Positions 1-33,997 of a DNA stretch of 33,997 nucleotides are shown here, piece after piece (within the stretch, counting starts at the first letter, position 1; each line of letters opens with the position of its first letter). The DNA comes from Bacteroidota bacterium (lineage in GTDB: Bacteria; Bacteroidota; Bacteroidia; Chitinophagales; Chitinophagaceae): positions 1 to 33,997 of the forward strand of contig RDXK01000107.1 in assembly GCA_004292605.1 (NCBI GenBank). The letters are read 5' to 3'. The notes below the pieces were generated by a model that was given only the letters and a program-made list of their open reading frames with translations, did no database searches and had not been told where the DNA came from. The translations under genes were made by a program, and so were the position numbers.

Positions 1-1451
1 CAGATGGTACTAAAATAGCTTTTGGAGCACCAGGCAATAATAACAATGCCGGTGGTGTTTATATTTTCACAAAAAATGCAACATCTTGGGTGCAGCAAGC
101 ATATGTTACACCTTATGATATGGTAGGCAGCGCCCGATTAGGCACCTCTATTACCATGGGAGCTAATGGGGAAATAATTGTTGCAGGTGGTATGAACGAT
201 AATAGCAATAGGGGAGCGAGTTGGATTTTTGTGCAAAGGGATGCAATTTGGCAACAATTACAAGCAAAATTAGTAGCTACCGATGCCACTACAAATGCTC
301 AACAAGGAAGTGCCGTGGCCATTAGTGCCGATACTACTACCATTGCCATAGGTGCTTTGAGAGACAATAATTACACAGGTGCTTTTTGGATATTTAAACG
401 AAATGAAACAGGGCTTTACACCCAACAAGGCAACAAATATTTACCTACCCAAGTAATTGGTGCAGCACAAATAGGTACAAGTATTGCCATAAATGCCGAT
501 GGCAAATCATTAGCCATTGGTGCACCAAAGGACAATAATAAAGGGGCAGTATGGATATATGTATTACAAAATAATTTATACATGCAAGATGCAAAAATTA
601 CCAATACAAACTCAGCAGATAATTCACAATTTGGGTTTGCAGCGTCCTTGTCGGCAAACGGAAAAACCTTATTAGTAGGTAGTAACTTAGCCAATACACA
701 AAATGGTGCTAGTTGGCAATACACCAGGCCTTCCAATGGGTGGGCTAGTGCATTGCCTACACTTATACAGGGCAGTGGAGCAGTAGGTGCTGCACAGCAA
801 GGTTCGTCCGTTGCCATTAGTGCCGACGAAACTACCAGTATCATAGGTGGCTTAAATGATGACACGCAAAAGGGAGCCTTCTGGATTTTTTATAACCAAA
901 ACAATTTAGTGTTGCCGGTTACATTTTTTGCGTTCACGTTACAGCAGCATAATACCTACAATCAACTACAGTTTACTGTGGGCAGCCAACATAATATGCT
1001 GTCTTATATAGTAGAACGAAGTACAGATGGTATTTCATTTACATCTATCCAGCCAATACAGCCGCATAGTAATAATATATACCAGCATCGCGATTATGGC
1101 TTAATGCCCAATACTATTTACTACTATCGCATTAAGGCCATTAGTAGAAATGGTGATTATAAGTATAGCAATATCTTAAATACCAATATTTCTAATGTAA
1201 TACAGCATAGTAAGCTATATCCTAATCCCGTTGTAAATGATGCTCATATTGATTGTTTTATCAATGAATCCACATCTACACTTATTCAAATAGTTAATAT
1301 CAATGGTACTATAGTGTGGAGTAAGAATACAGAACTTGTGAAGGGTAGAAACGTACTTACCATACCTATGGGGAATATTGCTAAAGGCAATTATTATTTG
1401 ATTATAAAGGGTGATAACGTACACATGAATCAGTCATTTATTAAACTATAA
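1..1451 (+). CDS. Secreted beta-propeller (FG-GAP-like) protein with T9SS sorting domain, 5' end missing
   Basis: The reading frame is open from the left edge (first whole codon at base 3), so the gene starts outside the window; the GTG at 90 is only an internal codon. The visible protein holds six repeats of about 55 residues, each with an S/N-A-D/N-G turn, an A-I-G-A/G strand and a G-A-x-W-I-F strand, as in FG-GAP/integrin-type beta-propeller blades. These are followed by the 'LPV-x-F-x-F' module common in T9SS cargo and a C-terminal sorting domain with the YPNP motif and a final K-L. By family knowledge such proteins cross the outer membrane by the type IX system and are anchored or released at the surface. 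The ligand is unknown. I see no catalytic motif in the visible part. Confidence 0.8.
   Translation, partial: DGTKIAFGAPGNNNNAGGVYIFTKNATSWVQQAYVTPYDMVGSARLGTSITMGANGEIIVAGGMNDNSNRGASWIFVQRDAIWQQLQAKLVATDATTNAQQGSAVAISADTTTIAIGALRDNNYTGAFWIFKRNETGLYTQQGNKYLPTQVIGAAQIGTSIAINADGKSLAIGAPKDNNKGAVWIYVLQNNLYMQDAKITNTNSADNSQFGFAASLSANGKTLLVGSNLANTQNGASWQYTRPSNGWASALPTLIQGSGAVGAAQQGSSVAISADETTSIIGGLNDDTQKGAFWIFYNQNNLVLPVTFFAFTLQQHNTYNQLQFTVGSQHNMLSYIVERSTDGISFTSIQPIQPHSNNIYQHRDYGLMPNTIYYYRIKAISRNGDYKYSNILNTNISNVIQHSKLYPNPVVNDAHIDCFINESTSTLIQIVNINGTIVWSKNTELVKGRNVLTIPMGNIAKGNYYLIIKGDNVHMNQSFIKL
3..890 (+). repeat. Tandem 55-residue (about 165-nt) propeller-blade repeats inside the CDS
   Basis: The aromatic position of the G-A-x-W-I-F strand recurs at codons 45, 100, 155, 209 and 265 counted from base 90, and once more at codon -9 near base 60. 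The spacings are therefore 54 or 55 residues. The repeats are diverged at the DNA level, so this is protein-level periodicity rather than a recent tandem duplication. More copies probably lie to the left of the window. Confidence 0.8.
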
Positions 1452-1661
1452 ATGCAGCAGTTTCCAGACATTATCTGCTCCGTCAGTTCCGTACAAAAGA
1501 TCCTTAAAAGCATGAAAAAGTCTCGGATAAGTTTAGCTTCTAATCACCCTGATTTTCCATAAAATACTACAAATGGGTTATTGTGGTAGCCATGTTTAAA
1601 ACTGAGTTTTGTGCTGTTAACGGTTAACAATTACATCAAATCACTTTTTAAAATTATCAAC

Positions 1662-2180
1662 ATGAGAACAATGCTTACTTTGGCCATCGTACTGCTGGCC
1701 GCCACTTTTACAAGCTGTGAAAAATCCAACGACGCTGCTACTAGTAGCGATGTGCCTAGTGCAGGCTGGCGTTTAGGTACCACTAACTACAGTACTGCCT
1801 TTGCTATGAGAAACGCCGGTCAACCCAATTCCATAGGGTTCTTTAGTGCATTGCCCAATACCAATGGTTTTTCAGGGGTAGCAGTTATTTTTAACAATAC
1901 TACGGGTATCGCCGCTGGTACTTATAAAGTAGTGGTAAAAACAAGTCAATCACTACTATTGGCCGATGAAATTATGGTGAGTACAGGCACCAATTACTCG
2001 CAAAGTACGGGCCGCTACGAAAAGGATTATGTTACGGCACTAACTGAAACTGTGAATGCTACAGTAACCATAAGCGGTGGTAAAGCACGTATAGTGGTAC
2101 CTACCATAAACATGGTATCTTTACCCATTACCACAAGTTCTGTAACCGCCCCATTTGCTGGAACTTTGATAGAACCTTAA
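1662..2180 (+). CDS. Small predicted lipoprotein of unknown function
   Basis: A 172-residue protein starting at the ATG at 1662. The frame can be extended to a GTG at 1611, but the N-terminus from 1662 is a clean lipoprotein signal: M-R-T-M, a hydrophobic stretch, then T-F-T-S-C with the lipobox cysteine at residue 19. The rest is rich in Thr, Ser, Ala and Asn and looks like a beta-sandwich, with no catalytic motif I can name. Only 29 bp separate it from the downstream response regulator on the same strand, so co-transcription is possible. Function unknown; localisation to an outer or inner membrane leaflet is inferred from the lipobox. Confidence 0.7.
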   Translation: MRTMLTLAIVLLAATFTSCEKSNDAATSSDVPSAGWRLGTTNYSTAFAMRNAGQPNSIGFFSALPNTNGFSGVAVIFNNTTGIAAGTYKVVVKTSQSLLLADEIMVSTGTNYSQSTGRYEKDYVTALTETVNATVTISGGKARIVVPTINMVSLPITTSSVTAPFAGTLIEP

Positions 2181-2209
2181 ACTTACCACTACGCTGTAAA
2201 ATTTGTAAT

Positions 2210-2890
2210 ATGAGAACTATTCCTATCGCTATTGTAGATGATAAACGCTTGCTACGCAATACCCTTGCGGAGCAGCTACAAGGTAAACAGCCCATACAAG
2301 TATTGTTTACCGCCAGCCACGGGATAGATTTTTTACAACAAATGGAGGAGCGACCCAAAAACTTATTACCGCTAGTAGTACTGATGGACATAGAGATGCC
2401 AGAAATGGATGGACTAGAAACCGTACTGATAGCGAAAGAGATATACCCGGATGTTCAGTTTCTGATGCTCACAGCGTTTAGCGATGATGAGAAAATTTTT
2501 GAAGCTGTACGGGTAGGGGCCAGTGGTTATTTATTAAAGGATGAAGCGGTGGCCAAAATAGTATCATCTATTCAGGAGTTGATAGAACAAGGCACGGTAC
2601 CTATGTCGCCAATAGTGGCCCGCAAAACCCTAGCCATGCTAAAAGCAACCGATAAACCTTTGCAGCCTAATGCTACTGAGGAACCTGCTGATGCAGCTTA
2701 TCTATCCACCCGGGAGATGGAAATTTTACACGGCATTGTAGATGGATTAAACTACCATGAAATAGCCGATAAGTTATTTATTAGTCCGCACACCGTTCGT
2801 AAACATATTTCCAACATCTATGAAAAATTACATGTATCCAACAAAACGGCTGCTATAAAAATTGCACTGAAAAAAAAGTGGTTTAAATAG
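2210..2890 (+). CDS. NarL/LuxR-type response regulator
   Basis: A 226-residue two-domain transcription factor. The receiver domain (about residues 5-120) has the acidic pair D10-D11, the phosphoacceptor D60 in L-M-D-I-E-M-P, T88 in L-T-A and K110 in L-L-K-D, so it looks fully phosphorylatable. The C-terminal LuxR-type helix-turn-helix (about 163-226) carries the usual L-S-x-R-E-x-E-I-L start and H-T-V-R-K-H-I recognition helix. By family knowledge such proteins act with a HisKA_3-type sensor kinase. None is adjacent: the flanking genes are a lipoprotein and an outer-membrane barrel protein, so this is an orphan regulator here. The targets are unknown, though its neighbours are natural candidates. 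Confidence 0.9.
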   Translation: MRTIPIAIVDDKRLLRNTLAEQLQGKQPIQVLFTASHGIDFLQQMEERPKNLLPLVVLMDIEMPEMDGLETVLIAKEIYPDVQFLMLTAFSDDEKIFEAVRVGASGYLLKDEAVAKIVSSIQELIEQGTVPMSPIVARKTLAMLKATDKPLQPNATEEPADAAYLSTREMEILHGIVDGLNYHEIADKLFISPHTVRKHISNIYEKLHVSNKTAAIKIALKKKWFK

Positions 2891-2979
2891 CTTCCTTCAC
2901 GTATTCATTTTATTACAATATTTTCTACACCAGGCAAACGCAGGTATTAGCCACGCTTTTGCCACAACAAAAACAAATT

Positions 2980-3531
2980 ATGAAAAGAGTTATTTTAGTA
3001 GCAGGGTTCTTAGGTTTTGTAGTTCTGGGAATGGCCCAATCTACCAACTACAAAGCATTCAAAGTAAACATCGGTCTTGGCTATGCCATACCCACTAGCA
3101 GCAACGGTGGAACCACTGGTGGTGCTGCTTTTAGTATAGAGCCACAATATCGTTTAAACAACGCAATCAACCTTGGTGTAAGGCTGGAAGGTGCTGCCGT
3201 AGGTAGTGTAAATACTGGTAGCGGCAATGCCGATGTTTCTGTACTTAGCTCGTACACAGCTAGTGGGGAATATTACTTTAAACCATCTGGCTTTCGGCCT
3301 TTTGCAGGTATTGGTGCTGGTATTTTTAGTATGGCTAAAGCCAATGTTAGTGCTGCTTCTAGCAGTGCATCACCTACGGTAAATACCAACAATGCATTGT
3401 TTGGTTTTTACCCAAGACTGGGTTTTGAAACAGGCCATTTTAGGGTTACTACCGAATATAATTTTGTAGATAACGGCGGTTACTTATCGTTCAAACTTGG
3501 GTTTTTCCTAGGTGGTGGAAAAAAGAAATAA
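2980..3531 (+). CDS. Small outer-membrane beta-barrel protein
   Basis: A 183-residue protein. The ATG at 2980 is preferred over the in-frame TTG at 2959 because it gives a standard signal peptide (M-K-R-V, hydrophobic core, then G-M-A-Q as the probable cleavage region). The mature part has alternating short amphipathic strands, with phrases such as Y-x-L-N-N-A-I-N-L-G-V-R-L-E and F-A-G-I-G-A-G-I, typical of 8-strand OmpA/OmpW-like barrels of Bacteroidota, and ends with a L-S-F-K-L-G-F-F-L strand before a Gly/Lys tail. The specific function is unknown. It lies 89 bp downstream of the response regulator, which may control it (inference). Confidence 0.75.
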   Translation: MKRVILVAGFLGFVVLGMAQSTNYKAFKVNIGLGYAIPTSSNGGTTGGAAFSIEPQYRLNNAINLGVRLEGAAVGSVNTGSGNADVSVLSSYTASGEYYFKPSGFRPFAGIGAGIFSMAKANVSAASSSASPTVNTNNALFGFYPRLGFETGHFRVTTEYNFVDNGGYLSFKLGFFLGGGKKK

Positions 3532-3574
3532 GCTAAGTAAAAATCAAGGGTTTCCCTTGTATAAAAGGTTCTCT

Positions 3575-3627
3575 GGGGGTAAATAGAAGGTGGGTTTGCA
3601 AGCAATTGCTTACCCCCTTCGTTTTTT
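3575..3627 (+). terminator. Probable intrinsic terminator after the outer-membrane barrel gene
   Basis: GGGGGTAA at 3575-3582 pairs with TTACCCCC at 3610-3617, and a T-tract follows at 3622-3627. The loop itself contains the palindrome AGCAATTGCT at 3601-3610. The site lies between convergent genes and its T-tract reaches the last codon of the minus-strand gene. Confidence 0.55.
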
Positions 3628-4729
3628 AGTGTATATACCGAACATATTTACCTAAACGCTTAGGTAAGCCTGTGGGTAGCAATACAAATAAACTGGGTAA
3701 TACAGGAAGTAGAAAACGACTGTGCCAATCGTCGCAAGTAATCATCACACTTACACTAAACACCAATGCCGTACAAAATGCGATGGTTTTAAAAGCTGGT
3801 AGGGCCTGTTTCCATGCAACGAAAACACCTACATACAATGCCACAAAAAAACCTGTGTATACTATATTATGTAGGGGGGAATAATAACTTCTATAAATAC
3901 TCCAAAAAGCCCACAGGCGTTGGCCGGCCAAACTAATAAACTCCCAAGGATAATGCCACACAAAAGCAACAATGCCGGTAAGCGATTGTGCATCGCCCTC
4001 AAAAGCTATGGGTGTGGGGTAGGTAGGTAGCCCACATATAATATGCCCTTCCTTAAAAGGTAGTAGAAAATCAAACTCTCCTTGGCCCCGCATAGCCGTG
4101 GCTAATAACGCATAAAAGCCCAATAGCAAGGGTAAACCAGCCCACAAAAAATAACGTCTGCTGCTTGGTAACTGCCAAAATATAGCCATGCCGGCAATAG
4201 GTAAAAAAAGCATACCCGTGGGCCTAATAAATACCAATGCTATACTGCATATGGCCAAGTGTTTTAGGTATTGCCGCCGCGTTAGGTATTGTACCAAATA
4301 ATACATCCAAATACATACCACGCTTACAAAAATACTTTCCGTGTATAAGTGGGTTGTCCATTCCTGCAAGGGTAAAAAAGCCATCCACACCAAGGCGGCA
4401 AACGTAGCTTTTTCTAGTGTATAAAATTGTTTCCAGAGTTGGTATAAATAATGTAAGGCAAGTAAGTTCATACTTAGCTGAACCAAATAAATGCTTTGCT
4501 GTGGTATATGCAGCCATTGGGCTAGCACATGTAGCACTATCTGCACACTGTAAAACCAATATTTAGGCTCGCTAAAACTATGGTGACTGAGTAAGTAGCT
4601 AGCTTCCGTGGCATATTTTGCTGCTTCCAGCTGTGTATTTATTCCAAATACCAGCACTAACACCAACTGCACCAAAGCCCATAAAACATATATTTTACGG
4701 GGCAATATGTAGGCGGTAGTAGTGGGCAT
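3626..4729 (-). CDS. Polytopic membrane protein, probable GT-C fold glycosyltransferase
   Basis: A 367-residue protein with about nine to eleven hydrophobic membrane segments. The first extracytoplasmic loop, after transmembrane segment 1, holds an acidic residue in a Q-L-E-A-A-K-Y-A-T-E-A context, and there is an R-P-T-G-M-L-F-L-P segment near the middle; both are common in GT-C glycosyltransferases (ArnT/PMT/PIG-M-like) that use polyprenyl-phosphate sugars on the outer face of the inner membrane. The acceptor and sugar are not readable from sequence. It is the last gene of a recF-dciA-this operon, starting 1 bp after the dciA stop. The divergent GtrA-like protein at 6242 could supply lipid-linked sugar (inference). 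Family assignment rests on topology and short motifs, so it is moderate. Confidence 0.6.
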   Translation of the reverse strand: MPTTTAYILPRKIYVLWALVQLVLVLVFGINTQLEAAKYATEASYLLSHHSFSEPKYWFYSVQIVLHVLAQWLHIPQQSIYLVQLSMNLLALHYLYQLWKQFYTLEKATFAALVWMAFLPLQEWTTHLYTESIFVSVVCIWMYYLVQYLTRRQYLKHLAICSIALVFIRPTGMLFLPIAGMAIFWQLPSSRRYFLWAGLPLLLGFYALLATAMRGQGEFDFLLPFKEGHIICGLPTYPTPIAFEGDAQSLTGIVAFVWHYPWEFISLAGQRLWAFWSIYRSYYSPLHNIVYTGFFVALYVGVFVAWKQALPAFKTIAFCTALVFSVSVMITCDDWHSRFLLPVLPSLFVLLPTGLPKRLGKYVRYIH

Positions 4730-4730
4730 G

Positions 4731-5006
4731 TTATAGTACTATTACCTCTTTTACTATGGTATCGTTTAAATGCTCATTAATACGCTGGGCTATGGTGGCT
4801 TTTTGGAAATGTAGTTCATGTTTTAGTGGTGCCACATGGGTAGATATGTACAGCACACCATCCTTCAATTGAATTTTATCGGTATAAGTAGCTACCGTTT
4901 TGCCCATTATTTCTTCCCAAATTTTCTCAATTTCAAAAGCGTAAAGTCCGTTTTTTAACCGACTGTTTTTCAAGAAATTTTGTAGTTGTTCGCCTATGGG
5001 TTTCAT
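4731..5006 (-). CDS. dciA: DUF721 / DciA-like protein
   Basis: A 91-residue protein starting at the ATG at 5006. The frame continues to a GTG at 5024, but M-K-P-I-G-E at 5006 matches the usual start of this small family. It has the DUF721 pattern: an N-terminal helix with L-x-x-F-L-K-N-S, then I-W-E-E-I-M-G-K-T-V-A-x-Y-T, a strand pair L-K-D-G-V-L-Y-I, and an E-L-x-F-x-K helix. By family knowledge DciA-type proteins help load the replicative helicase in bacteria lacking DnaC, and the gene is often next to recF. Here it follows recF by 41 bp on the same strand, which supports the call. The symbol is by family resemblance. Confidence 0.75.
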   Translation of the reverse strand: MKPIGEQLQNFLKNSRLKNGLYAFEIEKIWEEIMGKTVATYTDKIQLKDGVLYISTHVAPLKHELHFQKATIAQRINEHLNDTIVKEVIVL

Positions 5007-5047
5007 GCTGCAAACATACAACACCTAGTTGCTTCCGTAAGGGCTAT

Positions 5048-6136
5048 TTATTTAGTTTCTATGAGTTGGTACTGGGCATCTATTTGTTGCAATACCGCTT
5101 GTAATCGTTCCGCATGGGTATCGGTAATAAACACTTGTACGGGCTGCTGCTGCTGTAGCCATGCTACAAAATTTTGTAGGCGTTGTTCATCTAATTTTTC
5201 AAACACATCATCTAACAGTAGTAGGGGAGTAATACCTAGTTGCTGCTTTAACAAAGTAAATTCCGTCATTTTAAGGGCAAACAAGATGGTTTTCTTTTGG
5301 CCTTGGCTAGCGTGGTTTTTGGCAGGTAATTGGTTTATGTGCAGCAGCAAATCATCCTTATGTATGCCTTGTGTAGTACGTTCGGCAAAAATATCTCGTT
5401 GTAAATTTTGCTCCAGCAATTGCGGAAAAGGTTGCTCCTGCAGGGCCGATTGGTATTGAATAGAAAACTCCGCTGCATTGCCACCAAAGCGCTGGTAAAG
5501 GTCCAGGCAAATGGGCTCTAATTGAGCCATAAACTGCGTTCTTTTCTCAAAAATTGCCGTACCTGCATCGGTCAATTGTTGGGTTAAAATATGTAGTACC
5601 TGCTGGTTTTGTTGTGGGTATTCCCGTAGCAGTTTCAAAAAACTATTCCGCTGTAGTAGTACCTTATTGTATTGGCTTAGTTGCTGTAAATACGTAGCAT
5701 CTACTTGGGCGATGGCTACATCCAGCCATTTGCGGCGTACTTCGCTGCCTTCATTTATAAGGGCTATATCGTCGGGCGCCACCATCACCGCCGGAAATTT
5801 TCCTATATGTGCCGCTAGTTTCTTGTACTGCTCGCCATTGCAGGAAACCTCTTTCTTACCCGTTTCTCGTAAAATAGCCACTATCTGTTGTGGCCCATCG
5901 TGGGCTGTTTCAAACACGCCTTCCACCCTAAAGCCAGCGGTTTGGTGCTGCACCAGCAAGGCATCGGTATTGGTAAAATAGCTTTTGGTAAAGCACAGGT
6001 AGTAAATAGCATCTAATAAATTGGTTTTGCCAGTGCCATTGTTTCCACAAATACCTACAGCATTGCCCAAAAAGGAAATTTTTTGAAACGAATGGTTTTT
6101 AAACTGCACCAATTGTAGCTGCTGTAACCTATGCAT
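5048..6136 (-). CDS. recF: DNA replication and repair protein RecF
   Basis: A 362-residue SMC-like ATPase that acts with RecO and RecR at gapped DNA. The Walker A motif G-N-N-G-T-G-K-T lies at residues 31-38, directly after the typical N-terminal L-x-x-F-K-N-H-S-F. The signature motif A-S-Q-G-Q-K-K-T is at 276-283 and Walker B, L-L-L-L-D-D, at 305-310. A G-I-H-K-D-D segment at 257-262 stands where many RecF proteins have G-P-H-R-D-D. Length is normal for the family. It heads a minus-strand operon with dciA and a GT-C-type gene, and diverges from the GtrA-like gene with about 105 bp between starts. Confidence 0.95.
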   Translation of the reverse strand: MHRLQQLQLVQFKNHSFQKISFLGNAVGICGNNGTGKTNLLDAIYYLCFTKSYFTNTDALLVQHQTAGFRVEGVFETAHDGPQQIVAILRETGKKEVSCNGEQYKKLAAHIGKFPAVMVAPDDIALINEGSEVRRKWLDVAIAQVDATYLQQLSQYNKVLLQRNSFLKLLREYPQQNQQVLHILTQQLTDAGTAIFEKRTQFMAQLEPICLDLYQRFGGNAAEFSIQYQSALQEQPFPQLLEQNLQRDIFAERTTQGIHKDDLLLHINQLPAKNHASQGQKKTILFALKMTEFTLLKQQLGITPLLLLDDVFEKLDEQRLQNFVAWLQQQQPVQVFITDTHAERLQAVLQQIDAQYQLIETK

Positions 6137-6207
6137 GCTGCAAATAAAGGAATATTAGCTTGGTTCCGCTTTTTCCGTTCTTAAAAATGCCGCTTGTTAA
6201 AACTACG

Positions 6208-6236
6208 TTGCAAAAAACCGCAAAACCTTATTTTTG
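6208..6236 (+). promoter_or_regulatory. Bacteroidota-type promoter before the GtrA-like gene
   Basis: TTG at 6208-6210, an 18-nt spacer, and TATTTTTG at 6229-6236 fit the Bacteroidota primary-sigma pattern TTG-N(about 19)-TAnnTTTG. Transcription should begin around 6240-6243, very near the proposed GTG start at 6242, so the message may be leaderless or start at a later codon. Confidence 0.5.
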
Positions 6237-6241
6237 CCGCG

Positions 6242-6742
6242 GTGCAAAAGCTACACATTACCATACAAAGTCTGCTACTCAGTGTTATAGATTGGTTTTA
6301 CCCTTTGTTTCGGCGGTTTATGCGACTGCAGACATTTAGGTATGCCGCCTGTGGTGGGTTCAATGTTACCCTAGATATTAGTTTGTTTTTACTGTTACAC
6401 GATTGGGTTTTCAAAGCCGAAAACGTAGTGCTGCCCTTTATTACCTTAAAGCCGCATACGGCTGCATTTTTAGTAAGTTTTTGCATCACCTTTCCGGTTG
6501 GTTTTTACTTAAGTAGGTATGTGGTGTGGCAAACCGTAGAAATGAAAAAACGGGTACAGCTATTTCGGTATTTTGTAGTGGTATTGGGCTGTATTTTGTT
6601 AAATTATGTGTGTTTAAACCTATTTGTGGTGCAGTGGGGTTGGCGTGCCGATATGGCTAAAATAGTAACCACCGTAATAGTAGTGTTATTCAGCTATTTG
6701 GCACAAAGAAATTACAGCTTCAAAAGTGCTGTAAATCAATAA
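6242..6742 (+). CDS. GtrA-like membrane protein
   Basis: A protein of about 166 residues if started at the GTG at 6242. The frame is open to a TTG at 6194, and an ATG at 6320 is the other option. I chose 6242 because the V-I-D-W-F-Y-P-x-F-R-R-F segment before the first membrane helix is typical of Bacteroidota GtrA homologues. Four hydrophobic segments follow, starting with L-Q-T-F-R-Y-A-A-C-G-G, and it ends with the family's A-Q-R-x-Y-S-F-K. By family knowledge GtrA proteins are thought to move undecaprenyl-phosphate-linked sugars across the inner membrane. The start is uncertain: the promoter-like element ends only 6 bp upstream. Confidence 0.8.
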   Translation: MQKLHITIQSLLLSVIDWFYPLFRRFMRLQTFRYAACGGFNVTLDISLFLLLHDWVFKAENVVLPFITLKPHTAAFLVSFCITFPVGFYLSRYVVWQTVEMKKRVQLFRYFVVVLGCILLNYVCLNLFVVQWGWRADMAKIVTTVIVVLFSYLAQRNYSFKSAVNQ

Positions 6743-6841
6743 GTTATAGGTTCAAAAATTCCTTACAGGCAAGCCTTTTTATTTGGGAATTGAATGTGTA
6801 TAAAACGGGTGGCAATATGCGGTTTTTAAAGGCCTAACCGC

Positions 6842-6849
6842 TATCTTCG
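6842..6849 (+). promoter_or_regulatory. Weak -7-like element upstream of gyrA
   Basis: TATCTTCG at 6842-6849 differs by one base from TAnnTTTG and lies 55 bp before the gyrA ATG. No clear TTG sits at the right distance upstream, so this is only a candidate. Confidence 0.25.
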
Positions 6850-6904
6850 CTACCCACGCAAAAAACTATTTGTTTACTACTAAAGTTAAGAACTTCAGCA
6901 CATT

Positions 6905-9562
6905 ATGGAGGAGAATACAGGATTTATACCAGAGGAAACTACCGATAACGATAGGGTAGTAAAAGTGAACATTGAGGAGCAAATGAAAACTGCTTATATC
7001 GACTATTCCATGTCAGTTATAGTAGGTAGAGCCTTGCCCGATGTACGAGATGGTTTTAAGCCCGTACACCGCAGGGTTTTGTTTGCCATGAACGAATTAG
7101 GAAATCATTACAACAAACCTTACAAAAAAAGTGCAAGAATAGTAGGGGAAGTAATGGGTAAATACCACCCCCACGGCGATAGTGCTATTTACGATACTTT
7201 GGTGCGTATGGCCCAGGAATGGACTATGCGAAACACGCTGATAGAAGGGCAAGGTAACTTTGGTAACCAAGATGGCGACCCACCAGCAGCCATGCGTTAT
7301 ACCGAGGTACGTTTGCAGCGTTTATCGGAAGCTATTTTGGACGATATAGATAAGGATACGGTAGATTTTCAATTGAATTTCGACGATTCCTTAAAAGAGC
7401 CTGTGGTATTGCCTACCCGTGTGCCACAATTATTGGTAAACGGTTCCAGCGGTATTGCCGTAGGTATGGCCACCAATATGATGCCGCATAACCTAGGCGA
7501 AGTAATAGATGGCTGTATTGCATACATAGATAACAGGGAAATTACTTGCGAGGAAATGTTGCACTACATTAAAGCCCCCGATTTCCCGACGGGTGGTATT
7601 ATTTATGGTATGGAAGGTGTAAGGCAGGGTTTGCTTACAGGCCGTGGCCGGGTAGTACTCCGTGGCCGCTGCACCATAGAAACCAAAGCTAGCGGTAGAG
7701 AGCAAATTATTATTACCGAAGTACCTTATCAGGTAAACCGCGATGCACTAACCGATAGAATTGGCCAGCTAGTAAACGAAAAAATAGTAGAAGGTATAGC
7801 CCACGTAAACAACGAAAGTAACAAGCGTGAAGGTACCCGTATAGTAATAGATTTAAAGCGAGATGCGGTAGCCCAAGTGGTTATCAATCACTTATACAAA
7901 CACACAGAACTACAAACCAGCTACGGTATTAACAATGTGGCTTTAAGTAAAGGCCGTCCAAAAATTTTCAATGTTTTAGAGCTTGTTCGAGAGTTTATTG
8001 AGTTTAGAATGGAAGTGGTTATTCGCCGTTCTAAATTTGAATTGAAAAAGGCGGAAGACCGTGCCCATATTTTGGAAGGCTTCCTAAAAACCATCCAGGA
8101 TAAAGACCACCTAGATAGAGCTATACAATTAATCAGGGAAAGTAAGTCGCCCGATGAAGCCAAGGAAGTATTAATCAATCATTCTGTTTCTGAGAAATGG
8201 CAATTGCCACAAGGCTTACTTACGGAGGAAGCTTTGGAACATTACCAACCCAAAGAGGGCCTAAGCGAAAAGCAAGCACAAGCCATTTTGGAACTTCGTT
8301 TACAGCGTTTAACAGGGCTAGAAAGAGAGAAAATTTTAGAAGAATTCAATGGTTTAATGCAAACCATCATCCGTTTAAAAGCATTGTTAGGTAGCGAAGA
8401 ATTGCGATACAATTTAATTAAGGAAGAACTGTTAGAGGTAAAAAACAAATTTGCCGACCCACGTAAAACCGAAATTCAATTGGTAGGCGATGAAATGCGG
8501 ATGGAAGATTTTATAGAGAAGGAAGATGTAGTAGTTACTATTTCGCATTTAGGGTACATTAAACGTACCAGTGCAAGCGAGTACCGCCAGCAAAAACGTG
8601 GTGGCCGTGGTGCAGTTGGTAGTAAAACTAGAGAGGAAGATTATGTAGAACATTTGTTTGTACCTAGTACCCACGATACCTTGATGTTTTTTACCGAAAA
8701 AGGCCGTTGTTTCTGGCTAAAAGTTTATGAAATACCGGGCGGTGAAAAACAATCGAAAGGTAGAGCCATTCAGAATTTGATTCAAATTCCGCAGGACGAT
8801 AAAGTGCGTGCCATCATTAATGTACCACGTTTAGACGATAAGGAATTTGTACAGAACAATTATATAGTGCTTTGTACCAAACAAGGGGTAATTAAGAAAA
8901 CCCTTTTGGAAGATTTTAGTAGGCCACGTGCCACAGGTGTAAATGCCATAACTATTGTGGAAGGCGATCAGCTTTTGGAAGCCCGCTTAACCGATGGTAA
9001 TTGTGAAATAATGCTAGCAGTAAAATCGGGCCGAGCTATTCGTTTCCCAGAGGAGAAGGTCCGTGCTACAGGCCGTGGAGCCATTGGTGTTACGGGTATT
9101 GAGGTAGACGATGCTACCGACGAGGTAATTGGTATGATTTGTGTAAACAAAACCGATAACCAAAAAACCGTATTGGTAGTAAGTGAAAAAGGTTTTGGTA
9201 AACGTACCGAGGTAGAAGAGTACCGGGTTACCAACCGTGGTGGTAAAGGTGTAAAAACCATTAACGTTACCGAGAAAACGGGTAAACTGGTAGCTATTTT
9301 AGATGTGTTGGAAACCGAGGATTTGATTATTACTTGTAAATCGGGCATCACCTTGCGTACTGCAATATCTTCTATCAAAGCAGCTGGTAGAAATACCCAA
9401 GGTGTAACGCTGATAAGGGTAGATGCTGATGATGATATAGCAGCAGTAAGTAAAATAGAAGATGCCAAATTTGAAGGCGAGGAAGAAGCCACTACCGAAG
9501 AATTAACAGAGAATTCTACGGATGCTACCACGGAAAATACCGAAACCGAACCAAATTTGTAG
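6905..9562 (+). CDS. gyrA: DNA gyrase subunit A
   Basis: An 885-residue type II topoisomerase subunit that breaks and rejoins DNA with GyrB to add negative supercoils. The catalytic tyrosine is Y132 in A-A-M-R-Y-T-E. The quinolone-resistance region reads H-P-H-G-D-S-A-I-Y-D, so the positions matching E. coli Ser83 and Asp87 (S93 and D97 here) keep the sensitive-type residues. A GyrA box, Q-K-R-G-G-R-G beginning near residue 563, opens the C-terminal pinwheel domain and separates it from ParC. The tail after about residue 850 is acidic (E/T/D-rich). The ATG at 6905 is the natural start. The next gene begins about 22 bp later and is probably co-transcribed. Confidence 0.97.
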   Translation: MEENTGFIPEETTDNDRVVKVNIEEQMKTAYIDYSMSVIVGRALPDVRDGFKPVHRRVLFAMNELGNHYNKPYKKSARIVGEVMGKYHPHGDSAIYDTLVRMAQEWTMRNTLIEGQGNFGNQDGDPPAAMRYTEVRLQRLSEAILDDIDKDTVDFQLNFDDSLKEPVVLPTRVPQLLVNGSSGIAVGMATNMMPHNLGEVIDGCIAYIDNREITCEEMLHYIKAPDFPTGGIIYGMEGVRQGLLTGRGRVVLRGRCTIETKASGREQIIITEVPYQVNRDALTDRIGQLVNEKIVEGIAHVNNESNKREGTRIVIDLKRDAVAQVVINHLYKHTELQTSYGINNVALSKGRPKIFNVLELVREFIEFRMEVVIRRSKFELKKAEDRAHILEGFLKTIQDKDHLDRAIQLIRESKSPDEAKEVLINHSVSEKWQLPQGLLTEEALEHYQPKEGLSEKQAQAILELRLQRLTGLEREKILEEFNGLMQTIIRLKALLGSEELRYNLIKEELLEVKNKFADPRKTEIQLVGDEMRMEDFIEKEDVVVTISHLGYIKRTSASEYRQQKRGGRGAVGSKTREEDYVEHLFVPSTHDTLMFFTEKGRCFWLKVYEIPGGEKQSKGRAIQNLIQIPQDDKVRAIINVPRLDDKEFVQNNYIVLCTKQGVIKKTLLEDFSRPRATGVNAITIVEGDQLLEARLTDGNCEIMLAVKSGRAIRFPEEKVRATGRGAIGVTGIEVDDATDEVIGMICVNKTDNQKTVLVVSEKGFGKRTEVEEYRVTNRGGKGVKTINVTEKTGKLVAILDVLETEDLIITCKSGITLRTAISSIKAAGRNTQGVTLIRVDADDDIAAVSKIEDAKFEGEEEATTEELTENSTDATTENTETEPNL

Positions 9563-9584
9563 AACGATTAATATGTATATGAAT

Positions 9585-10877
9585 ATGAAAAAAGTAGTAT
9601 TTACTGTAGCGGTTTCCATGGTGGGGTTAGCCACGTACGCTCAAGACTATGGAAAAATTCAATTGTATGCCGCACAAAGAAAATGGACCGATGCTTTAAA
9701 AGAGTTAAATAAATTAAATGCCGATCCTAAAGCTGCCGGCAAAGCCGAAACAGCCGTTTGGAATGCGGTAGTTTACACCGAATTAGCAGCCGACCCAGCC
9801 ACAGCGGCCAACTACCCCGACGGTAATGCAAAAGCCTACGCTGCCATAAAGGATGCACAGAAAAAAGACACCAGCATGAAGGATGTGAAGGAAATTGGTT
9901 TGCGTGCTGTGAGTTTAATTTATGGAGCCAATTTTACTGAAGGAAGAAAATTTTTTCAGGAAAGTAAGTGGGAAGAATCACTAGCCAAGTTTAAAATAGC
10001 AGAGGATTTGGGCGACTTAATTTCAAAAAACAGCTGGGGAACTACCAAGCAACGTATAGATACTTTTACCGTTTTGTATGCTGGCTACAGTGCACAAAAC
10101 GCTAAGAAAGTAGAAGATGCTGTTTACTATTACGAAAAGTTTGCACAGGAAAAAATTGCCGGTAAAGATTATCTTGATTTGTATCGCTACCTATTAGATC
10201 ATTATGCAAAAACGAACAATACTGAAAAGTTCAATAGTCGCTTAGCCTTGGCTAATGAACTATATCCCGATCAAAAAGCTTTGTGGGATGAGTTGGCTTT
10301 TGAGCAAAAAACAGCGAATGCCAGTCTTACGGAATTGGCCGCTATTTATAAAGCAGAAGATGCCGCAGGCAAACTATCTGCTGAAGGCTATGAAAATTAC
10401 GGAGCCATGTTTGCTAATGCAGATAAAGAAAAGTTAGCCAAATTGGATAGTGTTACGCAGGTAGAACTAAAGCGTACAGCGGCAGATGCTTTTAAAAAGG
10501 CTTTTGAAAAAAATAACAATGGTGTGTATGCTTTCAATGCTGGTGTATTGAACTACCAAATATTCCTTCAGTTAGATGAGCGTTTTTACAATTTGAGAGG
10601 TATGACACCCGCCATCAAAGCTCAGCGAGACGCCACTGAAAAATTAATGCAAGAACAAGCGGCTATTTGTATAGAGCTAATGGAAAAAAGCTACAACTTA
10701 CTAAAGGCAAAAACCGATAGAACCAAGGTGGAAAAAGGCTGTTTAAGCAAGTCGATAGACAACCTAACAAATATCTACGCTTGGAAACGCGACCGTGCCC
10801 GTGGTAAAGATGTAAAAGCGTACGATGCTGCCGAAGCAAAGTATAAATTTTATGATGCTGAGCATGGTAAATACTAG
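9585..10877 (+). CDS. Exported helical-repeat (TPR-like) protein
   Basis: A protein of about 430 residues with a signal peptide (M-K-K-V-V-F, hydrophobic core, A-T-Y-A-Q). The ATGs at 9573 and 9579 are alternative starts a few residues upstream; the longest frame, from 9522, overlaps gyrA and is unlikely. The mature part is mostly amphipathic helices with TPR-like A/Y/G spacing, for example W-E-E-S-L-A-K-F-K-I-A-E-D, A-V-Y-Y-Y-E-K-F-A and A-A-D-A-F-K-K-A-F-E-K. This suggests a periplasmic or outer-membrane-associated scaffold. The partner is unknown. The gene follows gyrA closely and ends at a strong hairpin. Confidence 0.75.
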   Translation: MKKVVFTVAVSMVGLATYAQDYGKIQLYAAQRKWTDALKELNKLNADPKAAGKAETAVWNAVVYTELAADPATAANYPDGNAKAYAAIKDAQKKDTSMKDVKEIGLRAVSLIYGANFTEGRKFFQESKWEESLAKFKIAEDLGDLISKNSWGTTKQRIDTFTVLYAGYSAQNAKKVEDAVYYYEKFAQEKIAGKDYLDLYRYLLDHYAKTNNTEKFNSRLALANELYPDQKALWDELAFEQKTANASLTELAAIYKAEDAAGKLSAEGYENYGAMFANADKEKLAKLDSVTQVELKRTAADAFKKAFEKNNNGVYAFNAGVLNYQIFLQLDERFYNLRGMTPAIKAQRDATEKLMQEQAAICIELMEKSYNLLKAKTDRTKVEKGCLSKSIDNLTNIYAWKRDRARGKDVKAYDAAEAKYKFYDAEHGKY

Positions 10878-10899
10878 ACCAACAAAACCATAAAGCATA

Positions 10900-10940
10900 A
10901 AAAAGCGGCTGTTGTACACTTGGTGCAACCGCCGCTTTTT
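10900..10940. terminator. Bidirectional terminator between convergent transcripts
   Basis: AAAAAGCGGC at 10900-10909 pairs with GCCGCTTTTT at 10931-10940; after one mismatch, GTTG (10911-10914) pairs with CAAC (10926-10929). The A- and T-tracts on both sides make it usable for the gyrA-side transcript and for the DinB operon coming from the right. Confidence 0.85.
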
Positions 10941-10956
10941 AGTATGGGAAACTCGC

Positions 10957-11469
10957 TTACAAATACCTTTCTTCCAGTATATTTTTATGGTGTAGGGCAT
11001 GGCCAAATACCATAAACGCCAGGGCCGTGCCGCTTACCACATGGTTGCTAGCGTTGCCGGTACGCTGTAGCTGCTGGGGTGTAAGGCTGGCCAATAGGGC
11101 ATCTGTACTATGCCTTACCACAGCAAATTCATCCTTTAAACTTTCTAAACTTCTAGCATTAGCTTGGGCATGCGTGGCGTAGCTATTTTCATCAAATCCG
11201 GGTAGGGCAGTTTGGTCGCCCCGTACCACCCTTAACAGTCGGTAACTAAAAATTCGCTCTGTATCTATTACATGCTGTAGCACTTCTTTTACCGTCCACT
11301 TACCTTCTGCATAAGCATAGTCGGCCTTGGCTTCGGGTAGGCTGCTATAAAATTGAATAAGCCCTTGCGAGTGCTGAATAATTAACTCGGCCGATGATTG
11401 AGCATCTACCAAATCAATATATTTCTGAAAATAGGGGGCGTATTCGCCGGGTATGGGAGTAGATGGCAT
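10957..11469 (-). CDS. DinB superfamily protein (putative metal-dependent hydrolase or thiol transferase)
   Basis: A 170-residue four-helix-bundle protein of the DinB/YfiT type. The visible family marks are W-T-V-K-E-V-L-Q-H-V-I-D-T-E-R-I-F, which carries the first metal-binding histidine at about residue 66, and the C-terminal G-H-A-L-H-H-K-N-I-L-E-E-R-Y, which carries the second and third. Family members include bacillithiol- and mycothiol-dependent transferases and many of unknown reaction, so the substrate cannot be named. It is the last gene of the ALDH7-S8-DinB operon, starting 1 bp beyond the stop of the protease gene. Confidence 0.8.
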   Translation of the reverse strand: MPSTPIPGEYAPYFQKYIDLVDAQSSAELIIQHSQGLIQFYSSLPEAKADYAYAEGKWTVKEVLQHVIDTERIFSYRLLRVVRGDQTALPGFDENSYATHAQANARSLESLKDEFAVVRHSTDALLASLTPQQLQRTGNASNHVVSGTALAFMVFGHALHHKNILEERYL

Positions 11470-11470
11470 A

Positions 11471-13147
11471 TTATTTTTTCTTTGTAGGGGTTTTGGGTGC
11501 CGTGGTAGCTACTTTTTGTGTACTAGCATATTTCACCGCTTCGTAAGCGTTTACATAACCACCGGTAACGGATAGTGTGCTTAAAGGTGCTTGTACTTTT
11601 TCCGCTGGGTTTGAGCCTGGCAAGTTTACTTGCAAAGCAGCTTCTTCCTTAGCACTAGGGGCACAGCTGGCCAAGATGGCCTCTTTTACTTGTACGGCAC
11701 TCAACTTAGGGTAGTAGCTACGTACCAATGCTGCAATACCCGCCACCACAGGCGATGCCATACTTGTACCTTGCTGATTACCGTAGGTATTGCCACCGGG
11801 TAGGGTGCTGTAAATTTTGGTGCCAGGGGCAAACACATCTACTTGGGTTTTACCATAATTGCTAAAATCGGCCACTTTATTTCCAGGTGTTACCGTTTCA
11901 TCGCTACTAGCGCCCACAGTAATAAAATTCACGGCTTTTTTGCCATTTAAAAAATTAGGATTGGGGAAATTGTAATCCTCATCTAAGTTTTTTCCATCGT
12001 TACCTGCCGCATGTATAATCAATACATCTTTACTAGCAGCGTAAGCCACCGCATCATCCACCAACTGCTTTTCGGGCGAAAAACTTTTACCAAAACTCAT
12101 GTTAATTACTTTGGCACCATTATCCACCGCATAGCGTATGGCTTTGGCTATATCCTTATCGTACTCATCTCCATCAGGCACCGCTCGTATCGTCATAATA
12201 CGCACATTATCGGCCACACCATCCATACCCAATCCATTGTTGCGTACGGCTGCTATAATACCACTTACATGCGTGCCATGCATAGCACCTGGGCCCATGA
12301 TATCGTTGTTGCCGTAGGGCTTTTTAAAATCGTTATAATCATCGCCTACATATAGGGCTCTGTAGTTCACCGGTACACTGTCTTTTGCAATTAAAGCATC
12401 TTTCTTGCTTTGCAAATAGTCGCCTAATTCTGGTATAAAACTAGTATTGCTGGTAGTACCTTCTTGCTGCATCATCGTCATCATTTGCGAGTAGGCTTTT
12501 TTAGCTTTTTGGGCAGTAGCATCCGTAGGGTTAAAGGCGTTCAATTCATCTACCGTATACGTTTTTTTACCCCAGCTAGCTTGTATCACACTATCTACCC
12601 GGCTTAAGTTTTTGTATAGTTGTTCTATCATGGGTACTTCGCTGGCGGTTTCAGTGCTGGGTACAATGTTTGCCTCGGCACGCTTCCAGTCGGCATATTC
12701 CCGTTTTTGGCTGGCGGTAAGTTTGGTAGTATCTATGGTTTTACCTTCATATTTGGCTTTGTGGGCATGGTAAACACGGGTTTGTTCCGCGGTACATTTT
12801 TTTAAATTGGTACCATCGGCTTTGCCTAGAAAGTTCCAGCCAAAAACATCATCTACGTAACCATTTTTATCGTCATCTTTTCCGTTGCCGGCTATTTCTT
12901 TTTTGTTTCGCCAAAGTATGGGTTTTAAATCTTCATGGGCAGTATCTATACCACTATCTATTACGGCCACAATTACGGGTATAGCTGTTTTGCCTTTTAA
13001 AAACTCATAGGCTTTTTGTACACTAATACCGTTTAAATTATCGGTTTGTTTGTCTTTCAAATGCCAGCCTTTTACATCGGGCTGTTGAGCAAAACTTTGG
13101 GTGCTTACTGCTGCTAAAGCGGCTAAAACCAGGAATTGTTTTTTCAT
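11471..13147 (-). CDS. Secreted S8 (subtilisin-like) serine protease
   Basis: A 558-residue protein with an N-terminal signal peptide (M-K-K-Q, hydrophobic core, S-F-A-Q). The catalytic triad is visible: D64 in V-I-D-S-G-I-D, H290 in M-H-G-T-H-V-S-G and S462 in G-T-S-M-A-S-P; the oxyanion asparagine is N383 in A-A-G-N-D-G. The spacing from Asp to His is about 226 residues, far above the roughly 30 in subtilisin, owing to a Lys-rich, mostly helical insertion (about 110-270). There is no obvious inhibitor prodomain and no T9SS tail; the C-terminus is a short T/K-rich run. It probably acts in the periplasm or outside the cell. It lies 11 bp after the aldehyde dehydrogenase gene. Confidence 0.9.
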   Translation of the reverse strand: MKKQFLVLAALAAVSTQSFAQQPDVKGWHLKDKQTDNLNGISVQKAYEFLKGKTAIPVIVAVIDSGIDTAHEDLKPILWRNKKEIAGNGKDDDKNGYVDDVFGWNFLGKADGTNLKKCTAEQTRVYHAHKAKYEGKTIDTTKLTASQKREYADWKRAEANIVPSTETASEVPMIEQLYKNLSRVDSVIQASWGKKTYTVDELNAFNPTDATAQKAKKAYSQMMTMMQQEGTTSNTSFIPELGDYLQSKKDALIAKDSVPVNYRALYVGDDYNDFKKPYGNNDIMGPGAMHGTHVSGIIAAVRNNGLGMDGVADNVRIMTIRAVPDGDEYDKDIAKAIRYAVDNGAKVINMSFGKSFSPEKQLVDDAVAYAASKDVLIIHAAGNDGKNLDEDYNFPNPNFLNGKKAVNFITVGASSDETVTPGNKVADFSNYGKTQVDVFAPGTKIYSTLPGGNTYGNQQGTSMASPVVAGIAALVRSYYPKLSAVQVKEAILASCAPSAKEEAALQVNLPGSNPAEKVQAPLSTLSVTGGYVNAYEAVKYASTQKVATTAPKTPTKKK

Positions 13148-13158
13148 GAAATAATCTA

Positions 13159-14685
13159 TTAAAAATTAAATTGAATGCCTTGTGCTAATGGTAATTGGGT
13201 TCCGTAATTAATGGTGTTGGTTTGCCTACGCATATACGCTTTCCAGCTATCGCTACCGCTTTCCCTGCCACCACCAGTTTCTTTTTCGCCACCAAAGGCG
13301 CCACCTATTTCGGCACCGCTGGTTCCTATGTTTACATTCGCAATACCGCAATCGCTTCCGGCAGCCGATAAAAATAGTTCGGCTTCTCGCAAATTATTGG
13401 TCATAATGGCCGATGATAAACCCTGCGGTACGCCGTTTTGCAATTGTATAGCTTCCTCTAAACTGGTGTAAGGCATTACATATAAAATAGGGGCAAAGGT
13501 TTCGTGCTGTACAATGGCCATATCGTTTTTAGCAATGGCAATACAGGGCTTTACATAGCAGCCACTTTCGTAGCCTTCGCCACTGAGCACGCCACCTTCC
13601 ACTATAAATTTAGCACCTTGTTGTTTAGCGGCTTCTATGGCTTGCAGGTACTGGTTTACCGCTTGTTGGTCAATCAACGGTCCTACATGGTTAGCCGTAT
13701 CTAGCGGATTGCCAATGCGAAGTTGCTGATAGGCATTGGCTAGTTTTTGGGTAAAACTCTCAAAAATAGATTCGTGTATCATCAATCGGCGGGTAGTGGT
13801 ACAGCGTTGTCCGGCGGTACCTACGGCTCCAAATACGGCGCCAATTAAACTCATGTCTACATCTGCATCTTTTGAAATAATAATGGCGTTATTGCCACCC
13901 AATTCCAAGATGGTTTTTCCTAAGCGTGCACCTACCACTTCTGCCACCGCTTTACCCATGCGAGTACTACCTGTGGCAGAAATAAGGGGTACTTGGGTAT
14001 CGGCCGTAAGCCATTCACCTACTTGGCGTTCGCCCTGCACCAAACAGCTAATACCTTCGGGTAAATGATTGGCCTTGGCTACTTTAGCAAATAAATGCTG
14101 ACAAGCTACTGCACAAAGCGGCGTTTTTTCGCTAGGCTTCCATACGCAAACATTACCGCAAACCCAAGCTAGGGCAGCGTTCCAGCTCCAAACGGCCACC
14201 GGAAAATTAAAGGCAGAAATAATACCTACAATTCCAAGTGGGTGCCACTGCTCATACATACGGTGCTGTGGGCGTTCGCTGTGCATGGTAAGTCCGTATA
14301 ACTGGCGAGACAAGCCCACCGCAAAATCGCATATATCTATCATTTCCTGCACTTCGCCCAACCCTTCTTGCAGGCTTTTTCCCATTTCATAACTTACTAG
14401 TTTGCCCAATGGCTCTTTGTAATTACGCAGTACATCGCCAAACTGGCGTACTATCTCGCCACGTTTAGGGGCGGGTAGTTTTTGCCATTCTAGCTGGGCG
14501 GCTTTGGCAGTGGCTATTACCGACTGATATAAAGCAGCATCCGTACTATAACTAGTAGCTATTAAACTGCCATCTACTGGCGAAAAACTTTCTAAAACAG
14601 GTCCTTCGTTTCCTCGCCATTCTTGGCCTGTGCTGGCGGCTAAATTTGTTTCGGTAATGCCCAATTGGGCTAATATTTCTTTCAT
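13159..14685 (-). CDS. amaB: ALDH7-type aldehyde dehydrogenase (aminoadipate-semialdehyde / piperideine-6-carboxylate dehydrogenase)
   Basis: A 508-residue NAD(P)-dependent aldehyde dehydrogenase. The general base is E261 in L-E-L-G-G-N-N, the nucleophile C295 in G-Q-R-C-T-T, and N160 lies in F-N-F-P; K183 in W-K-P-S-E is the cofactor-site lysine. The C-terminal segment N-I-G-T-S-G-A-E-I-G-G-A-F-G-G followed by E-K-E-T-G-G-G-R-E-S-G-S is the hallmark of the ALDH7/antiquitin group, which by family knowledge oxidises 2-aminoadipate 6-semialdehyde in lysine breakdown. No other lysine-catabolism gene is visible nearby, so the substrate is inferred from the family only. It heads the operon with the S8 protease and DinB genes and diverges from the SpoU methyltransferase gene. 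Confidence 0.85.
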   Translation of the reverse strand: MKEILAQLGITETNLAASTGQEWRGNEGPVLESFSPVDGSLIATSYSTDAALYQSVIATAKAAQLEWQKLPAPKRGEIVRQFGDVLRNYKEPLGKLVSYEMGKSLQEGLGEVQEMIDICDFAVGLSRQLYGLTMHSERPQHRMYEQWHPLGIVGIISAFNFPVAVWSWNAALAWVCGNVCVWKPSEKTPLCAVACQHLFAKVAKANHLPEGISCLVQGERQVGEWLTADTQVPLISATGSTRMGKAVAEVVGARLGKTILELGGNNAIIISKDADVDMSLIGAVFGAVGTAGQRCTTTRRLMIHESIFESFTQKLANAYQQLRIGNPLDTANHVGPLIDQQAVNQYLQAIEAAKQQGAKFIVEGGVLSGEGYESGCYVKPCIAIAKNDMAIVQHETFAPILYVMPYTSLEEAIQLQNGVPQGLSSAIMTNNLREAELFLSAAGSDCGIANVNIGTSGAEIGGAFGGEKETGGGRESGSDSWKAYMRRQTNTINYGTQLPLAQGIQFNF

Positions 14686-14782
14686 AAATGGTGCAAAAAA
14701 AATTGTTCTGCAATATAGGTATTGCCTTGCAGCCCCGCCGTATGCAAACGCTAAAAAGTATTAACAAGTAATATTTACGGTT

Positions 14783-14790
14783 TACCTTTG
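14783..14790 (+). promoter_or_regulatory. TAnnTTTG -7 element before the SpoU methyltransferase gene
   Basis: TACCTTTG at 14783-14790 is an exact match to the Bacteroidota -7 consensus. The ATG at 14796 would make the message almost leaderless; the in-frame ATG at 14811 would leave a leader of about 15 nt. No good TTG is seen about 19 bp upstream. Confidence 0.45.
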
Positions 14791-14795
14791 CACCC

Positions 14796-15335
14796 ATGCA
14801 AAAACTGAGCATGGAGCAGCTAGGCAGAAAATCGGTAACCGATTTTAAGGCAGCTCCTAAACACAAAATGGTTTTGGTGGTAGATAATGTGCGTAGTATG
14901 CACAATGTGGGTAGTTTTTTTAGAACGGCCGATTCCTTTTTGCTGGAAGCTATTTACTTATGTGGTTTTACGCCCGTGCCGCCGCATAGAGATATTCAAA
15001 AAACAGCTTTGGGCGCTACAGAAACGGTTACTTGGCACCATGCCGCCAATACGGTGGAAGTAGTGCAGCAGCTACGCCAAAACGGATATACTTTGGTGGC
15101 ACTAGAGCAAGTAAAGGATAGCACTTTGCTGAATCAATTACACCTTCCTGCCGCACAGCCCATTGCGTTAATTGTGGGTAATGAGGTAGATGGTGTGCAG
15201 CAAGCCGTATTGGAACTTTGCCAAGTAGTGGCAGAGATACCGCAGTTTGGTAGCAAACATTCACTCAATGTTTCGGTGGCAGCGGGCATAGCCATTTGGC
15301 ATATTGTACAACAACAATTTTTAGCACATGAGTAG
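14796..15335 (+). CDS. SpoU/TrmH-family RNA 2'-O-methyltransferase
   Basis: A 179-residue SPOUT methyltransferase without the extra N-terminal substrate-binding domain of RlmB. Motif 1 is D-N-V-R-S-M-H-N-V-G-S-F-F-R-T-A-D (30-46), motif 2 I-V-G-N-E-V-D-G (126-133) and motif 3 I-P-Q-F-G-S-K-H-S-L-N-V-S-V-A-A-G (148-164), which forms the trefoil-knot SAM site. By family knowledge it methylates a ribose 2'-OH of tRNA or rRNA; the target is not readable. The ATG at 14796 gives the usual M-x-K-L-x-x-E-x-L-G-R start; the ATG at 14811 is the alternative. Its last 8 bases overlap the next gene, mqnP. Confidence 0.88.
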   Translation: MQKLSMEQLGRKSVTDFKAAPKHKMVLVVDNVRSMHNVGSFFRTADSFLLEAIYLCGFTPVPPHRDIQKTALGATETVTWHHAANTVEVVQQLRQNGYTLVALEQVKDSTLLNQLHLPAAQPIALIVGNEVDGVQQAVLELCQVVAEIPQFGSKHSLNVSVAAGIAIWHIVQQQFLAHE

Positions 15336-16257
15336 TTTTAAAAATTTCGCAAGCTTGGTAAAATTTAGTCATACCATATTTGCTTTACCCTTTGCATTGC
15401 TAGGGTTTGCCATAGGTGTGTACCATCAAGTACTGCTGTATGGCTGGGCAAGCATAGAAACAAGGTTTTTTTTAGGCCAAACCACGGGTAAAATTTCCTT
15501 GCCCGTAAAATTATTGGCGGTATTGGTATGTATGGTTACCGCACGTAACGCCGCCATGGCTTTTAATAGATATATTGATAGAAAATTTGATGCAAAAAAC
15601 CCTAGAACCTCGGTTCGGGAAATTCCGGCGGGCATTATTCAACCCCGTACTGCATTAACATTTGTAATTATTAATTGTGTACTGTTTATGGCGGCCAGTT
15701 ATGTAAATAACACGCTGTGTTTCTACTTATCGCCCATAGCTTTATTGGTTATTTTAGGGTACAGTTATACCAAACGCTTTACGGCTTTGTGTCATTTAAT
15801 TTTGGGGCTAGGGTTAGCGTTGGCACCAGTGGGTGCGTATGTGGCTGTTATCGGTCATTTTAATTGGGTGCCTATATTGCTAGGTGCAGCGGTTTTATTT
15901 TGGGTGAGTGGTTTTGATATGATGTATGCTATGCAGGATACCGAGTTTGATGCTTCGCAAAAATTATACAGTATTCCAGTTTTGTTGGGCAATGCACATA
16001 CGCTGGTTTTATCAGAATTTTTTCATTTGGCCACCGCCTTATTGTTAGTAGCCGTGGGAATGTTAGGCGATTTTTCGTATTTGTATTGGGTAGGAATGTT
16101 GGGCTTTGGTGCCATGCTCATTTACCAGCATAAAATAGTATCGGCTACCAACTTATCTAAAATTAATATAGCATTTATGACGGCCAATGGCATAGCCAGT
16201 GTAGTATTTGGTGTGCTGGCGATGGTGGATATTTTTTGGTTAAAAATGCAGTATTAA
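15328..16257 (+). CDS. mqnP: UbiA-family prenyltransferase, probable menaquinone (futalosine-route) MqnP
   Basis: A 309-residue protein with about eight to nine membrane helices. The two Asp-rich prenyl-diphosphate/Mg motifs are N80-R-Y-I-D-R-K-F-D88 and D197-M-M-Y-A-M-Q-D-T-E-F-D208. The N-terminal K-F-S-H-T-I-F-A-L-P-F-A is typical of the UbiA-like group assigned to the futalosine pathway. By family knowledge it prenylates the dihydroxy-naphthoate-type intermediate at the inner membrane. The presence of an mqnE-like gene 2 kb away supports this over ubiquinone or heme O synthesis. The start at 15328 overlaps the upstream gene by 8 nt, which implies translational coupling. Confidence 0.82.
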   Translation: MSSFKNFASLVKFSHTIFALPFALLGFAIGVYHQVLLYGWASIETRFFLGQTTGKISLPVKLLAVLVCMVTARNAAMAFNRYIDRKFDAKNPRTSVREIPAGIIQPRTALTFVIINCVLFMAASYVNNTLCFYLSPIALLVILGYSYTKRFTALCHLILGLGLALAPVGAYVAVIGHFNWVPILLGAAVLFWVSGFDMMYAMQDTEFDASQKLYSIPVLLGNAHTLVLSEFFHLATALLLVAVGMLGDFSYLYWVGMLGFGAMLIYQHKIVSATNLSKINIAFMTANGIASVVFGVLAMVDIFWLKMQY

Positions 16258-16258
16258 T

Positions 16259-16669
16259 ATGGCCAGAATACTGTGTATAGATTATGGTGGAAAGCGTACA
16301 GGCCTTGCCGTAACCGATGAATTGCAAATAATAGCTACACCACTTACTACCGTGGAAACCAAGCATTTAATGCAGTATTTGGAGCAATATTGTAAAGCAG
16401 AAAAAGTAGAGAAAGTACTGATTGGTTATCCCTTAAATTGGGATGATACCGCCACCCATGCCACACCTATGGTAAACGGTTTTATAAAGGCTTTTGAAAA
16501 AAAATTTCCTACTACACCTATAGAAAAAGTAGATGAACGGTTTAGTAGTAAACTTGCCCAGCGAAGTATGGTAGAAATGGGTATGAAAAAAAAGCAACGC
16601 CAAGTAAAAGGCAATGTGGATCAAATTGCGGCCACGCTACTACTGCAGGAATATTTGGCTAACCAATAA
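16259..16669 (+). CDS. ruvX: Putative pre-16S rRNA nuclease / Holliday junction resolvase homologue YqgF
   Basis: A 136-residue RNase H-fold protein. The N-terminal strand carries the first catalytic acid in C-I-D-Y-G-G-K-R-T-G-L-A (D8). The mid-protein I-G-Y-P-L-N, the V-D-E-R-F-S-S segment and the final V-D-Q-I-A-A-T-L-L-L-Q, with another acidic residue, complete the YqgF pattern. Family members mature the 5' end of 16S rRNA. The ATG lies 1 bp after the mqnP stop, so it belongs to the same run. Confidence 0.92.
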   Translation: MARILCIDYGGKRTGLAVTDELQIIATPLTTVETKHLMQYLEQYCKAEKVEKVLIGYPLNWDDTATHATPMVNGFIKAFEKKFPTTPIEKVDERFSSKLAQRSMVEMGMKKKQRQVKGNVDQIAATLLLQEYLANQ

Positions 16670-16684
16670 ACTACACGGTAGCTG

Positions 16685-16692
16685 TATATTTG
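16685..16692 (+). promoter_or_regulatory. TAnnTTTG -7 element before def
   Basis: TATATTTG at 16685-16692 matches the Bacteroidota -7 consensus exactly, 18 bp before the def ATG at 16711, in the short gap after ruvX. It would give def and the following gene their own promoter. No TTG is well placed upstream. Confidence 0.4.
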
Positions 16693-16710
16693 CGGCTTGA
16701 AATAAAGGAT

Positions 16711-17292
16711 ATGATTTTACCCATAGTGGCCTACGGTGCAGCCGTATTAAGAAAAATAGCTCAGCCCATAGATAGTGATTACCCACAGCTACAAAAGCTA
16801 ATAGCCGATATGTGGGAAACCATGTACAGCAGCAATGGTGTGGGTTTGGCAGCTCCGCAAATTAACAAGGATATTCGTTTGTTTGTGGTAGATAGTACGC
16901 AGATATTCGACCAATTAGAGGCCGACGATGAGGCAAATCATTACCCCGATAAACCTGGAATTAAGCAAGTATTTATCAATGCAAAAATTGTGCATTTAGC
17001 AGGTGAGGAGTGGAGTTACAACGAGGGCTGTTTAAGTATTCCGAAAATTAGGGAAGATGTTACCCGCCATTCCGAGGTTACTTTAGCCTACCAAGATGAA
17101 CAATTTGTGACTCATCAGCAAACCTTTAATGGTGTTACTGCACGTGTTATTTTACACGAATACGATCACCTGGAAGGCAAACTTTTTATTGATTATATGA
17201 AGCCGCTGCGTAGGAAATTATTGGGTGGCAAACTCAATGATATTAGCAAGGGCAAGGTAAAGGTGGATTATAAAATGAGTTTTGCGAAATAA
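16711..17292 (+). CDS. def: Peptide deformylase
   Basis: A 193-residue metalloenzyme that removes the formyl group from new proteins. All three motifs are intact: G-V-G-L-A-A-P-Q-I (43-51), E-G-C-L-S-I-P with the metal ligand C107, and H-E-Y-D-H with H149, E150 and H153. The ATG at 16711 gives the standard M-I-L-P-I-V-A-Y-G start; the frame extends to a TTG at 16690, but that lies inside the promoter-like element. The stop overlaps the next start by one base (TAATG), indicating coupling to the unknown exported protein. Confidence 0.96.
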   Translation: MILPIVAYGAAVLRKIAQPIDSDYPQLQKLIADMWETMYSSNGVGLAAPQINKDIRLFVVDSTQIFDQLEADDEANHYPDKPGIKQVFINAKIVHLAGEEWSYNEGCLSIPKIREDVTRHSEVTLAYQDEQFVTHQQTFNGVTARVILHEYDHLEGKLFIDYMKPLRRKLLGGKLNDISKGKVKVDYKMSFAK

Positions 17293-18209
17293 TGCAAAAG
17301 GCCTTTTTTTTTGTGGGGTTTCTATTGTGTGGTACCGTAGCTGTGGCCCAGCCCGCTTTTGATACCATGACGGGTGTGTATTTGCAGCCGGTAATTATTC
17401 GTAATAATTTGAATTACAAAACCATTCTTGCACAAATAAAGGCCGACACCACTTTTTACAAAAGCTTTAAAAACCTTCGCATTTTAGGGTATGATGCCTA
17501 TAACAGCATCACCATGAAGGATAAAAAAGAGCGGATAACGGCCACCTACCAAAGCAAAACTACTCAGGAAAGAAGGGGCGACTGTCGTACCACCAAAGTA
17601 CTGGAGCAGCAAACGACAGGTGATTTTTTTGATGCAAACAACAATTACAACTACACCACCGCTAAACTATATGCCAGTTTATTTTTTGCCAAAGGCGAGC
17701 AATGCGGAGAAGATAATATTGTAAAACATTCGCAAATAACTACCCAAAACAAGGAAGGGCTCGATAAAAATAGGGAGCAGTTAAAAATGCTGTTTTTTAC
17801 ACCCGGACAAAAAATACCAGGTATTCCGTTCATAGGAAATAAGCTGGATTTGTACGATGATAATGCCCATAAAAACTACGATTACACCCTAGATTATGCC
17901 GATTATAATGGGGTGTATGCTTACAAGTTTAGCATAATACCCAAACAAGGTAAGGAAACGAACAACGATGTGGTAGTAGATGAAATGACCACTTGGTTTA
18001 GTGCTACCAATATGCAAGTGCTAGCCCGTACCTACAGCCTTAGCTATAGCGCTGGCGTGTATAGCTTTAATGTACGCATGGAGGTAGAAATGACGCAGTT
18101 TAAACAGCTTTGGGTACCCAAAGTACTGCGTTATAAAGGTCGCTGGAATGTGGTATTTAAAGGCCGCGAAAACGGAGAGTTCACGGCCACTTTATTCAAT
18201 TTTAAATAG
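17292..18209 (+). CDS. Exported protein of unknown function, coupled to def
   Basis: A 305-residue protein I do not recognise. It has a signal peptide (M-Q-K-A, hydrophobic core, V-A-V-A-Q, cleavage near residue 20). The mature part begins with a short V-I-I-R-N-N-L-N-Y-K-T-I segment, then a Lys/Thr/Asn/Tyr-rich middle, then regular beta-strands such as M-T-T-W-F-S-A-T, L-A-R-T-Y-S-L-S-Y and W-V-P-K-V-L-R-Y-K-G-R-W. The last part resembles LolA-like half-barrel or DUF5686-associated segments of Bacteroidota (inference from pattern only). Two mature cysteines (in G-D-C-R and E-Q-C-G) could pair. The start overlaps the def stop by one base, and the 3' end overlaps the converging mqnE gene by 8 bases. 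Confidence 0.7.
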   Translation: MQKAFFFVGFLLCGTVAVAQPAFDTMTGVYLQPVIIRNNLNYKTILAQIKADTTFYKSFKNLRILGYDAYNSITMKDKKERITATYQSKTTQERRGDCRTTKVLEQQTTGDFFDANNNYNYTTAKLYASLFFAKGEQCGEDNIVKHSQITTQNKEGLDKNREQLKMLFFTPGQKIPGIPFIGNKLDLYDDNAHKNYDYTLDYADYNGVYAYKFSIIPKQGKETNNDVVVDEMTTWFSATNMQVLARTYSLSYSAGVYSFNVRMEVEMTQFKQLWVPKVLRYKGRWNVVFKGRENGEFTATLFNFK

Positions 18210-19362
18210 TTTCCGCCAGCAATTCCTCGTGAGTTACGGTACTATAATCTCTCACCACATTGTACAGCGTATCTCTTTCCACCGGCTGCCTGTTTACTTG
18301 CTTAATTAGTGAAACTAGTTCCGCTGTGCTAAGAGAGGGCGACTGTTCCTCGCTGCCAGCCATGCTGTATATTTTTGTAGTATCATCTATAGTACCATCT
18401 AAATCGTTCACGCCAAAAGCCAACGATAGCTGTGCATTTTGCCTACCAAGCATGGGCCAATAAGCTTTTATATGCGGAAAATTATCTAAATACAGGCGTG
18501 CAATAGCGTACACCATTAAATCTTCCAAAACACTGGTTTCGGCTATATGGCTCATTTCATTATCTTGGTTTCTAAACTTCAGGGGTATAAAGGTATTAAA
18601 GCCCTTGGTTTCATCTTGCAGGGTGCGGAGTTGGTGCATATGATCTACCCTGTGTTCATAGTTTTCTAAATGGCCAAAAAGCATAGTAGCATTGGAATGC
18701 ATACCTAGCAAATGAGCCGTTTTATGAATGTGTAACCAGCCGGCTCCATCTACTTTATCGTCGCAAATTTGTTGCCGTATTTCTGGGGCAAAAATTTCCG
18801 CACCACCGCCAGGCAAGCTATCTAAACCTGCTTCATGCAAAAATTTCATGCCTTCTTCCACGGTCATTTTTGCTTTCCTAAACATATATTCAAGTTCCAC
18901 TGCGGTAAAGCCTTTGATGTGCAATTCCGGTCGGTGAGCTTTAATAGCACCTAACAAATCGGCAAAAAAATGAATGTTCATTTTGGGGTGTACGCCACCT
19001 ACTATATGTACCTCGGTTACCGGTTTGCCATCGTATTTCTGCACCATGTGCATCATTTGTTCTATGGACAGTTCCCAGCCTTCTTCTCTATTGGCATACA
19101 GCCTGCTGTAGCTACAAAATTTGCAACTAAACACGCAAACATTGGTAGGTTCTATATGAAAATTTCTATTGAAGTAGGTTTTATGGCCGTGTAACTGTTC
19201 CCTTTTCCAATTGGCTAATGCCCCTACAAAACTTAGGGAAGCATGGTTAAATAAGTATAAGGCTTGTTCGTTCGAAATTCTGGTATTTGAAAAAACTTGT
19301 TCAGCTATTTGGGTTAATTGAGCATCGGTGGTGGTTTCAAATATCGATTGTATTGTATCCAT
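18202..19362 (-). CDS. mqnE: Aminofutalosine synthase (radical SAM), MqnE
   Basis: A 386-residue radical SAM enzyme. The iron-sulfur cluster motif is C76-V-F-S-C80-K-F-C83, preceded by the family's F-H-I-E-P-T-N. The segments H-I-V-G-G-V-H-P, H-I-K-G-F-T-A-V-E, L-P-G-G-G-A-E-I-F and F-I-P-L-K-F-R-N are characteristic of the MqnE/MqnC group; H-I-K-G-F-T-A-V-E and L-P-G-G-G-A-E-I-F favour MqnE over MqnC. By pathway knowledge MqnE joins 3-enolpyruvyl-benzoate to SAM to give aminofutalosine, the first committed product of the alternative menaquinone route. It converges on the def operon with an 8-nt overlap and no room for a terminator. Confidence 0.87.
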   Translation of the reverse strand: MDTIQSIFETTTDAQLTQIAEQVFSNTRISNEQALYLFNHASLSFVGALANWKREQLHGHKTYFNRNFHIEPTNVCVFSCKFCSYSRLYANREEGWELSIEQMMHMVQKYDGKPVTEVHIVGGVHPKMNIHFFADLLGAIKAHRPELHIKGFTAVELEYMFRKAKMTVEEGMKFLHEAGLDSLPGGGAEIFAPEIRQQICDDKVDGAGWLHIHKTAHLLGMHSNATMLFGHLENYEHRVDHMHQLRTLQDETKGFNTFIPLKFRNQDNEMSHIAETSVLEDLMVYAIARLYLDNFPHIKAYWPMLGRQNAQLSLAFGVNDLDGTIDDTTKIYSMAGSEEQSPSLSTAELVSLIKQVNRQPVERDTLYNVVRDYSTVTHEELLAETI

Positions 19363-19401
19363 AAATGCGAAAGTATTGTATTCAATAGCTATAACAAAAA
19401 A

Positions 19402-19430
19402 GAAGGCCTCTCGTTCTATGAGAGGCCTTC
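19402..19430 (-). terminator. Intrinsic terminator of the M43 protease gene
   Basis: GAAGGCCTCTC (19402-19412) and GAGAGGCCTTC (19420-19430) form a perfect 11-bp stem with a 7-nt loop. Read on the minus strand it is followed by a T-tract, and it lies about 20 bp downstream of the stop at 19452. It also separates that gene from mqnE. Confidence 0.9.
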
Positions 19431-19451
19431 AAAATTTACTGCTTGGTAATT

Positions 19452-22400
19452 TTAGTTGTTCAACTTGATTATTTTATCGGTAATAGTTTTACCTAAGTAA
19501 TCTAGTTTCACCATGTAAACACCCGCTGGTAAGCCAGTCATATCTATTGGTATAATAGAATCTGCATTACCGCTGAAGTTCATGTTTACTACCTGCTGAC
19601 CCACAGAGTTAAACACACCCACACCTCTTAACTCTACTGGACGTAGATAGTGCTGCAAGTAAGTGATATTTCTGGTTGGGTTCGGGCTAAACATGTAACC
19701 GTTTGCTTTTAAGCGAGCAGCCAATGTTTTGGTATTAAAGTTTACATTATCTACATACACATTGTTCTCGTTGTTAGTAGTGTTTCTAAATACTACTTGT
19801 ACGGGCCCCGATGCAGCTACTGCACTTAGGTTTACACGTTCTGTTCTCCAGAAACCAGCAATGCTTGGTTGGAATTCAGATGTGGTAGTACTGTTAGGAT
19901 CGTTAATGGTTTGTAAATCAGCACCCCATTTCTTGTAAACCGATGTAAAGGTGGTTCCACAATCTCTGGTAACCAATACTTCTAAAGTATCCATACCGCT
20001 GCGGGTAGCACCAGCATAGTTTTTAGTAGCAGCAGCTACATCAAACGTTAGGAACACAGAATCTACACCAGAGTAGCTAATAATAGGAGAGTACAAATCA
20101 TCACGCTGACCGCGGAAATTGTAAGAGAAGTTTCTTACAAACGCAGAACCTGTACTTCTATTGGCACCCACAGAAGCTTTTGCCCAAGTAGTGCTATTAT
20201 CAGCGTTTACTACGCTCCAGCCAGCAGTAGGCACTGTGCTAGTTTCAAATGTTTCTACTAGTGGGGCAGATGATGTACCAGCTAAGCTAAACGCTCTACG
20301 CAATGTATCGTTGGTATTGTTGGCATCACCTGTACCTGTAGAGGAAATAGGATTGATAGAATAGATAGTAATGCTATGAGCACCTACAGAAGATACGCTA
20401 GCAGCAGGTAACGCTACGGTTCTGCTTGAGTCGCGTAACAATGTGCCAGTAAAGGCTGTAGTTACTGGTGCACCACCATCTACACTATAAGCCACTTGGA
20501 AACCAGTAAGGGTTTGTAAACCTACGTTTCTTACGGTAGCACTTGGAGTAAAGTTACCACTACAAATTAAGGCACCAGGAGCGTTGATAGCTGTTACAGC
20601 TAAATCTCTTCCAAATACTGGTGATATATTAATGTTATCTACAAAAATATTGTTTCCGTAATCGTTGGTGTTTTGTACCGCAAATATGATGCTTCCTGTA
20701 CTTACAAACGCACCGCCTAAGGCTACACGTTGTCTACGCCAATCGGCATTAGCAGGAGCAATATAATCTGCAGTTGAAGAACCTGCTGTAGCTAGTGCAG
20801 CACCACTTCTTGTCCATACTGGGGTAAATGTATTACCACAATCTGTACTTGCTAAAATGGTTAATACATCTATACTTCCAGGATAGTTACGGTGAGCCAA
20901 ATCAAAGCTGAATACTACTGAATCGGCTCCAGTGGTACGCATCGTTGGCGATATATATCTATCTGTTTGGCCAGGAAGGTTAAAGTTGTAGTTGTCAATA
21001 AACAACGCATTAGCACTTGCAAAACCAGGTGAACGACGTACCCAAGTTACGTTGTTGTTAGTATTTACAATTGACCAACCTGCTGTAGGGAATACTTGTG
21101 ATTCTAAATCATCCACAATAGTTCCTGTAACAATATTGTTGATTACAAAAGCACGAACCAACGTATCGTTGCTGCCTTCTTGGTCGCCAGTACCACTTAC
21201 GGTTACTGGGCTAGCACAATAAGCACGTAAACTTCTGTTACCTGGACCTGAAGTGAATTGAGGTAAGGTAGCTGTAAACGTAGCATTAGGAGCCAGCGTT
21301 TGGGTAAAGTTTTGACTTACCGGTGTACCATTATCTAAAATATAACCTAAAGTAAAGGCAGTAATGGTTTCAGCACCTTGGTTACGTACTGTTAAGGTAG
21401 GAGCTACTGTGTTAGTACACTCTGTGCTGAACGGACGAGTAACCGCGGTAACCGCTAGGTCTCTACTTACTTTACGAGTAATGTTGATGTTGTCAACGAA
21501 AGTGTTGTTACCAAAATCGCTAATATTTCTAAAGGCAAAAATTACTGAACCACCAGCTACCAAAGAGCCTCCAATGGCTACTCTCTCGTTTCTCCACTCA
21601 GCAGCTGTAGGTGTGGTAAATGCACTTGCTAAAGCTGCACCTGTAGACAAAGCTGCACCAGCTTTATCGAATATTACTGTGAATGTATTACCGCAATCGC
21701 CAGATACTAGTACTTGTAAACGGTCGTTTGAAGTAAAGTATCTTCTGTGAGCCACATCAAAAGTTACTACCACTGAATCTACCACATTAGATGTGCTGAT
21801 TGGGCGTGTACGTAAATCTTTAATTTGGCCGGTTGTGTTGGGTCCGTAGTTATCGTAAAAAGCAGATCCTGCATTGCCAGCACCTTGTGCACTTCTTGTC
21901 CACTGTGTAGGGCTAGCAGCACCATTAAATAAGGTAAAGTTGGCAGGAGGGAAAGCCGTGTTTACAAAGTTTTCCGCTACTGGTAAAGCTAAGCCACCCG
22001 CTATAGTAATAGTAGTAGCTAAAGTATCGTTGCTTACTACTTGGTCGCCACCACCATTAGGTGAGCTGGTAAACATCCGTATTGTGTTAGAACCAACTAT
22101 TAGGTTTTGAGCAGGTAGTACTATAGTAGTTGCGTCACCCGTAGCAAGGTTTACGGTATAAGTATTAATAACTGGAGCACCACCATTTACAATAACACCT
22201 ACTCTTACAGAGGTTAGGGTAGTGGCACCACGGTTTGAAACTTGTAATCTTGGTACAAATGGTCCAGCACAGCTTGGAACAGGGTAACTAACACAAGCAC
22301 CGGCTACTACATCGTTACCGCCCGGAGCTACAATTTTACCAGCAGCAGCGTCTAACAAAATAGCGTTGGCAGGTACCACACATCCGTCGGATGTTACTAA

Positions 22401-23507
22401 GTTGGCTCTACAGTTGGCTAAAACCCACTCCATACGGCCTACTTGTGCACGTGTAAACATGCTGTAACAAGCATCATCTGTATAGTCCATATAGTTTTGG
22501 TACATTCTACCCGGAGGGTTGGGAGCACAAGTATTGTTGGCAACACCAGTAGGGCAACCGCTAGTAGGGCCGCTTTGTGCAGGAGTATCGCCTACCAAAA
22601 ACTGTGCAGGTAACTGGCAAGTACCAGCTGCAGGCATTTGACGGAAATCGTCGCCACCGCAACCGCTTACATCACCCCAAATATGGTATAAACCAAAATA
22701 GTGACCAGCTTCGTGGGCCAATGTTCTACCCATCGCAAAGCTAGGATCTACATAACAGCGGTTTCCACCGAAGCCTACCACATCTATCACTACACCCTGG
22801 GCTTCAGGGGTAGAGGTACCTGGGAAGGTAGCGTACCCTAACAAGGCTGTTGAGCCAGGTGCATTAGTACCTACCCAAATGTTAAAGTATTTATCGCCCC
22901 AAGTGTTTAAACCACCTGTTGCAGTACTTTTTATTGGGTCGCTTGCTGCGTTTACGTTATAACCAGTAGAGCTGATACGGCGTTCGATACCTGTGGTAAA
23001 GTTTCCGTTTTGATCTCTTTTGGCTAAACAAAAACGAATATTAGAACGGCCCCTTACGTTGTAAAAGTTTACCGCATTGGTGCTATCTGGGTTGTTACCA
23101 GAGTAGTCCAAATTCAATCTATTGATAATTTGTTCGTACACATCGGCGTCGGTAATCAAATTGGCGCTTGGGTGTACAATGTGTACTACCACGGGGATAG
23201 TAACGATGGTGTTGGTTCTAGCGGCTTCACCGGTTCTTGCGGTGGCATTGGCCGATGGATTCGCGGCTCTTTCTTCAGCATCTTTCAGCGACTTGTTGTA
23301 ACTAGCACGAAGCGAAGGATCGTTTTGCATCAATACTTCTAAATGCTCCATGGTTCCACAACGCAAATGTCCTTTTTTGCCATTGCCATGATCATGCTGA
23401 TGATCAGGATCTGGGTTAGATCTACCCGACTTTTGGGCGAAACCAGCACTCACCGATAACGCACTCACCAGAATAAATAAACCCAGTTTACTTGTAAATT
23501 TTTTCAA
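19452..23507 (-). CDS. Secreted M43-family zinc metalloprotease with repeated CARDB / choice-of-anchor J modules and T9SS sorting domain
   Basis: A 1351-residue protein. Signal peptide 1-24 (ends A-G-F-A-Q); a His/Asp/Gly-rich linker follows. The pappalysin-type (M43) catalytic domain covers about 100-365, with H265-E-A-G-H269-Y-F-G-L-Y-H275 as zinc ligands and catalytic Glu, and the Met-turn N-Y-M-D-Y near 338-342. Next come three CARDB-like plus choice-of-anchor J/MAM-like pairs (about 412-1257). The end is a type A sorting domain beginning at F-S-P-N-P-T (about 1273). By family knowledge it is exported by the T9SS and cleaves proteins outside the cell or on its surface. The modules probably bind substrate or matrix. 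No maturation partner lies adjacent. It ends at a strong terminator. Confidence 0.92.
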   Translation of the reverse strand: MKKFTSKLGLFILVSALSVSAGFAQKSGRSNPDPDHQHDHGNGKKGHLRCGTMEHLEVLMQNDPSLRASYNKSLKDAEERAANPSANATARTGEAARTNTIVTIPVVVHIVHPSANLITDADVYEQIINRLNLDYSGNNPDSTNAVNFYNVRGRSNIRFCLAKRDQNGNFTTGIERRISSTGYNVNAASDPIKSTATGGLNTWGDKYFNIWVGTNAPGSTALLGYATFPGTSTPEAQGVVIDVVGFGGNRCYVDPSFAMGRTLAHEAGHYFGLYHIWGDVSGCGGDDFRQMPAAGTCQLPAQFLVGDTPAQSGPTSGCPTGVANNTCAPNPPGRMYQNYMDYTDDACYSMFTRAQVGRMEWVLANCRANLVTSDGCVVPANAILLDAAAGKIVAPGGNDVVAGACVSYPVPSCAGPFVPRLQVSNRGATTLTSVRVGVIVNGGAPVINTYTVNLATGDATTIVLPAQNLIVGSNTIRMFTSSPNGGGDQVVSNDTLATTITIAGGLALPVAENFVNTAFPPANFTLFNGAASPTQWTRSAQGAGNAGSAFYDNYGPNTTGQIKDLRTRPISTSNVVDSVVVTFDVAHRRYFTSNDRLQVLVSGDCGNTFTVIFDKAGAALSTGAALASAFTTPTAAEWRNERVAIGGSLVAGGSVIFAFRNISDFGNNTFVDNINITRKVSRDLAVTAVTRPFSTECTNTVAPTLTVRNQGAETITAFTLGYILDNGTPVSQNFTQTLAPNATFTATLPQFTSGPGNRSLRAYCASPVTVSGTGDQEGSNDTLVRAFVINNIVTGTIVDDLESQVFPTAGWSIVNTNNNVTWVRRSPGFASANALFIDNYNFNLPGQTDRYISPTMRTTGADSVVFSFDLAHRNYPGSIDVLTILASTDCGNTFTPVWTRSGAALATAGSSTADYIAPANADWRRQRVALGGAFVSTGSIIFAVQNTNDYGNNIFVDNINISPVFGRDLAVTAINAPGALICSGNFTPSATVRNVGLQTLTGFQVAYSVDGGAPVTTAFTGTLLRDSSRTVALPAASVSSVGAHSITIYSINPISSTGTGDANNTNDTLRRAFSLAGTSSAPLVETFETSTVPTAGWSVVNADNSTTWAKASVGANRSTGSAFVRNFSYNFRGQRDDLYSPIISYSGVDSVFLTFDVAAATKNYAGATRSGMDTLEVLVTRDCGTTFTSVYKKWGADLQTINDPNSTTTSEFQPSIAGFWRTERVNLSAVAASGPVQVVFRNTTNNENNVYVDNVNFNTKTLAARLKANGYMFSPNPTRNITYLQHYLRPVELRGVGVFNSVGQQVVNMNFSGNADSIIPIDMTGLPAGVYMVKLDYLGKTITDKIIKLNN
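19737..22274 (-). repeat. Three tandem CARDB + choice-of-anchor J module pairs within the protease
   Basis: The pairs lie at about residues 412-677, 681-962 and 967-1257. Each CARDB part opens with V-R-N/S-N-x-G and a G-x-P-V strand and ends in N-D-T-L. Each J part has a W-x-R/K start, D-S-V-x-x-T/S-F-D, D-C-G-x-T-F-T, W-R-x-E/Q-R-V and F-V/Y-V-D-N-I/V-N. Copies one and two are more alike than either is to three, which contains an insertion near the D-C-G segment. Confidence 0.8.
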
Positions 23508-23619
23508 AGCAGAAAATTTTATTTTAAGAAACTATAAAACGAATGTTAAAATTACGGAAAAAAAATGCATTTAGATGCCAAATTTTTACATATTGTTAGC
23601 ATTTTAAGTTTGTTTAACC

Positions 23620-24864
23620 TTACACAAGCATTCCAGCTAATGTTGCACTTAAATAGGAGGCCAAGGTGCCGCAAAGTAATGCACGCAGGCCTAGCGAAGC
23701 CAAATCGGCCCGGCGGGAGGGAGCTATAGCACCAATTCCACCAATTTGCATACCTACACTACTAAAGTTCGCAAAACCACAAATAGCAATACTTATAATA
23801 AGTAAGCCTTTAGGTGAAAGGGCTGGTGCGGTGTTACTAGTTAGCGATGTAAACGCCACAAACTCATTAATGGTTAATTTTTGTCCCATTAAGGTAGCCG
23901 CAAACTGAATATCGGCACTTGGTACACCCATTGCCCAAGCCATTGGATAAAATATTTTACCAAAAATATAATCAAGCGAAATAGGAGTAGCCAAACCCGC
24001 TAAGGCACTTACTTTTAACAATACGAAGTTTAAAAGGGCAATGAGGCCTATAAAACCTATCAGCATTGCAATTACGTTCATGGCTATTTTAAAACCGTCG
24101 GCAGCACCATGGCTAATGGCATCTATGATATTGCTGTATTCGCTTTTCACCTCTAGTTTAATTTTGCCCATAGTATTGCTTTCCTCCGTTTCAGGGTATA
24201 CTATTTTGGAAATTACCAAGGCTGCAGGTGCTGCCATTAAGCTAGCGGTTAATAAATACTCTGCTTTTGCCCCCATATTGGTGTATACTATTAATATACC
24301 GCCAGCAATACAGGCCAAACTACCGCTCATACTGGCTAGTAGTTCACTTTTTGTCATGGTGGCTAAATAAGGGCGAATCATAACTTGAGCTTCTACTTGG
24401 CCCACAAATGCACTAGCCACATTGCTCAAGGCTTCCGCACCGCTTACCCGCATTACTGCGTTCATGGCTTTAGCTATTACCGAAATAATACGTTGCATAA
24501 CACCAAAATGGTAAAAAATGGCTACCAACACGCAAACCAAAATAATGGTAGCGGTAACACTAAAGGCAAATACAAAACCACCTTTTCCATAATCGTTCAT
24601 ACCGCTGGGTGTATTTACCACAATACCTCCGTATACAAAACCGGCACCTTGTTTAGCAAACTGTTCTATTTTTTCAATTACATGTCCCAAGGCTTGAAAA
24701 AAGCGAGTTACGGGTGGAACTTTCAATACCAAAATGGCAATACATAATTGTAAGGCAATACCGCTCAATACCAAACGGTAGTTTATTTTTTTGCGATTGT
24801 TGGAGGCTGCAAACGCAATTCCTAAAATAAGAACTACACCAATTAATCCCTGAAACCTTTCCAT
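23620..24864 (-). CDS. nupC: Concentrative nucleoside transporter (CNT/NupC family)
   Basis: A 414-residue inner-membrane transporter starting at the ATG at 24864; the frame runs to a TTG at 24876, which is less likely. Family marks are S-G-A-E-A-L-S-N-V-A-S-A-F-V-G-Q-V-E-A in the substrate-binding hairpin region, a G-S-L-A-C-I-A-G-G helix, and a second L-T-S-N-T-A-P-A-L-S-P hairpin followed by G-F-A-N-F-S-S-V-G-M-Q. By family knowledge these proteins import nucleosides with Na+ or H+. Specificity cannot be read with confidence. It follows the flippase gene by about 60 bp on the same strand and may be its own transcription unit. Confidence 0.88.
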   Translation of the reverse strand: MERFQGLIGVVLILGIAFAASNNRKKINYRLVLSGIALQLCIAILVLKVPPVTRFFQALGHVIEKIEQFAKQGAGFVYGGIVVNTPSGMNDYGKGGFVFAFSVTATIILVCVLVAIFYHFGVMQRIISVIAKAMNAVMRVSGAEALSNVASAFVGQVEAQVMIRPYLATMTKSELLASMSGSLACIAGGILIVYTNMGAKAEYLLTASLMAAPAALVISKIVYPETEESNTMGKIKLEVKSEYSNIIDAISHGAADGFKIAMNVIAMLIGFIGLIALLNFVLLKVSALAGLATPISLDYIFGKIFYPMAWAMGVPSADIQFAATLMGQKLTINEFVAFTSLTSNTAPALSPKGLLIISIAICGFANFSSVGMQIGGIGAIAPSRRADLASLGLRALLCGTLASYLSATLAGMLV

Positions 24865-24926
24865 AAGCGTGGGCAAGTAAATGTTAAAAAAAGTGAAAAT
24901 AGGTATAAAGCAGTTGGAACCAAAAT

Positions 24927-26429
24927 TTACGATTTGCCAAACCCTAATCTGTTCATTACCGTGTGTATAACCTCATTTATATCCGATGATAGTTGTAAAA
25001 AATAACTACCTATAATAAATACAAGTGCAAACAAACCGGTTCGCACAAAAGCATCCAAGTATATGGAATACATAAATGGTAGCTGATACACGCCCACAAA
25101 TAATGCAGCTGCAAACAAGCAAAGCTTATAGGTATTAGCGGTAAAGGGTTGAATTTTGAAATAATAATAAATAGCAGCTAACCGAATGGTATTGTATAAA
25201 AAAAACGAAATCAATGTGGCTACCGCTGTACCATTAATACCATAATTACTGGTAAGCCAAAAATTCAAAGGAATACTTAGGGCAAGCAAAAACATATTGG
25301 TAGAAAAATCGAGCCGCCAATGTTTTGAAAGAAATAGAATTTGGCCGTTAAGTCCCAATCCTAAATCGATGAGTTTACTAGCTGCCAATATAAACGCAAT
25401 GGTTTTTATAGGAGCATAATCGGGGCCCAGAAAAATTACGGCATTGTCCATATTTAGTAGCACAGCACCGCCCAATAGTAAACCACCAAACAGCAAATTG
25501 AGGGAGGTTTTTTGGTACAACTGTAATATTTTGGGTAGGTCCTTATTTCGCCAAGCTTCAGAAATAATAGGCACAGCTATTGATGTTACGCCACGTAAGG
25601 GCACATCCATTACGGTAATGAGAAACGTGGGAATGAGAAACAAAGTAGCATCTGCCAAACCATTGGATGATTTAGCGGTAATGACTAATACATCAAATGT
25701 TTTTGATAATGTATTTAGCAATACACCTATAAATAGAAAGCCACCAAACTGTATAATTTTTTTGCGGAAACGCTTGGTAATAAAGCTGAGCTTAAAATGA
25801 AAGTTAACTTCTGGGTGCGAAAAAACCGCATAGCCTAGTAGTAGTACCGCAGGTAAGTATATCCAACCAAATAGCTTAAAAAAAGTTTGTATGGTAATCA
25901 AGTCTAAGCCATAGAGTACCAGCAAAATAGTGGTGCAAACGCGAAACAAAATTTCCTTGATAAAATTACTTAAGATGGTTTTTTTTAATACCCAAGCATA
26001 GCTTTCAAATAGTAAAAAATAGGTATAGGTAATGGTGAGGGGGTAGACCAAGTAAAAATATTCTGTTAATAGTTCGCCACCCGGCCGGCGAGTGAACTTA
26101 CTCAATATAAATGGCTGAAAAAAAGTAAAAATGCTTAAAAAAATTACTAAGCCCAAAGTGGTAAGCAAAAAGGAGAGGGCGTGTAAATCATTTTCTTTTT
26201 CCGGTAAATGTTTTTGGTATAATGGAAAAAATTTATACACAATATTGATACTACCAAGCGTACAAAAACTAGAAAAAAGCAAACCAATATCCAGCAAAAC
26301 GCGGGTGAGGCCTTGCTGCGACTGCGATAAAAACTTGGTACCAAGAATTAATAAATTAAGGGCCCCAATAGCAAAGCCTACGTAAATAAAAAAGGTGGAA
26401 AATAGACTTTGCTTTCTTATAATACCCAT
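24927..26429 (-). CDS. Polysaccharide flippase of the Wzx/MurJ-like (MOP) superfamily
   Basis: A 500-residue protein with about 12 to 14 hydrophobic segments and conserved small-residue turns such as L-G-T-K-F-L-S-Q-S-Q-Q-G near helix 1 and N-Y-G-I-N-G-T-A-V-A-T-L-I-S near helix 12, typical of O-antigen/teichoic-acid exporters. By family knowledge it moves a lipid-linked oligosaccharide across the inner membrane. It is the last gene of a three-gene run with a GT11 transferase (21-bp gap) and a methyltransferase, but polymerase and ligase genes are not present here. Confidence 0.85.
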   Translation of the reverse strand: MGIIRKQSLFSTFFIYVGFAIGALNLLILGTKFLSQSQQGLTRVLLDIGLLFSSFCTLGSINIVYKFFPLYQKHLPEKENDLHALSFLLTTLGLVIFLSIFTFFQPFILSKFTRRPGGELLTEYFYLVYPLTITYTYFLLFESYAWVLKKTILSNFIKEILFRVCTTILLVLYGLDLITIQTFFKLFGWIYLPAVLLLGYAVFSHPEVNFHFKLSFITKRFRKKIIQFGGFLFIGVLLNTLSKTFDVLVITAKSSNGLADATLFLIPTFLITVMDVPLRGVTSIAVPIISEAWRNKDLPKILQLYQKTSLNLLFGGLLLGGAVLLNMDNAVIFLGPDYAPIKTIAFILAASKLIDLGLGLNGQILFLSKHWRLDFSTNMFLLALSIPLNFWLTSNYGINGTAVATLISFFLYNTIRLAAIYYYFKIQPFTANTYKLCLFAAALFVGVYQLPFMYSIYLDAFVRTGLFALVFIIGSYFLQLSSDINEVIHTVMNRLGFGKS

Positions 26430-26450
26430 ATTGGCTGTAAATATAAGTAC

Positions 26451-27317
26451 TTACAATAACTGCCACGTGGGTGGGTGCATGGTTCTACTGCTTGGGCCAG
26501 TGCTGCCAAACCATTGTTGGGGGGCTATAACTATTTTTTGAGAATTTTTTATTAAGTAAGCACCCCACCAGCTGAACGTACTGTTACCTATAATGGCGTG
26601 TTTGCATAGCTTCATGGCACTAAAATCTTCAAAATGATTGTTGGTATACAAACCACTTACCAAAGTGTACTGCCTCTCGGCTAATCCTAGCCAAGTTGCT
26701 AACTCCGTATTATCATCAGAAAATAAGAAATAATGGGGTTGCTGTACTTTACTTTTCATGGCCGTAAATGCCTGTTTGTAATAAGAGTCAGGTAATAAAC
26801 CATGGTAGGCCAGCAGTTCAGCAGAAGCATAATCGCCCCTACGCACGTGCACGGCAACGGCATTCGGTGTTTCTGCTATTTTTTTGGCAATTTTCTCTAG
26901 GTTAGGAACTACACTTGGCGGAAATTCGACTTGGTTTTGCAATCTGCTTTCCAAATGGTGGAAATACAAATAACTCTGCCGGTAACCTTTGATAAAAATG
27001 GGTTCTTTTATCTTTAAAAAGTTTTCATCGTATTCAAAATTGGCCTCTTTATATACATAGCGTTTATAGGTAGGGAGTAATTTAAGAAAATGATTTTTTA
27101 TGGTATTGGTGGCAAATAATAAATCGCTTTTTGTAGCTATGTGTGGAGGGTTTTGTAGCCACTGCAAATCGAATTTGCGTTTTGTATCTGTACTATCTCT
27201 TTGAAAATAGGAATCGTCTATTTTTAACTCACATCCTAGTCTGTCGGCTGCCGCTAAACCAGCCGCCCACTGAAACAATTGATTACCTAAGCCACCCCTT
27301 AATTCAGCGATAATCAT
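26451..27317 (-). CDS. GT11 family alpha-1,2-fucosyltransferase-like glycosyltransferase
   Basis: A 288-residue enzyme. The N-terminal G-G-L-G-N-Q-L-F-Q-W-A (8-18), the donor-binding H-V-R-R-G-D-Y at 157-163 and N-S-T-F-S-W-W-G at 245-252 are the classic motifs of GT11 alpha-1,2-fucosyltransferases, which transfer fucose from GDP-fucose to a galactose residue. Length is normal. Sugar and acceptor are inferred from the family. It lies 3 bp after the methyltransferase stop and 21 bp before the flippase gene, so it probably modifies the repeat unit that the flippase exports. Confidence 0.88.
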   Translation of the reverse strand: MIIAELRGGLGNQLFQWAAGLAAADRLGCELKIDDSYFQRDSTDTKRKFDLQWLQNPPHIATKSDLLFATNTIKNHFLKLLPTYKRYVYKEANFEYDENFLKIKEPIFIKGYRQSYLYFHHLESRLQNQVEFPPSVVPNLEKIAKKIAETPNAVAVHVRRGDYASAELLAYHGLLPDSYYKQAFTAMKSKVQQPHYFLFSDDNTELATWLGLAERQYTLVSGLYTNNHFEDFSAMKLCKHAIIGNSTFSWWGAYLIKNSQKIVIAPQQWFGSTGPSSRTMHPPTWQLL

Positions 27318-27320
27318 ACC

Positions 27321-28022
27321 CTAATTTTTTCGTGCAAAAACATGAATACCAAAGCAAAGCAAAGCGCTAGACTGATTTTGCTTTTTGCTGAGTCGCTGTA
27401 AAACGTACAACACGCCGTGTATCCAAATTTTATCAAGCAAAGAAATCTTTGTTTGGTTGTACTCTTTTGCTACTCGCTTTATTCTACTCACCTCTTGGGC
27501 CACATATTCATAGAAATTGCCATTAAGGTCTAGTTGGGTTATTTCCACACCTAATGCTGGTAAATGGTGCTCATAAAAATACCTACTTAAGCCGCTAGCA
27601 AAATGATAGGGTGCAAAATGCGTTAAACTGGCAAACGGTGCGGTAATTAATAAATAGCCACCCGGTTTTACTACACGAACCAACTCCTTCAGGGCTGCCA
27701 CCGGGTCCGGTACATGCTCCAACACCTCGGTGCACATTACCGCATCAAAGCTGGCATCAGGTACAGGTATGGCAGTAATATCGCTAACAATATCGATGCT
27801 GCTTACATCCCAAGTTTGTGTTTGTAATCCTTCCGAGCCTGTGCCATCATATTGAGAAAAATCTTGACTAGTATATTTCAGGTGGCTGCAAAATTTTTTG
27901 AATTGACATTCACCTGCTCCTGCATCTAAAATACTACTGCCTGCGGGTATTTTTAGCAAGGTGTTCTCAATCCATTGCACTCTATTTTGCTCGTTGGTAG
28001 TACCTACCTTGAATATGGCCAT
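27321..28022 (-). CDS. Class I SAM-dependent methyltransferase
   Basis: A 233-residue Rossmann-fold methyltransferase (Methyltransf_11 type). The SAM-binding glycine loop is I-L-D-A-G-A-G-E-C at 31-39; the D-A-V-M-C-T-E-V-L-E-H-V motif (93-104) and V-K-P-G-G-Y-L-L-I-T (118-127) follow. The substrate is not readable; its operon position before a GT11 transferase and a flippase suggests a role in surface glycan synthesis, or in modification of a lipid-linked precursor (inference). It heads the operon, with a -7-like element 20 bp upstream. Confidence 0.85.
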   Translation of the reverse strand: MAIFKVGTTNEQNRVQWIENTLLKIPAGSSILDAGAGECQFKKFCSHLKYTSQDFSQYDGTGSEGLQTQTWDVSSIDIVSDITAIPVPDASFDAVMCTEVLEHVPDPVAALKELVRVVKPGGYLLITAPFASLTHFAPYHFASGLSRYFYEHHLPALGVEITQLDLNGNFYEYVAQEVSRIKRVAKEYNQTKISLLDKIWIHGVLYVLQRLSKKQNQSSALLCFGIHVFARKN

Positions 28023-28041
28023 ATAGTAATTTGAATAGTCG

Positions 28042-28049
28042 CAAACTTA
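28042..28049 (-). promoter_or_regulatory. TAnnTTTG -7 element for the methyltransferase-GT11-flippase operon
   Basis: On the minus strand the bases read TAAGTTTG, an exact consensus match, 19 bp before the ATG at 28022. The trxA terminator lies just upstream, so the operon needs its own promoter. A TTG exists further upstream, but only 13 bp away. Confidence 0.45.
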
Positions 28050-28070
28050 GCTGAATTCTGGGCAATAAAA

Positions 28071-28094
28071 AAGCTTCAGCACACGCTGAAGCTT
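28071..28094 (-). terminator. Intrinsic terminator of trxA
   Basis: AAGCTTCAGC (28071-28080) and GCTGAAGCTT (28085-28094) form a perfect 10-bp stem with the loop ACAC. On the minus strand it continues into a T-tract (A-run at 28067-28072 on the plus strand). It lies about 20 bp after the trxA stop. Confidence 0.9.
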
Positions 28095-28114
28095 CTACCA
28101 TACTAGCATTTCTA

Positions 28115-28432
28115 CTACATATGATTTTGAATCTTTTTATCCAATACACTTTTAGGTACTGCACCTATTTGCTTATCTACTACTTCGCCGTTTTTGATAA
28201 ATAAAATAGCTGGGATAGAGGTAATGCCGTAGTTAATACTCAAATTAGGATTGTTATCTACGTTTACTTTTCCCACTTTTACTTTTCCTGCATAGTCTTT
28301 TGATAACTCATCTATTACTGGAGTTAATGCTCTACATGGGCCACACCATTCTGCCCAAAAATCTATCACGCTTAATTGATTGCTTTCTAAAACCTCTGTC
28401 TTAAAATTTGCATCGGTAAATTCTAATGCCAT
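28115..28432 (-). CDS. trxA: Thioredoxin
   Basis: A 105-residue cytoplasmic thiol-disulfide reductant. The active site is W29-C30-G-P-C33 after F-W-A-E, the cis-proline is P74 in T-S-I-P, and the buried D24 precedes F-W-A-E. The ATG at 28432 gives the standard short N-terminus; the frame extends 20 codons further, but that extension crosses the promoter-like element at 28451. It is monocistronic, with its own -7 element and terminator. Confidence 0.96.
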   Translation of the reverse strand: MALEFTDANFKTEVLESNQLSVIDFWAEWCGPCRALTPVIDELSKDYAGKVKVGKVNVDNNPNLSINYGITSIPAILFIKNGEVVDKQIGAVPKSVLDKKIQNHM

Positions 28433-28450
28433 AATAACATATTTAAGGCA

Positions 28451-28458
28451 CAAAGGTA
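28451..28458 (-). promoter_or_regulatory. TAnnTTTG -7 element of trxA
   Basis: The minus strand reads TACCTTTG, an exact consensus match, 18 bp before the trxA ATG. No clear TTG lies at the expected distance upstream. Confidence 0.5.
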
Positions 28459-28532
28459 TCCACTGAATTAGTAAGTAAACTAGTAATGCCATACAGTTAT
28501 TCTATGTGCAATTACAAAAAATAATAGGTTAC

Positions 28533-28540
28533 TAAGTTTG
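28533..28540 (+). promoter_or_regulatory. TAnnTTTG -7 element of the histidine kinase gene
   Basis: TAAGTTTG at 28533-28540 matches the consensus and lies 42 bp before the ATG at 28583. It overlaps the TTG at 28538 that would otherwise be the most upstream start, which argues that translation begins at 28583. The trxA element points the opposite way about 80 bp away. Confidence 0.45.
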
Positions 28541-28582
28541 TTTCAGTATTTTACAACCACACTTAAACAGCTCATATCTACT

Positions 28583-29683
28583 ATGCAACCCTTTCACCTG
28601 CAAAAAATATGTGTTCTTTTATTGGATGAAACAGAGCTTGTTCGTCCGGTAATGGAGGAACACTTACAGCATATTATTCAACTAGATTGGGTGAGTTCCC
28701 ACGCTCAAGCAGTAAGTATATTGGAAAAAAAAGTAGTACACGTAATAGTTTATGTGTGTAATACGTATGATGCTAACGGTGCTATGGCCGTACATGCCTA
28801 TAGCAGCGGTTACCCTAATGTGAAGTTTTTATTGATAGATGCTAAGCCCTCTATAGCTAGTTTTCAAACCTATGTAAATAAGCTACGCATAACGCAGTAT
28901 TTAGTATGGCCGGCTGATGAAACTATTTTATTAGAATGTATTGAGAAATGTTTTGATGCCTACAGAACAGAGGCAGATATAAAAAAGCAACTTACCAGTT
29001 TCCAAAGAAGTACGGAGGAGCTCAACCGTTTTGTGTATAGTACCAGCCATGATTTAAGGGGCCCCATAGCCAGTGTGCTAGCCATTTTGAACCTAATAAA
29101 TTTAGATAAAAGTGTAACCGACCCCAATAACTACATGGCACTAATAGATAGCTGTGTACGCAAAATGGATGTATATGTGCAAAAAATAGTAGAGTACTAC
29201 AAAAGCGTACGAGTAAAGGAGGAGCCAGAACCTATTGACTTACAGGTATTTATTGAAGACTGTATAAACCATGTTCGTTTTCAAAATACCAATGTTACTT
29301 TTCATGTACATGTACAGCAAAAAACAGTTTTCAAGGCCGACGCTTTCCGCCTTTCTGTAATCATTAATAATTTGGTTTCCAATGCGGTGAAATATCAGCG
29401 TCCGGAGGAGCCAGATCAGTTTGTAAAAATACAAGTAGAAGCCACGGAAGAGGAGGCGAAAATATCTATCAGCGATAATGGTATTGGTATAATTGATGAA
29501 AATATCAATAAGATTTTCGATATGTTTTTCCGCGGTCAGGTAGCTGCCAAGGGTATGGGCATAGGCTTATACATTGTAAAAGAGGCTTTGCAAAAAATGA
29601 GTGGTGAAATTGAGGTGAAATCACTTCCTAATTTGGGTTCTCAGTTTACGTTGAGTATCCCAAACCGAGCCTTTGTGGATTAA
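28583..29683 (+). CDS. Soluble histidine kinase with a degenerate N-terminal receiver-like domain
   Basis: A 366-residue protein with no membrane segment. The HisKA dimerisation helix carries the phospho-accepting H156 in S-T-S-H-D-L-R-G-P. The ATPase domain has the N-box I-N-N-L-V-S-N-A-V-K (261-270), G1 D-N-G-I-G-I (298-303), the F-box M-F-F-R-G and G2 K-G-M-G-I-G-L-Y (323-330), so the kinase looks intact. Residues 7-125 have the beta/alpha rhythm of a receiver with the D15-E16 acidic pair, but the phosphoacceptor position after strand 3 reads V-Y-V-C-N rather than x-x-D, and the switch lysine before Pro is W109. The domain probably cannot be phosphorylated in the normal way. A linker helix (about 120-150) joins the two parts. 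No response regulator is adjacent; the nearest lies 26 kb away. Confidence 0.88.
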   Translation: MQPFHLQKICVLLLDETELVRPVMEEHLQHIIQLDWVSSHAQAVSILEKKVVHVIVYVCNTYDANGAMAVHAYSSGYPNVKFLLIDAKPSIASFQTYVNKLRITQYLVWPADETILLECIEKCFDAYRTEADIKKQLTSFQRSTEELNRFVYSTSHDLRGPIASVLAILNLINLDKSVTDPNNYMALIDSCVRKMDVYVQKIVEYYKSVRVKEEPEPIDLQVFIEDCINHVRFQNTNVTFHVHVQQKTVFKADAFRLSVIINNLVSNAVKYQRPEEPDQFVKIQVEATEEEAKISISDNGIGIIDENINKIFDMFFRGQVAAKGMGIGLYIVKEALQKMSGEIEVKSLPNLGSQFTLSIPNRAFVD

Positions 29684-29693
29684 ATAAAAAATA

Positions 29694-29714
29694 ATTTTCC
29701 ATTTTTTGGAAAAT
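29694..29714. repeat. Inverted repeat between the kinase gene and the T9SS protein gene
   Basis: ATTTTCC (29694-29700) and GGAAAAT (29708-29714) enclose a 7-nt AT-only loop. It lies 10 bp after the kinase stop but has no T-tract on the plus strand, so it is a weak terminator at best. Sixteen bases of it (29697-29712) recur exactly in the hairpin at 32555-32570. Confidence 0.45.
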
Positions 29715-29767
29715 AGTTCCTAATTTGGTGCAATCCAATATGCTTGAAGGCCCTAAAACCTTTACAC

Positions 29768-32329
29768 ATGAAACATTGGATTTTTACCCTACTATTTGCA
29801 AGCAGCTATTTGGCTGCCACCGCCCAATTATTACAAGAAGGCTTTAATACCAACAGTTTTCCGCCAAGTGGTTGGCAAAATGTACTAGTGAGTACAGGTG
29901 ACAATGGCACAGGTGATGCCCCAGGTGGCTTGTTCGATTGGGTGGCAACAGGTACTAACCCGTCTACACCGCCACAAAGCGGTGCTGGTATGGTGCGATA
30001 TCGGTCGTTTGATTTCAATGTCAATTCCTCCGCCGTTTTAATTACGCCGTCGCTCAATTTTAATATTCCTAACACCGTTCGAGTTTCTTTTTGGATGTAT
30101 AGAGACAATACTTTTCCTAATAGGGATAGTATCAACGTATTGGTAAATACCACAGCATCACTTGCTGGGGCCACCACTTTAGGAACAGTACACTTAAACA
30201 TTAATTATACACCACAGGTAAACGCCGTGGGATGGTACAATTACTCCTACACCATACCTTCCAATTTTACAGGTACCAGTAATTTTATTTTGTTTCAGGC
30301 GGTGGGTCGGTACGGCAACAATATGTTTATAGATGAGGTGAGGGTGGAGGCACTAACCGATTGTAACGGAACGCCTAGCGGCGGAACCGCCTTGGCTACT
30401 GGCAACTACTTTTGTAATAGCGGAACCGTAAACCTATCGGCCACAGGCCAAAGTGCCAATACAGGTATTACTTACCAATGGCAGCAAAGTGCAGCTGGCG
30501 CTAATAGCTATACCAATATTGCCAATGCCAATAGTGCCACCTTACAAACTACGGCCACGGCCAGTACCGATTACCGCTTACAAGTAACCTGTACCAATAG
30601 TAATTTAAGTGCATTCAGCACACCTGTACGTGTAACGGTAGCCCAAGGTGCACCTGCTAATGATGCGGTTTGTAACGCCATTAACCTTACGCTAGGCGGT
30701 AGCTTTGATTGTGGCAACACCACTTGTGCTACGTCGGGCAACGATCCTGTTTTTTCCAATAGTACGCCCAACAATACTGTTTGGTACACTTATACACCCA
30801 CCACATCGGGTCCCGCCAATATTCGGTTTAGGCGACCGGCGGGTGTAACCAGTGGATTATTATTCGGCTTTTTGGGTATTTATACGGCTACAGGCACCTG
30901 CCCGTCGCTTACCTTAACCGAGGTAAATACTACCCTTGCGTTTAACTTGATCACGAACGATTCTGTATTGGTAACCACACCTAGCTTAACTGCTGGCACT
31001 ACCTATTATTTGATGGTTGATGGTGTTTCAGGTGGTTTTGGTGCTTACTGTATCGGTTTGCCTATTTTACCACCGCCCAGCTGTGTTACCAATGTATCAC
31101 CGGCTAATAATGCTACCAATGTGGCGTTACCACCTACCATACAATGGAATGCCGATGCGGGTGCCACTGCTTACACTATATTCTGGAGTGCTAATAATGG
31201 CCAAACCTATGATAGCTTGGGTAATGTAAATTCTCTATCGGCCCAAATTAACAATACTAGTCCGGGAACCACTTACCGCTGGTACATAGTGCCCCGTAGT
31301 AGTGTGGGTGTAGCCCAAGGCTGTATTAGCAATGCCACTTCCTTTACCACCATTGCTGGGCCAGCCAACGATAATTGTGCCAACGCTACAGCACTTACAA
31401 GTGGTGTAAATGTTACAGGTACTACACAAAATGCAGGCCCAAGCGGCGTAGCGGTTTGCTCGCCGGCAGCAGGCACACCCGACGATGATGTTTGGTACAG
31501 TTTTGTAGCAGCAACAGATAGTGTTATTATTACCGCAGCGTTTAGTAGTGGTATCGATGGTGTTTTAGGCTTGTACAGCGGTACTTGTACTAATTTAAAT
31601 CAGCTAGGCAGCTGTGCCGATACATCTTTTAGTGGACAAACGGAAATACTACGTAGCGGCGGACTTACCGCCGGAACTACCTACTACGTGCGGGTATTTG
31701 GTTTCGGAAATGGTACTGGTACAGGTTCTTTTAATATTCAATATGTGAGTGCCTTTGCTTTACCAGTGATACTAACCGACTTTACCGTACGCAAAGCCTC
31801 CAACGGAAATATACTTACCTGGCGTACCCAACAGGAGCAAAACAACAAGGGTTTTGCCGTACAGCGTAGCCTAAATGGTAGAGATTTTGAAACGCTTGGT
31901 TTTATACGTTCATCGGCATTGGGTGGTAATAGTAACCAGGTTCTTAGCTATAACTTTACCGATGCTGTTGTGCAGGGAAAAGCAGCGTATTACCGCTTGG
32001 TGCAAACCGATTTAGATGGTAAAACTAATTTAAGCGAAGTACGTTTTGTACGTGGTATTGTTATAGATAAATTGGCCATAAGGCAAGTAATACCAAACCC
32101 AATATCCACACAATCGGCTGTATGGCTTACGAACCAGTCGGGCGGCACCGCACAGCTACTGATTACAACTATAGATGGACGGCAAGTAAAATCGCTGGTC
32201 ATTCCTTCTAGTAACGACGAGCAAAATATTGTAGCTGGTTTCCATACTTTGCAAAGCGGTGTTTACTTTATACAGTTGATAACTACGGATGGTTTGCGTA
32301 GCAATGTGGTACAAGTAGTGAAGCCATAA
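29768..32329 (+). CDS. Multidomain T9SS surface/adhesin-like protein
   Basis: An 853-residue protein starting at the ATG at 29768; the frame extends to a TTG at 29744. Signal peptide to about residue 20 (A-A-T-A-Q). Domain order by pattern: choice-of-anchor J domain (about 20-195, with the I-D-E-V-R end); Ig-like domain with Y-Q-W-Q-Q (about 198-290); PPC-like domain with N-T-V-W-Y-T-Y-T (about 294-430); fibronectin type III-like domain (about 438-530); second PPC-like domain with D-D-V-W-Y-S-F (about 532-660); L-P-V-I-L-T-D-F module (about 664-770); and a sorting domain from V-I-P-N-P (about 774) to the C-terminus. No protease or glycosidase motif is visible, so a binding role is inferred. 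Confidence 0.88.
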   Translation: MKHWIFTLLFASSYLAATAQLLQEGFNTNSFPPSGWQNVLVSTGDNGTGDAPGGLFDWVATGTNPSTPPQSGAGMVRYRSFDFNVNSSAVLITPSLNFNIPNTVRVSFWMYRDNTFPNRDSINVLVNTTASLAGATTLGTVHLNINYTPQVNAVGWYNYSYTIPSNFTGTSNFILFQAVGRYGNNMFIDEVRVEALTDCNGTPSGGTALATGNYFCNSGTVNLSATGQSANTGITYQWQQSAAGANSYTNIANANSATLQTTATASTDYRLQVTCTNSNLSAFSTPVRVTVAQGAPANDAVCNAINLTLGGSFDCGNTTCATSGNDPVFSNSTPNNTVWYTYTPTTSGPANIRFRRPAGVTSGLLFGFLGIYTATGTCPSLTLTEVNTTLAFNLITNDSVLVTTPSLTAGTTYYLMVDGVSGGFGAYCIGLPILPPPSCVTNVSPANNATNVALPPTIQWNADAGATAYTIFWSANNGQTYDSLGNVNSLSAQINNTSPGTTYRWYIVPRSSVGVAQGCISNATSFTTIAGPANDNCANATALTSGVNVTGTTQNAGPSGVAVCSPAAGTPDDDVWYSFVAATDSVIITAAFSSGIDGVLGLYSGTCTNLNQLGSCADTSFSGQTEILRSGGLTAGTTYYVRVFGFGNGTGTGSFNIQYVSAFALPVILTDFTVRKASNGNILTWRTQQEQNNKGFAVQRSLNGRDFETLGFIRSSALGGNSNQVLSYNFTDAVVQGKAAYYRLVQTDLDGKTNLSEVRFVRGIVIDKLAIRQVIPNPISTQSAVWLTNQSGGTAQLLITTIDGRQVKSLVIPSSNDEQNIVAGFHTLQSGVYFIQLITTDGLRSNVVQVVKP

Positions 32330-32353
32330 TCATGTTCCTTTTATTGTAATAAG

Positions 32354-32386
32354 GCTGCTTTCCCTTAAACGGAAGGCAGCTTTTTT
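32354..32386 (+). terminator. Intrinsic terminator of the T9SS surface protein gene
   Basis: GCTGCTTTCC (32354-32363) pairs with GGAAGGCAGC (32371-32380), with one G-U wobble, and is followed by six T at 32381-32386. It lies 25 bp after the stop. Confidence 0.88.
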
Positions 32387-32543
32387 ATTGTAGGTAGGTT
32401 CTACTGTTTCTCTAGTGGGCTTATCAAATATTTGCATACCCGTGCAACCATTTCCTATCAACCTCCGTCTTTAAAGTATTGGCACAGAAAAATTATTCCG
32501 AATTGGTTGCCAATAATAGCATAGTGTGATAATGACTTTCAAC

Positions 32544-32581
32544 AAAAAAGGTTGTTCCATTTTTTGGAAACAACCTTTTTT
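32544..32581. terminator. Hairpin with A- and T-tracts downstream of tRNA-Pro
   Basis: AAAAAAGGTTGTTCC (32544-32558) pairs with GGAAACAACCTTTTTT (32566-32581) apart from one bulged A. On the minus strand it lies 9 bp beyond the tRNA 3' end and is followed by T residues, so it should end the tRNA transcript; it can also act on the plus strand. Confidence 0.8.
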
Positions 32582-32589
32582 CATTTTCG

Positions 32590-32663
32590 TCGGGTAGACT
32601 GGATTTGAACCAGCGACCCCTTGCACCCCATGCAAGTACGCTACCGGGCTGCGCTACTACCCG
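32590..32663 (-). tRNA. tRNA-Pro, anticodon GGG
   Basis: A complete cloverleaf on the minus strand. The acceptor arms CGGGTAG and CTACCCG pair over 7 bp. The D-stem is GCGC/GCGT, the anticodon stem CTTGC/GCAAG with loop ATGGGGT (anticodon GGG), and the T-arm GCTGG-TTCAAAT-CCAGT. The discriminator is A at 32590. CCA is not encoded and must be added after transcription. Confidence 0.95.
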
Positions 32664-32677
32664 AAAATTTTGGAACG

Positions 32678-32707
32678 CAAATATAGGAGATTTGGGTAAT
32701 CGCCCAA
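32678..32707 (-). promoter_or_regulatory. Promoter of tRNA-Pro
   Basis: On the minus strand, TTG (32707-32705), a 19-nt spacer and TATATTTG (32685-32678) match the Bacteroidota promoter pattern. The -7 element ends 14 bp before the tRNA 5' end. The TTG lies just beyond the stop of the DUF1080 gene. Confidence 0.65.
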
Positions 32708-32708
32708 C

Positions 32709-33407
32709 TTATAATTGTCGCACTTTAATATTTCGGTACCACACATCATCACCATGATCCTGCAAGGCTATTTTGCCTTTTTGGTAGATGCCAAAACCAG
32801 GGTAAGCGTTGAATTTACTTTCCGCCACTAACTTTTTCCAAGCAGCATCCCACAGGGTAGTGGTTACTACCACCGTACGGTTTAATTTAAAAGTAAGTAC
32901 GCCTTTATTACAAATTACTTCGGCGTGGTTCCATTGGCCTGCGGGCTTCACGGTTTCCTTACTGCATGGTATTAAATCGTACAAATCGCCAGCACGGTGT
33001 TTAAAAATCTTAGCATCTGGGTGGCCATTGTTATCAAGCACTTGCATTTCGGGCCCTGTCATCCATGGGTATTTGTACTGCAAAGTATCTTCATGCACAA
33101 AAAACATAATGCCACTGTTGCCGTTTTTGGCAATTTTCCATTCTAACGATAAATGAAAGTTGGTAAACTCTTGTTCAAACACAATATCGCCACCATCTGC
33201 ACTTTGCCAGTCGTTCTTGGCACTAGCATCTAAATGTAGCGTCCCGTTTTCTACTTTCCAGCCTTTTCCAATAGTGGTTTTACCGTAGTTGTGCCAGCCT
33301 TGGGTATTTTTTCCGTTAAATAATAGTTGCCAGCTTTTATTCACTTTTTGGGCGGTACCGGCTAAGGATATAGAAGCTGCTAGGGCACTTATAAATATCT
33401 TTTTCAT
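32709..33407 (-). CDS. DUF1080 (3-keto-disaccharide hydrolase-like) exported protein
   Basis: A 232-residue protein with a signal peptide (M-K-K-I-F-I, hydrophobic core, A-G-T-A-Q). The start at 33407 lies 1 bp after the cytochrome c stop; an ATG at 33419 would overlap that gene. Family marks of this concanavalin-like fold are L-F-N-G-K-N-T-Q-G-W, the central S-G-I-M-F-F-V and P-E-M-Q-V-L-D segments, and the C-terminal I-A-L-Q-D-H-G-D-D-V-W-Y-R-N-I-K. By family knowledge DUF1080 proteins act on 3-keto-glycosides in the periplasm. The operon with a cytochrome c and a sugar isomerase/epimerase-like gene fits that role. Confidence 0.87.
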   Translation of the reverse strand: MKKIFISALAASISLAGTAQKVNKSWQLLFNGKNTQGWHNYGKTTIGKGWKVENGTLHLDASAKNDWQSADGGDIVFEQEFTNFHLSLEWKIAKNGNSGIMFFVHEDTLQYKYPWMTGPEMQVLDNNGHPDAKIFKHRAGDLYDLIPCSKETVKPAGQWNHAEVICNKGVLTFKLNRTVVVTTTLWDAAWKKLVAESKFNAYPGFGIYQKGKIALQDHGDDVWYRNIKVRQL

Positions 33408-33408
33408 G

Positions 33409-33795
33409 TTATTGAGCATCTTTTAATAGTAAAACATATTTCACCATGGCTATGGCATCCGCCTCGGAAATTTGTGGGTGAGGCGTCATAGGTACTTGGC
33501 CCCACACACCGCTTCCACCAGCAATAATTTTGCCCGCAAGTAGTTTATGGGTTTCCGCATTGTTAGGGTATTTTTTGGCAATATCTACATAGCTAGGACC
33601 AATAGCTTTTTCATTTATTTTATGGCAGGTAAGGCAATCGCTTTGGCCCACCAAAGTTAACCCAGCCTGGTAGTCGGGGTTAGCACTCAAGTCTACCACC
33701 GGCTTTTCCTCTGTGGTAGTTTTTTGTTCTGTATTGCTTCCTGCACAGGCGGCAAAAATGGCCAGCAAAGTAGCCGCTACCATTGTTTTTTTCAT
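33409..33795 (-). CDS. Lipoprotein class I cytochrome c
   Basis: A 128-residue protein. A lipobox F-A-A-C with the modified cysteine at residue 17 indicates membrane anchoring on the periplasmic side. One heme site is present, C54-L-T-C57-H58, with the axial methionine probably M103 in V-P-M-T-P-H, and the helices around K-Y-V-L-L-L close the fold, as in c551-type carriers. It probably accepts electrons from a periplasmic dehydrogenase. In this operon the natural donor would be a sugar dehydrogenase encoded outside the window (inference). It lies 19 bp after the sugar isomerase gene. Confidence 0.9.
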   Translation of the reverse strand: MKKTMVAATLLAIFAACAGSNTEQKTTTEEKPVVDLSANPDYQAGLTLVGQSDCLTCHKINEKAIGPSYVDIAKKYPNNAETHKLLAGKIIAGGSGVWGQVPMTPHPQISEADAIAMVKYVLLLKDAQ

Positions 33796-33814
33796 ACAAT
33801 CGTTGTTTTATTTA

Positions 33815-33997
33815 TTAAATTCCTAATATCTTTTTGTTCAGTTCAGTATCTATGCCACTGCTAGCAAAATCGTCAAAAGCCTTATCGGTTACTTGTATAA
33901 TATGGTTGGCTACAAAAGCGGCACCTTCAGTAGCACCTTGTACCGGGTGCTTTATACAGCATTCCCATTCTACTACCGCCCAGCCACTAAAATTGTA
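33815..33997 (-). CDS. Sugar phosphate isomerase/epimerase (TIM-barrel), C-terminal part only
   Basis: The frame runs off the right edge; only the last 60 residues are visible. They contain W-A-V-V-E-W-E-C-C-I-K-H-P-x-x-G-A-x-E-G-A and a final helix with H-I-I-Q-V-T-D-K-A-F-D-D-F, which is the characteristic end of the xylose isomerase-like TIM-barrel group often annotated as sugar phosphate isomerase/epimerase in Bacteroidota. W-E-C-C-I-K holds the glutamate expected near the metal site. It is upstream in the same operon as the cytochrome c and DUF1080 genes. Confidence 0.75.
   Translation of the reverse strand, partial: YNFSGWAVVEWECCIKHPVQGATEGAAFVANHIIQVTDKAFDDFASSGIDTELNKKILGI

Follow-up and report, generated by a model that had tools for sequence, protein, structure and literature searches.

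LacABC consists of a GMC subunit, a cytochrome c and a small subunit. LacABC and a DUF1080 protein were reported together in lactose utilization in Caulobacter crescentus and several Bacteroidetes, and the combination also occurs in Pedobacter, Indibacter, Algoriphagus and Halomonas; both LacABC and DUF1080 are described as periplasmic (Price et al. 2022, PMC9007349). Two epimerases and a reductase are given a tentative role only in the corresponding passages of that paper. In A. tumefaciens, a pathway of oxidation, elimination, hydration and reduction is encoded in a GlycDH/AtOGE/AtHYD/Gfo operon (Bitter et al. 2023, PMC10628242). According to the same report, GlycDH is expressed together with a 'TAT-pathway signal protein', the structure 8BVK is that of AtOGE, and AtHYD is a putative sugar phosphate isomerase for which first, preliminary data point to hydration of 2-hydroxy-3-keto-glucal. 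The three genes described here very probably form one arm of a pathway for non-hydrolytic glycoside breakdown, in a genome in which the other genes for the proposed scheme were found as well.

The operon and its three genes

The stretch of DNA analysed (the window, 33,997 nucleotides) is the entire contig C287 of a genome in 331 contigs, and its right edge falls inside a TIM-barrel gene, here called HYD. On the minus strand, positions 32709-33997 contain three co-directional open reading frames that run from the HYD C-terminus through the cytochrome c to the DUF1080 gene:

33815..33997, minus strand: HYD, C-terminal 60 codons (60 aa); reading frame open at the contig end
33409..33795, minus strand: predicted class I cytochrome c lipoprotein (128 aa), PF00034
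32709..33419, minus strand: PF06439/DUF1080 protein (236 aa); likelier start at 33407

The preliminary description had called this a tight operon, its genes separated by 19 and 1 bp, and the reading frame coordinates bear this out: 19 bp (33796-33814) separate HYD from the cytochrome gene and 1 bp separates the cytochrome and DUF1080 genes when the ATG at 33407 is taken as the start. This ATG agrees with the start of a relative in a genome of the same genus (locus L033) and is likelier than the start at 33419. The operon is made up of these three genes with no oxidoreductase inside, since a divergent DEAD-box gene abuts its first gene, HYD, on contig C270. The number of promoter-like sites was at or below chance, both in the window stretch (4 found, 4.1 expected) and upstream of HYD (1 found, 2.9 expected). 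Terminator-like sites in the window stretch numbered 5 against 2.2 expected; the strongest (32351-32383, plus strand) follows the neighbouring gene on that strand. Immediately downstream, the operon is followed by a tRNA-Pro(ggg) gene (32589-32663, minus strand), a region that shares 83% identity with an 89-base stretch of contig C49. A plasmid search gave 21 matching records, every one below 60% identity.

The DUF1080 protein matched PF06439 (3keto-disac_hyd) over residues 30-234 of 236 with 166.9 bits (E 7e-49), far above the cut-off of 26.8, and its identity as first described was thus upheld. NCBIfam returned no family for it. Matches to the solved structures 8v31, 8rr2 and 8tda were found at E-values of 8.7e-46, 9.2e-45 and 9.8e-45, respectively. 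The N-terminus is signal-like, of the Sec type, and 21 positions were invariant in an alignment of 32 rows that included the protein of the window. It was the only PF06439 protein over the cut-off in the genome; one more match, on contig C185, was below it. As judged from its family, the protein is probably a 3-keto-glycoside-cleaving enzyme.

The cytochrome c matched PF00034 (Cytochrom_C) over the Pfam cut-off (E 5.9e-8) and solved c-type cytochromes (best E 4.1e-21); in NCBIfam it matched below the cut-off only. Its features are a lipobox Cys17, the heme motif C54-x-x-C57-H58 and Met103 as the likely sixth ligand, and the CxxCH heme motif and axial Met of a class I cytochrome c are therefore both found. 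Residues C17, C54, C57, H58 and M103 were invariant in 31 aligned cytochromes, that of the window included. By these sequence features it is a class I cytochrome c of the c551/c552 type and a predicted lipoprotein.

HYD is present in the assembly in two pieces, residues 1-221 at positions 3-665 of contig C270 and residues 291-350 at the window edge (L033 numbering); the piece on C270, from the same genome, is the N-terminal part of about 221-223 codons, and the residues between both pieces, about 69, are absent from the assembly. The 60-aa piece alone matched no Pfam family, and PF01261 was assigned to the N-terminal continuation and to the full-length L033 relative. The L033 HYD, from the same genus, matched PDB entry 8ro4, '2-hydroxy-3-keto-glucal hydratase', over its whole length (E 2.7e-163), with 228/349 residues identical (65%). 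The two pieces of this genome were identical to 8ro4 at 139/220 and 37/60 residues (62-63%), and across the 27 loci with a HYD match above 400 bits, L033 included, identity to 8ro4 was 63-74%. We take 8ro4 to be the A. tumefaciens enzyme of Kastner et al. 2024. Given this closeness to 8ro4, the earlier label of sugar isomerase/epimerase-like gene has to be replaced by that of a likely hydratase for 2-hydroxy-3-keto-glucal, which is a specific and testable one.

Probable partner genes beyond the contig end

Since the window is a whole contig, its right flank is not directly readable. The contig order C287-C270-C201-C266 was based on split genes, not reads. Contig C270 starts with HYD, followed after ~100 bp by the divergent DEAD-box gene, a DAHP synthase/chorismate mutase gene, the N-terminal part of AroB and the contig end. 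Contig C201 opens with the C-terminal portion of AroB. EPSP synthase and chorismate synthase come next, then a symporter (PF03825), the TIM-barrel protein TIM292 and, last, a GMC oxidoreductase (GMCa) represented by its N-terminal 416 codons. Contig C266, read on its reverse strand, starts inside a GMC, of which it has the C-terminal 125 codons, and continues with a gluconate-2-dehydrogenase-subunit-3 gene and the eliminase-like TIM gene TIM280. The AroB N-terminal domain had one match in this genome and the GMC C-terminal domain had two, on C266 and C69. Measured against relatives, the unassembled gap amounted to about 41 residues in AroB and, in GMCa, to 18 residues against L066, 19 against L046 and L045, and 51 against L065.

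The order inferred in this way is DUF1080, cytochrome c and HYD (minus), the DEAD-aro block (plus), then the symporter, TIM292, GMCa, subunit 3 and TIM280 (plus). The symporter would lie ~8 kb beyond the window, the GMC ~10 kb, because AroB spans C270 and C201 and GMCa spans C201 and C266, and the last gene would end at ~13 kb. By the split genes, the GMC and small-subunit genes are about 10-12 kb off and outside the operon, and the DEAD-box/aro block between both arms measures about 6.5 kb. Two other placements of the GMC were rejected. It is not the next gene in the operon, for C270 has the divergent DEAD-box gene beside the HYD start, and a GMC unlinked to the operon was dropped since the split AroB and GMCa place it ~10 kb rightward. 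A DUF952 domain (PF06108) is found at the C-terminus of chorismate synthase in the two genomes of this genus that were examined, namely this one (L131:1676-2995, G000 C201) and G001 (L152:6484-7821, C129).

The Gfo gene was found on contig C69, where a second GMC (GMCb) with its own subunit 3 precedes it and an FMN-binding protein gene comes after it. A fragment on C274, in which Pfam detected the FAD-binding N-terminus only, is probably the N-terminal part of this second GMC. These findings bear on the expectation that an oxidoreductase of GMC or Gfo/Idh type would lie to the right. A GMC, a subunit-3-like gene and an MFS symporter are placed there by the split genes, and the operon itself holds neither oxidoreductase nor uptake gene, both being near it; the Gfo/Idh part of the expectation failed, its gene being elsewhere beside the second GMC pair. 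The genome thus has the gene set for the scheme (GMC, subunit 3, Gfo, eliminase-like TIM and symporter).

Gene neighbourhoods in relatives

In the same-genus genome G001, the GMC arm adjoins the Gfo-HYD-cytochrome-DUF1080 arm (L033, contig C79), so that GMC, small subunit, cytochrome c and symporter are all beside the DUF1080 operon. The DEAD-DAHPS-AroB-AroA-AroC block, which in the present genome would stand between both arms, is found there on another contig, C129.

The best 80 of at least 584 confirmed DUF1080 relatives, a sample picked by DUF1080 similarity, were compared after their reading frames had been labelled with eleven cluster proteins. Neighbours were counted wherever 3.5 kb or more of upstream sequence was present, in 68 loci (the other 12 of the 80 were left out), HYD being counted within 3.5 kb, and the counts are lower bounds because contigs are short. 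The cytochrome was found within 2.5 kb of DUF1080 on the same strand in 31/68 loci, mostly just upstream of it and in L089 downstream. Among these 31 loci, HYD, Gfo, GMC and subunit 3 were present in 23 each, TIM280-type genes in 21, TIM292 in 19 and the symporter in 16, compared to 3, 10, 3, 2, 4, 2 and 1, respectively, of the 37 loci without the cytochrome. The association with the cytochrome gave a Fisher p of 2.8e-8 for HYD and an identical value for GMC, which overstates independence because some of the loci are closely related to one another (Rufibacter, Chitinophaga, Sediminibacterium). The association is loose, as 8/31 cytochrome loci had no HYD and 8/31 no GMC. These findings indicate that, in the best 80 of at least 584 relatives, genes for GMC, subunit 3, Gfo and eliminase-like TIM proteins are grouped around those for HYD, the cytochrome c and DUF1080, and the association of these last three noted at the outset goes beyond chance. 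In one locus on a contig labelled Oxalobacteraceae (L051), DUF1080, GMC, subunit 3, TIM292 and HYD were present and no match to this cytochrome was found within the locus; this betaproteobacterial bin reflects either lateral transfer or mis-binning.

It is very unlikely that the operon is the leftover of a broken cluster, with a cytochrome now used in general respiration and with DUF1080 and HYD genes that are decaying or serve to scavenge keto-sugars produced by other cells. The operon does stand apart from the dehydrogenase and Gfo genes in this genome, and L040, likewise, has HYD, cytochrome and DUF1080, with Gfo missing from the surrounding 5 kb and GMC from the surrounding 10 kb. However, the partner genes are present, in frames without stops as far as the contigs run, the heme motif and conserved core residues are retained, and the cytochrome query had a single match in this genome at E <= 0.001, namely itself.

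It is very unlikely that DUF1080 acts on unoxidised polysaccharide as an ordinary secreted endo-glycosidase and is co-transcribed with the cytochrome and TIM genes by accident. Such an activity has a precedent in THTE_1561, a PF06439 protein described as an endo-xanthanase/lichenase (cited in Price et al. 2022, PMC9007349), and most solved PF06439 relatives bear the names 'glycosyl hydrolase' or 'sugar hydrolase' only. In contrast, BT2157, also a PF06439 protein, is a 3-ketotrehalose hydrolase (Price et al. 2022, PMC9007349), and the 16 loci with DUF1080 at 290 bits or more, among the best 80 of at least 584, had the cytochrome in 16, GMC in 13 and HYD in 11.

Breakdown of a cyclitol or anhydrosugar (inositol, levoglucosan) with the TIM protein as an inosose dehydratase-like enzyme is highly improbable, for the L033 HYD scores 67 bits against myo-inosose-2 dehydratase (TIGR04379) and the Gfo found here 115 bits against levoglucosan dehydrogenase (NF052479), both far under the curated cut-offs of 290 and 650 bits, HYD matches 8ro4 at full length, and a PF06439 gene has no obvious role there.

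Proposed pathway and comparison with known systems

The 3-keto-glycoside pathway suggested in the preliminary description is supported by the likeness of HYD to 8ro4, by PF06439 and by the co-occurring GMC, subunit 3 and Gfo genes. In the proposed scheme, a glycoside would be oxidised at C3 by a periplasmic GMC dehydrogenase with its Tat-exported subunit-3 partner, encoded elsewhere in the genome, and the electrons of the GMC would pass to the operon's lipoprotein cytochrome c. The labile 3-keto-glycoside would then be cleaved by the secreted DUF1080 protein and probably also by the Tat-exported eliminase-like TIM protein, and the symporter would import either the 3-keto-sugar or the glycal derived from it. 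HYD would then convert 2-hydroxy-3-keto-glucal to 3-keto-glucose by hydration in the cytoplasm, where the Gfo/Idh enzyme would reduce 3-keto-glucose to glucose. Gene identities, order within contigs, N-terminal signal-like motifs and co-occurrence were the direct basis of this scheme, and we infer from them the order across contigs, all reaction steps, the substrate, the transported species and, because the dehydrogenase is outside the operon, the coupling of GMC to cytochrome. The role of likely electron acceptor suggested for the cytochrome c is supported. The ten Pedobacter DUF1080 genes for which no lactose phenotype was reported, with redundancy given as possible (Price et al. 2022, PMC9007349), count against the scheme.

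Export signals were scored in two ways. With the stricter hydrophobicity score, an export signal was found in TIM280 in 1/12, TIM292 in 2/19, SUB3a in 10/19 and SUB3b in 4/4 proteins, a signal-like stretch in 27/34 cytochromes and 24/32 DUF1080 proteins, and no signal in HYD (0/23) or Gfo (0/23). This score was judged too strict, as it missed most Tat signals, and a Tat motif test was devised after it, by which Tat-like N-termini were found in subunit 3 (23/23), TIM292 (19/19) and TIM280 (10/12), and in neither HYD (0/23) nor Gfo (0/23). The signal tests of TIM280 covered homologues above 200 bits only. By these patterns, the cleaving enzymes DUF1080 and TIM280 look exported, and the hydratase HYD and the reductase Gfo look cytoplasmic. 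The term 'periplasmic', which had been applied to the whole operon, holds for the cytochrome and DUF1080 and not for HYD, none of whose 23 relatives had an export signal.

TIM280 matched 8bvk (E 5.1e-16) as a distant relative and was closer to 8tcd, 8tcs and 8tct. We tentatively put forward, as a possibility on the doubtful side, that in these Bacteroidota the pathway is split across the inner membrane, with periplasmic oxidation and beta-elimination by the Tat-exported AtOGE-like TIM protein and DUF1080. The symporter would then import the unsaturated 2-hydroxy-3-keto-glycal itself, and hydration and reduction would follow in the cytoplasm. If this were true, glycal uptake would be an unusual transport step.

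The locus offers candidates for roles in the pathway of Price et al. 2022. Compared to LacABC-DUF1080, this operon holds only the cytochrome c, DUF1080 and the hydratase-like gene; the GMC and subunit 3 would lie behind the DEAD-box/aro block, and Gfo is elsewhere. The Agrobacterium operon is resembled in a HYD near 8ro4 and in the AtOGE-related TIM protein and Gfo gene of this genome, and its GlycDH with the 'TAT-pathway signal protein', as described by Bitter et al. 2023 (PMC10628242), recalls the GMC/subunit-3 pair. The AtOGE-related protein of this genome has a Tat-like N-terminus. In contrast to the Agrobacterium operon, DUF1080 and a lipoprotein cytochrome c are added here, and the genes are distributed over several loci. 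The system itself is already described in print, and this is otherwise an ordinary example of it, in which the gene cluster is split.
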